The translations under genes were made by a program, and so were the position numbers. A DNA stretch of 64,000 nt from Streptomyces sp. I6 (GTDB taxonomy: Bacteria > Actinomycetota > Actinomycetes > Streptomycetales > Streptomycetaceae): contig RHDP01000001.1 in assembly GCA_003725745.1 (NCBI GenBank), positions 1,519,501 through 1,583,500 of the forward strand, given 5' to 3'. Under the pieces are notes generated by a model. The model was not told where the DNA came from, made no database searches, and saw nothing but the letters and a program-made list of their open reading frames with translations. Position 1 is the first letter of the stretch. Every line of letters begins with the position of its first letter. Positions 1-64,000 of this stretch are shown here, piece by piece.

Positions 1-50
1 GCTCCACGATCGGTCACCCCACTGTCTTCCCGCGGGTCCGCACGGCTCCG

Positions 51-293
51 TCAGGAGCCGCCGCCCGGCCTGTCCACCAGTTCGATCTGGTCCACGGCGT
101 TGCACCAGCGGCAGCGGACCGACTCGATGGTCTCACTCACCACCTCGCGTTCCTCCACCTTGGGCTCCCCCGCGAGATCCAGATGCACGAACTCGACGGC
201 CTTGGAGGACCGGGTCACGTCGAAGCGGGTGAGGTTGCCGCACAGGGTGCAGCGCCACCGGGTGGTGTCCGTCGGCATGGGTACCGTCGTCAT
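51..293 (-). CDS. small zinc-ribbon protein (80 aa)
   Basis: No specific function is recognised. Two CxxC pairs are visible (C15/C18 and C61/C64), which fits a single zinc ribbon binding one metal ion. The middle is acidic and ends before a Gly-rich tail. An alternative start lies at residue 6 (second Met, position 278). The gene is transcribed away from the rhomboid gene next to it, leaving about 120 bases that must hold both promoters. Proteins of this type are conserved in Streptomyces; role in nucleic-acid or protein binding is only inferred from the ribbon. Confidence 0.65.
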   Translation of the reverse strand: MTTVPMPTDTTRWRCTLCGNLTRFDVTRSSKAVEFVHLDLAGEPKVEEREVVSETIESVRCRWCNAVDQIELVDRPGGGS

Positions 294-414
294 CGAGCCG
301 TCGTCTCCTCGCGTCTCCTGGTGCGTACTGCCCGTAACCCTACGACCTCACGGGTCCGCGGCGACACGGCGAGGCGGTCTGCCCGCTCCCGTCCCGGTAC
401 GCCATGCTCTGAGC

Positions 415-1140
415 ATGATCGATCGGTGGACGGCGGTGCGGGGCGCGAGGACCGGCCCGGTGGTGACCTACGGAGCGATCGGCCTGTGCTGCCTCCTCTT
501 CCTCGTCGGCCCGGTTTCCGGGCTCAACGCGTCCTACGGCACCGGGGGCACCCTGCTCACCGCCCAGACCGCCCACTTCGAGCGCTGGGGCGTGATCCCG
601 AGCGAGCTCCTCCAGGGCTCCCCGAGGGCCCTGCTCACCCCGCTGACCGCGCTGTTCGTTCACGGCAGCTGGCTGCATCTGCTCGGCAACATGCTCTTCC
701 TCCACGTCTTCGGCGCCATGGTGGAGGAGCACATGGGGCATCTGGAGTTCGCTCTCTTCTACCTCGGTTGCGGCTATCTGGCGCTCCTCGCGTACGCGGC
801 GGCCAACGCGGAGTCCGGCCACACGCTCGTCGGGGCGTCCGGAGCCATCTCGGGCGTGCTGGGCGCCTTTCTCTGCCTCTTCCCGAGGACGCGGGTGACA
901 AGCCTCTATCCGTTCCTGTTCTTCCTGCCGCTGCGCTTTCCCGCCTGGATCGTGCTGGTCTTCTGGTTCGTGCTGCAGTGGCTGGCGGAGGCGCAGAGCT
1001 CCTCCTCGGGCCCCGGGGTGGCGTATCTGGCACATCTGGTGGGCTTCGGCATCGGGTTCCTCTACGCATGGGGCCGCTTCCGGCAGGCCGCTAGAGTGAA
1101 GGCCCAGACAGCGGCCACCGAGGGAGAAGGACAGCCGTGA
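415..1140 (+). CDS. rhomboid family intramembrane serine protease
   Basis: 241-residue polytopic membrane protein that should cleave transmembrane segments of client proteins within the lipid bilayer. The family hallmarks are visible: HGSWLHLLGNM in an early helix, the catalytic GASGA motif with Ser142, and the partner His207 in LAHLVGFGIGF. About six hydrophobic segments are present and there is no extra N-terminal zinc finger. The ATG at 415 is chosen because translation upstream of it is Arg/Pro-rich, non-conserved-looking sequence. Its stop overlaps the GTG start of the next gene (GTGA), so the two are translationally coupled. Substrate unknown. Confidence 0.88.
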   Translation: MIDRWTAVRGARTGPVVTYGAIGLCCLLFLVGPVSGLNASYGTGGTLLTAQTAHFERWGVIPSELLQGSPRALLTPLTALFVHGSWLHLLGNMLFLHVFGAMVEEHMGHLEFALFYLGCGYLALLAYAAANAESGHTLVGASGAISGVLGAFLCLFPRTRVTSLYPFLFFLPLRFPAWIVLVFWFVLQWLAEAQSSSSGPGVAYLAHLVGFGIGFLYAWGRFRQAARVKAQTAATEGEGQP

Positions 1141-1418
1141 TCACCGCGATCGTGCTCATCAAGACCAGCGTGGACCGCATCCCCGAGATCGCGGAGTCGA
1201 TCGCGGCGCTGGACAGCGTCAGCGAGGTCTTCTCGGTCACCGGCACATACGACCTGATCGCGATGGTCCGGGTCGCGAAGCACGACGATCTGGCCGAGGT
1301 GATCCCGGGCCGGATCAGCAAGATCCCGGGCGTCGAGGCGACCGACACGCATGTCGCGTTCCGTACGTACTCCCAGCACGACCTGGAGGCGGCCTTCGCG
1401 ATCGGGCTCGACGCGTAG
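1137..1418 (+). CDS. stand-alone Lrp/AsnC ligand-binding (RAM) domain protein
   Basis: The 93 residues match the alpha/beta effector-binding half of Lrp/AsnC regulators (ITAIVLIKTSVDRIPEIAE at the start, then SVTGTYDLIAMVRV, then DTHVAFRTY). The helix-turn-helix half is absent, so it is unlikely to bind DNA on its own. Family knowledge: such short proteins form oligomers that bind amino acids or act as partners of full-length Lrp proteins. Start is a GTG overlapping the rhomboid stop codon, with GAGAAGGA just upstream as ribosome site. The coupling to a membrane protease is conserved in Streptomyces as far as I recall, but its meaning is unknown. Confidence 0.85.
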   Translation: MITAIVLIKTSVDRIPEIAESIAALDSVSEVFSVTGTYDLIAMVRVAKHDDLAEVIPGRISKIPGVEATDTHVAFRTYSQHDLEAAFAIGLDA

Positions 1419-1693
1419 GCCGGACGCGACCCGGCCCAGAAGGGGTGCCGGACGCCGCTGCGGCGCGGCCCGGACACATCCCGCAGGGGGTGCGCAAGGG
1501 GCGCGGCCGGAGACCGGGCCGGGCGGGCGCGTGCGGACTCGCCTGCCGCCACCGCCGCCCCCCGGCCGACGCGGGCAGGCCCCCGCCCGCTGGCCCGGGC
1601 CGCTCGGCCGCACGCGGGGGGACCTTCAGCCCCGCCGGCAGATCAGCCGGCAGATCAGCCGACCGGGCACCCCGCCCCCCGCCCGCGCACCTC

Positions 1694-3250
1694 TCACACG
1701 GCCGGCACGCAGCGCCCGTCCTCGGTGCGGTAGCTCCACCGCGCGCCGTCGCGCACCAGTTCCCCGACCGCGCGGACGAACCGCTCGACGTGCTCGTCCG
1801 GCGTACCGGCGCCGAAGCTGACCCTGATCGCGTTCAGCGGCCTCCCCGCGCCCTCCGCCGGGTGGGCCCCCTCCTCGCTCCGCTCGCCCGGCGCGGCGTC
1901 CGGGGCGCCGCACTCGCCGGGCTGCCGCGGATCGCCGCCCAGCAGCGTCCGCACCAGAGGGTGGGCGCAGAAGAGCCCGTCGCGCACACCGATGCCGTAC
2001 TCGGCCGACAGCGCGGCGGCGAGGTGCGAGCTGTTCCAGCCGTCCACGACGAAGGAGACGACGCCGACCCGGGTGGGAGTCCCCCCGGCGGAACCCGACG
2101 GCGTGTCGTCGCCGAACAGCGACAGCACCCTGACCCCTGGCACCTCGGCCAGCCCGGCGAGGACCTTCTCGACGAGGTGCCTCTCGCGGTCGACGAGGGC
2201 GTCGAACCCGGCCTCCGTCAGCGCCCTGCACGCGGAGGCGATCGCATAGGCGCCGATGACGTTCGGCGAGCCGGCCTCGTGGCGGGCGGCGGTGGTGTGC
2301 CACTCGACGTCCACGCCGCCGTCGGCGCGGCGCGCGACCTTCCGCGAGGCACCGCCGCCCGCGAGGTACGGCTCGGCGTCCTGGAGCCAGTCCGCCCGCC
2401 CGGCGAGCACACCCGACCCGAACGGGGCGTACAGCTTGTGCCCCGAGAAGGCGACCCAGTCGACGCCCAGCTTCCGGACGGAGACGGGGTGGTGCGGGGC
2501 GAGCTGGGCGGCGTCCAGCACGATGCGCGCGCCGTGGGCGTGCGAGACGGCCGCCAGCTCGCGTACCGGCCACAGCTCGCCGGTCACGTTGGACGCACCG
2601 GTCACACAGACCAGGGCGGGGGCGCGGAGGTCCCGCCCGGAGAGCGCCGACTCCAGCGTCCGGACCGCCTGCTGCGGGGTGCGCGGGGCGTCCAGGTACG
2701 TCACACGCGCGTTCGTCCAGGGCAGCAGGGAGGCGTGGTGCTCGGTCTCGAAGACGAAGACCTCGCAGCCCCCGGGGAGCGCCCCGGCCAGCAGGTTCAG
2801 CGAGTCGGTCGTCGACCGGGTGAACACCACCTGGTCGTCCTCGCGGCAGTCCAGGAACGCGTGGACGGTGGCCCTGCTGCTCTCGAACAGGTCGGTGGAC
2901 AGCTGCGAGAGGTACCCGGCGCCGCGGTGGACGCTGCCGTAGTACGGGGCGTACGCGGCGACGTCGTCCCACACCCGCTGCAGGGCCGGGGCGCTGGCCG
3001 CGTAGTCGAGTGCGGCGTAGGTGACTTCACCGCCGGTCACGAGCGGGACGGTGACGTCCCGGCCGAGGACCGGCAGCGGGGCGCCGCAGCAGGGCACGTC
3101 CCCGGCGGCGGTGGAACCCGCGGCGGCGTCCGGCACCGGCGCGGCCGAGGCTGCGCCGGTGCCGGAGGCGTACGCGGAGACAGAGGCGGGGGCAGAGGCG
3201 GAGGCGGAGGCAGGGGTGGCGGTGTCGGTGGTGCGGAGGCGCACGGACAT
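1694..3250 (-). CDS. class V aminotransferase (PLP-dependent, NifS-like fold)
   Basis: 518-residue fold-type I PLP enzyme of the aminotransferase class V/cysteine desulfurase family. The Schiff-base lysine is K272 in SGHKLYAPFGSG, and the PLP-binding Asp is in VLDAAQLAPHHPVSV. The first 60 residues are an Ala/Ser/Pro low-complexity extension, atypical for the family, followed by a substrate-cap region (YYGSVHRGAGYLSQLS) typical of NifS-like proteins. The ATG at 3250 has a GGGAG ribosome site; a longer reading frame upstream looks non-coding. No active-site loop cysteine like that of a true desulfurase is obvious, so sulfur transfer should not be assumed. It sits alone, downstream of trpD. Confidence 0.8.
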   Translation of the reverse strand: MSVRLRTTDTATPASASASAPASVSAYASGTGAASAAPVPDAAAGSTAAGDVPCCGAPLPVLGRDVTVPLVTGGEVTYAALDYAASAPALQRVWDDVAAYAPYYGSVHRGAGYLSQLSTDLFESSRATVHAFLDCREDDQVVFTRSTTDSLNLLAGALPGGCEVFVFETEHHASLLPWTNARVTYLDAPRTPQQAVRTLESALSGRDLRAPALVCVTGASNVTGELWPVRELAAVSHAHGARIVLDAAQLAPHHPVSVRKLGVDWVAFSGHKLYAPFGSGVLAGRADWLQDAEPYLAGGGASRKVARRADGGVDVEWHTTAARHEAGSPNVIGAYAIASACRALTEAGFDALVDRERHLVEKVLAGLAEVPGVRVLSLFGDDTPSGSAGGTPTRVGVVSFVVDGWNSSHLAAALSAEYGIGVRDGLFCAHPLVRTLLGGDPRQPGECGAPDAAPGERSEEGAHPAEGAGRPLNAIRVSFGAGTPDEHVERFVRAVGELVRDGARWSYRTEDGRCVPAV

Positions 3251-3719
3251 GGCGGTGTCTCCCGGCGAGTAGGGGCGAGCTGGCGTGGGGAACCCGCACG
3301 GCGCGACGGCGGCGCACAACGGCCGCTCCGCGTACGGGTGTTGCCTCGACGCACGCCAGGGGGCGTGCGGAGGGGGAAGGGGCCGACGGCCCGGGCCGTG
3401 TCCGCTGGTCCCGCCCGCCCATCGGGCGGACGGCGCTCACGGACGTGGCCTAACGCATTCGCTTGCTCACAAGAAGGCTCCCTCGAGGACCAGGACCCCA
3501 GGGATGCGACATTCACCGATGTCCGCGGGGTCCGCGCTTGCCGCAGACCTCGCTGCCTGCGGCCTGGTCTTCACCCGGGGCACCCCGCCACGGACGGAGG
3601 GTTGCCGGACAGCGGGCCGGGGCCGTTGTCGCTGTCACTCATGACCTTGGGAAGCATCCTGCCACAGGTGCCGCGGCGCGCAAGGCGCGGTCCGCCATCC
3701 GGACCGCGCCCGACCCGCC
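3251..3719. other. intergenic region between trpD and aminotransferase
   Basis: 469 bases without a convincing gene on either strand. It holds the trpD terminator at its right end and must carry the aminotransferase promoter (minus strand). No strong promoter hexamers were recognised. Confidence 0.5.
3684..3710 (-). terminator. terminator after trpD
   Basis: Perfect 11-bp inverted repeat (GGCGCGGTCCG / CGGACCGCGCC) with a 5-base loop, starting 10 bases past the trpD stop. No U-run follows, as is usual in Streptomyces. Confidence 0.6.
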
Positions 3720-4805
3720 TCACGCGTGGCTCGCCGCCACCCACCGGTCCAGCGCGCGCCTGGCCGCGCCGGAGTCGATGGACTCCGCGGCCCGCGCCAT
3801 GCCGGCCCTGAGCTGCTCGACGAGATCGCCCTCGCCGTTCCCGAGCGCGGCGAGCGCCGCCGCCGAGTTCAGCAGGACGGCGTCCCGTACCGGCCCGCCC
3901 TCCCCGGCGAGCAGCCGGCGGGCGACATCGGCGTTGTACGAGGCGTCCGCGCCGCGCAGCGCCTCGACCGGGACCAGGTCGACGCCGACGTCCCGGGGGT
4001 CGAAGGACTCCTCGCGCACGGTGCCGTCCCGGACGACCCACACCTTCGAGGTCGCGGTGGTCGTCAGCTCGTCCAGGCCGTCGTCGCCGCGGAAGACCAG
4101 CGCGCTGGATCCGCGTGCGGCGAGCACACCGGCCATGATCGGGGCCATCCGGGCGTCCGCCACACCCGTGGCCTGGGCCCTCACCCGGGCGGGGTTGGTC
4201 AGCGGCCCGAGGAAGTTGAACGTCGTGCGGATGCCGAGTTCCCTGCGGGCCGCGGCGACGTGCCTCAGTGCCGGGTGGAACCTCACCGCGAAGCAGAAGG
4301 TGATCCCCGCCTCGCCGGCGACCGCCGCGACCCGCTCGGGCGCCAGCTCCAGATTGACGCCGAGCTTCTCCAGGACGTCCGACGCCCCGCTCGCGCTCGA
4401 CGCGGCCCGGTTGCCGTGCTTGACCACCTTCGCGCCCGTGCCGGCCACGACGATCGCGGACATGGTGGAGATGTTCACGGTCCTGGCGCCGTCGCCGCCC
4501 GTGCCCACGATGTCGACCGTCTCCCCGGGCACCTCGATCGTCCGGGCGTGCTCGTACATCGTGCGCACGAGCCCGGAGATCTCCTCGACGGTCTCGCCCT
4601 TGGCGCGCAGTGCCACCGCGAACCCGGCGATCTGCGCGTCGGTCGCCTCGCCCCGCAGGATCCGGTCCATGGCCCAGGCCGTCGCCTCCGCGCTCTGGTC
4701 GCGCCCGTACAGCAGGGAGTCCAGTACCACGGGCCAGGACAGGCCCGCCGCGGTGGATCGCGCCTCGCCGGGGGCACCCCCGTCTGCGGGGGTCACAGCG
4801 CTCAT
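3720..4805 (-). CDS. trpD: anthranilate phosphoribosyltransferase
   Basis: 361-residue TrpD, second step of tryptophan synthesis: transfers phosphoribose from PRPP to anthranilate. The PRPP/Mg-binding VGTGGDG motif is at about residue 97, followed by [24 protein letters not shown], diagnostic for the family, and the [12 protein letters not shown] stretch. Length is normal. Start at 4805 has AGGAGG nine bases upstream; an upstream in-frame GTG/ATG at 4844 is less likely. It stands alone rather than in a trp operon, downstream of the qcr cluster on the same strand but separated from it by a strong hairpin. Confidence 0.95.
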
Positions 4806-4865
4806 GGTCCCTCCTGGGTCCGGTGCGGATGGGAATGCCCCCACCCTATCGGCCTGCGGAACGGC

Positions 4866-4900
4866 GAAGAGCCCCGTCCAGGGGATGGACGGGGCTCTTC
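4866..4900 (-). terminator. terminator of the qcr operon
   Basis: Perfect 14-bp stem (GAAGAGCCCCGTCC / GGACGGGGCTCTTC) with a 7-base loop, about 56 bases after the qcrB stop and before trpD. It separates the respiratory operon from trpD. Confidence 0.75.
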
Positions 4901-4956
4901 GTACGGCGGTCGCCGGGGTGCCCGGCGGTGGCGGTCGCCGCGATCAGCTCAGGGGA

Positions 4957-6579
4957 TCAGTGGTGGCCGTGGCCGCTCGTGATCTCCTTGTACTCCTCGA
5001 CGGTCGGCTTGGCGACCTGGTTGTCCCGGCCGTAGTACGCCTTGCTGAGGCGCGCCCGGAGCCGCTCGGTGCGCGACACCTTCCGCTCCACGCCGTTCTC
5101 GTCGACCGTCGGGCCGACCTCGGCCGGGGTGTACTGGTAGTGGGAGGTGAGCGTGTGCAGGGCCTCCTGCGTCAGCGGCTCGTGGACCTCGACGAACTCA
5201 CCGTGCGGCAGGCGCTTGATGATGCCGGACTCGCGTCCGTGCAGCACCTTGTCCTTGTCGCGCCGCTGCAGACCCATGCAGATCCGCTTGGTGATGATGA
5301 AGGCCAGGACCGGTCCGGCGAAGAAGAAGATCCGGACGAACCAGGTGATGGCGTTGATGGACAGGTGGAAGTGGGTCGCCCAGAGGTCGTTTCCGCCGCC
5401 GACCAGCAGGACGAAGTACCACGTCAGCCAGGCCACACCGAAGGCGGTGCGGGTCGGGGCGTTGCGCGGGCGGTCCAGGACGTGGTGCTCGCGCTTGTCC
5501 CCGGTGACCCAGGACTCGATGAACGGGTACACCGCGATCGACGCCAGCACCAGCGGGAAGATCACCAGCGGGATGAAGACTCCCAGGACCAGGGTGTGGC
5601 CCCACAGGTTGATCTCCCAGCCCGGCATGACGCGGATCAGGCCCTCGGAGAAGCCCATGTACCAGTCGGGCTGCGCGTTGGTCGACACCTGGTCCGGCCG
5701 GTACGGGCCGAGCGCCCAGATCGGGTTGATCGTGGCGATCGCCGAGATGACCGTGATGATGCCGAAGACCAGGAAGAAGAAGCCGCCCGCCTTCGCCATG
5801 TAGATCGGCAGCAGCGGCATGCCGACGACGTTCTTGTTGGTCCGGCCGGGACCCGCGAACTGCGTGTGCTTGTGGTAGAAGACCAGGATCAGGTGCGCCA
5901 CGAGCAGGCCGAGCATGATGCCCGGCAGCAGCAGGATGTGGATCGAGTAGAACCGGGCCACGATGTCGCCGCCGGGGAACTCCCCGCCGAACAGGAACAT
6001 CGACAGGTACGTGCCGACGACCGGCACGGACAGGATCGCGCCCTGCATGAAGCGGACACCGGTGCCGGAGAGCAGGTCGTCCGGGAGCGAGTAGCCGGTG
6101 AATCCGGTGAACATGCCGAGGACGAACAGCAGGAACCCGAACAGCCAGTTGATCTCGCGCGGCTTGCGGAACGCGCCCGTGAAGAAGACGCGCATCATGT
6201 GGACCATCATGGCCGCGAGGAAGATCAGCGCCGCCCAGTGGTGGATCTGCCGGATCAGCAGACCGCCGCGGACGTCGAAGCTGATGTCCAGGGTCGAGGC
6301 GTAGGCCTCCGACATCAGCACGCCCTGCATCGGGACGTAACTGCCGTGGTACTCCACCTCGTTCATCGACGGGTGGAAGAACAGCGTCAGATACACACCC
6401 GTGAGGATGATGATGATGAAGCTGTAGAGCGCGACCTCGCCCAGCATGAAGGACCAGTGGTCCGGGAAGATCTTGCGCATGTTGGCCTTGGCGAGGGAGT
6501 AGATCCCCAGCCGGCCGTCGGCCCAGTCGGCGACGCGCTCGCCGGCCGGAGCCTTCCGCTTGTCGTTCGCAGTGCTCAT
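4957..6579 (-). CDS. qcrB: cytochrome bc1 complex cytochrome b subunit
   Basis: 540-residue membrane subunit of the menaquinol:cytochrome c reductase. It carries two b-type hemes; the first His-rich helix reads IHHWAALIFLAAMMVHMMR near residue 110, and the second heme-ligand helix follows near RFYSIHILLLPG. Eight or more membrane segments are evident. The C-terminal extension of about 110 residues past the last helix (from RICMGLQRRDKDKVL on) is characteristic of actinobacteria and contacts the oxidase in the supercomplex. The ATG start overlaps the qcrA stop (ATGA). This is the target class of QcrB inhibitors such as telacebec in mycobacteria. Confidence 0.96.
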   Translation of the reverse strand: MSTANDKRKAPAGERVADWADGRLGIYSLAKANMRKIFPDHWSFMLGEVALYSFIIIILTGVYLTLFFHPSMNEVEYHGSYVPMQGVLMSEAYASTLDISFDVRGGLLIRQIHHWAALIFLAAMMVHMMRVFFTGAFRKPREINWLFGFLLFVLGMFTGFTGYSLPDDLLSGTGVRFMQGAILSVPVVGTYLSMFLFGGEFPGGDIVARFYSIHILLLPGIMLGLLVAHLILVFYHKHTQFAGPGRTNKNVVGMPLLPIYMAKAGGFFFLVFGIITVISAIATINPIWALGPYRPDQVSTNAQPDWYMGFSEGLIRVMPGWEINLWGHTLVLGVFIPLVIFPLVLASIAVYPFIESWVTGDKREHHVLDRPRNAPTRTAFGVAWLTWYFVLLVGGGNDLWATHFHLSINAITWFVRIFFFAGPVLAFIITKRICMGLQRRDKDKVLHGRESGIIKRLPHGEFVEVHEPLTQEALHTLTSHYQYTPAEVGPTVDENGVERKVSRTERLRARLSKAYYGRDNQVAKPTVEEYKEITSGHGHH

Positions 6580-7625
6580 CCGCGCTCCCAGAAAGCAGGA
6601 CCGACGGGCTCGTCGAAGTCGCCGAGCGCCTCGAGGAATCCTTCGTCATTCACGCCGATCCGCAGCTGCGGAAGGGCGTGGCCGGCCGGGCCGAAGATGA
6701 CGCGGGCGCCGTCGGAGAGGTCGAAGGTGGACTGGTGGCACGGGCACAGCACGTGGTGCGTCTGCTGCTCGTACAGGGAGATCGGGCAGCCCACATGGGT
6801 GCAGATCTTGGAGAAGGCGACGATGCCCTCGTGCGACCACTCGAGCTCGCGCTTGTCCTTGATGTCCTCCGGCTGGATCCGGACGATCATCAGGGCGGCC
6901 TTGGCGATCTCGGTCTGGAAGCTGTGGTCGTGCTCGCTGAGGCCCTCGGGCATGGCGAAGGTCAGCGAGCCCACGGAGACGTCCTCGGGGCGCAGCGGCT
7001 CGTTGGTGTTCATGTTGATGAGCTGCTTGCCCCTGGCCCACAGCGTGTGGCGGAGCTTGTCCTCCGGCAGCGGGCCGAGGTCGCGCAGCAGCATCACGCC
7101 GGACAGCGGCACCATGGCGAGCGCGCCGAAGAGGGTGTTGCGGATCAGCTTGCGCCGGCCGAAGCCGGACTCCTCGGCACCCGCGGCGAAGTCGGCCATC
7201 ACCTTGGCCTTGACCTCGGGCGGGGCCTCGATCGGGTGGCGCTCGTCCACCCGCTCCTCGTCGGACATCAGGGTGCGGGCCCAGTGGACCGCGCCCGCGC
7301 CGATGCAGAACAGGGCCAGACCGAGGGTCGTGCCCAGCGCGAAGTTCAGCGCGCTGACGTGACCGAACGGCCAGATGTAGACGATCTTGTCGACCGGGAA
7401 GATGACGTACGACGCGATGAACGCGACCGTCGACAGCATCGACACGGTGAACAGCAGGGCGACCGTACGCTCGGACCGCTTGGCGGCCCGCTCGTCGATG
7501 TCCTGGACCCGCGGCCGGTGGGCCGGGAGGCCCGGGTCGGCGAAGGGGTCCTTCACCGCCACGGCGCCGTGCGCGTGGTCCTGCTCGGAGGACAGGGACT
7601 CTTCGGGAATGTCTTGGCTACTCAT
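6576..7625 (-). CDS. qcrA: cytochrome bc1 complex Rieske iron-sulfur subunit
   Basis: 349-residue Rieske protein. The [2Fe-2S] ligands are C275, H277, C294 and H297 in CTHVGC and CPCH; C280 and C296 should form the stabilising disulfide. As in other actinobacteria it is much longer than the mitochondrial protein. Three hydrophobic helices occur in the N-terminal half (around residues 55-80, 92-115 and 160-185) instead of one; the third helix is preceded by GRRKLIRN, a twin-arginine-free region. Start and stop overlap its neighbours by ATGA, giving a tightly coupled qcrC-qcrA-qcrB unit. Confidence 0.96.
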   Translation of the reverse strand: MSSQDIPEESLSSEQDHAHGAVAVKDPFADPGLPAHRPRVQDIDERAAKRSERTVALLFTVSMLSTVAFIASYVIFPVDKIVYIWPFGHVSALNFALGTTLGLALFCIGAGAVHWARTLMSDEERVDERHPIEAPPEVKAKVMADFAAGAEESGFGRRKLIRNTLFGALAMVPLSGVMLLRDLGPLPEDKLRHTLWARGKQLINMNTNEPLRPEDVSVGSLTFAMPEGLSEHDHSFQTEIAKAALMIVRIQPEDIKDKRELEWSHEGIVAFSKICTHVGCPISLYEQQTHHVLCPCHQSTFDLSDGARVIFGPAGHALPQLRIGVNDEGFLEALGDFDEPVGPAFWERG

Positions 7626-8431
7626 GACTTCTTGGCCTTAGCGGTGTGGGCCGCGACCCAGATGGCGGTGGCGATCAGCGCACCCATTCCGAACACCCAG
7701 GCGAACAGTCCCTCGCTGACGGGGCCGAGCCCGCCGAGGCTCAGTCCGCCCGGGGTCTCCGTCTCGCCGCTGTTGACGGTCTGGACGTACGCGATGATGT
7801 CGCGCTTCTCCTGCTCCGGCATCGTCGTGTCGGGGAAGGACGGCATGTTCTGCGGGCCGGTCTGCATGGCCTCGTACAGGTGCTTCGCGCTCACTCCCCT
7901 GAGGTTGGGGGCGTACTTGCCGTCCGTCAGCGCTCCGCCCTCACCCGTGAAGTTGTGGCACTGGGCGCAGTTGGTGCGGAAGAGCACGCCGCCGTTGGCG
8001 ATGTCGGCACCCTCGGGGCTGTACTGCTTCTCGGTCGGCGTGACCGGGCCCGGGCCCAGGGAGGCGACATACGCGGCGAGCTGGTCGATCTCGGCCTGGC
8101 TGTAGATCACCGGCTTCTTCGGCACCTGGGCGCCCGGCTGCTGGGCGGGCATCCGGCCGGTCCCGACCTGGAAGTCCACGGCGGCGGATCCGACGCCGAC
8201 CAGGGACGGGCCGTCGGACGTACCCTGACCGCCGGTTCCGTGGCAGCTGGCGCAGCCGACGGTGTAGAGCTTCTTGCCCTCCTCGATGGCGAGGGACTGG
8301 GCGGTTTCATCGGCCTGCGCCTTGTCCGCGGGTGCGAACGCGGCGTACAGCCCCCCGGTGGCCGCCAGCGCGAGGAGTAGGACGACGACCGCCGCCAGCG
8401 GATGGCGTCGTCGTGCGGAGAGCTTTTTCAC
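7622..8431 (-). CDS. qcrC: cytochrome bc1 complex diheme cytochrome c subunit
   Basis: 269-residue diheme cytochrome cc. CxxCH sites are C60-C63-H64 and C155-C158-H159. An N-terminal membrane segment (about residues 12-31) and a C-terminal one (about 235-260, LFAWVFGMGALIATAIWVAA) anchor it, so the two heme domains lie outside the membrane. In actinobacteria this subunit replaces a separate soluble cytochrome c by passing electrons directly to CtaC of the aa3 oxidase. Start is GTG at 8431, 65 bases after ctaE; the stop overlaps the qcrA ATG. Confidence 0.96.
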   Translation of the reverse strand: MKKLSARRRHPLAAVVVLLLALAATGGLYAAFAPADKAQADETAQSLAIEEGKKLYTVGCASCHGTGGQGTSDGPSLVGVGSAAVDFQVGTGRMPAQQPGAQVPKKPVIYSQAEIDQLAAYVASLGPGPVTPTEKQYSPEGADIANGGVLFRTNCAQCHNFTGEGGALTDGKYAPNLRGVSAKHLYEAMQTGPQNMPSFPDTTMPEQEKRDIIAYVQTVNSGETETPGGLSLGGLGPVSEGLFAWVFGMGALIATAIWVAAHTAKAKKS

Positions 8432-8496
8432 GGATTACCCCGGTGTCAGGATCTTCTGCGTCGGTGCTTCTGGAAGGTGTGCGGGTGCGGGCCCGG

Positions 8497-9117
8497 CTAC
8501 TTGATCATGTAGATCGTGGCGAAGAGGCCGATCCAGACGACATCGACGAAGTGCCAGTAGTAGGACACGACGATGGCCGCGGTCGCCTGCTCGTGGGTGA
8601 ACCTCCGGGCCGCGTACGTCCTGCCGAGAACGAGCAGGAAGGCGATGAGACCGCCCGTCACGTGCAGGCCGTGGAAGCCGGTGGTCAGGTAGAAGACCGA
8701 GCCGTACGGGTCCGACGAGAGCGAGAGACCCTTGTGCTTGACCAGCTCGGTGTACTCGAACACCTGGCCGCCGATGAAGATCGCACCCATCACGAACGTG
8801 ATCACGAACCACGTGCGGAGCTTCTTCACGTCACCGCGCTCGGCGGCGAAGACGCCGAGCTGGCAGGTGAGGGAGGAGAGCACCAGGATCGTGGTGTTGG
8901 TGGCCGAGAAGGGGAAGTTCAGGGCAGAGGCCTGCTCTGCCCAGTAGTCGGCACCCATCACTGATCGCAGGGTGAAGTACATCGCGAAGAGGGCCGCGAA
9001 GAACATCAGCTCGGAACTCAACCAGATGATGGTTCCGACGCTGGTGAGGTTCGGCCGATTGACCGACGGGTGCGCGTGCCCGGTTTCTACTGTCGTTGCT
9101 GTCGCCACGACCGACAT
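8497..9117 (-). CDS. ctaE: cytochrome c oxidase subunit III
   Basis: 206-residue COX3 protein with five hydrophobic helices, the short form usual in Gram-positive bacteria. Family stretches include [29 protein letters not shown] and [16 protein letters not shown]. It lies at the head of the qcr operon rather than next to ctaC/ctaD, an arrangement typical of actinobacteria that couples synthesis of complexes III and IV. The ATG at 9117 lies close to a TAAGCG-like -10 element, so translation may be leaderless; no Shine-Dalgarno is visible. Confidence 0.95.
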
Positions 9118-9305
9118 TATGTCGGTCGCTTATCCAGCCCTCACTCCGGGGGGTGCCGTTCGGTGTGTCAGTGAGCCGTGTCCAGCCCGAACGGCCCAGC
9201 AAAAGCAGTCATCGAGCCGGTACCGGCGGTACTGGGCGGGCCCGGTGAGGAGTAGCATCCGGCTCATCGGTGCAGCCCCGATCTCCCCGACGAACCGGAG
9301 GAACG

Positions 9306-9704
9306 ATGCAGTCGACCGCCACGGTGCTGGTGTACAGCGACAACTCCGGCACCCGCGAACAGGTGCGGCTCGCCACGGGCCGCCGCCCGGCCGCCGACGC
9401 TCCCGCGGTCGAGTTCGTCGAGTGCGCGACCCTGCCCGCGGTCCTCGGGGAACTGGAGAAGGGCGGGATCGACGTGTGCGTGCTGGACGGCGAGGCGGTG
9501 CCCGCGGGCGGCATGGGCGTGTGCCGGCAGATCAAGGACGAGGTCTTCGACTGCCCGCCGGTCCTGGTGCTCATGGGGCGCCCGCAGGACGCCTGGCTGG
9601 CCACCTGGAGCCGTGCGGACGCCGCGGTGACGCTCCCGGTCGAGCCGGTGGAGTTCGCGGGCGCGCTGGCCGGGCTGCTGCGCCGGGGGCGGGCCGCGGC
9701 CTGA
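9306..9704 (+). CDS. degenerate receiver-domain protein
   Basis: 132 residues with the pattern of a CheY-like receiver. Strand 1 ends VLVYSD, a candidate phospho-acceptor Asp occurs in IDVCVLDGE (about residue 59), and helix 3 contains GMGVCRQIKD. The conserved Thr/Ser position (VLVLMGRP) and Lys position (AAVTLPVEP) are replaced, so normal phosphorylation chemistry is doubtful. There is no output domain. Start ATG at 9306 has GGAGGA seven bases upstream. It is divergent from ctaE and convergent with the L,D-transpeptidase; conserved placement inside the respiratory cluster suggests a link to it, but that is inference. Confidence 0.75.
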   Translation: MQSTATVLVYSDNSGTREQVRLATGRRPAADAPAVEFVECATLPAVLGELEKGGIDVCVLDGEAVPAGGMGVCRQIKDEVFDCPPVLVLMGRPQDAWLATWSRADAAVTLPVEPVEFAGALAGLLRRGRAAA

Positions 9705-9729
9705 CGCCGCGGGGCCCGGTCCCGTACGC

Positions 9730-10982
9730 TCAGACCCGGGGCCGCAGCCGGGCGTCGACCGCCCCGGCGGCGCCGTCCCGGGTCCCCTCGAGCAGCGCGC
9801 TGCCGGTGCGCCACTCGTCCCAGTCGAGGTTCCAGTCGCCGAAGCCGTTCCCGAACGGGTCCATCGGCGCACCAAGGCTGTTGACCACCTCGACGATGTC
9901 CCCCTCGCGCACGTTCTTGAAGAACCAGGCCGCGTTTCCGGTGGACATGCCGGTGCAGCCGTGGCTGACGTTCGCGTACCCCTGGGAGCCGACCGACCAG
10001 GGGGCGGCGTGGACGTACTCGCCGCTCCAGGTGACCCGGGTCGCGTAGTAGACGGGAAGGTCGTAGGACTCCGCGCTGCCGACCGGGATGCCGATGCTGG
10101 TACCGCGCATACGGACGAAGTACTCCTTGCCGAGCACCACCTTGACGCCGTTGCGCGTGGAGAAGCCCGGCTTGCCGGTGGTCACCGGAATGGTGTTGAT
10201 CACTTCTCCGTTGCGCTTGACCGTCATCCGGTGGGTGGACGCGTCGGTGACGGCCTCCACGCGGTCGCCGATCGTCAGCTTCAGGGGCTTGGCGGGGCCG
10301 CCGTACAGCCGGTCGCCGACCTTCACGCCGTCCAGGGTGCTGCGCACCTCGACGGAGGCGCCGGCCGGCCAGTACTCCTTCGGGCGGTAGTGCAGCTTCT
10401 TGTCGTCCACCCAGTGCCAGGCGCCCTCGACCGCCGGGTCCGAGGTGACCTTGAGGGAGCGTTCGACCGCCGCCCGGTCCGCCGTGGCCGCCACCGGGCG
10501 GCTGAGCTCCGCCGTGATCGGCTGCCCCACCCCGTAGGTGCCCGCCTTCGGTCCCAGCTCGATGCCGAGGATGCGCTTCGGGGAGGCCGTCTCGAAGGTG
10601 AGGGTACGCAGACCGGGGGCGCCGCCGCCGTTCTCCGTGGAGACGCGGACGGTGTAGCGCGTGCCGGCCGCGAGGGGGCCCGTGGAGCGCCATCTCGCGC
10701 CGTCCGCGGACAGCTCGCCCGCCAGGTAGCGGCCGGCGGTGTCGACGGCGGTGACGTCCGTGATCCGGCCGTCCTTGCCCTTGGCGGTGACCACCAGGGG
10801 CTTGTCCGGGTCCGCTTTGCTGCCGGAGGGCGGCGCGTTGAAGGCGACCTGACGCGCCGCGTCGTACGGCCGCGCCGACAACGGGTGGCTGTCCTGGCCG
10901 CCGCACGCGGTCGTCCCCGCCCGAGGGCCAGGGCGAGCACGGTGCAGCTCGCTACGGTGCGCTTGCGCGGCGTGTCGTTCAT
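9730..10982 (-). pseudogene. L,D-transpeptidase lipoprotein, frameshifted in signal peptide
   Basis: About 417 residues if repaired. Two Ig-like modules precede a YkuD catalytic domain with the SHGCTGMS motif holding the nucleophilic cysteine. It makes 3-3 cross-links in peptidoglycan or attaches proteins to it. The natural N-terminus MNDTPRKRTVASCTVLALA begins at ATG 10982 (or GTG 10988), but about 20 codons later the frame changes. The continuation with the lipobox-like GTTACGGQDSHPL is in the -1 phase. Adding one G to the G-run near 10,920 restores LALGAGTTACGG. Everything downstream is intact, so either a sequencing loss or a very recent mutation. Confidence 0.85.
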
Positions 10983-11035
10983 GAGCACACGCTATGGAGG
11001 AACCCCAGCGGCGGCGCGCCGGAAGACTGCAAACG

Positions 11036-11078
11036 AGGGGCCCGGGCACCACCCTTTCGGGTCAGTGTCCGGGCCCCT
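11036..11078 (-). terminator. terminator after ctaF
   Basis: 13-bp stem (AGGGGCCCGGGCA / TGTCCGGGCCCCT, one G-T pair) with a 17-base loop, 25 bases beyond the ctaF stop. It separates the cta operon from the transpeptidase gene. Confidence 0.6.
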
Positions 11079-11102
11079 GCGCGGTGGTACGCGGCCTCAC
11101 CG

Positions 11103-11501
11103 CTACTGGTTCTGGTTCTCTCCGCGGTAGTACTCGAAGACCCAGCCGAAGACACCGACCAGGATCAGCGGAGCCGAGAAGTACATGATCCACCAGCCCA
11201 TCGCGACGGACAGGAAGGCCAGTGCGCCGCCGGCCGCGAGCAAGAGCGGCTGCCAGCTGTGCGGCGAGAAGAAGCCGACCTCACCGGCCTCGTCCGCGAC
11301 GTCGGCCTCCTTGTCGTCCTGCGCCATCGCGTCGACCCGCCGGGCCGTGAAGGCCAGGTAGTAGCCGATCATGATGCTCAGGCCGAACGCCAGGAACAGC
11401 GCCGTCGTACCGGCCGGCTCCTTCGACCACACGCCGTAGAGGATGGCCATGGCGAGGATGAAGACGCTCAGCCAGATGAACATCCTGCCTTGGATCTTCA
11501 C
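11103..11501 (-). CDS. ctaF: cytochrome c oxidase subunit IV
   Basis: 132-residue actinobacterial subunit IV of the aa3 oxidase. Four hydrophobic helices are visible in two pairs (about 8-25, 31-49, then 87-104 and 109-125), separated by an acidic loop [17 protein letters not shown]. Short length and position directly after ctaD define it more than any catalytic motif. The GTG start overlaps the ctaD stop (GTGA). It probably stabilises the oxidase core in the supercomplex; it carries no redox centre. Confidence 0.93.
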
Positions 11502-13240
11502 TTGCCGGCCTCCTTGTCAGCGGTGATGGCACCGTGACCGGCGTGGTCGAGCTGGTCGAGAGCCGCGATCTCCGGGTGGTGCAGATCGAAGGCCGGGGAT
11601 TCGGAGCGGATCCGCGGCAGGGTGAGGAAGTTGTGCCGCGGCGGCGGGCAGGACGTCGCCCATTCGAGCGAGCGGCCGTAGCCCCACGGGTCGTCCACCT
11701 CGACCTTCTCGCCGTACTTGGCGGTCTTCCACACGTTGTAGCAGAACGGGAGGATCGACAGGCCGAGCAGGAACGAGCTGATGGTGGAGATGGTGTTCAG
11801 CGCGGTGAAGCCGTCGGCGGCCAGGTAGTCGGCGTAGCGGCGGGGCATGCCCTCGGCACCCAGCCAGTGCTGGACCAGGAAGGTGCCGTGGAAGCCGATG
11901 AACAGCGTCCAGAAGGTGATCTTGCCGAGTCGCTCGTCGAGCATCTTGCCGGTGAACTTCGGCCACCAGAAGTGGAATCCGGCGAACATCGCGAAGACCA
12001 CGGTGCCGAAGACGACGTAGTGGAAGTGCGCGACGACGAAGTACGAGTCGGAGACGTGGAAGTCCATCGGGGGCGAGGCCAGGATGACACCGGTCAGACC
12101 ACCGAAGGTGAAGGTGATCAGGAAGCCGATCGTCCAGAGCATCGGCGTCTCGAAGGACAGTGAGCCCTTCCACATGGTGCCGATCCAGTTGAAGAACTTC
12201 ACACCGGTCGGTACCGCGATGAGGAACGTCATGAAGGAGAAGAACGGCAGCAGCACCCCGCCGGTGACGTACATGTGGTGCGCCCACACCGTCACCGACA
12301 GGCCCGCGATCGCGATGGTCGCGGCCACCAGGCCGATGTAGCCGAACATCGGCTTGCGGCTGAAGACCGGGATGATCTCCGAGACGATGCCGAAGAACGG
12401 CAGCGCGATGATGTACACCTCGGGATGGCCGAAGAACCAGAAGAGGTGCTGCCACAGCAGCGCGCCGCCGTTGGAGGCGTCGAAGATGTGGCTGCCGAAC
12501 TTGCGGTCGGCCTCCAGCGCGAACAGGGCCGCGGCCAGCACCGGGAAGGCCAGCAGGACCAGCACACCGGTCAGCAGCACGTTCCAGGTGAAGATCGGCA
12601 TGCGGAACATCGTCATGCCCGGGGCGCGCATGCAGATGATGGTGGTGATGAAGTTGACCGAGCCGAGGATCGTACCGAAGCCGGAGAAGGCCAGACCCAT
12701 GATCCACAGATCGGCGCCGACGCCCGGCGACCGGACCGCGTCCGAGAGCGGGGAGTAGGCGAACCAGCCGAAGTCGGCCGCGCCGTTGGGGGTGAGGAAG
12801 CCGCCCACCGCGATGAGCGAGCCGAAGAGGTACAGCCAGTAGGCGAACATGTTCAGCCGCGGGAACGCCACATCGGGAGCACCGATCTGCAACGGCATGA
12901 TCCAGTTGGCGAATCCGGCGAACAGCGGCGTCGCGAACATCAGCAGCATCACGGTGCCGTGCATCGTGAACGCCTGGTTGAACTGCTCGTTCGACATGAT
13001 CTGCGTGCCCGGACGGGCCAGCTCGGCGCGCATGAAGAGCGCCATGACGCCGCCGATGCAGAAGAAGAAGAACGAGGTCGCCAGGTAGAGCGTGCCGATC
13101 GTCTTGTGGTCGGTGGTGGTGAGCCACTTCACGACCACGTTGCCGGGCTGCCGGCGCCGGACGGGGAGCTCGTTCTCGTACGCATCAGTACGCGAGGCGC
13201 CTGCCGCCGCGGCACCCTGGGGTTCGTTGAGGATGCTCAC
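11498..13240 (-). CDS. ctaD: cytochrome c oxidase subunit I
   Basis: 580-residue catalytic subunit of the aa3 oxidase, reducing oxygen to water while pumping protons. Visible landmarks are [11 protein letters not shown] (CuB His cross-linked to Tyr), AHHMYVTG (the two other CuB histidines) and [22 protein letters not shown] (heme ligands). Twelve helices are expected and seen. The N-terminal 35 residues are hydrophilic. GTG start at 13240 overlaps the ctaC stop, and the stop overlaps ctaF, giving a coupled ctaC-ctaD-ctaF operon. Confidence 0.97.
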
Positions 13241-14241
13241 AGTTGGTTCTTCTCCGCATTCCGGGCCGGGTCAGACTGCGCGATGCCCGACGGGATGAAG
13301 CCGGTCTGCCCCTTCTCGGCCAGCTCCTTCAGGTGCTGCTGGTAGCGCTCCGGGGAGACGACCTTGACGTTGAAGAGCATCCGGGAGTGGTCGACACCGC
13401 AGAGCTCGGCGCACTTGCCCAGGAAGGTGCCCTCCTGGTTCGGAGTCACCTCGAAGACGTTGGTGTGACCCGGGATGACGTCCTGCTTGAACAGGAAGGG
13501 GACCACCCAGAAGGAGTGGATGACGTCCCTGGACGTGAGGATGAAGCGGACCTTCTGGCCCTTCGGCAGCCACAGCGTGGGGCCGGGGTTGCCGGTCTGC
13601 GGGTTCCGGGTGCCCGGGATGCCGGCGTCGTAGACGCCCTCGGCACCCTTCGGGAAGTCGTTGGCGTACTTGTCCGGAATCGCGTTCAGTTCCTTCTGGG
13701 CCGCGGCATCGCCGGTGGCCGGGTTCCCGTCCACGTCCTCCAGGTAGTTGAAGCCCCAGCTCCACTGGTAGCCGACCACGTTGACGGTGTGGGCCGGCTT
13801 GTCGGAGAGAGCCAGCAGCTTCGACTCGTCACGTGCGGTGAAGTAGAACAGCACCGAGACGATGATGAGCGGGACCACGGTGTACAGCGCCTCGATGGGC
13901 ATGTTGTACCGGGTCTGCGGGGGAACCTCGACCTTGGTCCGGCTGCGCCGGTGGAAGATGACGCTCCACAGGATCAGACCCCACACCAGCACGCCCACGG
14001 CGAGGGCAGCCGCCCACGAGCCCTGCCAGAGGGAGAGGATCCGGGGAGCCTCCTCCGTGACGGGGGTGGGCATACCGAGGCGGGGGAAGTCCTCCCAGGT
14101 GGGGGAGCAACCGGTCGCGGTTGCCACGATCAAGCCCGCCGTCAGCACCTGCGGCAGCTTCCGCCGCATCGGGCGCCGCGACATGGGGGTACCGCCCCCG
14201 CCGTTCGGGCGGTGGGGGAGGTCGGAGCCGTTGGGACTCAC
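13237..14241 (-). CDS. ctaC: cytochrome c oxidase subunit II
   Basis: 334-residue subunit II with the binuclear CuA site ([12 protein letters not shown]: two Cys, His, Met; plus the upstream His in [12 protein letters not shown]). The N-terminus is a lipoprotein-type signal ([16 protein letters not shown]), followed by two membrane helices at about 72-92 and 117-137. No c-heme domain is fused, as QcrC supplies electrons directly. A loop of about 60 residues ([17 protein letters not shown] onward) is the insertion usual for actinobacterial CtaC. The GTG at 14241 is the most upstream plausible start; an ATG 19 codons later (14184, [10 protein letters not shown]) is a good alternative. Confidence 0.95.
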
Positions 14242-14571
14242 GTAGCGCCTTCCCGAGAGTCTCGCCCGCGCGGCCGGCCGCGGCCGTCACGCTGGTCGGT
14301 CGCCGCTCCCTGACGCGGGCAGGGGTTTGGATGTTTATGCGGACCAAACCCTACTGGACGCTATTTGGGGTCACGCATGGAGGGTGCCCAACGCGCCGTC
14401 CGACGACCCGAAGGGGTGGACCGGACCGTTCCGGAGGCCGTGCGGCGCCTGGCCGGAGGCCCTCCGGCAGGCCCCCGGCCGACCGTCGGCCGAGGCTTCG
14501 GCCGACCTCTGACTGAGCCCCCGCCGACGCCTTCTGACGCCTCCTTGGAGCCTGCGCGTTAGCGTGGTGAC
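14242..14571. other. divergent region between ctaC and desulfurase gene
   Basis: 330 bases without a gene. On the minus strand a possible ctaC promoter is TAGGGT at 14353-14348 with CGTGAC about 16 bases before it. The plus-strand side ends in a leaderless-type -10 box. An AT-richer patch at 14,330-14,375 stands out in otherwise GC-rich DNA and fits a promoter. Confidence 0.4.
14560..14565 (+). promoter_or_regulatory. -10 box of the desulfurase-TusA gene (leaderless)
   Basis: TAGCGT lies six bases before the GTG at 14572. This spacing puts the transcription start at or next to the start codon, and no Shine-Dalgarno is present. Confidence 0.5.
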
Positions 14572-15936
14572 GTGCCCTACTTCGACGCCGCGTCCTCGGC
14601 CCCCCTGCACCCCGTCGCCCGGCAGGCGCTCCAGGCCTCCCTCGACGAGGGATGGGCGGACCCGGCGCGGCTGTACCGCGAGGGCCGCCGGGCGCGGCTG
14701 CTGCTCGACGCGGCCCGTGAGGCGGCGGCGGACGCCGTGGGCTGCCGCCCGGACGAGCTCGTCTTCACTCCTTCGGGGACACGCGCCCTCCACGCGGGCA
14801 TCGCGGGCGCACTCGCGGGCCGCCGCCGCGCGGGAAGCCACCTGGTCGTGTCGGCGGTCGAACACTCCGCCGTACTGCACGCGGCGGAGGGCCGGCCCGT
14901 CACCGAGGTGCCCGTCGACCGCTGGGGCGCGGTCTCACCGGGCGTGTTCGGGGAGGCCCTGCGCGAGGACACCGCGCTCGCGTGCCTGCAGTCGGCGAAC
15001 CACGAGGTGGGCACCGAGCAGCCGGTCGCCGAGGTGGCCGAGCGCTGCCGGGCGGCCGGGGTGCCGCTGCTCGTCGACGCCGCGCAGTCCCTCGGCTGGG
15101 GCCCGGTCGCCGGCGACTGGTCGCTGCTCACCGCGAGCGCGCACAAATGGGGCGGCCCGGCCGGCGTGGGACTCCTGGTGGTCCGCAAGGGCGTCCGCTT
15201 CGCCTCCCAGGACCCGGCGGACGAACGGGAGTCGGGGCGCGCCCCCGGCTTCGAGAACATCCCGGCGATCGTGGCGGCCGCGGCGTCGCTGCGGGCCGTG
15301 CGGGACTCCGCCGACACGGAGGCCCGGCGGCTGCGGGGGCTGGTGGACCGGATCCGCACCCGGGTCCCGGAGCTGGTGCCGGACGTCGAGGTGGTCGGCG
15401 ACCCGGTGCGCCGGCTCCCCCATCTCGTCACCTTCTCCTGTCTCTACGTCGACGGGGAGACGGTGCTGCACGAGCTGGACCGGGCGGGCTTCTCGGTGTC
15501 CTCGGGCTCGTCCTGCACCAGTTCGACGCTCACCCCCAGCCATGTGCTGCGAGCCATGGGCGTCCTGAGCGAGGGCAATGTGCGGGTGTCCCTTCCGCCG
15601 GGCACCGCGGAGGAGGACGTCGACCGCTTCCTGGAGGTCCTGCCCGGGGTCGTCGCCGGCGTCCGCGGCCGACTGGGGGCACCGGTGGCCGGGGAGACGT
15701 CCCCCGGGACCGGGTCCCTGGTGGTGGACGCCCTCGGCAAGCGCTGCCCCGTCCCCGTCATCGAACTCGCCAAGGTCATCGGAGACGTACCGGTCGGCGG
15801 CACGGTCACCGTCCTCGCCGACGACGAGGCGGCCCGGCTCGACATCCCCGCCTGGTGCGGGATGCGCGACCAGGAGTACGTCGGGGAGTCCCCGGCGCCG
15901 GTCGGGACGGCGTACGTGGTGCGTCGCCGCGGCTGA
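14572..15936 (+). CDS. cysteine desulfurase fused to TusA sulfur-carrier domain
   Basis: 454 residues in two parts. Residues 1 to about 365 are a compact NifS/IscS-type desulfurase: PLP lysine K192 in SAHKWGGPAG, and a mobile-loop cysteine C315 in SSGSSCTSS as persulfide carrier. Residues about 380-454 are a TusA/SirA domain with the CPVP motif (C392) that accepts the sulfur. The fusion implies direct hand-over of persulfide inside one chain. It is unlinked to tRNA-thiolation or molybdenum genes here, so the final sulfur acceptor is unknown. Start GTG is set by the leaderless promoter. Confidence 0.9.
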   Translation: MPYFDAASSAPLHPVARQALQASLDEGWADPARLYREGRRARLLLDAAREAAADAVGCRPDELVFTPSGTRALHAGIAGALAGRRRAGSHLVVSAVEHSAVLHAAEGRPVTEVPVDRWGAVSPGVFGEALREDTALACLQSANHEVGTEQPVAEVAERCRAAGVPLLVDAAQSLGWGPVAGDWSLLTASAHKWGGPAGVGLLVVRKGVRFASQDPADERESGRAPGFENIPAIVAAAASLRAVRDSADTEARRLRGLVDRIRTRVPELVPDVEVVGDPVRRLPHLVTFSCLYVDGETVLHELDRAGFSVSSGSSCTSSTLTPSHVLRAMGVLSEGNVRVSLPPGTAEEDVDRFLEVLPGVVAGVRGRLGAPVAGETSPGTGSLVVDALGKRCPVPVIELAKVIGDVPVGGTVTVLADDEAARLDIPAWCGMRDQEYVGESPAPVGTAYVVRRRG

Positions 15937-16338
15937 CGGGCGGCCCCTGCGGCGGGCGGTGCGCGTACCGGCGGGCAGGGGCCCGGCCGAGCCTCGCGCA
16001 CCCGGTGCCGGGGATGCGGAGGGCGGATCGGCCGGGCGCGGTGCGGTGCGGTGCGGACCCGTGCGGGGATCCGTACGCGGAGCCGCGTACGGGTCCACGC
16101 ACGGGGATCCGTGCGGGGATCCGTACGTGTGCCGGATCCGGACGCGAGCCCGTGCGGGTGTGCCCGCGGGGTGCGGGACCCCGGATGCGGCGCCCCCGGC
16201 GGGGAACCACCGGGGGCGCGGGCCCCGGGCGGGAAGCCCCTGGAGGCGAGGACCCTCGGCACGCGGAACGCCGCGCCCCGCGGGGCGCGGCGTTCGAGCG
16301 GCGCGGGCCCCTTCGGCCGGGACCCGGAGCCCGCGGGG
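15937..16338. repeat. intergenic repeats between convergent genes
   Basis: 402 non-coding bases. Positions 16,030-16,135 hold a degenerate repeat built on GTGCGGGGATCCGTACG (several partial copies), preceded by short GCGGT runs. A strong terminator palindrome follows at 16,266-16,295. Confidence 0.5.
16266..16295. terminator. bidirectional terminator palindrome
   Basis: Perfect 30-base palindrome, two arms GAACGCCGCGCCCCG / CGGGGCGCGGCGTTC without spacer, between two convergent genes. It can serve both. Confidence 0.65.
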
Positions 16339-17313
16339 TCAGGACAGGTGGGCGCGGACGTCGGACGCCGCGTCGTGGCCGTACGCCTTGGTGAAGCGGT
16401 CCATGAAGTGGGCGCGGCGCAGGGTGTACTCCTGGGTGCCGAGCGTCTCGATCACCAGCGTCGCGAGCATGCAGCCGACCTGGGCGGCGCGCTCCGGGCC
16501 GACCCCCCAGATCAGGCCCGAGAGAAAGCCCGCGCGGAACGCGTCGCCGACGCCCGTCGGGTCCACCTTGGACTCCTCCTCCGGGCAGCCGACCTCGATC
16601 GACGGCTCGGACCTGTGCTCGATGCGCACCCCGCGCGAGCCGAGCGTGGTGACGCGGTGGCCGACGCGCTCCAGGATCTCCTCGTCGGTCCAGCCGGTCT
16701 TCGACTCGATGAGCCCCTTCTCGTACTCGTTGGAGAAGAGGTAGGTCGCCCCGTCCAGCAGTATCCGGATCTCGTCGCCGTTCATCCGTGCGATCTGCTG
16801 CGAGAAGTCCGCGGCGAACGGGATGCCCCGGGACCGGCACTCCTCCGTGTGCCGCAGCATCGCCTCGGGGTCGTCGGCACCGATCAGCACCAGGTCCAGA
16901 CCGCCGACCCGGTCCGCGACCGACTTCAGCTCGATCAGGCGCGCCTCGCTCATCGCGCCCGTGTAGAAGGAGCCGATCTGGTTGTGGTCGGCGTCGGTCG
17001 TGCAGACGAAGCGCGCGGTGTGCAGCACCTCGGAGATCCGTACGGATGCGGTGTCGACGCCGTGCCGGTCGAGCCAGGCGCGGTACTCGTCGAAGTCGGA
17101 GCCCGCCGCTCCGACCAGGACCGGTTTGGTGCCGAGCTGGCCCATCCCGAAGCAGATGTTGGCGCCGACCCCTCCCCTGCGCACATCGAGGTTGTCCACG
17201 AGGAAGGAGAGGGAGACCGTGTGGAGCTGATCCGCGACCAGCTGGTCGGCGAAGCGGCCGGGGAAGGTCATCAGATGGTCGGTGGCGATGGAGCCGGTGA
17301 CTGCGATTCGCAC
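16339..17313 (-). CDS. PfkB-family carbohydrate/nucleoside kinase
   Basis: 324-residue ribokinase-fold kinase. The N-terminal substrate-binding part has RRGGVGANICFGMGQLG (PfkB signature 1 equivalent), and DPTGVGDAFRAGFLSG (about residue 252-267) is signature 2 with the catalytic Asp and anion hole. The first residues MRIAVTGSIATDHLM resemble adenosine kinases of Gram-positive bacteria, which are PfkB members, so adenosine is a plausible substrate but sugar substrates are not excluded. GTG start at 17313. Monocistronic. Confidence 0.85.
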   Translation of the reverse strand: MRIAVTGSIATDHLMTFPGRFADQLVADQLHTVSLSFLVDNLDVRRGGVGANICFGMGQLGTKPVLVGAAGSDFDEYRAWLDRHGVDTASVRISEVLHTARFVCTTDADHNQIGSFYTGAMSEARLIELKSVADRVGGLDLVLIGADDPEAMLRHTEECRSRGIPFAADFSQQIARMNGDEIRILLDGATYLFSNEYEKGLIESKTGWTDEEILERVGHRVTTLGSRGVRIEHRSEPSIEVGCPEEESKVDPTGVGDAFRAGFLSGLIWGVGPERAAQVGCMLATLVIETLGTQEYTLRRAHFMDRFTKAYGHDAASDVRAHLS

Positions 17314-17430
17314 GGCTGAGTGCTCCTGGAGGGGAGGCGGAGTTGACGGTTAACGCTACCGGTTGTCCCGGGCCCTCTGCAGGACGGAAACTACCCGATA
17401 GTAGGGCTTTTGCCTCAGCGTTACCCTGCG

Positions 17431-17436
17431 TACGGT
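17431..17436 (+). promoter_or_regulatory. -10 box of small gene at 17443
   Basis: TACGGT six bases before the ATG at 17443, the leaderless arrangement seen repeatedly in this window. Confidence 0.4.
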
Positions 17437-17442
17437 GCCGAT

Positions 17443-17672
17443 ATGCCTCATCCCATGTCGCACGTCACCCTCCACGAGCACCGTCCGGCCGGGCTCGGGC
17501 AGATCGACATCACCCTGGCGGAGCTGCGCGGCGACAGTGCCCGGATGGCACCGCACTGGGTCGTGCCACCGGTGACCGCGGCCGCCCCGGTACCCCTTCG
17601 CTGATCCACGGGGTCGTCGTCTCCGCCGACTCCGCGCGGCTGGTCGGCTCGATGCCCGTGTACGGGGACTGA
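17443..17672 (+). pseudogene. small hypothetical protein, apparently frameshifted
   Basis: Reading from ATG 17443 gives MPHPMSHVTLHEHRPAGLGQ and continues for about 48 residues. It then runs out in a short Pro/Leu/Arg tail. One frame down, the sequence continues as GTPSLIHGVVVSADSARL and VGSMPVYGD before a stop at 17672. Inserting a single base near 17,590 joins the two into a 76-residue protein. Function unknown; existence rests on codon-usage feel, the upstream -10 box and the joinable frames. Confidence 0.4.
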
Positions 17673-17784
17673 CACGCGCCCCAAGCGCTCCGTTACCGCA
17701 CACGGCGCACTCCGGGAACCGCGCGCTCCCCCACTCCGTCCCATGGATGCACCCCGAAGCGGGTCCGTCCGAAGGAGCGATGCG

Positions 17785-19342
17785 GTGAGCAGCACAGAGC
17801 GCCCCCAGAACAGCGCCGACGGCGCCGGAGGCCCCGAGGGCGGAGCCGTCCGCCGTCTTCGGCGGTCTCCGCTGGCCGTCGCGTCCGTGGCAGCCGCGGT
17901 CCTGGTCGCGGGAGGTGGCGGCGCCTGGCTCGCCACGACCGCCTTCGACGGCGGGGGCGGGGCCGAGGCGTGGACGGGGGCGCCGCGCCGGGGACCGGCC
18001 CCAATCCCCCGCCGCTGGCACTGGACGGCGTCACGGGCATCGCCGTCGGCGAGCCCGGGCCCTACGGCGTGGAGTACCGGGCGCAGGGCGGTCTCCCGGA
18101 GGGCCCCGCCTCCGCTCGCCTCCACGAGGTGAACGGGACCGTCGGCAAGGCGCAGGTCGAGGCGCTGGCCGAGGCACTCGGTGTGCCGGGCGAACCGCGG
18201 CTGCGGGGCGACGTGTGGAAGTCCGGTGCGGACGGGGACGCCGGCGGCCCGTCGCTGCAGGTGAACCTGCAGGCCCCGGGGACGTGGACGTTCAGCGCCT
18301 TCGGTCCGCCGAAGGGCGACGACTGCGCCCGGGGCAAGGACGTGTGCGATCCCCCGCGACCGGCTCGGCCGTGCCCCGGCCGTCGAACGCGCCGACGGTG
18401 AGCGAGGCTGCCGCGAAGAAGGCGGCCGCCCCCGTGCTGGCGGCGCTGGGGCTGGGCGACGCGAGGCTGGACGCGAAGCAGGTGCTGGGTGCGTACCGCG
18501 TCGTGCGCGCCGACCCGCTGGTCGGCGGGCTGCCGACGTACGGCTGGTCCACCAGCGTCCATGTGGCCGCCGACGGCACGGTCGGGAACGGCAGCGGGCA
18601 GCTGGTGGAGCCCGCCGCCGGCCCGGAGTACCCGGTGGTCGGTGCCGAGGAGGCGCTGAAGCGGCTGAACGCCGAGCGCGCGGGCGGCGGCCCGGCGGCC
18701 GGCATCGGCGGGTGCGCGACGCCGGGGCCGCTGACCGAGGGGAAGCCGGCCGAGGGGAGGCCGGCCGAGGGGAGGCCGGCCGAGGGGAAGCCGGCCGCGC
18801 CGTGCGAGCCGGAGAGCGGTGCGCCGGTTCCCGCCGAGGTGGTGAAGGTCACCGGGGCCGAGTTCGGGCTGGCGGTGCACTCGCTGGAGGGGCGGCCCGC
18901 CCTGGTTCCCTCGTGGCTGTTCACGACGGAGTCGAAGCCCGGCGCGCCGGGCTCCACGGTCGTCCATCCCGCCGTGGCGCCGGAGTACCTGAAGTCCGCC
19001 GCCGAGCGGTCGCCCGCACCGCCGGCCACCTCCGTGCCCTCCCCGCCCGACGCCTCGAAGCTCCCGGAGACCTCGATCCGGGCCGTGGAGTCGTATGCCG
19101 TGGCGAAGGACGGGCGCACCCTGACCCTGCGCTTCTGGGGCGGGGTGTGCAGCACCTACTCGGCTGAGGCGGAGGAGACGGGCACCGAGGTGAAGGTGAA
19201 GATCATCGTGTCTCGGCCGGACCCCGGGCGGGTCTGCATCCTGATCGCCAAGGAGCTGACGGAGAAGGTCACTCTGGACGAACCGCTGGGTGACCGCACC
19301 GTGGTCGACACCGAGAGCGGCGACGCCGTGCCCCGCAGGTGA
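17785..19342 (+). pseudogene. membrane-anchored hypothetical protein with two frameshifts
   Basis: About 519 residues after repair; family not recognised. GTG start at 17785 has AAGGAG upstream. After an Arg-rich cytosolic stretch, one membrane anchor (about residues 32-55, SPLAVASVAAAVLVAGGGG) is followed by an extracytoplasmic region. That region holds a Pro/Gly-rich linker and two halves with YGVEYRAQGG- and VVRADPLVGGLPTYGWSTSV-like strands. Phase changes occur near 17,955 and near 18,352 (a CCCCCG run). Each is cured by one extra base. An in-frame repeat of EGKPA/EGRPA lies in the middle. The gene ends before a strong hairpin. Confidence 0.7.
18736..18795 (+). repeat. 15-bp tandem repeat, four copies, inside a coding region
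   Basis: Four units of CGAGGGGAAGCCGGC or its one-base variant. In frame they encode the pentapeptide EG(K/R)PA, probably a flexible spacer prone to copy-number change. Confidence 0.85.
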
Positions 19343-19352
19343 GCGGACGTCC

Positions 19353-19402
19353 GGGCGCCGGAGGGCGGCGACCCGGGTCGGGGTCGCCGCCCTCCGGCGC
19401 CC
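19353..19402. terminator. bidirectional terminator hairpin
   Basis: Perfect 22-bp stem with a 6-base loop between the convergent hypothetical gene and erpA. Beyond it (19,403-19,470) are two near copies of CGGTTCAGCCGGTCCGCCCG. Confidence 0.8.
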
Positions 19403-19470
19403 GGCGGTTCAGCGGGCCCGGCCGGTTCAGCCGGTCCGCCCGGTCCGGCGGTTCAGCCGGTCCGCCCGGC

Positions 19471-19827
19471 TCAGCTGAAGGAGTCGCCGCAGGCGCAGGA
19501 GCCCGTCGCGTTCGGGTTGTCGATCGTGAAGCCCTGCTTCTCGATCGTGTCGACGAAGTCGATGGAGGCCCCACCGAGGTACGGCGCGCTCATGCGGTCG
19601 GTGACGACCCTGACCCCGTCGAACTCCTTGACGACGTCGCCGTCGAGCGAGCGCTCGTCGAAGAAGAGCTGGTAGCGCAGGCCGGAGCAGCCACCGGGCT
19701 GAACCGCGACGCGCAGCGCCAGGTCGTCCCGGCCTTCCTGCTCCAGCAGGGACTTCACCTTGGCGGCGGCGGCGTCGGACAGGAGGATGCCGTCGCTCAC
19801 GGTGGTGGTCTCGTCCGATACGGACAT
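19471..19827 (-). CDS. erpA: A-type iron-sulfur carrier (HesB/IscA family)
   Basis: 118-residue A-type carrier that delivers [4Fe-4S] clusters to client enzymes. The three conserved cysteines are present: C47 in GGCSGLRY, and C111 and C113 in the C-terminal CAC motif. ATG at 19827 has GGGAGAG upstream. It lies back to back with nadA, whose quinolinate synthase needs a [4Fe-4S] cluster, suggesting functional pairing. It is away from the suf operon as in other Streptomyces. Confidence 0.92.
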   Translation of the reverse strand: MSVSDETTTVSDGILLSDAAAAKVKSLLEQEGRDDLALRVAVQPGGCSGLRYQLFFDERSLDGDVVKEFDGVRVVTDRMSAPYLGGASIDFVDTIEKQGFTIDNPNATGSCACGDSFS

Positions 19828-20134
19828 CTGCTTCTCTCCCGGGTTGTACGGAGACTGCTTGCCGACGTTGGCAACCGGCTGGGCTCCGGATTCATTCCGG
19901 ACCGGCCCTGGTCTTTCCCTTTCATGCTCGCACATGCCCTCCCTCCGGGTCATCGACCGGTGGACGGCTCGGCACCGGGAATTGCGTCACATCGACACTA
20001 TGGACATCGTCAAAGTGACGTGAAGCGGTTATGATAGATAGTGTCAAATAGACGAAAAGGCTCTCCGGTGCACCCCGGTGGGCCACCGGACGCGGCTCCG
20101 CCGCCCCGATCGAAGAGTAGAAAGGGTGCGTGAC
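19828..20134. promoter_or_regulatory. erpA-nadA divergent promoter region with inverted repeats
   Basis: 307 bases between two start codons. Nested inverted repeats are visible: GACACTAT (19,994-20,001) pairs with ATAGTGTC (20,038-20,045), and CGTCAC (19,985-19,990) with GTGACG (20,015-20,020). A TATGAT at 20,030-20,035 looks like a -10 element toward nadA. The AT-rich 20,025-20,060 patch is unusual for this DNA. An operator for an NAD-biosynthesis or redox regulator is plausible but unproven. Confidence 0.45.
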
Positions 20135-21344
20135 GTGACCACCGCCCAGCCCTCCCTCACTGCGCCGGACGCAGCGGGAGGCTCCCAGGATGTCCAGCCG
20201 ACGCCGCTCGCCCTGCTGCTGCTCGGCCGCGAGGCCGACCCCAGGAGCGAGCGGGGCGTCGAGTGCCCCGGTGACCTTCCCTCCCGTCCGACCCGGACCT
20301 GGTGGAGCGTGCCCGTGCGGCGAAGGAGAAGCTCGGCGACAAGGTGTTCGTGCTCGGTCACCACTACCAGCGCGACGAGGTCATCCAGTTCGCGGACGTC
20401 ACCGGCGACTCCTTCAAGCTCGCGAGGGACGCGGCTGCCCGGCCGGAGGCCGAATACATCGTCTTCTGCGGTGTGCACTTCATGGCCGAGTCGGCGGACA
20501 TCCTCACCGGCGACGACCAGAAGGTCGTCCTCCCCGACCTCGCCGCCGGCTGCTCGATGGCCGACATGGCCACGGCCGAGCAGGTCGCGGAGTGCTGGGA
20601 CGTCCTCACCGAAGCGGGCGTCGCGGAGCGGACGGTGCCCGTCTCGTACATGAACTCCTCCGCGGACATCAAGGCGTTCACCGGCAAGCACGGCGGCACC
20701 ATCTGTACGTCGTCGAACGCCAGGCGGGCGCTGGACTGGGCCTTCGAGCAGGGCGAGAAGGTCCTTTTCCTGCCCGACCAGCACCTCGGCCGGAACACGG
20801 CGGTCCGCGACATGGGCATGTCCCTGGACGACTGCGTCGTCTACAACCCGCACAGGCCGAACGGCGGACTCACCGCCGAGCAGCTGCGCGACGCGAAGAT
20901 GATCCTGTGGCGCGGCCACTGCTCGGTGCACGGCCGCTTCTCGCTGGATTCCGTCAACGACGTCCGCGAGCGCATCCCGGGTGTGAACGTCCTGGTCCAC
21001 CCCGAGTGCAAGCACGAGGTCGTCGCCGCGGCGGACTACGTGGGCTCCACGGAGTACATCATCAAGACGCTGGAGGCCGCCCCGCCGGCTCCGCGTGGGC
21101 GATCGGCACGGAGCTGAACCTGGTACGCCGCCTGGCGAACCGTTTCGCCTCGGAGGGCAAGGAGATCGTCTTCCTCGACAAGACGGTCTGCTTCTGCTCG
21201 ACGATGAACCGGATCGACCTGCCGCACCTGGTGTGGGCGCTGGAGTCCCTCGCGGAGGGGAACCTGGTCAACCGGATCCGGGTCGACTCCGAGACGGAGA
21301 GCTTCGCCAAGCTGGCCCTGGAGCGCATGCTGGCGCTTCCCTGA
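20135..21344 (+). pseudogene. nadA: quinolinate synthase A, two frameshifts
   Basis: NadA condenses iminoaspartate with dihydroxyacetone phosphate to quinolinate using a [4Fe-4S] cluster. About 403 residues after repair. GTG 20135 has AAAGGG upstream and begins MTTAQPSLTAPDAAGG. The frame shifts near 20,276-20,290 and again near 21,080-21,090 (CCCCGCCGG, where CCCCGGCCGG is expected). The central frame has GHHYQRDEVIQFADVTGDSF, FCGVHFMAESADIL, DLAAGCSMADMA and WRGHCSVHGRFS. The last frame has KTVCFCSTMNRIDLP, with cluster cysteines. All conserved residues are present, only split over three phases. De novo NAD synthesis depends on it. Confidence 0.9.
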
Positions 21345-21731
21345 CCGTGACGGTCCCGCCCGCGTGCACGGGCCCCTCGTCGCCCCGGTACCCGGCCGCC
21401 AGGTGCCGGGGCGACGCCGTCCCCCGCCGGGGCCGGGCCTCCGCGCGAACGGACCCGGGGACGCACGACCAGAGCGACCCGTTCCTGCGTCAGCCGGGCC
21501 TCCGCGCGGACGGACCCGGGACAACCGGGGCGTGATACGCGGCACCAGCGGGACAACCGGGGCGTGATGCGTGCATCGGGACGACGGCGTTCCCCCGACG
21601 CGGCGGGGTCCCGAATCGTCGCCCGCCGCGCATGCCGGGGGAAGCGCTGCCGGGGTGAGAAGCCCTGCCGGGGCGAGCGCTGCCGGGGGTGGGGGTGCTG
21701 CCGTCGGGGTGGGGCGCTGCCACGTGGCGGT
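21345..21731. repeat. repeat-rich intergenic region after nadA
   Basis: 387 bases without a gene. A 28-bp unit occurs at 21,432-21,459 and 21,493-21,520 with one mismatch. A 20-bp unit CGGGACAACCGGGGCGTGAT occurs at 21,517-21,536 and 21,549-21,568. The right end has several GCTGCCGGGG-like copies. Confidence 0.65.
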
Positions 21732-22415
21732 TCAATCTGCCCCTGGGCGTACCAGACCCGACTCGTACGCGATGACCACCAGCTGCGCCCGGTCGCGGGC
21801 GCCGAGCTTCGCCATCGATCGGTTCACATGCGTCTTCACGGTGAGCGGGCTGACCTCCAGCAGGCCGGCGATCTCGTCGTTGGGGTGTCCGCCGGCGACG
21901 AGGACGAGGACCTCGCGTTCCCGGCCCGTCAGCGCGGCCAGCCGCTCCGCGTACAGCCCGGAGTCCCGGCGGTCCGGGCCTCCGCCCTGGGCCAGGAACT
22001 CGGCGATCAGGCCCTTGGTCGCCGCGGGCGAGAGCAGGGCGTCGCCGGCGGCGGCGATCCGGATGGCGTTCAGCATGTCCACGGGTTCCGCGCCCTTGCC
22101 GAGGAAGCCGGAGGCCCCGGCCCGCAACGACTGCACGACGTACTCGTCCACCTCGAACGTCGTCAGCATCACCACCCGCACCCCGGTGAGTCCGGGGTCG
22201 GCGCTGATCGTGCGGGTGGCGGCGAGACCGTCCGTACCGGGCATCCGGATGTCCATGAGGACGACATCGGGGCGGGCCGAGCGGGCCAGCTCCACGGCCT
22301 CGGCGCCGTCCGCGGCCTCCGCCACGACCTCCATGTCGGGCTCGGAATCCACCAGCACCCGGAACGCGCTGCGCAGCAGAGCCTGGTCGTCCGCGAGCAG
22401 CACCCTGATGGTCAT
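21732..22415 (-). CDS. NarL/FixJ-family response regulator
   Basis: 227 residues. The receiver domain covers 1 to about 120, with acidic pair D9/D10, phospho-acceptor D55 in VVLMDIRMPG, and a Lys in GFLGKGAE. The LuxR-type helix-turn-helix spans about 155-220 (LTGREREVLVLVAGGHPNDE, then LEVSPLTVKTHVNRSMAKLG). Start overlaps the kinase stop (ATGA), so both are made together. Targets unknown; neighbouring pspA genes are candidates. Confidence 0.93.
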   Translation of the reverse strand: MTIRVLLADDQALLRSAFRVLVDSEPDMEVVAEAADGAEAVELARSARPDVVLMDIRMPGTDGLAATRTISADPGLTGVRVVMLTTFEVDEYVVQSLRAGASGFLGKGAEPVDMLNAIRIAAAGDALLSPAATKGLIAEFLAQGGGPDRRDSGLYAERLAALTGREREVLVLVAGGHPNDEIAGLLEVSPLTVKTHVNRSMAKLGARDRAQLVVIAYESGLVRPGAD

Positions 22416-23716
22416 CCGTCCACGTCCCCCTCCGCGTCTGGCTCGACCGGCAGTATCGCCTGCACCCGGAAGCCGCCTCCGTAGCGGGGGCCCGCGGTCA
22501 GGGTGCCGCCGAGGGCCGTGACGCGCTCGCGCATCCCGACCAGTCCGTGCCCGCCGCTGCCGCCTCCGGCCACCGTTTCACCGTCCGTACCTTCCGTACC
22601 TTCCGCGCCCTCCGCGCCCTCCGCGCCCTCCGGCCCGGGTCCGGCGGGGCGGCCGTGGTCGAGGACGGTGACCTCCACGGTGCCGCCCACCCGCACGACG
22701 CTCACCTCGGCCTTCGCCGCGGCCCCGGCATGCTTGCGCACATTGGTGAGGGCCTCCTGCACGATCCGGTACGCGGCGAGATCGACGGCGGCGGGCAGCT
22801 CGGTGCCCCGGTCGGTGCGGGCCAGCCGGACCGGCAGCCCGGACCGCCGGAAGCCGTCGAGCAGCGGCTCGAGGACGGCGAGTCCCGGCGCGGGCTCGGT
22901 CGGCGCCGCCGGGTCGCCGGACTGCCGGAGCAGACCGACGGTGGCCCGCAGCTCGGTCAGCGCCGAACGGCTCGCCTCCCGCACCTGGGACAGGGCCTCC
23001 CTGGCCTGGTCGGGCCGCCTGTCCATGACGTGTGCCGCCACTCCTGCCTGCACGTTGACCAGAGCGATGTGATGGGCGACGACATCGTGGAGGTCTCGGG
23101 CGATCCGCAGCCGCTCCTCGGCCACCCGGCGGCGGGCCTCCTCCTCCCGGGTCCGCTCGGCCCGCTCGGCCCGCTCCCGCATGGCGTCGACGAAGGCGCG
23201 CCGGCTCCGTACGGCGTCGCCGGCGGCGGACGCCATGCCGGTCCAGGCGAAGAGGCCCAGGTTCTCCTGGCTGTACCAGGGCGCGGAGCTGAACAGCACG
23301 GCCGCCCCGGTCAGCACGGTCATGGTCGGCAGACCGACCCGCCAGGTCGTCGGGCGGTCGGTGCGGGACGCCACCGTGTAGAGGGCGACCACCACGGACA
23401 TGGCGACGGGCGCGGGCGGGTCGCCGGCGACGAGTTCGGCGACGGACAGGGCCCCGGTGACCGCGACCACGGGCACGGAGCGCACCCGCCGGAACACCAG
23501 AGCCCCGGCGGCCGTCACCATCAGCAGCAGACTGCGGATCTCGGGTGTGCGGGTGCCGAAGGTCGGCCCGTGGGGCCCGTGGGGGTCGGCGAACGACGCG
23601 ACGACCATGCAGAGGAGCACCGCGGCCGCGAGGCCGGCGTCGAACGCCGTCGGATGCGCGCTCAGCCAGGAGCGCGTCGGCGCGAGCCGGCTGAATCCGG
23701 TCAGAGGTGCGGTCAC
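22412..23716 (-). CDS. sensor histidine kinase (HisKA_3 type)
   Basis: 434 residues. The N-terminal half has four to five membrane helices (around residues 25-180), without a large extracytoplasmic sensor, so the signal may come from the membrane itself. The phospho-acceptor His is in IARDLHDVVAHHIALVNVQ. The ATPase part ends GHGLVGMRERVTALGG and contains an EGAEGAEGAEGTEG repeat. The GTG at 23716 is preferred over TTG 23725 because a TACCGT -10 box sits eight bases before it. Confidence 0.9.
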   Translation of the reverse strand: MTAPLTGFSRLAPTRSWLSAHPTAFDAGLAAAVLLCMVVASFADPHGPHGPTFGTRTPEIRSLLLMVTAAGALVFRRVRSVPVVAVTGALSVAELVAGDPPAPVAMSVVVALYTVASRTDRPTTWRVGLPTMTVLTGAAVLFSSAPWYSQENLGLFAWTGMASAAGDAVRSRRAFVDAMRERAERAERTREEEARRRVAEERLRIARDLHDVVAHHIALVNVQAGVAAHVMDRRPDQAREALSQVREASRSALTELRATVGLLRQSGDPAAPTEPAPGLAVLEPLLDGFRRSGLPVRLARTDRGTELPAAVDLAAYRIVQEALTNVRKHAGAAAKAEVSVVRVGGTVEVTVLDHGRPAGPGPEGAEGAEGAEGTEGTDGETVAGGGSGGHGLVGMRERVTALGGTLTAGPRYGGGFRVQAILPVEPDAEGDVDG

Positions 23717-23724
23717 GTCAGGCA

Positions 23725-23730
23725 ACGGTA
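23725..23730 (-). promoter_or_regulatory. -10 box of the kinase gene
   Basis: TACCGT (minus strand) eight bases upstream of GTG 23716. It implies a leaderless transcript and fixes the start choice. Confidence 0.45.
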
Positions 23731-24013
23731 CGGGGTCGGCCGGGACGGGACGCGGGCCCGCGCCCGCCCGTGCCCGCCCGGGGCGTACGAGGGGCGCACG
23801 GGGGCGAGGAGGGGGGTACGGGGGTGTACGGGTCGTACACGGCTGCGGAGCGGGGCCGTACCGGCGCCGGAAGGGGACCGGGCCGACACGAGGCGCACGG
23901 CCAACGGCAAGGGACCGGGCCGGCAGGGGAGGCCGGGGAGGCCCGGCCCGGCCCGGCCGGAGTGTCTTCCGGGCGGGCCGGGCCGGGGCCGGGTGCGGGA
24001 GCCGGGACCGGAC

Positions 24014-24292
24014 TCAGCCGGGGATGAGGCCGCCGTCGCTGAGCATGGCGCGGACCTCTTCGAGAGTCGCGTCCGGGGCGGGCAGGATCAGCTCGGAGGG
24101 CTCGAGGGCGTCGTCCGCCAGCGGTGCCCCGCAGCGGCGCACCTCGTCGAGCAGGGCGCACAGGGTGCGGCGAAAGCCTTCCGCGTCACCCGTCTCCATC
24201 TCGGCGAGCAGCTCGTCGTCGAGCTTGTTCAGCTCGTCGAAGTGGCTGTCCTCCAAGGTCCACTGCCCCTCCCCCATGATCCGTACGATCAT
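24014..24292 (-). CDS. PspA-associated protein (PspAA-like)
   Basis: 92 residues beginning MIVRIMGEGQWTLEDSHFDE, acidic and soluble. It matches the small protein that accompanies PspA in actinobacteria, where PspAA is thought to modulate membrane-stress response. It begins 12 bases after the pspA stop on the same strand. No catalytic residues are evident. Confidence 0.85.
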   Translation of the reverse strand: MIVRIMGEGQWTLEDSHFDELNKLDDELLAEMETGDAEGFRRTLCALLDEVRRCGAPLADDALEPSELILPAPDATLEEVRAMLSDGGLIPG

Positions 24293-24304
24293 GACGCGCC
24301 GTCC

Positions 24305-25129
24305 CTACTGCTTGTCGAACTTGTGCCGGGTACTGTTCTGGGCCTGGTCCTGCGCCGAGGCGTCGCCGCCCTCGATGGCCTGCTGCTGGGTGCCGCCCTC
24401 GGAGCCGATGGCCTGCTGGGAGGTGCCCCCGGCCAGCTCGGCCTTCATCCGCTGCAGCTCCAGCTCGACGTCCGTGCCTCCGGAGATGCGGTCCAGCTCC
24501 GCCGCGATGTCGTCCTTCGCCATCCCGGTCGGGTCGTCCAGCGCGCCGGACGCCAGGAGCTCGTCGATGGCCCCGGCCCGGGCCTGCAGCTGGGCGGTCT
24601 TGTCCTCGGCGCGCTGGACCGCCAGACCCACGTCGCCCATCTCCTCGGAGATCCCGGAGAACGCCTCGCCGATCCGGGTCTGCGCCTGGGCGGCGGTGTA
24701 GGTGGCCTTGATCGTCTCCTTCTTCGTACGGAAGGCGTCCACCTTGGCCTGCAGCCGCTGGGCGGCGAGGGTGAGCTTCTCCTCCTCGCCCTGAAGGGTC
24801 TCGTGCTGGGTCTCCAGATCGGTGACCTGCTGCTGCAGCGCGGCGCGCCGGGACAGCGCCTCGCGCGCCAGGTCCTCACGGCCCAGCGCCAGCGCCTTGC
24901 GGCCCTGGTCCTCCAGCTTGGAGGACTGGCCCTGGAGCTGGTTGAGCTGCAGTTCCAGGCGCTTGCGGGAGGTCGCCACGTCGGCGACGCCACGACGGAC
25001 CTTCTGCAGCAGCTCCAGCTGTTTCTGGTACGAGTAATCGAGGGTCTCGCGCGGATCCTCGGCCCGGTCAAGGGCCTTGTTTGCCTTCGCGCGGAAGATC
25101 ATCCCCATACGCTTCATGACACCGCTCAT
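24305..25129 (-). CDS. pspA: phage shock protein A homolog (PspA/IM30 family)
   Basis: 274-residue ESCRT-III-like protein that binds stressed membranes. An amphipathic N-terminus (MSGVMKRMGMIFRAKANKAL) precedes long coiled-coil helices between about 25 and 220 (YQKQLELLQKVRRGVADVAT, KLEDQGRKALALGREDLARE). The Gln/Gly-rich tail (GTSQQAIGSEGGTQQQAI) is typical of Streptomyces versions. ATG 25129 has AAGGGGG upstream; ATG 25117 is an alternative. Cotranscribed with the PspAA gene; the two-component system on the same strand downstream may respond to the same stress. Confidence 0.93.
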   Translation of the reverse strand: MSGVMKRMGMIFRAKANKALDRAEDPRETLDYSYQKQLELLQKVRRGVADVATSRKRLELQLNQLQGQSSKLEDQGRKALALGREDLAREALSRRAALQQQVTDLETQHETLQGEEEKLTLAAQRLQAKVDAFRTKKETIKATYTAAQAQTRIGEAFSGISEEMGDVGLAVQRAEDKTAQLQARAGAIDELLASGALDDPTGMAKDDIAAELDRISGGTDVELELQRMKAELAGGTSQQAIGSEGGTQQQAIEGGDASAQDQAQNSTRHKFDKQ

Positions 25130-25403
25130 GGGCTTCGCGCGCCCCCTTCTGACGGAACTCAGCTCCAGCTTCTCCAGAACCCACAGTACGGGCCCTGCAT
25201 CCATTACCGCACTGTTCGGGCGCCGATGCGCTCATCCCCGAGGACGACCTGCGGGCCGTCCCGCTCCCGCGCAAGGAGTAGGTGGCCGTCAGGGGGCCGC
25301 GGAGGCGCCGTCCCGTGCACGCTCCTTCTGCTTCTGCCCCTTGCAGACGAGTGCCGTTGCCGGATCGTTCCCCAGGGGGCTGGGGCTGCCGCCCGCCACC
25401 CCG

Positions 25404-25409
25404 TACCCT
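25404..25409 (+). promoter_or_regulatory. -10 box of DUF3043 gene
   Basis: TACCCT eight bases before GTG 25418, leaderless type. Confidence 0.5.
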
Positions 25410-25417
25410 TGTGTTTT

Positions 25418-26014
25418 GTGTTCCGTAGCCGTTCCAAGGAAGAGAAGGCCCCCACCGGCAAGGTGACGGCGGACCTCTCCAAGCAGCCCCGCGACCCCGA
25501 GGCCCCCAAGGGCCGCCCGACCCCCAAGCGCAGCGAAGCCCAGACCCAGCGCCGCCGGGCGCAGTCGGCCCCCCTCGACCGCAAGGCGGCCATGCGCCGC
25601 CAGCGCGAGGCGCGCCGAGCCGATCTGGCCAAGCAGCGCGAGGCGCTGGCCGGTGGCGACGAGCGCTATCTACCGGTCCGCGACAAGGGTCCGGTGCGCC
25701 GCTTCGTCCGCGACTTCGTGGACTCGCGCTTCTGTGTCGCCGAGTTCTTCCTGCCCCTCGCCGTGGTGATCCTGGTGCTCTCCATGGTCCGCGTGCCCCA
25801 GCTGCAGAACATCGCGATGCTGCTGTGGCTCGGTGTGATCGTGATGATCGTGATCGACTCGATCGGCCTCTGGATCCGGCTCAAGAAGCAGCTGAACGAG
25901 CGATTCCCGAACGAGCCGAAGCGCGGTGCGGTGGCCTACGGCCTCATGCGCACGCTCCAGATGCGCCGACTGCGGCTGCCCAAGCCCCAGGTCAAGCGCG
26001 GAGAGCGGCCCTGA
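25418..26014 (+). CDS. DUF3043 membrane protein
   Basis: 198 residues. The first 85 are highly charged (Lys/Arg-rich, SEAQTQRRRAQSAPLDRKAA). Two membrane helices follow at about 108-126 (FFLPLAVVILVLSMVRV) and 132-152 (IAMLLWLGVIVMIVIDSIG), then a basic tail. This is the domain layout of DUF3043, conserved in actinobacteria and without known function. It faces away from pspA and overlaps the methyltransferase by CTGA. Confidence 0.88.
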   Translation: MFRSRSKEEKAPTGKVTADLSKQPRDPEAPKGRPTPKRSEAQTQRRRAQSAPLDRKAAMRRQREARRADLAKQREALAGGDERYLPVRDKGPVRRFVRDFVDSRFCVAEFFLPLAVVILVLSMVRVPQLQNIAMLLWLGVIVMIVIDSIGLWIRLKKQLNERFPNEPKRGAVAYGLMRTLQMRRLRLPKPQVKRGERP

Positions 26015-27000
26015 GCGCGAGCTTCTCCCCGGCATCCGAGCGATCCGGGCAGGCCGAGCGATCCGCGCCAAGCGAGCCGTCCGCGGATTCCGGGCAGGCC
26101 GGGCGGTTCAGGGGGTCCGGGCAGTGCACGGAATCCGGGCAGGCCGACGGACCTGACGGATCCGGGAAGCCCGAGCGGCCCGGGAAGCCCGATGCCTCCG
26201 GCAGAGGCGACGTCTCCGGTTTCGCGAGCGGCGCCGCCGCCTGGCTCAAAGGTCTCGGCGGTCTACGCAACACCGTCCGGCAGGAGCTCGTGGCACGGCA
26301 GCTCGACGAGCAGCTGGCCGCCCGCTTCCCCGTCGGGCAGCGGCTGCGCGTCCTCGACGTCGGCATGGGGCAGGGCACCCAGGCGCTGCGTCTCGCCCGG
26401 GCCGGGCACAAGGTCACAGGTCTGGAGTCCGACCCGGGCCTGCTGCGGGTCGCCCGTGAGGCCCTGGCGCACGAGCCCGAGGGCATCCGGGAGCGCTTCA
26501 GGGCGATCGAGGGCGACGGCCGTGAGACGGGCGTGCACTTCCTGCCCGGTTCGTTCGACGTGGTGCTGTGCCACGGTGTGCTGATGTACGTCGAGGACCG
26601 CGACGCCATGCTGGCGGGCCTGGCGCGGATGCTGGCGCCCGGCGGCCTGCTGTCCCTGCTGGTACGGAACGCGGACGCGCTGGCGTTGCGGCCCGGGCTG
26701 GCGGGCGACTGGGACACGGCGCTGACCTCCTTCGACACGGACACGTACACCAACCGCCTCGGCCTCCGGGTGCGCGGGGACCGGCTCGCGTCGCTGACGG
26801 CGACCCTGGCCGGGATCGCCGCTCCCCTGCAGACCTGGTACGGGGTGCGGGTCTTCACGGACGGTGCGGCGGACGACGCGGAGCCGCCGTCCGGGGAGGA
26901 GCTGACCCGGCTGCTGGCGGCCGAGGACCGCGCGGGCCGGACGGACCCGTACCGCTCGGTGGCGGCGCTGCTTCACCTGTGCGGAGTACGCGGCCAGTAG
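26011..27000 (+). CDS. SAM-dependent methyltransferase, start uncertain
   Basis: Class I methyltransferase: motif I is VLDVGMGQGTQALRLARAG, motif II contains LESDPGL, and GSFDVVLCHGVLMYVED is the post-motif. The C-terminal half ends LLHLCGVRGQ. It resembles the CmoM/SmtA group, but substrate is not deducible. No ATG, GTG or TTG occurs in frame between the DUF3043 stop and residue 90. The only attractive site is a CTG at 26011 overlapping that stop (CTGA). The first 75 residues are a Ser/Gly/Pro linker with SGQA and PGKP repeats. Either CTG is used, or a base loss hides the real start. Confidence 0.8.
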   Translation: MSASFSPASERSGQAERSAPSEPSADSGQAGRFRGSGQCTESGQADGPDGSGKPERPGKPDASGRGDVSGFASGAAAWLKGLGGLRNTVRQELVARQLDEQLAARFPVGQRLRVLDVGMGQGTQALRLARAGHKVTGLESDPGLLRVAREALAHEPEGIRERFRAIEGDGRETGVHFLPGSFDVVLCHGVLMYVEDRDAMLAGLARMLAPGGLLSLLVRNADALALRPGLAGDWDTALTSFDTDTYTNRLGLRVRGDRLASLTATLAGIAAPLQTWYGVRVFTDGAADDAEPPSGEELTRLLAAEDRAGRTDPYRSVAALLHLCGVRGQ

Positions 27001-27416
27001 GGCGGCCCCGCGTCCGGCGGCCCGCACAGGCGGTCATCGCACAGGCGGATCGCACGGGACCGTGTTCACCGTGCGGTCCTGGCGCCTTCGACGGGCCGCC
27101 CGCCGGGGACGCCCGACCCGTGGAACCGCCTTTCCGCGCGTCCGACGGGCGGAAAGGCGCGGGCGCGGGATGGACGTTGGCGGCTGGGGGCGCTCGGACA
27201 GCCCCGCCTCGCGTCACCTCGGGTCGGGTCGCGTCACCTCGGGTCGGGTCGGACGGCCTCGGGTCGCCTCGGGTCGGGCGGCCTCGCCCCGGGTTGCCTC
27301 GGGTCAGGTCGGGTCGGGTCGGGTCGGGTCACACCGCGGCGACGCGCGCCTCGCCCCGGATCGACTCGCCTCGGCGCCGGCTCAGGTGACGGGGCCGCTG
27401 ACGCGTCCGTCCCCTC
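27001..27416. repeat. GGGTC-repeat intergenic region
   Basis: 416 bases without a gene. From 27,210 to 27,330 runs a minisatellite built on GGGTCGGGTC; a 20-bp unit GCGTCACCTCGGGTCGGGTC is perfectly duplicated at 27,211-27,250, and the end is four GGGTC units. Nothing else recognisable besides the unlocated promoter of the ABC gene. Confidence 0.75.
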
Positions 27417-29243
27417 GTGACCACCAACGCATCCGACGTGTCCACGATGGACACCCCCCGTCTCCCTGCCCGCGAGACCTTCCAGGCGCTCTACCGCCAC
27501 TTCCGGCCCCACCGCTGGACCGTCGCGTTCGGGGCCCTTTTCGCCCTCCTCGGGGCCGCGAGCGGTCTGCTCCAACCACTGGCCGCGAAGGCCCTGGTGG
27601 ACCGGCTCGGCGCGGGCGAGTCCATCAACGGGATCCTGCTGGTGCTCACCGCCCTCGTGGTGCTCGGCACGGCGATCCACGCCGTCGGGGCCTATGTGCT
27701 GGAGCGCACCGCCGAGTCGGTCGTGCTCGCCGCCCGCCGGACGCTCATCGGCCGACTGCTGAGACTGCGGCTGCCGGAGGTGGAGCGGACCCAGCCGGGC
27801 GACCTGATGTCCCGGGTCACCTCGGACACCACCCTGCTGCGCGCCGTGACCACCCAGTCGATCGTCTCGGCGTTCACCGGGTCCCTCTCCTTCGTCGCGA
27901 CGCTCGTGATGATGGCGGTCATGGACGCCGTGCTGCTCGGCGTCACCGTGGGGGTGATCGTGCTGGTCGGCGGCGCCGCCGCGCTGGCGATGCCCAGGAT
28001 CGCGCGGGCCACCCAGCGGGCGCAGGAGGCGGTCGGGGAGATCTCCACCGTGCTGGAGCGGGTGTTCGGCGCGTTCCGCACGGTCAAGGCGTCGGGCGCC
28101 GAGGAGCGTGAGACCGCCGTCGTGGAGGCGGCGGCGCGGCGGGCGTGGCGGTACGGGGTGCGGACGGCCAAGTGGCAGTCGGTCGCCGGCTCGTCCGTGG
28201 GGCTCGCCGTACAGGTCTCGTTCCTGGCGGTGCTGGGCATCGGAGGGGCGAGGGTCGCGTCGGGGGCGATATCCGTCTCCACGCTGATGGCGTTCCTGCT
28301 CTATCTCTTCTATCTGATCGGGCCGGTGACGGAGCTGGTGGAGGCGGCGTCCCAGTACCAGGTGGGCTCGGCGGCGGTCGCCCGTATCGCGGAGGCGGAG
28401 CGGCTGGAGACGGAGGAACTGCCTCCGGCCGGCCCCGCACGGCCGCACGCCCCCGGCGAGGCCCCGTCCGCGCGGTACGAGGCCATGTCCGTACGCTACG
28501 AGGCCGCGTCCGTACGGTTCGAGGACGTCTCCTTCAGGTACCGGGACGATCTGCCGTACGTCCACCGCGGTGTCACCTTCGAGGTCCCCGGCGCCGGCAT
28601 GACGGCGTTCGTCGGCCCGTCGGGAGCGGGCAAGACGACGGTCTTCGGTCTTGTCGAGCGGTTCTACGAGGCGACCGGCGGCCGGGTGGTGGTCGACGGG
28701 CGGGACGTACGGGACTGGCCGCTGACCGAACTGCGCGCCGCCATCGGCTATGTGGAGCAGGACGCACCGGTGCTGGCCGGGACGCTGAGGGAGAACCTGG
28801 TGTTCGCCGCCCCCGGCGCGACGGAGGACGAGATCCGGGACGTCCTCGTACGGGCGAGGCTGGACGGGCTCGTGGACCGGCTGCCGGACGGTCTGGAGAC
28901 GGTGGTCGGGCACCGCGGCTCCAAGCTGTCGGGCGGCGAGCGCCAGCGGGTGGCGATAGCCCGGGCGCTGCTGCGCCGGCCCCGGCTGCTGCTCCTCGAC
29001 GAGGCCACGTCGCAGCTCGACGCGGTCAACGAACTGGCGCTCCGGGACGTCGTCGCCGAGATCGCCCGTGAGGTGACGGTGCTGGTGGTCGCCCACCGGC
29101 TCTCCACCGTGACGCTGGCCGACCGGATCGTGGTGATGGACGCCGGGCGGGTTCGTGCGATCGGCACCCACGCGCGGCTGGTGGCGGAGGACCCGCTGTA
29201 CGGGGAACTGGCGGCGACGCAGTTCCTGTCGTCGGCCCGTTGA
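27417..29243 (+). CDS. ABC exporter, fused [14 protein letters not shown]
   Basis: 608-residue half-transporter working as homodimer. Six membrane helices cover about 30-320. The nucleotide-binding domain has Walker [10 protein letters not shown] with K406, signature [16 protein letters not shown], Walker [10 protein letters not shown] and the His-loop VVAHRLST. A short repeat [19 protein letters not shown] links the domains. This is the ABCB/MsbA-like multidrug or lipid exporter class; substrate unknown. GTG 27417 chosen; an ATG at residue 11 is possible. Confidence 0.92.
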
Positions 29244-29307
29244 CGACGGCGCGCCCGCGGGCACCGGCCTGCGGGCAGGGGCGCCGGGCCGGGGCCCTGG
29301 GCAAGGA

Positions 29308-29346
29308 GGCCGGGCAGAGCGGCCGGGCAGAGCGGCCGGGCAGAGC
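29308..29346 (+). repeat. 13-bp tandem repeat, three copies
   Basis: GGCCGGGCAGAGC repeated three times perfectly, with a decaying fourth copy. It lies in the gap between the ABC gene and a convergent small gene. Confidence 0.8.
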
Positions 29347-29414
29347 GGCCGGGAGCATCGGGCACCGGCCGGCGGGCACGGGGCACGGCCCCGGACGCCG
29401 TCCCACCGGGGAGG

Positions 29415-29456
29415 CCGCGGCCCACCGCGCCGCGTCGGCGGAGCGGTGGGCCGCGG
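29415..29456. terminator. bidirectional terminator hairpin
   Basis: 14-bp perfect stem CCGCGGCCCACCGC / GCGGTGGGCCGCGG with 14-base loop between convergent genes. Confidence 0.7.
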
Positions 29457-29459
29457 GGA

Positions 29460-29666
29460 TCAGCCCTCGGCGTGCAGGCTCATGGGGCCGTAGACGCGGC
29501 CGCCGTCCTCGTAGAGGAAGACCTGGTCGGCGCCGCCCTCCCGGAGCTCGCGCCAGACCTCACCGATCCAGGACTCGGCATCCCCCTGAGTGCTGAACTC
29601 CTCCGGCTCGACGGCCGGCTGGACCTCCGTCCCGTCGGACTTCTCGAACCGCCACGTCCATGCCAT
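29460..29666 (-). CDS. conserved small hypothetical protein (68 aa)
   Basis: MAWTWRFEKSDGTEVQ at the start, an acidic helix WIGEVWRELREGGADQVFL and a final YGPMSLHAEG. It looks like a compact alpha/beta protein widespread in Streptomyces; function unknown. The ATG at 29666 is preceded by GGAGGCGCAC, a good ribosome site. It runs divergently from cobU. Confidence 0.75.
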   Translation of the reverse strand: MAWTWRFEKSDGTEVQPAVEPEEFSTQGDAESWIGEVWRELREGGADQVFLYEDGGRVYGPMSLHAEG

Positions 29667-29776
29667 GTGCGCCTCCTGGTCCCACCACGTGACCGCGGTG
29701 CCGCTCGTCCCTGCCGATCACCTTGCTGCCCGCAGCGTAGCCGGGCGCGCACCCGCCGCGGGGACGCGGGAAGATC

Positions 29777-30982
29777 GTGACCGTGGAACTGACTCTGCTC
29801 GGCACCGGAGCCCCCACCGGGCTCCCCCGCCCCGACTGCCCCTGCGCCGTCTGCGCCACCGCCCGCGGCGACCGGGCGCGCGCCGCCACGGCCCTGCTCG
29901 TGGACGGCGCGCTGCTGCTCGACCTGACGCCCGGTGCCGCGCTCGCGGCCGCCCGCGCGGGCCGTTCGCTGGTGGGCGTACGACAGGTACTGCTGTCGCA
30001 CCCGCACAGCGGGCCCGCGGTGGAGCTGCCCGCGGGGCTGCCGACGGCCGGTCGGGTGCCGGACGGCCAGGAGCTGACGCTGATCAGCGGTCACCGGGTG
30101 CGGGCCGTGGCCCTGGACTCGCCGGGCACCGGCTACGAGGTGGCCTCACCGGACGGGGAGCGGATTCTGTACCTGCCGCCGGGCGGGGCGCCGGCCGGGG
30201 CCACGGACGGCGACCCCCTCCCCTACGACATGGTCGTGGCCGATGTGCTGGGGCGGCCGGACGGCCTGGCGAAGCTGCGGGGGAGGGGCGCGGTCGGCCC
30301 GGCGACCGACGTGATCGCCGTCCACATCGACCACGACGCTCTGCCCGCCCCCGAGCTGGACCGGCGGCTGGGCGCCTCGGGGGCCAGGACGGTGCCGGAC
30401 GGTACGACGCTGTACGTGGGCGAGTACCAGGACGCACCGGACGTGCCCCGGCGCACCCTCGTCACCGGCGGTGCGCGGTCCGGGAAGTCGCTGGAGGCCG
30501 AGCGGCGGCTGGAGACGTTCCCCGGCGTCGTGTACGTGGCGACGAGCGGGACGCGCGGCGACGACGCCGAGTGGGCGGAACGGGTCGCCGCCCACCGTGA
30601 GCGCCGGCCGGGGAGCTGGCGGACCCTGGAGACCTGCGACCTGGTCCCGCTGCTGGCCGGAAACGGACCGCCGCTGCTCATCGACTGCCTGGCGCTGTGG
30701 CTGACGGACGCGATGGACCAGGTGGGCGCCTGGGACGACGAGCGCTGGGAGGCGGCCGGCCGCACGGCTCTGCGCCTGCGCACGGCCGCCCTCGTCGAGG
30801 CTCTGCGCGGTACGCGCCGTACGGTCGTCGCCGTGACCAACGAGGTCGGTTCGGGCATCGTCCCCGCGACCGCCTCGGGCCGCCGTTTCCGCGACGAGCT
30901 GGGCCGTCTGAACGCGGCGTTCGCCGCCGAGTGCGAGCATGTGGTGCTGATGGTGGCGGGGCAGGCGATCCCGCTGCGGTGA
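29777..30982 (+). CDS. cobU: adenosylcobinamide kinase/guanylyltransferase with N-terminal MBL-like domain
   Basis: 401 residues. The C-terminal half (about 228-401) is CobU/CobP, which phosphorylates adenosylcobinamide and adds GMP. P-loop VTGGARSGKS with K237, and LLIDCLALWLTD and VTNEVGSGIVP motifs are seen. The N-terminal 210 residues look like a metallo-beta-lactamase fold of the PhnP type (ELTLLGTGAPTGLPRPDCPC), but the HxHxDH metal site is reduced to LSHPHSGPA, so it is likely inactive as a hydrolase. Start GTG 29777, or 29783. First of the late cobalamin genes here. Confidence 0.9.
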   Translation: MTVELTLLGTGAPTGLPRPDCPCAVCATARGDRARAATALLVDGALLLDLTPGAALAAARAGRSLVGVRQVLLSHPHSGPAVELPAGLPTAGRVPDGQELTLISGHRVRAVALDSPGTGYEVASPDGERILYLPPGGAPAGATDGDPLPYDMVVADVLGRPDGLAKLRGRGAVGPATDVIAVHIDHDALPAPELDRRLGASGARTVPDGTTLYVGEYQDAPDVPRRTLVTGGARSGKSLEAERRLETFPGVVYVATSGTRGDDAEWAERVAAHRERRPGSWRTLETCDLVPLLAGNGPPLLIDCLALWLTDAMDQVGAWDDERWEAAGRTALRLRTAALVEALRGTRRTVVAVTNEVGSGIVPATASGRRFRDELGRLNAAFAAECEHVVLMVAGQAIPLR

Positions 30983-31052
30983 CGGCGGTCCGCAGGGTTC
31001 TCACCTGCCCGGGCCGACGCGGCCCGGGCGCCGAACACCGTGCGCGTGCCGG

Positions 31053-31058
31053 TACTGT
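31053..31058 (+). promoter_or_regulatory. -10 box of cobT
   Basis: TACTGT seven bases before ATG 31066; indicates leaderless transcription independent of cobU. No cobalamin riboswitch is visible upstream. Confidence 0.5.
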
Positions 31059-31065
31059 TCGGCGA

Positions 31066-32220
31066 ATGAGCTCGCTGAATCTCGACGACTTCTCCGACCT
31101 GATCGAGCGCCCCGACAGCGGTGTACGGCGCGACGCCGAGGAACGCCGGGAACGGCTGGCCGTGCCGCCGGGCGCTCTGGGCCGGCTGGACGAGCTGGGT
31201 GAGTGGCTGGCGGCGGCGCAGGGTGCCGTGCCGGTACGGGCCGTCGAACGGCCCCGGGTGGTGCTGTTCGCCGGGGACCACGGGGTGGCGGAGCTGGGTG
31301 TGTCCGGCCGGGCCGCGGGGACCGCGCACGAGCTCGTGCGTTCCGTGCTGGACGGGGTGAGCCCCGTCGCGGTGCTGGCCCGGCGGGCGGGCGTGCCGGT
31401 GCGGGTCGTGGACGCCGGCCTGGACTGCGACCCGGGCCTGCTGCCGCAGGACGTCGTCCGGCACCGGGTGCGGCGCGGGAGCGGGCGGATCGACGTCGGG
31501 GACGCGCTCACCCGGGAGGAGGCCGAGCAGGCGGTGCGCCTCGGGGTGGCGATCGCCGACGAGGAGGCGGACGCCGGCACCGACCTGGTCGTACTCGGCG
31601 ATCTCAGCGTGGGCGGTACGACGCCCGCCGCCACGCTCGTGGCCGCGTTGTGCGGTACGGACGCCTCCGTCGTCACCGGACGCGGCGGCGCCGGCATCGA
31701 CGATCTGGCGTGGATGCGCAAGTGCGCGGCGATCCGAGACGCGCTTCGCCGGGCCCGGCCCGTGCTGGGCGACCAGCTGGCGCTGCTGACGGCCGTGGGC
31801 GGCGCGGATCTGGCCGCGACGACGGGGTTCCTGCTGCAGGCCGCGGTACGGCGGATGCCGGTGATCCTGGACGGGGTGGTGTCGGCGGCGTGCGCCCTCG
31901 TCGCCCAGCGGGCGGCGTTCCGGGCGCCGGACTGGTGGCTGGCGGGTCAGGTCAGTGGGGAGCCGGCCCAGGCGAAGGCGCTCGACCGGATGGCCCTGGA
32001 GCCGCTGCTCGATCACGGGGTCACCGCCGGGGAGGGCACCGGCGCCCTTCTCGCACTCCCCCTGGTCCAGGCGGCCGCGGCGCTCGCCGCCGAGCTGCCC
32101 GAACGCGCGGCCGCCACCGGGGACGGCACCGGGAGCGGCACCGGGGACGCCACCGGGGACGCGAGCCCGGCCGGGTCCGGGAGCGAGAACCCGGCCGCCG
32201 CCGAGGACGACAGCCGCTGA
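31066..32220 (+). CDS. cobT: nicotinate-nucleotide--dimethylbenzimidazole phosphoribosyltransferase
   Basis: 384 residues. CobT makes alpha-ribazole phosphate from nicotinate mononucleotide and dimethylbenzimidazole for the lower ligand of B12. VVLFAGDHGVAELGVSG, DLVVLGDLSVGGTTPAATL and the catalytic-Glu region GEGTGALLALPLVQAAAA are clear. The last 45 residues (AATGDGTGSGTGDATGD onward) are a Gly/Thr-rich extension absent from the usual family length of about 350. Start set by the leaderless promoter. Confidence 0.95.
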   Translation: MSSLNLDDFSDLIERPDSGVRRDAEERRERLAVPPGALGRLDELGEWLAAAQGAVPVRAVERPRVVLFAGDHGVAELGVSGRAAGTAHELVRSVLDGVSPVAVLARRAGVPVRVVDAGLDCDPGLLPQDVVRHRVRRGSGRIDVGDALTREEAEQAVRLGVAIADEEADAGTDLVVLGDLSVGGTTPAATLVAALCGTDASVVTGRGGAGIDDLAWMRKCAAIRDALRRARPVLGDQLALLTAVGGADLAATTGFLLQAAVRRMPVILDGVVSAACALVAQRAAFRAPDWWLAGQVSGEPAQAKALDRMALEPLLDHGVTAGEGTGALLALPLVQAAAALAAELPERAAATGDGTGSGTGDATGDASPAGSGSENPAAAEDDSR

Positions 32221-32724
32221 AGCGACCGGGTACGAGGGGCGGCGCCACCGGGCGACGCGACCCGCCCCACCACGCAGCCTCCACACCGGCACGCACCCGC
32301 TCCGGCACGCACCCGCTCCGCGAGACGCCGCTCCCGGTCCGCCGTCCTCGATCCCGCGATCCCGCGATCCCTCAGTGACTCAGTCCCTCAGTGACTCAGT
32401 GGCTCAGTGGCTCGATTCGCCGTACGCCGCTGCGGGAGAGCGGGGTCACTCCGGCACGGGTCAACTTCGCGGCGCGGCGCCGGGTCTTGGAACACGGTGC
32501 GACGCTCGGGGCGGGACCGTGCGGTGCCGCCCGGAACTCGCCGCCCGGCCTCCGGGCGGGTCCCTCCGGTGCTGGACCGAGTCGCCGTACCGCGCCCACG
32601 CCGAGTACCGACCCGTCCGGGAGCCACGTCCCATGCCCGCCCACGAGAGCGCCCACCCCCCGCCGACCGGCACCCTTCCCCGTCCGCCCGCACGGTCCCG
32701 CCACGCGCACCCGGCGGGCGGCCG
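32221..32724. repeat. intergenic region with tandem CTCAGTGA repeats
   Basis: 504 bases without a convincing gene. Positions 32,349-32,414 contain three CGATCCCG units followed by five copies of CTCAGTG/CTCAGTC-type octamers. The remainder is Pro/Arg-codon-like GC-rich sequence with no good start or ribosome site. Confidence 0.5.
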
Positions 32725-33531
32725 GTGAACCGGGCGGGTGCGTTCGCCCGCCGTGAGTGGGGGCCGCTGTACCGGACCGTGCGTACGGCACTGGCGGCGG
32801 GGACATGGCGCGCGATCCCCCTGACCCTCACCGCGGTCTGCCTCACCGCCCTCTGCCAGCTGGTGCAGAGCCGCTCCTGGGGCTACGGGCCGGTGCAGGG
32901 CATCGGGTCGGTGCGGGCCGGGGACCCACTCTGGCTGGCCGTGCTGCGCACCCCGCTCTCCCTGTTCGTCCCCGCGCTCGACCTGCCGGTGTGGGGGGCG
33001 CTGGCGCAGATCCTCCTGGTGTTCGGTATCGCCGAGATCTGCCTGGGCCGGCCGCGCACGCTGGCGGTCGCGTACGCGGCGACGCTCGCCGGGACGATGT
33101 ACGCCCGGGCCGGGGTCGCGCTCGGGCCGGATCATCCGCTCGGGCTGCCCGCCTCGGACGCCCGGGTCGTGGACACCGGGCCGTCGGCCGCCGTGGTCGG
33201 CCTCGCCGTGTACGTGTGCGTCCGGTACGCGGCCCGGTTCACGATGGGCCTGGTGGTCCTCGCCATGGTGGTGGAAGTGGTGGTCAAGCCCAATCTGGCC
33301 GGCAAGGAGCACCTGGCGGCGATCGCCGCGGTGTTCGTGGCGATCGCCGCGGCGGGCTGCTTTCAGCGCGTTTCGCGGTCCCTGCCCGGCCCGGGGGGAC
33401 CGGCCGCGGGCAGCCGGTCCGGGGCACCGCCGATCAGGTCCTGGATCCTGCGGCGCGGCCCGCTCCAGCGTCTGTCGTGGCGGAAGGCCCGCAGCATCGC
33501 CCTGGCCCGGGAGCGCGGGCGGTGCCGGTAG
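32725..33531 (+). CDS. polytopic membrane protein (rhomboid-like fold possible)
   Basis: 268 residues with about six hydrophobic segments (ALAAGTWRAIPLTLTAVCL, VWGALAQILLVFGIAEICL, MGLVVLAMVVEVVVKP among them). The spacing recalls rhomboid-like proteins, and DTGPSAAVVGLAVYVCV sits where a catalytic GxSG would be. GPSAA is not the canonical motif, so it may be an inactive relative. GTG start at 32725. Its last 56 codons are antisense to the end of the next gene, so either the proteins overlap tail to tail by 169 bases or the true stop is earlier. Lies inside the cob region. Confidence 0.6.
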   Translation: MNRAGAFARREWGPLYRTVRTALAAGTWRAIPLTLTAVCLTALCQLVQSRSWGYGPVQGIGSVRAGDPLWLAVLRTPLSLFVPALDLPVWGALAQILLVFGIAEICLGRPRTLAVAYAATLAGTMYARAGVALGPDHPLGLPASDARVVDTGPSAAVVGLAVYVCVRYAARFTMGLVVLAMVVEVVVKPNLAGKEHLAAIAAVFVAIAAAGCFQRVSRSLPGPGGPAAGSRSGAPPIRSWILRRGPLQRLSWRKARSIALARERGRCR

Positions 33532-34178
33532 AGGCGCTTGGCCCACGGTGAGGCGGGCCGGGCCAGTCGCAGCGCGCCGATGATCGCGACGAACGGCACC
33601 AGCGTGCCGATGATCGCCATGCGCGGCTTGCCCTTGAAGAGGGAGATCAGGACGAACATGAAGTTGACGGCGAGGGTCAGCAGGAAGGCCCGCCGGTCGT
33701 CGCGCTCCTCCTCGGACAGGTCGTTCACGCCGAGGGGCGCGAAGCCGCCGAGGGCGAGCAGCAGCAGGGCGGCGGTGAGGACGACGACTTCGACGCTCTT
33801 GCGGCCTTCCTCGGTCCAGTAGACGTCGTCCAGGTGGAGGATCAGCGCGAACTCGTCCAGCACGAGCCCGGCGCCCACCCCGAAGACCACGGCGAACACC
33901 ACGGTCCCGGGGCCGGTGTGCTGGCTGCTGGCGACCGAGCCGAAGCCGCCGATCACGGTGAGGACGACGCCGGGCACCACATGGTGGATATGGAGTCCGC
34001 CGGCCTTGACGTCGCCGAACGGGCCCTTGCCCGCCCGGATCATCCGGGTGACGGTCCGGGTGATCAGAAAGGTCAGGACGAACGAGGCCAGCGCGAGGAG
34101 CAGCGGGAGCTTTCCGGGCTCCAGGATGTTGCGGTAAAACCAGTGACCCATGCCACCCGCTCCCGTTTCGTCCGTCAT
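33363..34178 (-). CDS. conserved membrane protein with HIHH motif
   Basis: 271 residues. Helices are visible at about 20-40 (LPLLLALASFVLTFLI), 66-84, 95-115, 138-160 and 178-215. A conserved-looking GGLHIHHVVPGVVLTVIGG, and DEFALILHLDDVYW in the following loop, suggest a metal or active site within the membrane, but family function is unknown. The tail is very basic (RHRPRSRARAMLRAFRHDRR). ATG 34178 is favoured by a TAAATT -10 box four bases ahead; ATG 34151 is the alternative. Divergent from cobS. Confidence 0.75.
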   Translation of the reverse strand: MTDETGAGGMGHWFYRNILEPGKLPLLLALASFVLTFLITRTVTRMIRAGKGPFGDVKAGGLHIHHVVPGVVLTVIGGFGSVASSQHTGPGTVVFAVVFGVGAGLVLDEFALILHLDDVYWTEEGRKSVEVVVLTAALLLLALGGFAPLGVNDLSEEERDDRRAFLLTLAVNFMFVLISLFKGKPRMAIIGTLVPFVAIIGALRLARPASPWAKRLYRHRPRSRARAMLRAFRHDRRWSGPRRRIQDLIGGAPDRLPAAGPPGPGRDRETR

Positions 34179-34182
34179 GCGC

Positions 34183-34212
34183 AATTTACCGCCGCGGCGC
34201 ACCGGCTACGCT
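34183..34212. promoter_or_regulatory. back-to-back leaderless promoters (membrane gene / cobS)
   Basis: Plus strand: TACGCT at 34,207-34,212, seven bases before the cobS GTG. Minus strand: TAAATT at 34,188-34,183, four bases before ATG 34178. The two -10 boxes lie within 30 bases, so their polymerases should compete. Confidence 0.45.
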
Positions 34213-34219
34213 GCGCGCG

Positions 34220-35014
34220 GTGAGCTCCCACAACCCACCCGGCCTCGCGGGCATACGATTCGCCTTCGGCACCCTCACCGTGCTGCCCGTGCGCGTGACC
34301 CGCTGGGACCGCGACACCGCGCGCGCGGGGATGCGCTGGGCCCCGCTCGCCGGACTCGCCGTCGGCCTCTGCGCGGGGGCCGCGGGCGGACTGCTCCTGC
34401 TGCTGGGCGCCGGTCCGCTGTTCGCCGCCGTCGCCTCCGCCGCCGTGCCCGCGGCCCTCACCCGCGGCCTGCACCTGGACGGCCTCGCCGACACCGCCGA
34501 CGGACTGGGCAGCGGCAGACCCGCCGAGGACGCGTTGCGGATCATGAAGCAGTCGGACATCGGGCCGTTCGGGGTCACCACCCTGGTGTTCGTCCTGCTG
34601 GCCCAGGTCGCGGCGCTGTACGAGCTCTACGGCCGCGGCTGGGAGTACGGGGTGACGGCGGCGGCCGCCGCCGGTGCCGCCGCCCGGCTCGCGCTCACGC
34701 TCGCCGCCCGCACCGCCGTCCCGGCCGCACGGCCCGAGGGGCTGGGCGCCATGGTCGCCGCCACCGTGCCGGCGCGGCAGGCGCTGGGCATCGCGCTGCT
34801 GGTCACGACCGGTTTCGCCGCCTGGGGGACGCTGTTCGGCGGGTACGGGGCGCCGCGGCTCGCTCTGGCCGTGCTCGCCGGGGCCGCCGCCGCCGAACTG
34901 CTGCTGCGGCACTGCGTGCGCCGCTTCGGCGGGGTCACGGGCGATGTGTTCGGAGGGGTCGCGGAAACGGCGGCGACGGCGGCGCTGATCGCGCTCGCCG
35001 TCGGGTTCCGGTAG
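34220..35014 (+). CDS. cobS: adenosylcobinamide-GDP ribazoletransferase
   Basis: 264-residue integral membrane cobalamin synthase, joining adenosylcobinamide-GDP to alpha-ribazole as the last assembly step. The signature HLDGLADTADGLGSGRPAED (about residues 91-110) with acidic Mg-binding residues, and LRIMKQSDIGPFGVTTLV, are diagnostic. Six to seven hydrophobic helices. It completes the cobU-cobT-cobS set, separated from the other two by two membrane genes. Confidence 0.95.
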   Translation: MSSHNPPGLAGIRFAFGTLTVLPVRVTRWDRDTARAGMRWAPLAGLAVGLCAGAAGGLLLLLGAGPLFAAVASAAVPAALTRGLHLDGLADTADGLGSGRPAEDALRIMKQSDIGPFGVTTLVFVLLAQVAALYELYGRGWEYGVTAAAAAGAAARLALTLAARTAVPAARPEGLGAMVAATVPARQALGIALLVTTGFAAWGTLFGGYGAPRLALAVLAGAAAAELLLRHCVRRFGGVTGDVFGGVAETAATAALIALAVGFR

Positions 35015-35093
35015 CCGGCCGCGCGGCCCGCCGGCAATCCCCGGCTCGCCGGGCATCCGTGACTCGCCGCCGGAGCCGCCGAACGGCCGCGCC

Positions 35094-35165
35094 CGCCCGA
35101 CATCCACGGCCCGCCCGACATCCACGGCCCGCCCGACATCCACGGCCCGCCGGACGTCCACCGCC
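35094..35165 (+). repeat. 18-bp tandem repeat, four copies
   Basis: Three perfect units of CGCCCGACATCCACGGCC and a fourth with changes, between convergent cobS and the GH114 gene. Unit length and lack of spacers rule out CRISPR. Confidence 0.85.
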
Positions 35166-35223
35166 CGCCGGCGTCAGCAGGGCCTGCGCCAGGCGTCCAG
35201 CTCGTAGCGCTTCCGCATCGAAC

Positions 35224-35976
35224 TCAGCCCGAGCCGCCGCGACTGGGGCAGAAGCGGCTTGTCGGCAGCTCGTACTCGACGTGGAACACGGCCTTGCCCG
35301 CCTCGACGAACGGTGTCAGCGCCTCGCACTCCGCGTACTGGGCGCACTGCTCGTTGACCGCGAAGTCGAAGTCGCCGACGAGGGCCGGGATCTGGTCGAG
35401 GTCGTTCTTCAGCCCGACGGACAGCCCTCGCTCACGGGCCATCCGGGCGATCAGCCGGTTGTAGCGGAGCTGGTCGTCCGCGGTGAGGGGGAAACCGGTG
35501 TCGTTGGCGTAGCCGTCCATGTTGTCGGGCTCGATCGCGTCGAAGCCCTTGTCCCGGCACATGTCGAAGCGCCTGGCCATCAGCGGCTCCAGGACGTCCG
35601 TGCGGCGGATGTCGAGCCAGCGCTCCCCCTCCCAGCCGTTGCCCTTGCCCAGCAGCTCCGCGGGGAACTCGTCCGCGTCGGGGCGGAACTCCTCCCAGGC
35701 GCCGGTGGACAGGTAGCAGATCACCTTGCGGCCGCGCCGCTGGAGGTCGGCGACCGTGGACCCCGGGTGCTCGAAGCCGTCGATGTCGTACACCGGGACG
35801 TCCACGGTCGGGTCCAGGCGGCCGCTGAGCTGCCACTGCCACGGCGTCCCCGGCCCCGGCCGCCAGCGGGTGGTGCGCGGGGGCGCGGAGTCGTCGGGGG
35901 CCGAGGTGCAGCCGGCCAGCAGCACCAGGGCCACCAGCGGCAGCAGCAGGCTTCGTGTCCGGGCCGGCAGTCTCAT
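35224..35976 (-). CDS. GH114-like endo-alpha-1,4-polygalactosaminidase lipoprotein
   Basis: 250 residues. A lipoprotein signal (LLLPLVALVLLAGCTSAP) anchors it outside the cell. The TIM-barrel pattern of GH114 is clear: PVYDIDGFEH, KVICYLSTGAWEEFRPD, GFDAIEPDNMDGYAND with likely catalytic acids, and DFDFAVNEQCAQYAECE. Family members (fungal Ega3; the hydrolase domain of PelA) cut alpha-1,4-linked galactosamine polymers. ATG 35976 follows the membrane-protein stop by 13 bases, with AGGGAG. Placement last in the polysaccharide operon suggests trimming or release of its product. Confidence 0.88.
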   Translation of the reverse strand: MRLPARTRSLLLPLVALVLLAGCTSAPDDSAPPRTTRWRPGPGTPWQWQLSGRLDPTVDVPVYDIDGFEHPGSTVADLQRRGRKVICYLSTGAWEEFRPDADEFPAELLGKGNGWEGERWLDIRRTDVLEPLMARRFDMCRDKGFDAIEPDNMDGYANDTGFPLTADDQLRYNRLIARMARERGLSVGLKNDLDQIPALVGDFDFAVNEQCAQYAECEALTPFVEAGKAVFHVEYELPTSRFCPSRGGSG

Positions 35977-35989
35977 GTCCGGGACTCCC

Positions 35990-37408
35990 TCAGCGATGTG
36001 CGGTGATCCGGCCCAGCTGAGCACAGACCAGCAGGACGAGCACTCCGGACGCGGCCGCCGGAGCGAACAGCGGTCCCGAGCCGGGCAGCAGCAGCGGGAC
36101 CAGCGCGGCCAGGCAGCACACCACGGCCGGGCTCAGCACCGCCCCGAACGCCTGGAGCAGCAGTCCGGTCCACAGCACCGCCCCGAGCAGCAGTGCGCCG
36201 GCCGTCGTGGCCGTGTCGGGGCGGTCGGCCCCGACGGGCCACAGCAGCAGGGCCGCGGCCATGAGCGCCGGCAGGACGGCCAGGTATCCGGCGAGGGAAC
36301 GCAGCAGCGCCGCGGCGACCGCGATCCGGAAGGCGCGCGGGGAGGTGCAGGCCCGCAGTCCGGCGAGGCTGTCCGCGCGGAACCGGTGGAGCAGCCACTC
36401 CGCCGGCCCCATGCCCAGGGTGAGGGCGACCGCGAACGGCGGAGTCTCCAGGGCGACATGGAGCACCAGCACTCCGGAGCCCAACCCGAACAGCCCGTAC
36501 GGGACCGAACCTCCGAGCCCGCTCGGCGCCGCGCGCCGGCCCCCGATCCGGCACCGGCCGCCGTGGCCCGCCGGCCGGAGCATCCCGGCGACCGCGCCCG
36601 CCGCGAGGCCCGTGGCGGCCGTGACGGACGCCACGGGGAGCACCAGGTGCGCCCAGCCGGGCATCGGGTGCAGCGCCGCGTACAGCGCCCCGCCCACCAG
36701 CGGCAGCAGGGCCGGCAGCAGGACCCGCTCCCGGCCGAGGACCAGCAGCACCGTCGCCGCGGCGAGGTAGAGCGACTGGCCCGCGGCGAACAGCAGCGCC
36801 GGGCCGTGATCGGGGGCGGCGGGCGCGACGGCCGCGGCGGCGGCCGTGCCGAGCACCACCCCCACCGGTGCGCCCCTCAGCAGGGCCCGGGCCGCCGCGG
36901 GGCGGTCGCCGAGCCCGAGCCAGGTGTACGCGCGGTGGGCGAGGGCCTGGTTCCAGGCCCAGCCGGCCAGCGCGGCCGCCAGCAGCGGGGCGTGGGCGGT
37001 GCTGCCGCCCGCGAGGACGGGCGCCGCCAGGACGTGGCCCAGCGCCGGGAGGGTGAACAGCAGGCCCCGCAGCAGGCAGCCGAGGAGCGCCGGGCTCCCC
37101 GGGCCGGGCGGCGGGTCGCCGGCGTGGGGGAAGCGCCGTTCGACGCGCGCGTACAGGTCCTCCGCCAGGGCGAACGAGTCCTCGTGTCCGTAGCGCCGGC
37201 GTATCTGCTCGTCCGTCAGCCCGTCGGACTCCAGTAGCGCCGCCACCTCGTCGGGGTGGACGGCCGCCGCCACGAAGTCGTCCAGCCGTCCGGCCAGTTC
37301 GCCGACCGGGTCGGCTCCCGCCCGGCCCGACGGGCCCCGCTCCGGCGTCGGCGGCAGGGCGTCCCGCACGTCCGTGCCCGGATCCTTCAGCCACGGCGAG
37401 CCGCTCAC
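35990..37408 (-). CDS. polytopic membrane protein of exopolysaccharide locus
   Basis: 472 residues, family not recognised. A soluble N-terminal part of about 100 residues (DEVAALLESDGLTDEQIRRR, then DSFALAEDLYARVERRFP) precedes ten to twelve hydrophobic segments through to LFAPAAASGVLVLLVCAQLG. Size and topology resemble a flippase such as PelG, but I see no clear sequence signature. The GTG start overlaps the glycosyltransferase stop (GTGA), so synthesis is coupled to it. Export or assembly of the polymer is the natural inference. Shorter start choices further in cannot be excluded. Confidence 0.75.
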   Translation of the reverse strand: MSGSPWLKDPGTDVRDALPPTPERGPSGRAGADPVGELAGRLDDFVAAAVHPDEVAALLESDGLTDEQIRRRYGHEDSFALAEDLYARVERRFPHAGDPPPGPGSPALLGCLLRGLLFTLPALGHVLAAPVLAGGSTAHAPLLAAALAGWAWNQALAHRAYTWLGLGDRPAAARALLRGAPVGVVLGTAAAAAVAPAAPDHGPALLFAAGQSLYLAAATVLLVLGRERVLLPALLPLVGGALYAALHPMPGWAHLVLPVASVTAATGLAAGAVAGMLRPAGHGGRCRIGGRRAAPSGLGGSVPYGLFGLGSGVLVLHVALETPPFAVALTLGMGPAEWLLHRFRADSLAGLRACTSPRAFRIAVAAALLRSLAGYLAVLPALMAAALLLWPVGADRPDTATTAGALLLGAVLWTGLLLQAFGAVLSPAVVCCLAALVPLLLPGSGPLFAPAAASGVLVLLVCAQLGRITAHR

Positions 37409-39027
37409 CGGACGCCCCCGTGGACGGCCCCGTGGACGGCCTCGGAGAGCCCAGAGGATCCTGAGGGTCCTGAGGGTCCTGAGGGTCCTGAGGGTTCGGA
37501 CCAGTGGTGCCCCCAGGCCGTGTGCTCCTGGTACCAGGGGTCCCTCAGTTCGAGCGTCCAGTCGGCGACCGTCTCGACGGCGGGCGGGTCGTACACCGCG
37601 CCCGGCGTCCCGGCGAGTTCCCGGTAGATCTGCCGGAAGGCGTCCACCGAACGCCGCAGGGTGAAGAGGTCGACGACCCGCTGCCGGGCGCGGCGGCCCA
37701 GTTCGGCGCGGCGCGCGTCGTCCCGGAGCAGTTCCAGGGCTGCGGCCGCCAGCGCCTCGGGCTCGCGCGGCGGGACCACCAGACCGGTGTCGCCGACGGC
37801 CTCGCGCACCCCGCCCACATCGGTGGAGACCGTGGTCCGCCCGCAGGACATCGCCTCGATGATCGAGAACGGGAAGCCCTCGCTGATGCTGGAGAGCATC
37901 ACCACGTGGCCGGCTGCGTAGGCGCGTGCCACGTCGTCGACCCGTCCCTCCCAGGACACCCCGTCGGCGACGCCCAGTTCGGCGGTGAGCTTCTCCAGCG
38001 CGGTGGCGTACCACCCGCACCCGGCCGGGGCGGCGCCGAACAGCCTCAGCCGCAGCGCCGGAAGCTCGGCGCGGGCCAGGGCGAAGGCCCGGACCAGCGT
38101 CTCCAGGTCCTTGATCGGGTCGATCCGGCCGGCCCAGCTGAGGGTGGGCTCGGGCGGTTCGGCCCCGGCGTGCGGGAAGGCGTGCGGGTCGACGCCGTTG
38201 TAGACCGTGCGGATCTTGCCCGGGACCGCGCCGCCGCGCTCCTCCCAGCGGCGGTTGTATCGGTTGCACGGGGTGATCAGATCGGCGCGTTCGTAGCCGA
38301 GGGTGTTGAGCTCCCGGTAGAAGCCGAGCATCAGCGCCTTGACCGGCCAGCGCTGCGCCTCGGTGCGGTAGCCGAGGTAGCGCTCGCGCAGATAGATGCC
38401 GTGCTCGGTGAGGAGGAACGGCACCCCGTCCGACCGCTGCGCGGCGAGTGCGGGCAGAGTGGCCAGCCCGCTGCTGACGGCGTGGGCGACGCCGTCCCCG
38501 GGGATGCGCACCGCCAGCGGGCGCAGCGCGTGTTCGAGCAGGTCGACGGCGGTCAGGGCGTCGTGGACGGTGGGTCCGGCGGCGGCGGTGGGCAGCGACG
38601 GCCGGGTCCACAGGCGCATCAGGGTGCGGACCGCGGTCTCGGTCCGCAGCGCGGCGGTGAGACGGCCCGCGCGCGCCTCGTCGGCCAGCTCGTCGAGCGC
38701 GGGGCCGAAGTCCGCGCGCGCGTCCGGGTCAAGCAGCGACAGCAGGAACCGCTCGAAGGTGTGAAGGAAGCGCCGGCGGACGGCAGCGCGGCGGGGGGCG
38801 TGCTGCCGTCCGGGCCGCGGTCCCCACAGGGGCACGGGGGTGTGGCCGCGGACGTTCGGCGGCAGCTCCCAGGCGACGGGCTCACGTCCGCTGCCGGTGA
38901 GGGAGACGACGGTGAAGGCGACCTCGGGCATTCCCCGGACCAGCTGGTCGCACCATGTGCTGACACCGCCGTGGACGTGCGGATAGGTGCCTTCGGTGAG
39001 CATGGTGACATGGAGTCCCTGGCTCAT
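37405..39027 (-). CDS. pelF: PelF-like GT4 family glycosyltransferase
   Basis: 540 residues, GT-B fold. The N-terminus TMLTEGTYPHVHGGVSTWCD and the inner LLTEHGIYLRERYLG are typical of PelF, the cytosolic polymerase of Pel polysaccharide that uses UDP-GalNAc/UDP-GlcNAc. The donor site has SWAGRIDPIKDLETLVRAF and the E-x7-E element in SEGFPFSIIEAMSCG. No signal peptide or membrane helix. C-terminus is a GPSGPSGPSGSSG linker. ATG 39027 has AGGAGA. Sugar specificity is inferred from family and from the GH114/CE18 partners. Confidence 0.88.
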   Translation of the reverse strand: MSQGLHVTMLTEGTYPHVHGGVSTWCDQLVRGMPEVAFTVVSLTGSGREPVAWELPPNVRGHTPVPLWGPRPGRQHAPRRAAVRRRFLHTFERFLLSLLDPDARADFGPALDELADEARAGRLTAALRTETAVRTLMRLWTRPSLPTAAAGPTVHDALTAVDLLEHALRPLAVRIPGDGVAHAVSSGLATLPALAAQRSDGVPFLLTEHGIYLRERYLGYRTEAQRWPVKALMLGFYRELNTLGYERADLITPCNRYNRRWEERGGAVPGKIRTVYNGVDPHAFPHAGAEPPEPTLSWAGRIDPIKDLETLVRAFALARAELPALRLRLFGAAPAGCGWYATALEKLTAELGVADGVSWEGRVDDVARAYAAGHVVMLSSISEGFPFSIIEAMSCGRTTVSTDVGGVREAVGDTGLVVPPREPEALAAAALELLRDDARRAELGRRARQRVVDLFTLRRSVDAFRQIYRELAGTPGAVYDPPAVETVADWTLELRDPWYQEHTAWGHHWSEPSGPSGPSGPSGSSGLSEAVHGAVHGGVR

Positions 39028-39124
39028 CGGCGTGAGTTCTCCTGGACGTACGGGTGGTGGGCGCGGAGCGCCGGGGCACGAGGTGGTGCCCCGGGCACGG
39101 CGGGTGGGCGGCGCGGGCGCCCGG

Positions 39125-39163
39125 CCGTGCGCACCCCGGCCGCGCGGGCCGGGGTGCGCACGG
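39125..39163 (-). terminator. hairpin between deacetylase and glycosyltransferase genes
   Basis: Perfect 17-bp stem CCGTGCGCACCCCGGCC / GGCCGGGGTGCGCACGG with 5-base loop, 20 bases past the deacetylase stop. It may terminate part of the transcripts, lowering expression of the glycosyltransferase, or stabilise the upstream mRNA. Confidence 0.6.
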
Positions 39164-39182
39164 AGTGACCGGGCGGCCGCGG

Positions 39183-41332
39183 TCAGGAGGGCAGTCGCAG
39201 GGTGACGGCGGACTGGAGCAGCTCCGGCTGGGTCCAGGCCGAGCGCTGCCCCGCGTAGGCGGTGCCGAAGGCGCTCGTGCCGAGCAGGAGTTGCTTGCGG
39301 GTGCCCTCGGGCGCGGTGACGGGGACGACGACCCCGCCGGGTGCCCGGACGGTGACGGTGGTGCCGATCCGGTACGCCGTGACCCGTTCGGCGTCCAGGG
39401 CCGACTGCCAGGCGGCGCGGCGGCTCAGTTCCGTGCCGGCGTCCCGGTGGCGCGGGTTGACGAGGGGCGTGTTGTCGGCGAACGTCGCCTGGTAGTCGGC
39501 GAGGATCCGGTCGAGGACGGGGTACAGGATGCGGTCCTCGGCCAGGTTGGACTGGTGGACGTAGTGCGGGCGCGGGTCGTTGGCGACGATGTGGCCGAGG
39601 GCGATCCGGGCCTCCTGCGGGACGATGTGCGTCCCGTATCCCGTGGCCACGTCGATGGGCTCGTCCAGGCAGGTGGAGGCCGGGTCGGTCTCGCAGACGC
39701 CGCTTCCGCCGTCGGCCCGCGAGGTGTAGATCCAGTTGTACTCGTCGGCCATCTCGGCCGCCGTGCCCACGTTGTAGTACACGTTCATCGGATGGCGGGG
39801 CACGGTGACGGCGCCGCCGACGGGACGCTGCTGGGGCTCGCGGGAGTTGTCGCTCGCGATCCACTTGACGCCGTTGTCGGCGAGGGCGGGCGCCAGGTTG
39901 GGGTTGTCCACCGGCTGCTGCGGAAGCGTCTTCAGCCCGAGTGCTCTCCGGTGACGAGCTCCGTGCGGTCGACCGGGAGGCCCTTGTCCACCGCCCAGTC
40001 GTGGTTGTCGCGGATCTGCGCGGAGATCTCGGCGCGGCTCATCCAGCGGGTGGCGCCCGACGGGTCCTTGGAGCACTGCCAGGGGACGACGGAGACGTCC
40101 TGGACGCAGCCGAGGAACGGGTGGCTCCAGGTGTGGTTGACCCAGCGGTACTGGGACCGGTCGGCGAGCAGCCGCGTGGTGAGGGCGTCCGTGCCGCCGT
40201 TCTCCGCCTTCCACTCCTCGGCCGCGCCCGCGTTGTAGACCATGTCGAGGGTGAGGCCGCTGGTGTCCTGCCACTGGGCGGCGTACTGCGCGTCGGCCGC
40301 GGTCATCCGGATGTCCGGGACCTGCTCGCCCGCTCCGCCGACGCAGTCGATGTCGCCGGGGGTGCAGTTGCGCTCGGTGTCCCAGCGGGCGTCGGACGCG
40401 AAGACGTCGTCCACGTGGACCGAGAAGTAGTTCCGGTTCTGGCCGAGGTGGACGCCCTGGGTGAGCCACTCGACGATACCGCGCGCCAGCAGCCGGAACT
40501 GCCGCTGGTGCTGGTTGTAGGCGAAGGTGACGACGAGCTCGCGGCGCCCGTCGTGGGCGTACTCCCCCAGAAGGCTGCCGCGGCCCTCGCCGCCCGGCAC
40601 GGGAGCGTCGACGTAGCTGGTGAAGCCCTCGCGGGGGCGGGCCAGATAGCCGTAGCTCTCGCTGATGGACGGAGCGTTGTCCTCGAAGGTCAGGGCGCCG
40701 TCGAGGTAGCCGAACGGGCCGGACCGGCCCGCGGCCGTGACCTCGGCGTCCGCGCCGTCGAGCGTGCCGGACCAGCCGCCCTCGCTGGTGTAGTCGAGCC
40801 CCACCCCCGGGTGGGCCCAGGTGTAGGCGTCGACCTGGCGGACGCCGAACCGCTGCTCGTACGCGACGAGCGCGGCCTGCTCGGCGGCCCCCGCGGACCC
40901 CTGCCCGAAGGGCGCCTCGTTCGGCAGCACCACCCCCTGGTACTTGGCACGCGGCCGGCCGGCCACGGTGTCGCTCAGGAACGCGGCGTCGATCCGCGGG
41001 CGGTCCGGGTCCGCCAGGTCGAGCAGGCGGTACGGGACGCCGGTGCCGCGCAGCTCGGAGGTGACGGCGGCGACCGCCGACCCTCCGTCGTCGACGACGA
41101 GGACCTTCAGGTCGATCCGCGGCGCCGGGTCGGCGGCCGCGGCCGGGGACGCGGGCAGCGCCGCCGCGAACAGCGCCGACGTGGTGAGCGCGACCACCGC
41201 CGTGCCCAGCCCGCCCCGCCGGCCGGTCCCCCGGCCGGGTGCTCTCCCGCCGCGGCCGCGCCGGGCCGACGCCCTCGGCGATCCGCCCGTGACCGCACCT
41301 GCGCCGGATCCCCCGGCGAATACGGATGCCAT
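39183..41332 (-). pseudogene. Agd3-like (CE18) secreted polysaccharide deacetylase, one frameshift
   Basis: About 716 residues when repaired. A long Arg-rich leader and signal segment (GLGTAVVALTTSALFAAALP) come first. A domain with LKVLVVDDGGSAVAAVTSEL and YQGVVLPNEAPFG follows. The NodB-like catalytic part has HVDDVF (H306-V-D308-D309), HTWSH (H400, H404) and TGEHSG. The frame breaks right after TGEHSG at about 39,935; one lost C in CGGGC(C)TGAAG explains it, and the rest continues GLKTLPQQPVDNPNLAPALA to the 39183 stop. Agd3 deacetylates GalNAc-containing galactosaminogalactan in Aspergillus; substrate here is inferred. Confidence 0.85.
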
Positions 41333-41656
41333 GGTGTTTCCCCCACCCCTTGTTGTTCCGCTGTTGATCCGCTGTTGATCCGCCCCCGCGAAGACGCCGG
41401 GGAGGACATGTGGAAATCGTGCAAAGCAGCCGGTCGCTCCCTTGCTTCTCCGGCCCGAGTGTGGCCGAGAGATCGGTGTTGTGGCGGGAAACCAGGCGGA
41501 GTGACCACGGATGGGTGAATCCTCGTCGGCGCGAGCGAACATCGCGGGCGCGCGTAGGCTCGTGGCGGCGCTCCGACCCGCCCGACTTACGATGCGCCGG
41601 GCGGCCGACCCACCTCTTCGGCCCAGGAAACTCAACGGAAGCGAGATTTCACCACC
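41333..41656. other. divergent region deacetylase / pepA
   Basis: 324 bases without a gene. On the left lies a direct repeat CCGCTGTTGAT (two copies, about 41,360-41,382). A minus-strand TTGCAC near 41,420 could be a -35 element for the exopolysaccharide operon. I looked for a c-di-AMP (ydaO) riboswitch, common upstream of Streptomyces wall genes, and did not find a convincing one. Confidence 0.4.
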
Positions 41657-43183
41657 GTGACTGCTCTCACTCTCAGCACTGCCGGCGCTGCGACGCTGCG
41701 CGCCGACGCGGTCGTCGTCGGCGTCGCCAAGGGCGCCAGGGGCGCGAAGGGCGCCCAGGGCCCCGTCGTCGCAGCCGGCGCAGAGGCCGTGGACGCGGCG
41801 TTCGACGGGAAGCTCGCCACGGTCCTCGAGACGCTCGGCGCCTCCGGTGCCGAGGGCGAGGTGACCAAGCTGCCCGCGCCGTCGGGCCTGAAGGCCCCGC
41901 TGGTGATCGCGGTCGGGCTCGGCGCCGCCCCGGAGAAGGACGGCGCGTACCCGGCCGAGTCGCTGCGCCGCGCCGCCGGCTCCGCGGCCCGCGCGCTGGC
42001 CGGCTCGAAGAAGGCGGCGTTCGCCCTGCCGGCCGGGACCGCCGGGGACGCCCAGGCGGTCGCGGAGGGCGCGCTGCTGGGCGCGTACTCCTTCACCGCC
42101 TACCAGGACGAGGGGAACGGCAAGAAGCCGCTGGCCGAGGTGGCCCTGCTGGGCACCAAGCCGCGCGAGAAGGCCTTCAAGGAGGCCGCCGCGCGGGCCG
42201 TCGCGGTGGCCGAGGAGATGAACCGCGCGCGCGACCTGGTCAACACGCCGCCGAACGACCTCTACCCCGAGTCGTTCGCCGCCGTCGCCACCGCCGCCGG
42301 CAAGGAGCACGGCCTCAAGGTGCAGGTCTGGGACGAGAAGGCGCTCGTCAAGGGCGGCTTCGGCGGCATCCTCGGCGTCGGCCAGGGAGCGGCCCACGGG
42401 CCGCGCCTGGTGAAGGTGGCGTACACGCACCCGGAGGCGGAGAAGTCCCTCGCCCTCGTCGGCAAGGGCATCACCTACGACTCCGGCGGCATCTCGCTCA
42501 AGCCGGCCGGCCACAACGAGACCATGAAGTGCGACATGAGCGGTGCCGCCGCCGTGTTCGCCGCCGTCGTCGCGGCGGCCCGGCTCGGTCTGCGGGTGAA
42601 CGTCACCGGCTGGCTGGCCCTGGCCGAGAACATGCCGTCCGGCACCGCCACCCGCCCCGGCGACGTGCTGCGGATGTACACCGGCAAGACGGTCGAGGTG
42701 CTCAACACCGACGCCGAGGGCCGTCTGGTGCTGGCCGACGCCATCGCCAAGGCGTCGGAGGAGAGCCCGGACGCGATCGTGGACGTGGCGACGCTGACCG
42801 GCGCGATGGTCCTGGCGCTCGGCCACCGGCGCTTCGGGATCATGTCCAACGACGACGCGTTCCGCACCGCGGTCCACGAGACCGCCGAGGAGGCGGGTGA
42901 GGACTCCTGGCCGATGCCGCTGCCCGCGGACCTGCGCAAGGGTATGGACTCGCCGACCGCCGACATCGCGAACATGGGCGACCGGATGGGCGGCGGCCTG
43001 GTCGCGGGCCTGTTCCTGAAGGAGTTCGTCGGGGAGGGCATCACCTGGGCCCACCTGGACATCGCGGGCCCGGCCTTCCACGAGGGCGCACCGTTCGGCT
43101 ACACGCCCAAGGGCGGCACCGGCTCGGCGGTCCGCACCCTGGTCAGGCTGGCCGAGCGCGCCGCCGACGGCGACCTGGGCTGA
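41657..43183 (+). CDS. pepA: leucyl aminopeptidase (M17)
   Basis: 508-residue cytosolic dimetal aminopeptidase, removing N-terminal Leu and other residues. The C-terminal catalytic domain has GITYDSGGISLKPAGHNETM (metal ligands, catalytic Lys region) and the family signature NTDAEGRLVLADA. The N-terminal domain is Ala/Gly-rich with KGARGAKGAQG. Length is normal. GTG start at 41657 with GGAAGCGAG some distance upstream. Monocistronic, ahead of lpd on the same strand. Confidence 0.95.
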   Translation: MTALTLSTAGAATLRADAVVVGVAKGARGAKGAQGPVVAAGAEAVDAAFDGKLATVLETLGASGAEGEVTKLPAPSGLKAPLVIAVGLGAAPEKDGAYPAESLRRAAGSAARALAGSKKAAFALPAGTAGDAQAVAEGALLGAYSFTAYQDEGNGKKPLAEVALLGTKPREKAFKEAAARAVAVAEEMNRARDLVNTPPNDLYPESFAAVATAAGKEHGLKVQVWDEKALVKGGFGGILGVGQGAAHGPRLVKVAYTHPEAEKSLALVGKGITYDSGGISLKPAGHNETMKCDMSGAAAVFAAVVAAARLGLRVNVTGWLALAENMPSGTATRPGDVLRMYTGKTVEVLNTDAEGRLVLADAIAKASEESPDAIVDVATLTGAMVLALGHRRFGIMSNDDAFRTAVHETAEEAGEDSWPMPLPADLRKGMDSPTADIANMGDRMGGGLVAGLFLKEFVGEGITWAHLDIAGPAFHEGAPFGYTPKGGTGSAVRTLVRLAERAADGDLG

Positions 43184-43514
43184 CGCGGGCGGGCCGGGTT
43201 CCGGGGGGCCGCTCCGGAAGCCCGGCGCCGGGCCGGCGCCCCGGCCCGCGGGAATACCGGGCGCCGGCCTTCCGTTCGCCGTCGACGGAATCCGCAGCTT
43301 CCTACGTACGGGTAACCGACGGGGGCGGCGGCGGTGCCGTCCCGTATCCCGGCCCGGCGTCCCGCCTCCCGCCGACAAGTGCGAAGATGGGTTCCCGGCA
43401 GGACAGGGCCCCCACCACAGGGCCGAAGACAAGCGGCCGAACACCAGCCGCCGCCCGGCCGTCCCCCGCCCTGGGAGACGCCGGCGCCCGGCGCACATGC
43501 ATGGAGGACGTGAC
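43184..43514. other. pepA-lpd intergenic region
   Basis: 331 bases without a gene. It must contain the lpd promoter; no clear -35/-10 pair was identified. A good ribosome site GGAGG lies at 43,503-43,507. Confidence 0.4.
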
Positions 43515-44903
43515 GTGGCGAACGACGCCAGCACCGTTTTCGACCTAGTGATCCTCGGCGGTGGCAGCGGTGGTTACGCCGCGGCCCTGCGCGGAGCGCA
43601 GCTGGGCCTGGACGTCGCCCTGATCGAGAAGGACAAGGTCGGCGGCACCTGCCTGCACCGCGGATGCATTCCCACCAAGGCCCTGCTGCACGCCGGCGAG
43701 GTCGCCGACCAGGCCCGCGAGAGCGAGCAGTTCGGCGTCAAGGCCAGCTTCGAGGGCATCGACGTCCCGGCGGTCCACAAGTACAAGGACGAGGTGATCT
43801 CCGGGCTGTACAAGGGCCTGCAGGGTCTGATCGCCTCCCGCAAGGTCACGTACATCGAGGGCGAGGGCCGGCTGTCCTCCCCCACGTCCGTCGATGTCAA
43901 CGGCCGCCGGGTCGAGGGCCGCCACGTCCTCCTCGCCACCGGTTCGGTGCCGAAGTCGCTGCCCGGTCTGACCATCGACGGCAACCGGATCATCTCCTCC
44001 GACCACGCGCTGGTCCTGGACCGCGTGCCGAAGTCCGCGATCGTCCTGGGCGGCGGCGTCATCGGTGTCGAGTTCGCCTCGGCCTGGAAGTCCTTCGGCA
44101 CCGACATCACGATCATCGAGGCGCTGAAGCACCTCGTCCCGGTCGAGGACGAGAACAGCTCCAAGCTCCTCGAGCGCGCCTTCCGCAAGCGCGGCATCAA
44201 GTTCAACCTGGGCACCTTCTTCGAGAAGGCCGAGTACACCGAGGACGGTGTGCGGGTCACCCTCGCCGACGGCAAGACCTTCGAGGCGGAGGTGCTGCTG
44301 GTCGCCGTGGGCCGCGGGCCGGTCTCCCAGGGCCTCGGCTACGAGGAGCAGGGCGTCGCGATGGACCGCGGCTACGTCCTGGTCGACGAGTACATGCGGA
44401 CGAACGTACCGACCGTCTCCGCCGTCGGCGACCTGGTCCCGACCCTGCAGCTCGCGCACGTCGGCTTCGCCGAGGGCATCCTGGTGGCGGAGCGGCTGGC
44501 CGGTCTGAAGACCGTCCCGATCGACTACGACGGTGTGCCGAAGGTGACCTACTGCCACCCGGAGGTCGCCTCGGTGGGCCTGTCCGAGGCCAGGGCCAAG
44601 GAGGTCTACGGCGCGGACAAGGTCGTCGCTCTGAAGTACAACCTGGCGGGCAACGGCAAGAGCAAGATCCTCAAGACCGCGGGCGAGATCAAGCTCGTCC
44701 AGGTCAAGGACGGTGCCGTCGTCGGCGTCCACATGGTCGGTGACCGCATGGGCGAGCAGGTCGGCGAGGCCCAGCTGATCTACAACTGGGAGGCTCTGCC
44801 GGCCGAGGTCGCGCAGCTCGTCCACGCGCACCCGACGCAGACCGAGGCGCTCGGCGAGGCCCACCTGGCCCTCGCGGGCAAGCCCCTCCACTCCCACGAC
44901 TGA
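43515..44903 (+). CDS. lpdA: dihydrolipoyl dehydrogenase (E3)
   Basis: 462-residue flavoenzyme that reoxidises dihydrolipoamide with NAD for pyruvate and 2-oxoglutarate dehydrogenases. FAD motif GGGSGGYAAALRGAQLG, redox disulfide C46/C51 in GGTCLHRGCIPTK, NAD motif VLGGGVIGVEFASAW, and the C-terminal HAHPTQTEALGEA with the catalytic His/Glu pair. GTG 43515 is preferred because GGAGG lies seven bases before it; ATG 43497 has no such site. Followed after 56 bases by the E2 gene. Confidence 0.96.
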   Translation: MANDASTVFDLVILGGGSGGYAAALRGAQLGLDVALIEKDKVGGTCLHRGCIPTKALLHAGEVADQARESEQFGVKASFEGIDVPAVHKYKDEVISGLYKGLQGLIASRKVTYIEGEGRLSSPTSVDVNGRRVEGRHVLLATGSVPKSLPGLTIDGNRIISSDHALVLDRVPKSAIVLGGGVIGVEFASAWKSFGTDITIIEALKHLVPVEDENSSKLLERAFRKRGIKFNLGTFFEKAEYTEDGVRVTLADGKTFEAEVLLVAVGRGPVSQGLGYEEQGVAMDRGYVLVDEYMRTNVPTVSAVGDLVPTLQLAHVGFAEGILVAERLAGLKTVPIDYDGVPKVTYCHPEVASVGLSEARAKEVYGADKVVALKYNLAGNGKSKILKTAGEIKLVQVKDGAVVGVHMVGDRMGEQVGEAQLIYNWEALPAEVAQLVHAHPTQTEALGEAHLALAGKPLHSHD

Positions 44904-44959
44904 TTTCGGTCACGGGCGCGACGACCACTACCGCACTTTCGTAAGGAGCAACCGAAACC

Positions 44960-46762
44960 ATGCCGGTTTCCGTAACCCTTCCGGCGCTCGGCGAGAGCGT
45001 CACCGAGGGCACCGTCACCCGCTGGCTGAAGGCCGAGGGCGAGCGCGTCGAGGCCGACGAGCCCCTGCTGGAGGTGTCGACGGACAAGGTCGACACCGAG
45101 ATCCCCGCACCGGCCTCCGGTGTGCTGGCGTCCATCAAGGTCGCCGAGGACGAGACCGTCGAGGTCGGCGCCGAGCTGGCCGTCATCGACGACGGCACCG
45201 GGGCGGCGGCCGCCGGGCAGGCGCCGGCCGCCGAGCCGGCCCAGGCCCCCGAGCCGCAGCAGCCCGCACCGGAGCAGCCCGCACCGGCCGCCGAGCCGGC
45301 CCAGGCCCCCGAGCCGCAGCAGGCGGCGCCGGCCCCCGAGGCCGCCGCCGGAGCGGGCGGCGCGGAGGGCACCGACGTCGTCCTGCCCGCGCTGGGCGAG
45401 TCGGTCACCGAGGGCACCGTCACCCGCTGGCTGAAGGAAGTCGGCGAGGAGGTCGCGGAGGACGAGCCGCTGCTCGAGGTGTCCACCGACAAGGTCGACA
45501 CCGAGATCCCCGCGCCGACCTCCGGTGTGCTGCTGGAGATCGTGGTCGGCGAGGACGAGACCGCCGAGGTCGGCGCGAAGCTCGCCGTCATCGGTGCCCC
45601 GGGCGCCGCACCGGCCGCTCCCGCCGAACCGGCCCCGGCCCAGCCCGCCGCGGCACCGGCACCGGCACCGGCACCGGCACCGGCACCCGAGGCTCCGGCG
45701 CAGCCCGCACCCGCCGCTGCCGCGCCCGCTCAGGCGGCCCCGGCACAGGCGGCTCCGGCACCGGCGGCCCCGGCCCCCGCGCCGGCCAAGCCCGCTGCCG
45801 CCCCGGCACCGGCTCCCGCCGCCGCCCCGGCCGCGGACGACGGCGCCTATGTCACACCGCTGGTCCGCAAGCTCGCCACCGAGAGCGGCGTGGACCTGTC
45901 CACGGTCAAGGGCACCGGTGTCGGCGGCCGTATCCGCAAGCAGGACGTCATCGCCGCCGCCGAGGCCGCGAAGGCCGCCGCGCCGGCTCCCGCGGCAGCC
46001 GCACCGGTCCAGAAGAAGGCCCCGGCTCTCGAGGTGTCCCCGCTGCGCGGCCAGACCGTGAAGATGACCCGCATGCGCAAGGTCATCGGCGACAACATGA
46101 TGAAGGCGCTGCACGGCCAGGCCCAGCTCTCCTCGGTCGTCGAGGTCGACGTCACCCGGCTGATGAGGCTGCGCGCCCAGGCGAAGGACGCGTTCGCGGC
46201 CCGCGAGGGCGTCAAGCTCTCCCCGATGCCGTTCTTCGTCAAGGCCGCGGCCCAGGCGCTGAAGGCCCACCCGGTCATCAACGCCCGGATCAACGAGGAC
46301 GAGGGCACCGTCACCTACTTCGACTCGGAGAACGTCGGCATCGCCGTCGACTCCGAGAAGGGCCTGATGACCCCGGTCATCAAGGGTGCGGGCGACCTCA
46401 ACCTGGCCGGTATCGCGAAGGCCACCGCCGAACTCGCGAGCAAGGTCCGCGGCAACAAGATCACCCCGGACGAGCTGGCGGGTGCGACCTTCACGATCAG
46501 CAACACCGGGTCCCGCGGTGCGCTGTTCGACACGATCATCGTGCCGCCGAACCAGGTCGCGATCCTGGGCATCGGCGCCACGGTGAAGCGTCCGGCCGTC
46601 ATCGAGACGCCCGAGGGCACGGTCATCGGCGTCCGCGACATGACGTACCTGACGCTCTCCTACGACCACCGCCTGGTGGACGGCGCCGACGCCGCGCGCT
46701 ACCTGACCGCGGTCAAGGACATCCTCGAAGCCGGTGAGTTCGAGGTCGAGCTCGGTCTCTGA
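44960..46762 (+). CDS. sucB: dihydrolipoyllysine acyltransferase (E2), two lipoyl domains
   Basis: 600 residues. Two lipoyl domains, with lipoylated K43 and K178 each in [13 protein letters not shown], are joined by long Ala/Pro-rich linkers. The subunit-binding domain ([20 protein letters not shown]) sits at about 295-330. The catalytic core ends in the chloramphenicol-acetyltransferase-like [12 protein letters not shown]. The name follows sucB, but in actinobacteria the 2-oxoglutarate E2 function is often fused to E1, so this protein probably serves pyruvate dehydrogenase with AceE, and perhaps both. AAGGAG precedes the ATG. Confidence 0.93.
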
Positions 46763-46787
46763 GCGCCCCGGCTGTAACCAGCCTCAC

Positions 46788-46833
46788 CGGCGGCGGCCGT
46801 ACCGGGAAGTACTTCCGGGTACGGCCGCCGCCG
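46788..46833 (+). terminator. terminator after E2 gene
   Basis: 23-bp near-perfect inverted repeat (one mismatch) centred at 46,810, ending in GCCGCCGCCG and followed by TATTGTCT. The latter may be the -10 region of the GntR gene, so the hairpin could also affect its start. Confidence 0.75.
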
Positions 46834-46871
46834 TATTGTCTAGGGGTCTTCTCTTCTTGAAGGAGCGGTCC

Positions 46872-47495
46872 ATGACCATGCCCGTCGTCCACTCGCTGCG
46901 CGATCAGATCCGCGAGCACATCGTGGAGGGCATCGTCAGCGGCCGCTGGAAGCCGGGCGAGCGGATCGTGGAGCGCCGCATCGCCACGGAGCTGGCCGTG
47001 AGCCAGACGCCGGTACGGGAGGCCCTGCGCGAGCTGGAGTCCCTCCGGCTGATCGAGTCGGCGCCCAACAAGGGCGTACGGGTGCGCAACCTCACCGCGG
47101 CGGACCTGGAGGAGAGCTACCCGGTCCGGGCGGGGCTGGAGCAGATCGCCGCCGAGCTGGCCGCCGAGAGGCTGGCGGCCGACTGCTCGGCGCTGGAACC
47201 GCACGTCGCCGCGCTGTACGAGGCGGACCGCGCCGCGGACGGGACGGCGCAGGTGCGGCACACGGTGGCGTTCCACCGGGAGCTGGTCAAGGCGGCGGGC
47301 AACGGGGTGCTGCTGCACACCTGGGAGGGCCTCGGCATCGAGGTCTTCACCGCGCTGTCCATCCGGTGGCTGGGGACGAAGCAGAAGTCCTACGCGGAGG
47401 AGCACGAGGAGCTGGTGGAGGCGTTCCGCCGCCGTGATCCGCGGATCGGTGCCCTCGTCAAGGCCCACGTCCTGGGCTGCGCGCCCCGCGCCTGA
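46872..47495 (+). CDS. GntR-family (FadR/FCD) transcriptional regulator
   Basis: 207 residues. The winged helix-turn-helix (about 1-75) reads LRDQIREHIVEGIVSGRWKP, then ERRIATELAVSQTPVREALR. A helical FCD effector domain follows (VRAGLEQIAAELAAERLA, HTVAFHRELVKAAGN with a His that usually binds metal). FCD proteins sense organic acids such as pyruvate or lactate. Its place between the E2 and aceE genes recalls PdhR, so control of the dehydrogenase genes is likely but inferred. ATG 46872 with AGGAG. Confidence 0.92.
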   Translation: MTMPVVHSLRDQIREHIVEGIVSGRWKPGERIVERRIATELAVSQTPVREALRELESLRLIESAPNKGVRVRNLTAADLEESYPVRAGLEQIAAELAAERLAADCSALEPHVAALYEADRAADGTAQVRHTVAFHRELVKAAGNGVLLHTWEGLGIEVFTALSIRWLGTKQKSYAEEHEELVEAFRRRDPRIGALVKAHVLGCAPRA

Positions 47496-48025
47496 ATCGG
47501 GGACCCCACCTGACTTTCCACAGCCCACACCGGTGTTACCAACCTCGATGTTGGTCACACCCGCTCCCGTGCGTGATCGCCGTCTCGCGCAGCGGCACGG
47601 ACTGCGCGGGGCCCGACGCCGCATACGGCCCGACCGAGCTCCTCGCGGCCCGGTCCTCCTGAGCACGCCGGACCGCGCCTGGGCTCGCCCGACGACCGCC
47701 GCGCACCGACGCCCGCGCCCCGGTACCCGTACTGGCACCCGTACCCGTGCTTGCCCCCCCGCCCGCACCCGTGCTGACGCCCACGCCCGCACTGACACCG
47801 GCACCCGGCACCCGGCACCCGGCACCCGGCCATGACATCGGCACCGGGTGCCCGATTTCGCGGCACCCTGTGCCGACTTTCTCGCTGCGAAGAAGTTTTC
47901 CCTCGAACGCTTTGATCGATCATCGATCGGAGGCTTACAGTTCACCACGGACTCACCAGTCCGCCCGGCCCCGTCCTGCCAGACAAGGCCCCCTCCACCC
48001 CTCCTCCTCTCCGGAAGGCGGTGTC
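47496..48025. repeat. aceE upstream region with heptad repeats
   Basis: 530 bases without a gene. Imperfect CACCCGTACCC-like repeats occupy 47,700-47,790. A perfect GGCACCC heptamer is repeated four times at 47,800-47,827. A conserved 33-base element follows at 47,878-47,910, then TTGATCGATCATCGATCGGAG, an AT-richer patch that may hold the aceE promoter. Confidence 0.6.
47878..47910 (+). promoter_or_regulatory. conserved 33-base element upstream of aceE (copy A)
   Basis: 29 of 33 bases match copy B at 63,716-63,748; both start TTTCTCG and end CCCTCGAAC, and both have CGGGTGCCCG shortly upstream. Unknown role; regulator site or structured RNA. Confidence 0.5.
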
Positions 48026-50727
48026 ATGACCGACCCCGTAGCCATGCTTCCGAGCGAGCTCGACCAGCTCCCGGACCGTGACACCGAGGAGACCGCCGAA
48101 TGGGCGGCCTCCCTGGACGCCGTCACCAAGGCCGCCGGCCCGCATCGCGCCGCGTACCTGATGCGCCGCACCCTCCAGCACGCCGAGGGTGTGGCAGGGC
48201 TCGAGCTGCCCAAGCTCCTGGAGACGGACTACGTCAACACCATCCCGACCGCCGCCGAGCCGCTCCCGGCCGGTGACGAGGAGATGGAGCGCCGGATCAC
48301 CGCCTGGAACCGGTGGAACGCGGCGGCCATGGTCACCCGCGGCTCCCAGCACGGCGTCGGCGGGCACATCGCCACCTTCGCCTCCGCCGCCTGGCTCTAC
48401 GAGACCGGCTTCAACCACTTCTTCCGCGGGAAGGAGGGCGGGGCAGCTCCGAGGCCGGCGACTCCGGCGACCAGCTGTACATCCAGGGCCACGCCTCCCC
48501 CGGCATCTACGCCCGGGCCTTCCTCGACGGCCGCCTCACCGAGGCGCACCTCGACAACTTCCGCCGGGAGGCCGGCGGCAGCGGCCTGCCGTCGTACCCG
48601 CACCCGCGCCGGCTGCCCTGGCTGTGGGAGTTCCCGACGGTCTCCATGGGACTGGGCCCGCTGTCGGCGATCTACCAGGCGCGCTTCAACCGCTATCTGA
48701 CCAGCCGCGGCATCAAGGACGTCTCCGCCTCGCACGTCTGGGCGTTCCTCGGCGACGGCGAGATGGACGAGCCCGAGTCGACCGCGGCGCTGGCGCTGGC
48801 CGGTCGTGAGGGCCTGGACAACCTGACCTTCGTCATCAACTGCAACCTCCAGCGCCTCGACGGCCCGGTCCGCGCCAACTTCAAGATCGTGCAGGAGCTG
48901 GAGGCCCAGTTCCGCGGCGCCGGCTGGAACGTCGTGAAGACCCTCTGGGGCAACGCCTGGGACGAGCTCCTCCAGCTCGACACCACGGGCGCCCTGGTCC
49001 GCCGGCTGCGCGAGGTCCCGGACGCGCAGGTCCAGACGTACCAGACCCGTGACGCCGCCTACATCCGCGAGGACTTCTTCGGCAAGGATCCGGCGCTCGC
49101 CGAGATGGCGAAGCTGCTGAGCGACGACAAGATCCTCGAGTGCTTCCACCTCTCGCGCGGCGGTCACGAGCCGCGCAAGGTGTACGCCGCCTACAAGGCC
49201 GCCGTGGAGTTCAAGGGCGCCCCGACGGTGATCCTGGCCCAGACGGTCAAGGGCCACACGCTCGGCGAGGGTTTCGCGTCCAAGAACGCCAACCACCAGA
49301 TGAAGAAGCTGACGGTGGACGAGTTCAAGGCGATGCGCGACCTGCTCGACCTGCCGATCAGGGACGGCGACTTCGCCGACGGCCGGGTTCCCTACGGCCA
49401 CCCCGGCGCCGACTCCCCCGAGGTCCGCTACCTCCAGGAGCGCCGCGCGGCGCTCGGCGGTCCGGCCCCGGCCCGTCGCGTCCACCCGGTCGCCCCGCTG
49501 CCCGCGCCCGCCGAGAAGGCGTTCGCCGCCTTCGACAAGGGCTCCGGCAACCAGTCGGTGGCGACGACCATGGCCTTCGTCCGCCTGGTCAAGGACCTGA
49601 TCCGCGACAAGGAGACCGGCAGGCGCTGGGTGCCGATCGTCCCGGACGAGGCCCGCACCTTCGGTATGGAGTCGCTGTTCCCCTCGCTCGGCATCTACTC
49701 GCCGAAGGGCCAGACGTACGAGCCGGTCGACCGCGACCAGCTGATGTACTACCGCGAGGCGGAGAACGGCCAGATCCTCAACGAGGGCATCACCGAGGCC
49801 GGCTCGATGGCGGACTTCATCGCCGCCGCGTCGTCGTACGCCACGCACGGCGAGACGATGATCCCCTTCTACATCTTCTACTCGATGTTCGGCTGGCAGC
49901 GCACCGCCGACCAGATGTGGCAGCTCGCCGACCAGCTCGGCAGGGGCTTCCTCGTCGGCGCCACGGCCGGCCGCACCACCCTGACCGGCGAGGGCCTGCA
50001 GCACGCGGACGGCCACTCGCCGATGATCGCGGCGACGAACCCGGCGGCGCTCACCTACGACCCGGCGTTCGCCTACGAGGTCGCGGCCATCGTCAAGGAC
50101 GGTCTGCGCCGCATGTTCGGCGAGGCCCGCCCGGACGAGGACCCGGACGTCTTCTACTACCTGACGGTCTACAACGAGCCGATGCCGCAGCCCGCGAAGC
50201 CGGAGGGCGTGGACGAGGGCATCGTCCGCGGTCTGTACCGCTTCAGGGCGGGCGAGGGCGCGGCGGACGACCCGCGCATCCAGCTCCTCGCCTCGGGCAC
50301 GGCGATCCACTGGGCGCTGGAGGCCCAGCGTCTGCTGGCCGCCGAGTGGGGCGTCACGGCGGACGTGTGGTCGGCGACGTCCTGGACCGAACTGCGGCGC
50401 GACGCGCTGGAGGCGGACGAGGCGCTGCTGCGCGGCGAGTCCCGCGTCCCGTATGTGCGCCAGGCCCTGGAGGGCGCCGAGGGCCCGGTGCTCGCGGTGA
50501 GCGACTACATGAGGCAGGTGCCGGACCAGATCGCCCAGTGGGTGGAGCAGGACTGGTCGTCGCTGGGCGCGGACGGCTTCGGCCTGTCGGACACCCGTGA
50601 GGCGGCCCGCCGCCACTTCGGTGTCGACGCGCAGTCGGTCGTGGTCGCGGCGCTGGCGCAGCTCGCCCGCCGCGGCGAGGTGCCGGCCTCCGCGGTCAAG
50701 GAAGCGCGCGAGCGCTACGGCTTCTGA
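48026..50727 (+). pseudogene. aceE: pyruvate dehydrogenase E1 (homodimeric type), one frameshift
   Basis: About 900 residues after repair. AceE decarboxylates pyruvate with thiamine diphosphate and loads E2. The 140-residue N-terminal part ([20 protein letters not shown]) is in one frame. At the G-run 48,440-48,443 the phase slips and the rest continues from [20 protein letters not shown]. The ThDP motif is split by normal spacing: [10 protein letters not shown] through NLTFVINCN. Later regions [19 protein letters not shown] and [20 protein letters not shown] are intact. ATG 48026 has GGAAGG. One lost G is the simplest explanation. Confidence 0.92.
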
Positions 50728-51073
50728 GCCGGGGCACCCCCGGACGCCCCGCGGACCCTGGGTTCGCGGGGGCGCCCGCGTTCCGTCCGCGGGAGGGCCG
50801 CACTCGGGCGTCCGCACTCCGCACTCCGTCCGCCCGGCGGGCCGTGGGGGCGCCGCACCCCCGCCCGCCGGACCGACGCGGGCAGGCGCCCACGACGCCC
50901 GCCCGCCGGGTCACGGAGGCGCCCGCTCCCCGCGCGTGCTCACGATCCGCCGCCCGCCCCCGGGCGACGCGGGCCTCCGCACCCCGCCCACCGGGTCACG
51001 GAGGCGCCCGCGCCCGCCCGCCGGACAGGCCCCGCGCGGGCCTGGGTTCGCGGGGGCGCCCGTCGCAGCGACA
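50728..51073. repeat. repeat-rich intergenic region after aceE
   Basis: 346 bases without a gene. A 22-bp sequence containing GGGTTCGCGGGGGCGCCC occurs identically at 50,757-50,778 and 51,041-51,062. GGGTCACGGAGGCGCCCGC occurs at 50,908-50,926 and 50,993-51,011. The repeats can form alternative hairpins and may end aceE transcription. Confidence 0.6.
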
Positions 51074-52090
51074 ATGGCCGGCATGCGCGCTGCCCGGCTC
51101 ATCAAGATGGTCCTGCTGCTCCAGTCCCGGCCCTCCATGACCGCCGCCGAACTCGCCCACGAACTGGAGGTCTCCGAGCGGACCGTCACCCGCGACGCGC
51201 TCGCACTGTCGGAGGCGGGGGTTCCGGTGTACGCGGACCGGGGGAGGGCGGGCGGGTACCGGCTCGTCGGCGGGTACCGGACACGGCTGACCGGCCTCGC
51301 CAGGAGTGAGGCCGAGGCGCTGTTCCTGTCCGGGGTGCCCGGGGCGCTGCGCGAGATGGGATTGGACGACGCGGCATCCGCCGCGCGGCTCAAGGTCTCC
51401 GCCGCACTGCTCCCGGCGCTGCGGGACGCCTCCCGCAGCGCGGCGCAGCGGTTCCATCTGGACGCGCCCAACTGGTACCACGAGCCGGAGACGCCGGATC
51501 TGCTGCCGGTGGTCGCCGAGGCCGTGTGGGACGACCGTGTGGTGGCCGCCCGCTACCGGGACGCCGAGCGGCGGCTTGAGCCGTACGGCCTCGTGCTGAA
51601 GGCCGGAGTCTGGTACCTGTGCGCCTTCGCCGACGGCGCGTCGTTCCGCGTCTACCGCATCGACCGGTTCACGGCCGCCTCGCTGACCACCGAGCACTTC
51701 GAACGGGAGGCGTCCTTCGATCTGCCGGCCTTCTGGGCGGAGCGCGCCGCGCAGTTCGCCCGCTCCATCCTGCGGGCCGAGGTGGTACTGCGGCTGTCCC
51801 CGGAGGCGGCCCGCCGGCTGCCGTACGTCACCGACCGGGCGGCGGCGGAGGAGGCACTGGAGGCGGCGGGCCCGGCGGACGAACGGGGGTGGCGCACGGT
51901 CACCCTGCCGGTGGAGTCCGAGCAGGTGGCGTTCACCCAGCTCCTCTCGCTCGGAGCGGAGTCGGAGGTGCTGCGGCCGGCTGGCCTCCGCGAGCGGTTC
52001 GCGGAGGCCGCGGCCCGTCTGCACGACCTCTACGGGGGCCGTTCCCGCGGCGGCACCACCCAAGCGGTAGACGACACCTCCCCGCGGTAG
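51074..52090 (+). CDS. WYL-domain HTH transcriptional regulator (DeoR-like)
   Basis: 338 residues. A winged HTH_11 domain at 5-60 (LIKMVLLLQSRPSMTAAELA, VSERTVTRDALALSEAGVPV) is followed by a WYL domain at about 140-210 (LEPYGLVLKAGVWYLCAFAD, FRVYRIDRF) and a WCX C-terminal extension. WYL proteins sense small ligands or nucleic acids; the regulated gene is probably the adjacent convergent oxidoreductase or itself, by inference. ATG 51074, or 51083. Confidence 0.9.
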   Translation: MAGMRAARLIKMVLLLQSRPSMTAAELAHELEVSERTVTRDALALSEAGVPVYADRGRAGGYRLVGGYRTRLTGLARSEAEALFLSGVPGALREMGLDDAASAARLKVSAALLPALRDASRSAAQRFHLDAPNWYHEPETPDLLPVVAEAVWDDRVVAARYRDAERRLEPYGLVLKAGVWYLCAFADGASFRVYRIDRFTAASLTTEHFEREASFDLPAFWAERAAQFARSILRAEVVLRLSPEAARRLPYVTDRAAAEEALEAAGPADERGWRTVTLPVESEQVAFTQLLSLGAESEVLRPAGLRERFAEAAARLHDLYGGRSRGGTTQAVDDTSPR

Positions 52091-52123
52091 ACGGGCACCT
52101 CGCCGCGGTGTGCGGGCACCCTT

Positions 52124-53050
52124 TCAGCGGTAGTCGTCCGCCGGTGCCTCCTTGCCCCCGAACACGACGTCCTCGAAGTACGCCCAGGCGTCCGGCCGGC
52201 TCCCGTCGGCGTCCGTGAACCCGTACTCCTTCGCGAGCTGTCCACTGGAGAGCGACCGGCCGTTCCAGCGGGCCCGGTCCGGGTCGGCGGCGAGGGCGGC
52301 GACCGCGCGCCCGAGGTAGACCGGCGACTCGGCGATGGCGAAGTGGGGCTGGTCGGCGATCGCGTCCCGCCAGTTGTCCTCGCGTACGCCGAAGGTGTCC
52401 AGCATCTGCTCGGAGCGCAGAAAGCCCGGTGTCACGCACACCGCCGTGCAACCGGCGTCCTTCAGGTCCTCGCCGAGGGCGAAGGCCATCCGGATCGGGG
52501 CGTTCTTCGTGAGGTCGTAGTAGAAGTTCTCGCGGTAGCGGCGGTTGGTCTCGGCCGTGCCGTCGGTGACCTCGACGACGAGCCCGCCGGGCCGGCGCAC
52601 CATCAGCGGCAGGGCGCAGCTGCTGGTGATGATGTGGCTGCGGACGCCCAGTTCCAGCATGCGCAGCCCGTGGTCGAGGTCGGTGTCCCACATCTTGGCG
52701 TCCCATAGAGCTAGAACGAGGTGCTCGCCGCCCCAGACGTCGTTGACCAGGATGTCCAGCCCGCCCTGCTCCTCGTCGATCCGGGCGACGAGGGCGCGGA
52801 CCGCGGCCGGGTCGAGGTGGTCGGTGGGGACGGCGATGCCCCGGCCGCCCGCGGCCGTGACCAGTTCGGCCGTCTCCTCGATCGTCTCGGTCGTCCGGCC
52901 GACCTCGCTGACCCGCTCTCTGGTGGTACGTCCGGTCGCGTAGACCGTGGCGCCCGCCGCGCCCAGCTGTACGGCGATGGCCCGGCCGGCGCCCCGTGTC
53001 GCACCCGCGACGAGTGCGATCTTTCCCTGCAGTGGTGTCTCGGTCGTCAT
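52124..53050 (-). CDS. short-chain dehydrogenase/reductase
   Basis: 308 residues, Rossmann fold. Cofactor motif LVAGATRGAGRAIAVQLGAAG, NADPH-favouring TGRTT after strand 2, and DILVNDVWG instead of the usual NNAG. The catalytic Ser position is probably in ITSSCALPLM and the Tyr-x3-Lys in YYDLTKNA (Y..K). About 50 residues longer than minimal SDRs at the C-terminus. Substrate unknown. ATG 53050 has no good ribosome site; leaderless translation possible. Divergent from the DUF4240 gene. Confidence 0.9.
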   Translation of the reverse strand: MTTETPLQGKIALVAGATRGAGRAIAVQLGAAGATVYATGRTTRERVSEVGRTTETIEETAELVTAAGGRGIAVPTDHLDPAAVRALVARIDEEQGGLDILVNDVWGGEHLVLALWDAKMWDTDLDHGLRMLELGVRSHIITSSCALPLMVRRPGGLVVEVTDGTAETNRRYRENFYYDLTKNAPIRMAFALGEDLKDAGCTAVCVTPGFLRSEQMLDTFGVREDNWRDAIADQPHFAIAESPVYLGRAVAALAADPDRARWNGRSLSSGQLAKEYGFTDADGSRPDAWAYFEDVVFGGKEAPADDYR

Positions 53051-53216
53051 GGTGCGACGCTCGCACGTAAACCAGACATCCTCTGTCCGCATTCCGGGTT
53101 TCCCCGTTCGCCGGGGCGTGCTGCGACCGGCCGTACCCCCCGCCGCCGTTCCGCAGGGCGGTTTTTCGGCCGCTCCACGTGCGTGGTCCCCCGCGAGCCC
53201 CGATGCTTGTCCCGTG

Positions 53217-53735
53217 ATGGACGAGACGGAGTTCTGGGAGATCATCGACACCACGCGCGAGGCAGCCGAGGGCGACCCCGAGGACCACGCCGACCTGCTC
53301 GTCGAACGGCTGCTGCAACTCGACCCCGACTCCGTACTGGACTTCGCGCGGCACTTCGAGGCCCGTTACCACCGCGCGTACCGCTGGGATCTGTGGGGTG
53401 CGGCCGCCGTGCTGCTGGGCGGGGCGAGCGACGACGCGTTCGACTACTTCCGCTGCTGGCTGATCGGCCAGGGCCGGGAGGTCTTCGAGGGCGCGGTACA
53501 CGCCCCGGACTCCCTCGCCGAGCTGCTGGACGACTTCGACGAGGACATCGACGGCGACGGTGAGGAGCTGGGGTACGCGGCGGACGAGGCGTACGAGCAG
53601 CTCACCGGAACGGCCGCACCCGATCTGGGGATCGCGGCGCAGCCCGCGGAGCCGGAGGGCGCGCCGTTCGACCTCGAGAGCGACCGTGTGCTCGCGGAGC
53701 GGTTCCCGGCACTGTGGGAGCGCTTCGGGTCATAG
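53217..53735 (+). CDS. DUF4240 domain protein
   Basis: 172 residues starting MDETEFWEIIDTTREA, the usual beginning of DUF4240 proteins, with YRWDLWGAAAVLLGGASDDA and FDYFRCWLIGQGREVFEGAV in the middle. Acidic and soluble; no catalytic site known. Found singly in actinobacteria and in some toxin/immunity-rich regions. ATG 53217 taken, GTG 53214 equally possible. Confidence 0.88.
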   Translation: MDETEFWEIIDTTREAAEGDPEDHADLLVERLLQLDPDSVLDFARHFEARYHRAYRWDLWGAAAVLLGGASDDAFDYFRCWLIGQGREVFEGAVHAPDSLAELLDDFDEDIDGDGEELGYAADEAYEQLTGTAAPDLGIAAQPAEPEGAPFDLESDRVLAERFPALWERFGS

Positions 53736-54092
53736 GGCCCGCCGGGCGCGGCCCGGCCCGCGTCCGGCGGGCGTCCGGGCCGGTGTCAGGAGCCGCCCGG
53801 GAGCATCGGCGGACGGAGTACCGCGGCCGGGGCCCGTACCCTGTCCGGCGTCCGGACCCGCGGTGCTCCGGGGGCGACGGCGGACGGGGTACGGCGGCCG
53901 GGCACGAAGCGACCCGGGAGACCCCACCGGCGGAGTACGGCCGGGTCCCTGCCCGAGCCCGCTTCGGGTCCCTGCGCGCCCCGGAAGCGACACCGGCGGA
54001 GTACGCGCCTCGCGCCTCGCACGGACGGGTGACGTCTGCGGCCCCGACGTACGGTCAGTGGTGTCGGCCCCCGGCGGGCGTACCCTCGTCCG
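53736..54092. repeat. intergenic region with GCGGAGTAC repeats
   Basis: 357 bases without a gene. Degenerate copies of CGGCGGAGTACGG / GGCGGACGGGGTACGGCGG recur at about 53,806, 53,878, 53,929 and 53,994. Confidence 0.45.
54081..54086 (+). promoter_or_regulatory. -10 box of TetR gene
   Basis: TACCCT six bases before GTG 54093, leaderless arrangement. Confidence 0.5.
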
Positions 54093-54764
54093 GTGAACAC
54101 CACGCCGCCGTCCCCGCGCCGGCCGCTGACCGAGCGCCGCAAGGCCGCGACCCGGCTCGAGATCGCCCGGGCCGCCGCGGAGCTGTTCACCGAGCGCGGC
54201 CCCGACGCCACGTCGGCCGAGGAGATCGCGGACCGTGCCGGGGTGGCCCTGCGCACGTTCTACCGGTACTTCCGCAACAAGCACGACGCCGTCGGCCCGC
54301 TGCTGGCCGTGGGCGCCGAGCGCTGGCGGGCACTGCTCGCGGCCACCGGCCCGGGCACCCCGCTGCCCGAGGCGCTGGAACGGACTCTGGCCGAGGCGCT
54401 CGCGGTGCCGGTGGGCGGAACGGCCGAGGGGCTGCGCCGTACCCGGGCGCTGCTGCGCACGGCGCTTCGGGATCCGGCGCTGCGGGCGGTCTGGTACCGG
54501 GTGAACCAGGAGTCGGAGGAGCGGCTCGCCCCGGTGCTCGCGCGGCTGGCCGGGCCGGACGCCGACCCGCTGGAGCTGCGGCTCGCCGCGGCGGTCGCCG
54601 TGGACGCGCTGCGGATCGGGCTGGAGGTGTGGGCCGCGCCCGACGCGCCGCCCGGGGCTGCGGGCGCGGGCACGGGCTCGCCCGCGGGGCCGGCCCTGCG
54701 GTGCCTGCGGGAACTGTCCGGCGGGCTGCGCCCGTTGGCGCCCGTGACGCGGGCTAACCGGTGA
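54093..54764 (+). CDS. TetR-family transcriptional regulator
   Basis: 223 residues. The N-terminal HTH is textbook: ATRLEIARAAAELFTERGPD, then TSAEEIADRAGVALRTFYRY and FRNKHDAV. The ligand-binding helices are Ala/Leu-rich and the C-terminus ends APVTRANR. Effector unknown. Its last 11 bases overlap the end of the convergent acetyltransferase gene, a potential regulatory neighbour. Confidence 0.92.
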   Translation: MNTTPPSPRRPLTERRKAATRLEIARAAAELFTERGPDATSAEEIADRAGVALRTFYRYFRNKHDAVGPLLAVGAERWRALLAATGPGTPLPEALERTLAEALAVPVGGTAEGLRRTRALLRTALRDPALRAVWYRVNQESEERLAPVLARLAGPDADPLELRLAAAVAVDALRIGLEVWAAPDAPPGAAGAGTGSPAGPALRCLRELSGGLRPLAPVTRANR

Positions 54765-55281
54765 GCGGCCGTCCCATCAGCACATCGTCGACGTACCGCC
54801 CGGCCAGGAAGAACTCGCCGGGCAGGACGCCCTCGACGGTGTAGCCCTCGGACTCGTACAGCCGGCGGGCAGCGGTGTTGTGCCCGAGCACCCGCAGGGT
54901 GAGGCGGGTCGCGCCCTGGCGGCGTGCCGCATCCCCGGCGGCGCGCAGCAGGGCCCGCGCGGCGCCCTGTCCACGTGCCCAGGGGGACACCACAAGACCC
55001 TGGATCTGCCGTACGTGCCGGTTGCAGGAGAGCGGGGTGGGGGCGCAGACCCGGATGTATCCGGCGATTCTTCCGTCACCGCCGGCACTCCCGGTCACGG
55101 GCTCGGCGACCAGATGCTGCTCGGGCGGACGGGTCTCGTCGAAGAACGGGCGGTACGGCGGCATCGGGCGCGGGTGGACCGCGTGCAGCGTCGACCAGGT
55201 GGCGCGGTCGAGCTCGGCGAGGGCGGCCTCGTCGGATCGCCGGGCGGGACGTATGACGAAGGGCGTGCCGGGTTCGGACAT
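54754..55281 (-). CDS. GNAT-family N-acetyltransferase
   Basis: 175 residues. The acetyl-CoA-binding motif A is visible as IQGLVVSPWARGQGAARALL, followed by LTLRVLGHNTAARRLYESEG (motif B). The N-terminal stretch FVIRPARRSDEAALAELDRA is typical. Substrate unknown; small molecules or protein N-termini are possible. ATG 55281 taken; an upstream in-frame start at 55362 would collide with the divergent gene. Confidence 0.9.
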   Translation of the reverse strand: MSEPGTPFVIRPARRSDEAALAELDRATWSTLHAVHPRPMPPYRPFFDETRPPEQHLVAEPVTGSAGGDGRIAGYIRVCAPTPLSCNRHVRQIQGLVVSPWARGQGAARALLRAAGDAARRQGATRLTLRVLGHNTAARRLYESEGYTVEGVLPGEFFLAGRYVDDVLMGRPLTG

Positions 55282-55316
55282 GGCGGTCAATGTGTCATGG
55301 GGGCAGGATGTGATGC

Positions 55317-56219
55317 ATGCGTATTGCTGTGACGGGCGCGAGCGGTCTGATCGGTTCCGCACTGGTGCGATCCCTGCGGGGCGAGGGTGCGGGCGGAGGG
55401 CACGAGGTGGTACGGCTCGTCAGGCGGCCGCCACGGGCCGCCGACGAGGTCCGGTGGGATCCCGCGCGGCAGTTCGTGGACACGGCGGGCCTCATCGGCT
55501 GTGAGGCCGTTGTCCACCTCGCGGGCGCCGGGGTGGGCGACCGGCGGTGGAGTGAGGAGTACAAGAGGAAGATCCGGGACAGCCGGGTGCTCGGCACGGC
55601 CGCGATCGCGGAGGCGGTGGCGTCGCTGGAGGAGCCGCCGCGGGTGCTGGTGTGCGGCTCGGCGATCGGGTACTACGGCGACACGGGCGACCGCGCGGTC
55701 GACGAGAGCGCCCCGCCCGGTGAGGGCTTCCTCCCGCGGGTCTGCGAGGAGTGGGAGGCCGCGGCGGCACCGGCCGAGGAGGCGGGCGTGCGGGTCGCGT
55801 TCGCCCGCACGGGGCTGGTGGTGGCGCGTGAGGGCGGCGCCTGGGGCCGGCTCTTCCCGCTGTTCCGGGCGGGCCTGGGCGGGCGGCTGGGGAGCGGGCG
55901 CCAGTTCTGGAGCTTCATCTCGCTCCAGGACGAGGTCGCGGCGCTGCGGCACATCGTGGCCACGGACACCCTGTCGGGCCCGGTCAACCTGACGGCGCCG
56001 GAGCCGCCGACCAACCGCGAGGTGACGGCCGCGATGGGCCGGGTGCTCAACCGTCCGACCCTGCTCACCGTGCCGCCGTTCGCCCTGCGCGTGTTTCTCG
56101 GCGAGTTCGCGGAGGACGTACTCGGCAGCCAGCGGGTCGTACCGAGGAAGCTCCTCGACTCCGGCTTCTCCTTCTCCCACCCGTCCATCGACGAGGCGAT
56201 CCGCGCGGCGCTCGACTGA
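55317..56219 (+). CDS. TIGR01777-family NAD-dependent epimerase
   Basis: 300 residues of an atypical SDR. Nucleotide site VTGASGLIGSALVRSLRGEG, signature AVVHLAGAGVGDRRWSEEYK, then LVCGSAIGYYGDTGDRAVDE (Tyr of the active site), and the C-terminal extension PPFALRVFLGEFAEDVLGSQ characteristic of TIGR01777. E. coli YfcH is a homolog. Role unknown, often linked to cell division in annotations without proof. ATG 55317. Confidence 0.92.
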   Translation: MRIAVTGASGLIGSALVRSLRGEGAGGGHEVVRLVRRPPRAADEVRWDPARQFVDTAGLIGCEAVVHLAGAGVGDRRWSEEYKRKIRDSRVLGTAAIAEAVASLEEPPRVLVCGSAIGYYGDTGDRAVDESAPPGEGFLPRVCEEWEAAAAPAEEAGVRVAFARTGLVVAREGGAWGRLFPLFRAGLGGRLGSGRQFWSFISLQDEVAALRHIVATDTLSGPVNLTAPEPPTNREVTAAMGRVLNRPTLLTVPPFALRVFLGEFAEDVLGSQRVVPRKLLDSGFSFSHPSIDEAIRAALD

Positions 56220-56643
56220 CACCACGCGAACGGGCCCGGTCACCGGGGCCCGGGTTCACCGGGGCGGGCAGCCACCCCGACGCGCCCACCGACCGGGGCG
56301 GACACGTCCGCCGTCGTACACCACCGCGGCACGCCCACCGACCGGCGCGGACACGTCCGCCGTCGTACACCACCACGGCACCGTCCCGACTCGGCGCGAG
56401 GGCGCCGTCGTACGCACCCCGGCGCGTCGGCGCACGGACGTCAGCGCTCTTCGCGCGCCCCGGCGCGTGCCCCGGTCCGAAGCCGGTCGCACGGCCAGGT
56501 GGCACCGTGCTCCCGGGCGCCCGCCGCGCGCGCGTGGATTCCCGCGGCCGGGTTTCTACCCTCGTTCCGAACTTCGGCATTCCGCCAGCCGGTTGGGGGC
56601 ATGAGGACCCCACAACAGCCGCGCCGACCTCGGGGAGGGGCAC
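56220..56643. repeat. intergenic region with 49-bp tandem repeat
   Basis: 424 bases without a gene. A 49-bp unit at 56,284-56,332 is repeated at 56,333-56,381 with two differences; it contains GGACACGTCCGCCGTCGTAC, itself partly palindromic (GGACACGTCC). Near the right end TACCCT around 56,567 may be the -10 box of the next gene. Confidence 0.7.
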
Positions 56644-57978
56644 GTGCTCAGCAGCGCACGCCACGCGGACGTCGTCATCGTCGGAGCCGGTATCGCCGGA
56701 CTCGCGGCGGCACATCGGCTGACCAGTGCGGGAGTCACGGTCGCCGTACTCGAGGCAGGACCGAGCGCGGGAGGCCGAACGGCCACCGGTGAACTGGACG
56801 GATTCCGGCTCGACCGGACGGTCCAGTTGCTCAACACCTCCTACCCGGAACTCCGCCGTGCCCCGGCCCTGGCCGGCCTTCCGCTGAGCCGGTTCTCACC
56901 AGGTGTGCTCGTGCACAGCGAGGGCCGGCACCACCGCGCCGGAGAAGTCCTCGGCATGCGCGGGGCCGGGGGCACGCGGCGCGCGAGGGGCGCATTGACC
57001 GCAGCGCGCGCCCTGGCGAGCGCCCCCCGGGCCCCCCTCGGCGGAGCCTTCGACCAGGCCCGGCTCGCGGCGGCACTCGGACGGATCGCCACCACCCCGA
57101 CCCGGCGTCTGCTGACCCGCCGTGAACTGCCCACGCACGAAGCGCTGTTCAGCCGCGGTCTGCCCCCGCGCACGGTGCACACCTTCCTCCGGCCGCTGCT
57201 CACCGCCCTCCTGAACGACGCCGAACTGGTCGCCTCCAGCCGCTGCGCCGACCTCGTGCTGCGCGGTTTCGCCCGCGGCCGGCTCTGTGTGCCGACGGGC
57301 GGCGCCGGCCGGCTCCCGGAAGCGCTCGCGGACGCGCTGCCGCCGGGTACCGTGCTCACCGGTGCGCGGGTGACCGAGGCTTCCATCTCCTCGGTCACCA
57401 CCGAGGAGCACGGCACCTTCGGCTGCCGGGCCCTGCTCGTGGCGACGGGGGCCAGGGCAGCGGCGGAACTGCTCCCGGGTCTACGGGTGCCGGACTTCCA
57501 CTCCCTCACGGTCCTGCACCACACCGCCCCGGCACCGCCGTTGGCCGAGCCGGCCCTGGTGCTGGACGCGGACGGTGCCGGCCCGGTCGTGCACACGGCG
57601 GTGATGAGCGAGGTGGATCCGTCCCGTGCACCCGGGGGCAGGACCCTGGTCACCTCCGCGGTGCTGGGCAGCCCGCCCGCCGCACTCGACGAGCAGGTCC
57701 GGGCCCATCTGTCCACGCTGTACGGGACGTCCACCGCCGACTGGGAACTGCTGGAGGTGCACCACGACCCGGAGGCCGTCCCCGCGATGCCCGCACCGCA
57801 CGACCTCCGCCGCCCGGTACGGCTGCTCTGCGGGCTCTACGTCTGCGGCGGCCACCGGGACACGAGCACGGTCCAGGGCGCGCTCTACTCGGGGCGGCGG
57901 GCGGCCCACGCGATCCTGCGCGACTTCGGCATCCAGCCGGAACTCGCGCCCGCGCTGCTCAGTCCCGCCGCGGCCTGA
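56644..57978 (+). CDS. FAD-dependent amine oxidase/phytoene desaturase-like protein
   Basis: 444 residues. N-terminal FAD-binding motif VVIVGAGIAGLAAAHRL, ribose-binding LEAGPSAGGRTATGELDGF, and a C-terminal flavin contact LYVCGGHRDTSTVQGALYSG. This layout fits the protoporphyrinogen oxidase/monoamine oxidase superfamily. Substrate cannot be read from sequence. GTG start with GGGAGGGGCAC upstream. Monocistronic. Confidence 0.87.
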   Translation: MLSSARHADVVIVGAGIAGLAAAHRLTSAGVTVAVLEAGPSAGGRTATGELDGFRLDRTVQLLNTSYPELRRAPALAGLPLSRFSPGVLVHSEGRHHRAGEVLGMRGAGGTRRARGALTAARALASAPRAPLGGAFDQARLAAALGRIATTPTRRLLTRRELPTHEALFSRGLPPRTVHTFLRPLLTALLNDAELVASSRCADLVLRGFARGRLCVPTGGAGRLPEALADALPPGTVLTGARVTEASISSVTTEEHGTFGCRALLVATGARAAAELLPGLRVPDFHSLTVLHHTAPAPPLAEPALVLDADGAGPVVHTAVMSEVDPSRAPGGRTLVTSAVLGSPPAALDEQVRAHLSTLYGTSTADWELLEVHHDPEAVPAMPAPHDLRRPVRLLCGLYVCGGHRDTSTVQGALYSGRRAAHAILRDFGIQPELAPALLSPAAA

Positions 57979-58422
57979 CCACCGCGACCCGACCACCACC
58001 GCCCGGCCACCGCTGCCGCCACGCCAGTGCTGCCGCCGGGCCCGATCCGGGTGCCGCCCGACCACCACCGCCACCGCCCGGCCCGATCCGGGTGCCGCCC
58101 GACCACCGCCGCCCGGCCGGCCGGGCGGCGGTTCCGTCCCCTGCTGCCGTCCCCTGCTGCCGGCACCGGGTGAAGGGCCTCCCGGGCAGCGGCGTTCCCC
58201 TCAGGTCCTCCGGGCGGCGGCGGGCCCGTCCGCAGCCCAGGAGGCTGCGGCGGGCACACGGATGGCGGGGGGCCACGCGCCGCCCAGGGCGGCGACCGGC
58301 TGCACCCGCCCCGGGTGCCCACCCGGGCGTCCGGGACTCAGCCGGGTGCCCGGGGCTCAGCCGGCATACGGCCGTCGGGCCGCCGGGCCGTGGACCCGCC
58401 AGCCGATCCGCCAGCCGATCCG
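57979..58422. repeat. intergenic region with 28-bp direct repeat
   Basis: 444 bases without a gene between convergent units. A 28-bp sequence containing CCGATCCGGGTGCCGCCCG is identical at 58,039-58,066 and 58,080-58,107. Further right are inverted GCCGGCCGGGCGGC-like segments and (GCCAGCCGATCC) units running into the next gene. Confidence 0.6.
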
Positions 58423-59874
58423 TCAGCCGATCGCCGCGACGCGGTCCCGGTAGGTGCGGACCGCGGCCGCGTCGCGGTAGGGCTCCAGCCGCCGCTCGAA
58501 GTCCCGCACGTACTCGATGGCCCGTGCCGACCGCATCTCCGACGCCTGCTGCGCGGCCTCGGCCCCCAGGGCGCACGCCTGGTCCAGCTCCCCGAGGCCG
58601 AGCCGGGAGGTGGCGAGGACGACACGGCAGAAGAGCCGGCTGCGTGCGAACCCGGGGGCGCGCAGCTGGAGGGAGCGCTCGGCGTGCTGCACGGCCGCGC
58701 GGTACTGCTGCAGGTCGCGGTGGCAGTGCCCGAACTCGTCGGCCAGTTGTGCCTCGTCGAAGAACCGTGCCCAGACCGGCACATCGTCCCCGGGTCGCGC
58801 GATACCCAGCGTGCGCTCGGCCCGGACCAGCGAGGCCGTACAGGACCGGACCTCCCCGAGCACCCCGTGACCGCGGGCCTCGACCGCGTGCAGCAGGGCC
58901 TGGACGGCCGGCGGGGCGGAGGAGCCGACGCCCTGCTGGGCGACCCGGGTGAGCTGGACGGCCTCACGCCCGTGCCCGAGGTACACGGCCTGGCGCGCCA
59001 TCGTGACCAGGACGTACGCCCCGTAGGCCCGGTCGCCGGCGGTCTGGGCCAGCCGCAGCGCCTGGACGAAGTACCGCTGGGCCAGACCGTGGGCGGCGAT
59101 GTCGAACGACGTCCAGCCCGCGAGTCTGGTGAGGTCCGCCACGGCCCCGAACAGCCGGCGTCCGGTGCTCTCCCCGTACGTCCCCCGCAGCATCGGCTCG
59201 GCCTCGTGCTCCAGGTAGCGGACCAGTGCCTGGCGCGCGTGCCCGCCGCCGTAGGCGTGGTCCAGGGTGCGGAAGAGATCGCCCACCGACCGGAGCGCCG
59301 CGATGTCGCCCGGGCTGACCCGCTGGCCCGGGCCCCGGTCGGTGCCGCGCTGCCGCGGCACCGAGGTGCGGCTGCCCTGGCCGGGCACTCTGGCCTGCGC
59401 ACCGTTCTGCCCGGGCTCCCCGCGACCCACCCGCTCGTCGGCACGGCCGATCAGCCAGTCGCGGCTGGGGACGACGAGACCGGCCGGAGTGAACGCGATC
59501 TTCCGCAGCTCGGCGTGGCTGCCGGAGTCCTTGCGCCAGAGCCCGCTGACGATGTCCACGGCCTCCTCCGGGGTGGCCGCGAACTCCAGCCCGGCGTAGA
59601 CCGGTGCACAGGCGTCCAGGCCCAGGTCCTGGGCCGACAGGCGCCGGCCGAGCCGCCGGGTGAAGACCTCGGCGATCAGGGCGGGTGTGGTGCCGCGCGG
59701 CTGCTGCCCGCGCAGCCAGCGCGTCACCGACGTCTTGTCGTACCGCAGGTCGAGGCCGTGCTCCAGGCCGAGCTGGTCCACCCGGCGGGCCAGCCCCGCG
59801 TTGGAGAAGCCGGCTTCGGCGATGAGTGCGGCGAGCTGGCGGTTCGGGGTGCGCTGCGGGGGTCGGTCCGTCAT
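58423..59874 (-). CDS. NsdA-like TPR regulator with N-terminal HTH
   Basis: 483 residues. An XRE-like HTH is visible at about 10-60 (LAALIAEAGFSNAGLARRVD, KTSVTRWLRGQQPRG), followed by long TPR-like helical pairs (residues 190-470; RALFGAVADLTRLAG-, VTMARQAVYLGHGREAVQLT, CRVVLATSRLGLGELDQACA). A disordered Gly/Arg/Gln insert sits near 145-175. This layout matches NsdA/NsdB regulators of Streptomyces, negative controllers of sporulation and antibiotic production. It is a relative, not proven to have that role. ATG 59874. Confidence 0.85.
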   Translation of the reverse strand: MTDRPPQRTPNRQLAALIAEAGFSNAGLARRVDQLGLEHGLDLRYDKTSVTRWLRGQQPRGTTPALIAEVFTRRLGRRLSAQDLGLDACAPVYAGLEFAATPEEAVDIVSGLWRKDSGSHAELRKIAFTPAGLVVPSRDWLIGRADERVGRGEPGQNGAQARVPGQGSRTSVPRQRGTDRGPGQRVSPGDIAALRSVGDLFRTLDHAYGGGHARQALVRYLEHEAEPMLRGTYGESTGRRLFGAVADLTRLAGWTSFDIAAHGLAQRYFVQALRLAQTAGDRAYGAYVLVTMARQAVYLGHGREAVQLTRVAQQGVGSSAPPAVQALLHAVEARGHGVLGEVRSCTASLVRAERTLGIARPGDDVPVWARFFDEAQLADEFGHCHRDLQQYRAAVQHAERSLQLRAPGFARSRLFCRVVLATSRLGLGELDQACALGAEAAQQASEMRSARAIEYVRDFERRLEPYRDAAAVRTYRDRVAAIG

Positions 59875-60129
59875 CAGCTGTGCGGTCTCCTGCCTTCCGG
59901 GCCCGGGTGCGGCCCTCGCAGCCTGGGGTCCCCCAGGCTCGGCCCTGCGGGAGAAGCTCTGGAGGGAGGAACGGCGCGAATTTAGCGGTCCGTGCCGGTG
60001 CTACCGCCACCTTCGTCCCGCATTCATCCGATCGTGTGAGGATTAAGGGCAGCGCTGACGGGTGCGGCACGCGTCGTACAGTGGCCGGGGCGCGATGGGT
60101 GCACCGTGAACGCTTGAGGAGGCACTGCG

Positions 60130-60981
60130 GTGAGCGAGCTGCGATTTGTCCATCTGGGCTTCGGTGACGACGCCGTCGAGTACCAGGCGGCCTGGGACGA
60201 GCAGCGCCGTGTGCACACGGCCCGGTTCGCCGGCGAGATCCCCGACACCTGTCTGCTCCTGGAGCACCCGCCGGTCTACACGGCCGGACGGCGCACGGAG
60301 GACAGCGAGCGGCCGCTGGACGGCACCCCCGTCGTCGACGTGGACCGCGGCGGGAAGATCACCTGGCACGGCCCCGGTCAGCTCGTCGGCTATCCGATCA
60401 TGCAGCTGCCCCGGCCGGTGGACGTGGTCGCCCATGTGCGGCGTCTGGAGGAGGCGCTGATCCGGACCTGTGCGGACTTCGGCGTGGAGACCACCCGGGT
60501 CGAGGGGCGAAGCGGCGTCTGGGTGCTGGGCGACCCGGTGGAGCGGCGTCCGTCGGCGGGAGGGCTGTCACTGGACTTCGACCCGCGGCTGCACGACGAG
60601 GAGTTCGACCCCCGCCTCAGCGGCCCGGACTACGCCCCGTCCAACGCCGGGCAGCGGCGCGAGGACCGCAAGCTCGCCGCCATCGGCATCCGGGTGGCCA
60701 AGGGCGTGACCATGCACGGCTTCGCCCTGAACGTGAACCCCGACAACACCTGGTTCGACCGGATCGTGCCCTGCGGCATCCGGGACGCGGGCGTGGCCTC
60801 GCTCGCGAACGAAGTGGGCCGCGACGTGACGATCGCCGAGGTCCTGCCGGTCGTCGAGAAGCACCTGCGGGAGGTGCTGGAGAACGCCGACCCGAAGCCC
60901 CGGGCGGTGGCGGGCGCGACCGGACCGGAGGCCGCGGCGGGGACCGCGGGCCCGGTGCCCGAGCCCACCCCGGCAGCCTGA
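60130..60981 (+). CDS. lipB: octanoyl-ACP:protein octanoyltransferase
   Basis: 283 residues. LipB transfers octanoate from ACP to lipoyl domains by a Cys/Lys dyad: the Cys is in [13 protein letters not shown], the Lys in [12 protein letters not shown]. Other family blocks are [31 protein letters not shown]. An insert of about 40 residues ([20 protein letters not shown]) and an Ala/Pro tail make it longer than E. coli LipB. GTG 60130 has GAGGAGG. TACAGT at about 60,076 may be the -10 box. Upstream partner of lipA. Confidence 0.95.
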
Positions 60982-61082
60982 GGAATGCCCGCCTCTGGCC
61001 AGAGGTTGACCAGGGGTGAGGGCATCACTATCAACGGGCGTACCCTGGGGTCCGCCGAGGAATCGAAGTGAGGGAGCCGGTC

Positions 61083-62072
61083 GTGTCCGCTGTAGCACCC
61101 GACGGACGCAAGATGCTGCGCCTGGAGGTCCGGAACAGCCAGACCCCCATCGAGCGCAAGCCCGAGTGGATCAAGACGCGGGCGAAGATGGGCCCCGAGT
61201 ACAACCAGCTGCAGAAGCTCGTCAAGAGCGAGGGTCTGCACACGGTCTGCCAGGAGGCCGGCTGCCCGAACATCTTCGAGTGCTGGGAGGACCGCGAGGC
61301 CACCTTCCTCATCGGCGGCGACCAGTGCACCCGGCGCTGCGACTTCTGCCAGATCGACACGGGCAAGCCGCAGGCGCTCGACCGCGACGAGCCGCGCCGC
61401 GTCGGCGAGTCGGTCGTCACGATGGACCTGAACTACGCCACGATCACCGGTGTCGCCCGCGACGACCTGGAGGACGGCGGCGCCTGGCTGTACGCGGAGA
61501 CCGTGCGCCAGATCCACACGCAGACGGCGGGGCGCGAGGCGGGCCGGACCAAGGTCGAGCTGCTGATCCCGGACTTCAACGCGGAGCCGGACCAACTGGC
61601 CGAGGTCTTCTCCGCCCGCCCCGAGGTGCTGGCGCACAACGTGGAGACGGTGCCGCGCATCTTCAAGCGCATCCGCCCCGGCTTCCGCTACGAGCGCTCC
61701 CTGAAGGTGATCACCGAGGCCCGCGCGGCCGGCCTGGTCACCAAGTCGAACCTGATCCTCGGCATGGGCGAGACCCGCGAGGAGGTCGGCGAGGCCCTGC
61801 GGCACCTGCACGACGCGGGCTGCGAGCTGATCACCATCACCCAGTACCTGCGGCCTTCCGTGCGGCACCACCCCGTCGAGCGCTGGGTGAAGCCGCAGGA
61901 GTTCGTGGAGCTGAAGGAGGAGGCCGAGGAGATCGGCTTCTCCGGCGTGATGTCGGGACCGCTGGTGCGTTCCTCGTACCGGGCCGGACGCCTTTTCCAG
62001 CAGGCCATGGACCAGCGGCGGTCGGCCGCCGGGCAGCTGGGCGGGGAGCCCGCGGCCGCCCAGGCCGGGTGA
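61083..62072 (+). CDS. lipA: lipoyl synthase
   Basis: 329-residue radical-SAM enzyme inserting two sulfurs into octanoyl-lysine. Radical cluster motif [11 protein letters not shown] and the auxiliary-cluster cysteines in [13 protein letters not shown] are present; the C-terminal RSSYRAG serine that ligates the auxiliary cluster is seen. GTG 61083 is favoured by GGGAG upstream; GTG 61068 is alternative. Sits 101 bases after lipB; its product serves the lipoyl domains of the E2 protein in this window. Confidence 0.96.
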
Positions 62073-62437
62073 ATCCGCGGTCGCGAGCCCCCGCGACCGT
62101 GCGAGTCCGCGACCGTGCGAGCCCACGGCCTGTGAACCCGCGACCCTGCGAATCCGCGGCCCGGCGGACCTCCGCGGCCGCGGGCTTCCCCAAGGGCCGC
62201 GTGAATTCACGCACAAGGACTTACCGAGGAGTAGTGGCCGGTTCCGCGCGGCCCGCACCGCCCCCGCAGGTCGGAGGCACGTGCGGGCCGCGCCCCGCTC
62301 CCCGCGGCGCGCGGAAAGGTTTCATCAGCGTTTGACCAGCGAGTCATGCCCTGGTAACACCAATCAGTGACTCTGTATTCACACAGAGCACGCACACTCC
62401 CGTCGATCACCACCCGCCCCAGAGGGAGACCTCCGCC
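62073..62437. repeat. intergenic region with 16-bp repeats and promoter
   Basis: 365 bases. Two near-identical units of CCGCGACCGTGCGAG(T/C) at 62,091-62,122 and a variant at 62,138-62,153. Further right: TTGACC (62,332-62,337), 17-base spacer, TAACAC (62,355-62,360), a fair vegetative promoter. Then a palindrome CTCTGT-6-ACAGAG at 62,371-62,388 downstream of it, positioned like an operator. Confidence 0.55.
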
Positions 62438-62641
62438 ATGCAGGCCGCGACCTCCGTACGCGCCAACGCCTTCCCGACGCTCACCCAGGCCCTCCTCGCC
62501 GTCGAGTCCGTACTCCTGGGCGGCGGCCAGCGCACCGCCCGCCGCAACGCCTGGACCGCGGTCCTCGAGGACCGGCGCCGCGCCAGGGACCGGGTCGCGG
62601 CTCAGCACGTCCTGGAGGCCGTGGCGACTCGCTCTTCCTGA
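62438..62641 (+). CDS. small conserved hypothetical protein (67 aa)
   Basis: MQAATSVRANAFPTLTQALL, then ARRNAWTAVLEDRRRARDRV. Basic, helical, soluble. GGGAG ribosome site at proper distance and a good promoter with palindrome upstream support expression. Conserved next to lipA in Streptomyces as I recall it; function unknown. Confidence 0.75.
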   Translation: MQAATSVRANAFPTLTQALLAVESVLLGGGQRTARRNAWTAVLEDRRRARDRVAAQHVLEAVATRSS

Positions 62642-62647
62642 GGCACG

Positions 62648-62653
62648 TAAACT
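62648..62653 (+). promoter_or_regulatory. -10 box of DUF4191 gene
   Basis: TAAACT seven bases before ATG 62661; leaderless arrangement, despite the close upstream gene. Confidence 0.5.
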
Positions 62654-62660
62654 TCAGGAC

Positions 62661-63359
62661 ATGGCGAGGAAGGACAAGGCAGAGAACTCTGCGAACCCCG
62701 GGCGACTGAAGCAGATCGCCCTTACCTACAAAATGACCCGGCGGGTCGACCCCAAGGTCGGCCTCGTCGTCGCGGGTGTGGGAATCGTCACCTTCGGTGT
62801 CTTCCTCGCGATCGGCTTCCTGATCGGCCACCCGATCTATCTGGGCATCCTGGGCTTCCTGCTGGCCTTCCTCGCGATGGCGATCGTCTTCGGACGCCGT
62901 GCCGAGCGCGCCGCCTTCGGGCAGATGGAGGGACAGCCGGGAGCGGCGGCCGCCGTACTGCAGAACGTGGGCCGGGGCTGGACCACGGCCCCCGCGATCG
63001 CGATGAACCGCAACCAGGACGTCGTCCACCGGGCCGTCGGCCGCGCCGGCATCGTGCTGGTGGCCGAGGGAAACCCGAACCGGGTCAAGACCCTGCTGGC
63101 GGCCGAGAAGAAGAAGATGGCCCGGGTGGCCGTGGACGCGCCGGTGCACGACATCATCGTCGGCAACGACGAGGGCCAGGTGCCGCTGAAGAAGCTCCGC
63201 GCCACCATGACGAAGCTGCCCCGGGTACTGACCGGCTCGCAGGTGACGCAGGCGAACGACCGTCTGCGCGCCATGGGCGACCTGATGAGCAACATGCCGC
63301 TGCCGAAGGGCCCGATGCCGAAGGGCATGCGGATGCCGCGAGGCGGAAAGATGCGCTGA
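62661..63359 (+). CDS. DUF4191 membrane protein
   Basis: 232 residues. Two adjacent membrane helices at about 36-54 (VGLVVAGVGIVTFGVFLAIG) and 60-80 (LGILGFLLAFLAMAIVFG), then a cytosolic alpha/beta domain (AGIVLVAEGNPNRVKTLLAA, VDAPVHDIIVGNDEGQVPLK). The C-terminus is Met/Pro/Gly/Lys-rich. DUF4191 is conserved in actinobacteria beside lipA; function unknown. A very strong hairpin follows. Confidence 0.9.
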   Translation: MARKDKAENSANPGRLKQIALTYKMTRRVDPKVGLVVAGVGIVTFGVFLAIGFLIGHPIYLGILGFLLAFLAMAIVFGRRAERAAFGQMEGQPGAAAAVLQNVGRGWTTAPAIAMNRNQDVVHRAVGRAGIVLVAEGNPNRVKTLLAAEKKKMARVAVDAPVHDIIVGNDEGQVPLKKLRATMTKLPRVLTGSQVTQANDRLRAMGDLMSNMPLPKGPMPKGMRMPRGGKMR

Positions 63360-63393
63360 CCCCGTCCCGTGCCCGCGAACGGCGCGGGCGGAA

Positions 63394-63451
63394 GGCACAA
63401 CAGGGAGGAGGGTGCCCCGGCCGGCCGGGGCGCCCTCCTCCCTGTTGTGCC
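63394..63451 (+). terminator. very long terminator hairpin
   Basis: 29-bp stem with a single G-T pair and essentially no loop, 35 bases after the DUF4191 stop. Exceptionally stable. Confidence 0.85.
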
Positions 63452-63840
63452 GTGCGGCTTGCGGAGTCGTGCGTGCGCGGGACGGTCGGACCGTGCCCCG
63501 TCCGGCGGCTGAGGGACCCGAAGCGCGGTCGTCGCCGGCGCGGGGGTACGCCCCGGCGACGACAAGGACGGACACAGGCCTCACGGGCGGGCGCGACGGG
63601 GCTCAGGCCCCGCCGGCACGGCTCAGGCCCCGGCGTACCCACCCGTACGACTCCCGCGTACCCCCTACACCCACGCGCCCGGGTGCCCGTTTCTCTATGC
63701 GGACCCGGGTGCCCGTTTCTCGATGCGGAGAAGTCTTCCCTCGAACACCCCGCTACACCCGTGCGTCCGGGGTGCCCGGGTGCCCGCCTCGGGCTCTCGC
63801 CCGGCGGTCACCGGGGCGGTTGCCGTCCGCGGCAGGAGCC
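63452..63840. other. intergenic region with second copy of 33-base element
   Basis: 389 bases without a gene, between convergent genes. Around 63,680-63,728 a 24-base unit beginning CGGGTGCCCGTTTCTC occurs twice. Element B (63,716-63,748) matches 29 of 33 bases of the element upstream of aceE. Confidence 0.55.
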
Positions 63841-64000
63841 TCAGGCGCGTACCTGGACCGCGCGGGCGAGCCGGTCGTGCAGCCCCCGGCCGTCGCGGTC
63901 CCAGACCAGTGCCGGAATGGCCAGGCAGAGCAGCACGCTGCGGACGAGGACCCGGCCCAGGCCGAGCCGCCCGCCGTTCTCGCCGACGACCCGCAGTCCG
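63841..64000 (-). CDS. RDD-family membrane protein, C-terminal part
   Basis: Only the last 52 residues lie in the window; the gene continues beyond it. GLRVVGENGGRLGLGRVLVR, a hydrophobic SVLLCLAIPALVWDRD and final GRGLHDRLARAVQVRA match the end of RDD proteins (the Gly-Arg-x-x-His-Asp signature near the terminus). RDD proteins are small membrane proteins; some act as Na+/H+ antiporters. Confidence 0.8.
   Translation of the reverse strand, partial: GLRVVGENGGRLGLGRVLVRSVLLCLAIPALVWDRDGRGLHDRLARAVQVRA

Follow-up and report, generated by a model that had tools for sequence, protein, structure and literature searches.

Four neighbouring genes, all on the minus strand, make up the locus described here (Table 1), which lies in a 64,000-nucleotide stretch of Streptomyces sp. 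I6 that was analysed as a whole (hereafter the window). The four adjacent genes of the preliminary description are all present, and the extent it gave, 35224..41332, takes in all four but ends too early, as GH114 homology extends past 35224 to 35177. The GT4 gene overlaps at its stop with the start of the membrane protein gene; the group is flanked by one divergent gene (41657-43183, presumably the leucyl aminopeptidase gene pepA) and one convergent gene (34220-35014, which we take to be cobS). The window locus holds no further gene that could be PelD or PelE and no extra sugar genes of the SDR or nucleotidyltransferase type; UDP-GalNAc would be supplied by household epimerases, and a genome search gave two GalE matches above cut-off, both elsewhere in the genome, which are no proof of such supply.

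Table 1. Genes of the window locus and of the second, extended locus in the same genome
Feature	Position	Strand	Assigned from
Agd3-like (CE18/CBM87-type) secreted polysaccharide deacetylase	39183..41332, ATG at 41332	-	fold of L024 ortholog and catalytic residues
PelF-type GT4 glycosyltransferase, DUF3492 and GT4 domains, presumed polymerase	37405..39027	-	NCBIfam/Pfam profiles
12-helix membrane protein, MOP fold and a short helical part at the N-terminus; presumed to export the polymer, in PelG position	35990..37408	-	predicted structure
GH114 endo-alpha-1,4-galactosaminidase-type lipoprotein (lipobox LAGC)	35174..35976, ATG at 35976	-	PF03537
Extended locus (L004): deacetylase, GT, membrane protein, SDR, nucleotidyltransferase, Spherulin-4-like, GH114	G000:C1:326000-345500

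Two of the genes are interrupted. The deacetylase is split over frame -1 (41332 to about 39941-39932) and frame -3 (39938 to about 39186-39183), with the shift immediately past TGEHSG, while the C-terminus of the GH114 gene is frameshifted as well, its last piece lying in another frame at 35254-35177 (tblastn). We weighed programmed frameshifting as a cause of the break in the deacetylase and rejected it, because the reading frame is open at that site in all 13 other sequences of alignment A3. That two frameshifts fall within just these four genes, and that no others are split among the proteins of Streptomyces pacificus (L024, the closest named relative) matching 27-47 kb of the window, might suggest that the locus is decaying in strain I6, the shifts being true mutations and no mature polymer being made. 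We consider this improbable and take the shifts as assembly errors, because an audit with L024, G076 and G110 proteins found two more split genes in the window (20126-21341, in three pieces, and 48026-50724), presumably the core-type genes nadA and aceE, whose interruption is a sign of indel errors in the assembly. Likewise, the GH114 gene of the sister locus L004 is split, assembly completeness is just 87.42 percent (the tool's figure), and L024, whose GT is 91 percent identical to that of the window, has an intact deacetylase of 671 residues and an intact GH114 protein of 267 residues.

Upstream of the deacetylase (41333-41656), 10-mers of TTGCATGATTTCCA recur in 40-45 of the 77 such stretches compared, with one base changed in the window; in the window and in L024 the deacetylase start is preceded by short GGATCAACAGC-like repeats. 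A BldD box was found in 0 of the 77 stretches and a SigE-like pattern, one of several promoter patterns tried, in 18 (shuffled mean 4.7, maximum 9).

Protein families and predicted folds

The HVDD, HTWSH and TGEHSG motifs noted earlier all occur in the deacetylase translation, and its earlier placement with the CE18/Agd3-like enzymes stands by predicted fold and catalytic residues but fails at the direct Pfam cut-offs. Against Agd3_CE (PF25115) and CBM87_Agd3 (PF25116), with a cut-off of 27.6, the window pieces reach only 12.3 and 18.0 bits, L024 14.0 and 21.4 and L005 17.9, while L010 matches neither; nor was Agd3 found when the deacetylase family profile was searched against PDB sequences. 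The fungal enzyme is thus a distant relative of these Streptomyces proteins, and the link to it runs only through the fold and through an intermediate, the deacetylase of the Actinomycetota locus L108 (93.6 bits with PF25115). The best fold match of the L024 model is Agd3 (6NWZ) and the second best NDST1; a CBM87-like domain is followed by a CE domain, arranged as in Agd3, and residues 599-671, in the place of Agd3's C-terminal beta-rich third domain, are modelled at pLDDT <50. The CM1-CM4 catalytic residues D263, D264, H355, H359 and H548 are invariant in the 11 sequences of alignment A8, where R468 is nearly so, and the catalytic motifs recur across the two window pieces; the M666 position differs.

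The glycosyltransferase is PelF-like, as proposed: it matches the NCBIfam PelF equivalog NF038011 at 164.1 bits (cut-off 100) over profile positions 2-489 of 489, and PF11997 at 189.5 bits. E383 and E391, which we take to be the GT4 EX7E motif, are invariant in the 13 sequences of alignment A1. The PelF score is nevertheless far under the 506.9 bits of the L108 PelF from the same phylum. The lipoprotein belongs to GH114 as described (PF03537, 275.7-276.5 bits, cut-off 27); the family profile matches Ega3 (6ojb) at 5.7e-71, and the catalytic Asp nucleophile (D151) and Glu acid/base (E209) are both kept.

The membrane protein is predicted to be a 12-helix MOP-fold protein, with a best Foldseek E of 0.011, none at or below 0.001, and TM-scores of 0.36-0.46 at ranks 1-9. 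PelG is itself a MOP protein. The view that the locus has no recognisable PelG holds at the sequence level and is weakened by the model. PF16933 (PelG) has no match in the window's own genome (the Thermotoga maritima control was positive) and only partial ones, at positions 321-446, in 7 of 121 family genomes, four of them just above cut-off. By hhalign the membrane protein shows no relation to PelG (probability 0.2 percent, with a PelG alignment of two sequences only), and its profile has no match among PDB sequences up to E 10. PF16963, the PelD c-di-GMP receptor, matched neither the own genome nor any control genome. With a fold now assignable to it by model, this likely exporter is the presumed substitute for PelG and a candidate for the transport step.

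The gene group in relatives

Whether the genes co-occur in related genomes had been posed beforehand as a test on which the reading could fail; the group recurs in many genomes, and this recurrence, together with the GH114 and PelF scores well above their cut-offs (276.5 against 27 and 164.1 against 100 bits), argues that it is more than a chance assembly. With the own genome included, GH114 matches occur in 97 and DUF3492 matches in 109 of 121 family genomes. Taking as strong those above 260 bits for GH114 and 170 bits for DUF3492, and 10 kb as the pairing distance, 47 of 63 strong GH114 matches lie near a strong DUF3492 match, and three of the 16 unpaired ones (G015, G074, G118) have lower-scoring DUF3492 fragments nearby. 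Conversely, 48 of 64 strong DUF3492 matches have a GH114 match within 10 kb, at spacings that are bimodal (16 pairs at 2976-4036 bases, 32 at 5685-7394).

A second class of GH114 genes is common in the family (61 matches analysed, mostly 150-190 bits) and stands apart from strong PelF-type genes with one exception, which is half of the split sister-locus GH114 (the other half is not among the 61). The separate position of these weaker genes in 60 of 61 cases, and the endo-galactosaminidase that Streptomyces griseus expresses and secretes, as cited in PMC7229062, could be taken to mean that the enzymes target polymers of other organisms, such as fungal GAG or competitors' Pel, rather than an own product. 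For the locus studied here we regard this as very improbable, given that in 63 of 63 loci the deacetylase comes with a cytoplasmic PelF-type GT and the MOP-fold membrane protein, and that the lipobox marks the window GH114 as a lipoprotein.

Those 63 are the loci with enough flank among 80 named best-match loci, all close kin from species genomes titled Streptomyces or actinobacteria, presence being scored by tblastn anywhere in the stretch. The deacetylase and the membrane protein occur in all 63, GH114 in 51, and a fifth gene, Spherulin-4, which we take to be of the GH135 or Sph3 type, in 60; 49 loci have all five genes, as does the intact locus L076 of S. lavendulae CCM 3239, and one (L085) lacks both hydrolases. 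The order deacetylase-GT-membrane protein-Spherulin-4-GH114 is seen in 53 of the 80 loci, so that in most relatives Spherulin-4 sits between the membrane protein and GH114; it is absent from the window locus and from L024. Twenty loci picked from the family genomes for GT-GH114 proximity have the membrane protein in 20, the deacetylase in 16 and Spherulin-4 in 15 cases. Across the phylum, the deacetylase was found in 13 and the membrane protein in 17 of 396 genomes, several of the latter matches covering only the N-terminal 70-230 positions. Seven genomes outside the genus have a deacetylase match, six with an adjacent PelF-type GT (L104, L105, L107-L110); in the seventh (L106) the deacetylase has no neighbouring GT, and a GT lies on another contig (L114), along with a weak match to the membrane protein.

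The own genome holds parallel loci as well. The second, extended one (Table 1) has a relative, L020, whose SDR gene is LegB-like (455.1 bits, below the cut-off of 475), so the polymer of the extended locus may hold an extra sugar. A third PelF-type locus (L111, G000:C1:4503000-4519000), with relatives L112 and L113, comprises genes for a GT4, an SDR-like protein, Spherulin-4 (tested with Pfam in L112) and a membrane protein whose N-terminal part is shared with the exporter family; neither deacetylase nor GH114 was found in the examined stretches of the three. The window locus is real and ordinary for its kind; what makes it of interest is the exporter assignment together with these parallel loci.

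The putative polymer and known systems

We read the locus, with a probability of about 0.6, as a compact operon for synthesis, export and modification of a partly deacetylated, alpha-1,4-linked N-acetylgalactosamine-type exopolysaccharide; from the observed families, residues, gene order and conservation, and from the predicted folds, we infer its substrate, direction and role in surface adhesion. The PelF-type GT4, judged by its family, would polymerise UDP-GalNAc in the cytoplasm, and the protein with the predicted MOP fold would carry the chain across the membrane instead of PelG. The secreted Agd3-like enzyme would then strip some N-acetyl groups via a metal-bound HVDD/HxxxH site, making the polymer cationic and sticky, and the GH114 lipoprotein may cut deacetylated stretches, setting chain length or release.

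The same machinery might instead serve another polymer, the GT4 building some other aminosugar chain (a GalNAc/GlcNAc mixture or a glycan linked to the wall) that the Agd3-like enzyme deacetylates. The low PelF score, the second-ranking fold match to NDST1, and the SDR and nucleotidyltransferase genes of the extended sister loci, including the LegB-like gene of L020, all fit such a chain. It seems to us unlikely, though worth keeping in view, as characterised members of the partner families GH114 and Spherulin-4, where the sources describe them, cut GalN/GalNAc polymers, and the compact locus is without any extra sugar genes.

For the galactosamine-type operon that we favour, the idea of GAG/Pel-like clusters in bacteria is not new: the core of the preliminary description is already covered by the treatment of bacterial Agd3 homologs in PMC7229062, and the window is a well-conserved example. 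There, Agd3 homologs are given for 45 bacterial species (Bamford et al., 2020; PMC7229062), galactosamine-containing polysaccharides are noted in Streptomyces cell walls, and the operons described likewise combine an Agd3 homolog, a cytoplasmic glycosyltransferase, a multi-spanning membrane protein and GH114. Spherulin-4 is reported there for some Actinobacteria, whereas the window copy lacks it, and section 13 of that paper does not give a fold for the membrane protein, here a MOP fold by model. The galactosaminogalactan cluster of Aspergillus fumigatus also joins an Agd3-type deacetylase, an Ega3-type GH114 and a glycosyltransferase, and resembles relatives of the window locus in its Spherulin-4 and SDR genes; unlike it, the compact locus has no epimerase of its own. 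Our search of the open literature, with most subscription journals outside its scope, found no functional study of the locus in Streptomyces; PMC11005364 was rejected, pel standing only in a reference title.

Pel and GH114 features are treated in PMC7112168, PMC13254593 and PMC12054363, and pelDEADAFG loci are reported in actinobacteria too (PMC7112168). The Gram-positive version, as described for Bacillus cereus (PMC7112168; PMC13254593), shares a PelF-type GT4, an adjoining membrane exporter and a separate deacetylase with the window locus, which by comparison lacks the PelG sequence family and any candidate PelD or PelE gene, and has an Agd3-like deacetylase rather than PelADA (CE26). A hybrid form is seen in the Actinomycetota loci L108 and L109, which share PelF, the Agd3-like deacetylase and Spherulin-4. 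The L108 PelG scores 463.6 bits and that of L109 is 87 percent identical to it, upstream genes resemble PelD/PelE by position only, and no GH114 was found in the stretch examined; the operon is of Pel type, its deacetylase of Agd3 type.

More tentatively, and with somewhat less confidence than in the operon reading itself, Streptomyces may represent a third branch of Pel/GAG systems, with a PelF-type polymerase, an exporter family of its own (MOP fold, N-terminal helical part) and no PelG sequence. As the locus has no room for PelD or PelE, such a branch would work without the c-di-GMP switch of Pel. A genome can hold as many as three paralogous loci (a compact one, one extended by sugar-modifying genes and one with Spherulin-4 only), and that of the window has all three; they could then yield chemically different surface polymers.

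If the main reading is true, many Streptomyces would be able to make a sticky, cationic Pel/GAG-like polymer, and the locus would offer a genetic handle on how these bacteria form matrix and pellets and interact with fungi. The evolutionary link between the fungal GAG cluster and bacterial Pel, as discussed in PMC7229062, would also become testable in harmless Streptomyces laboratory strains.
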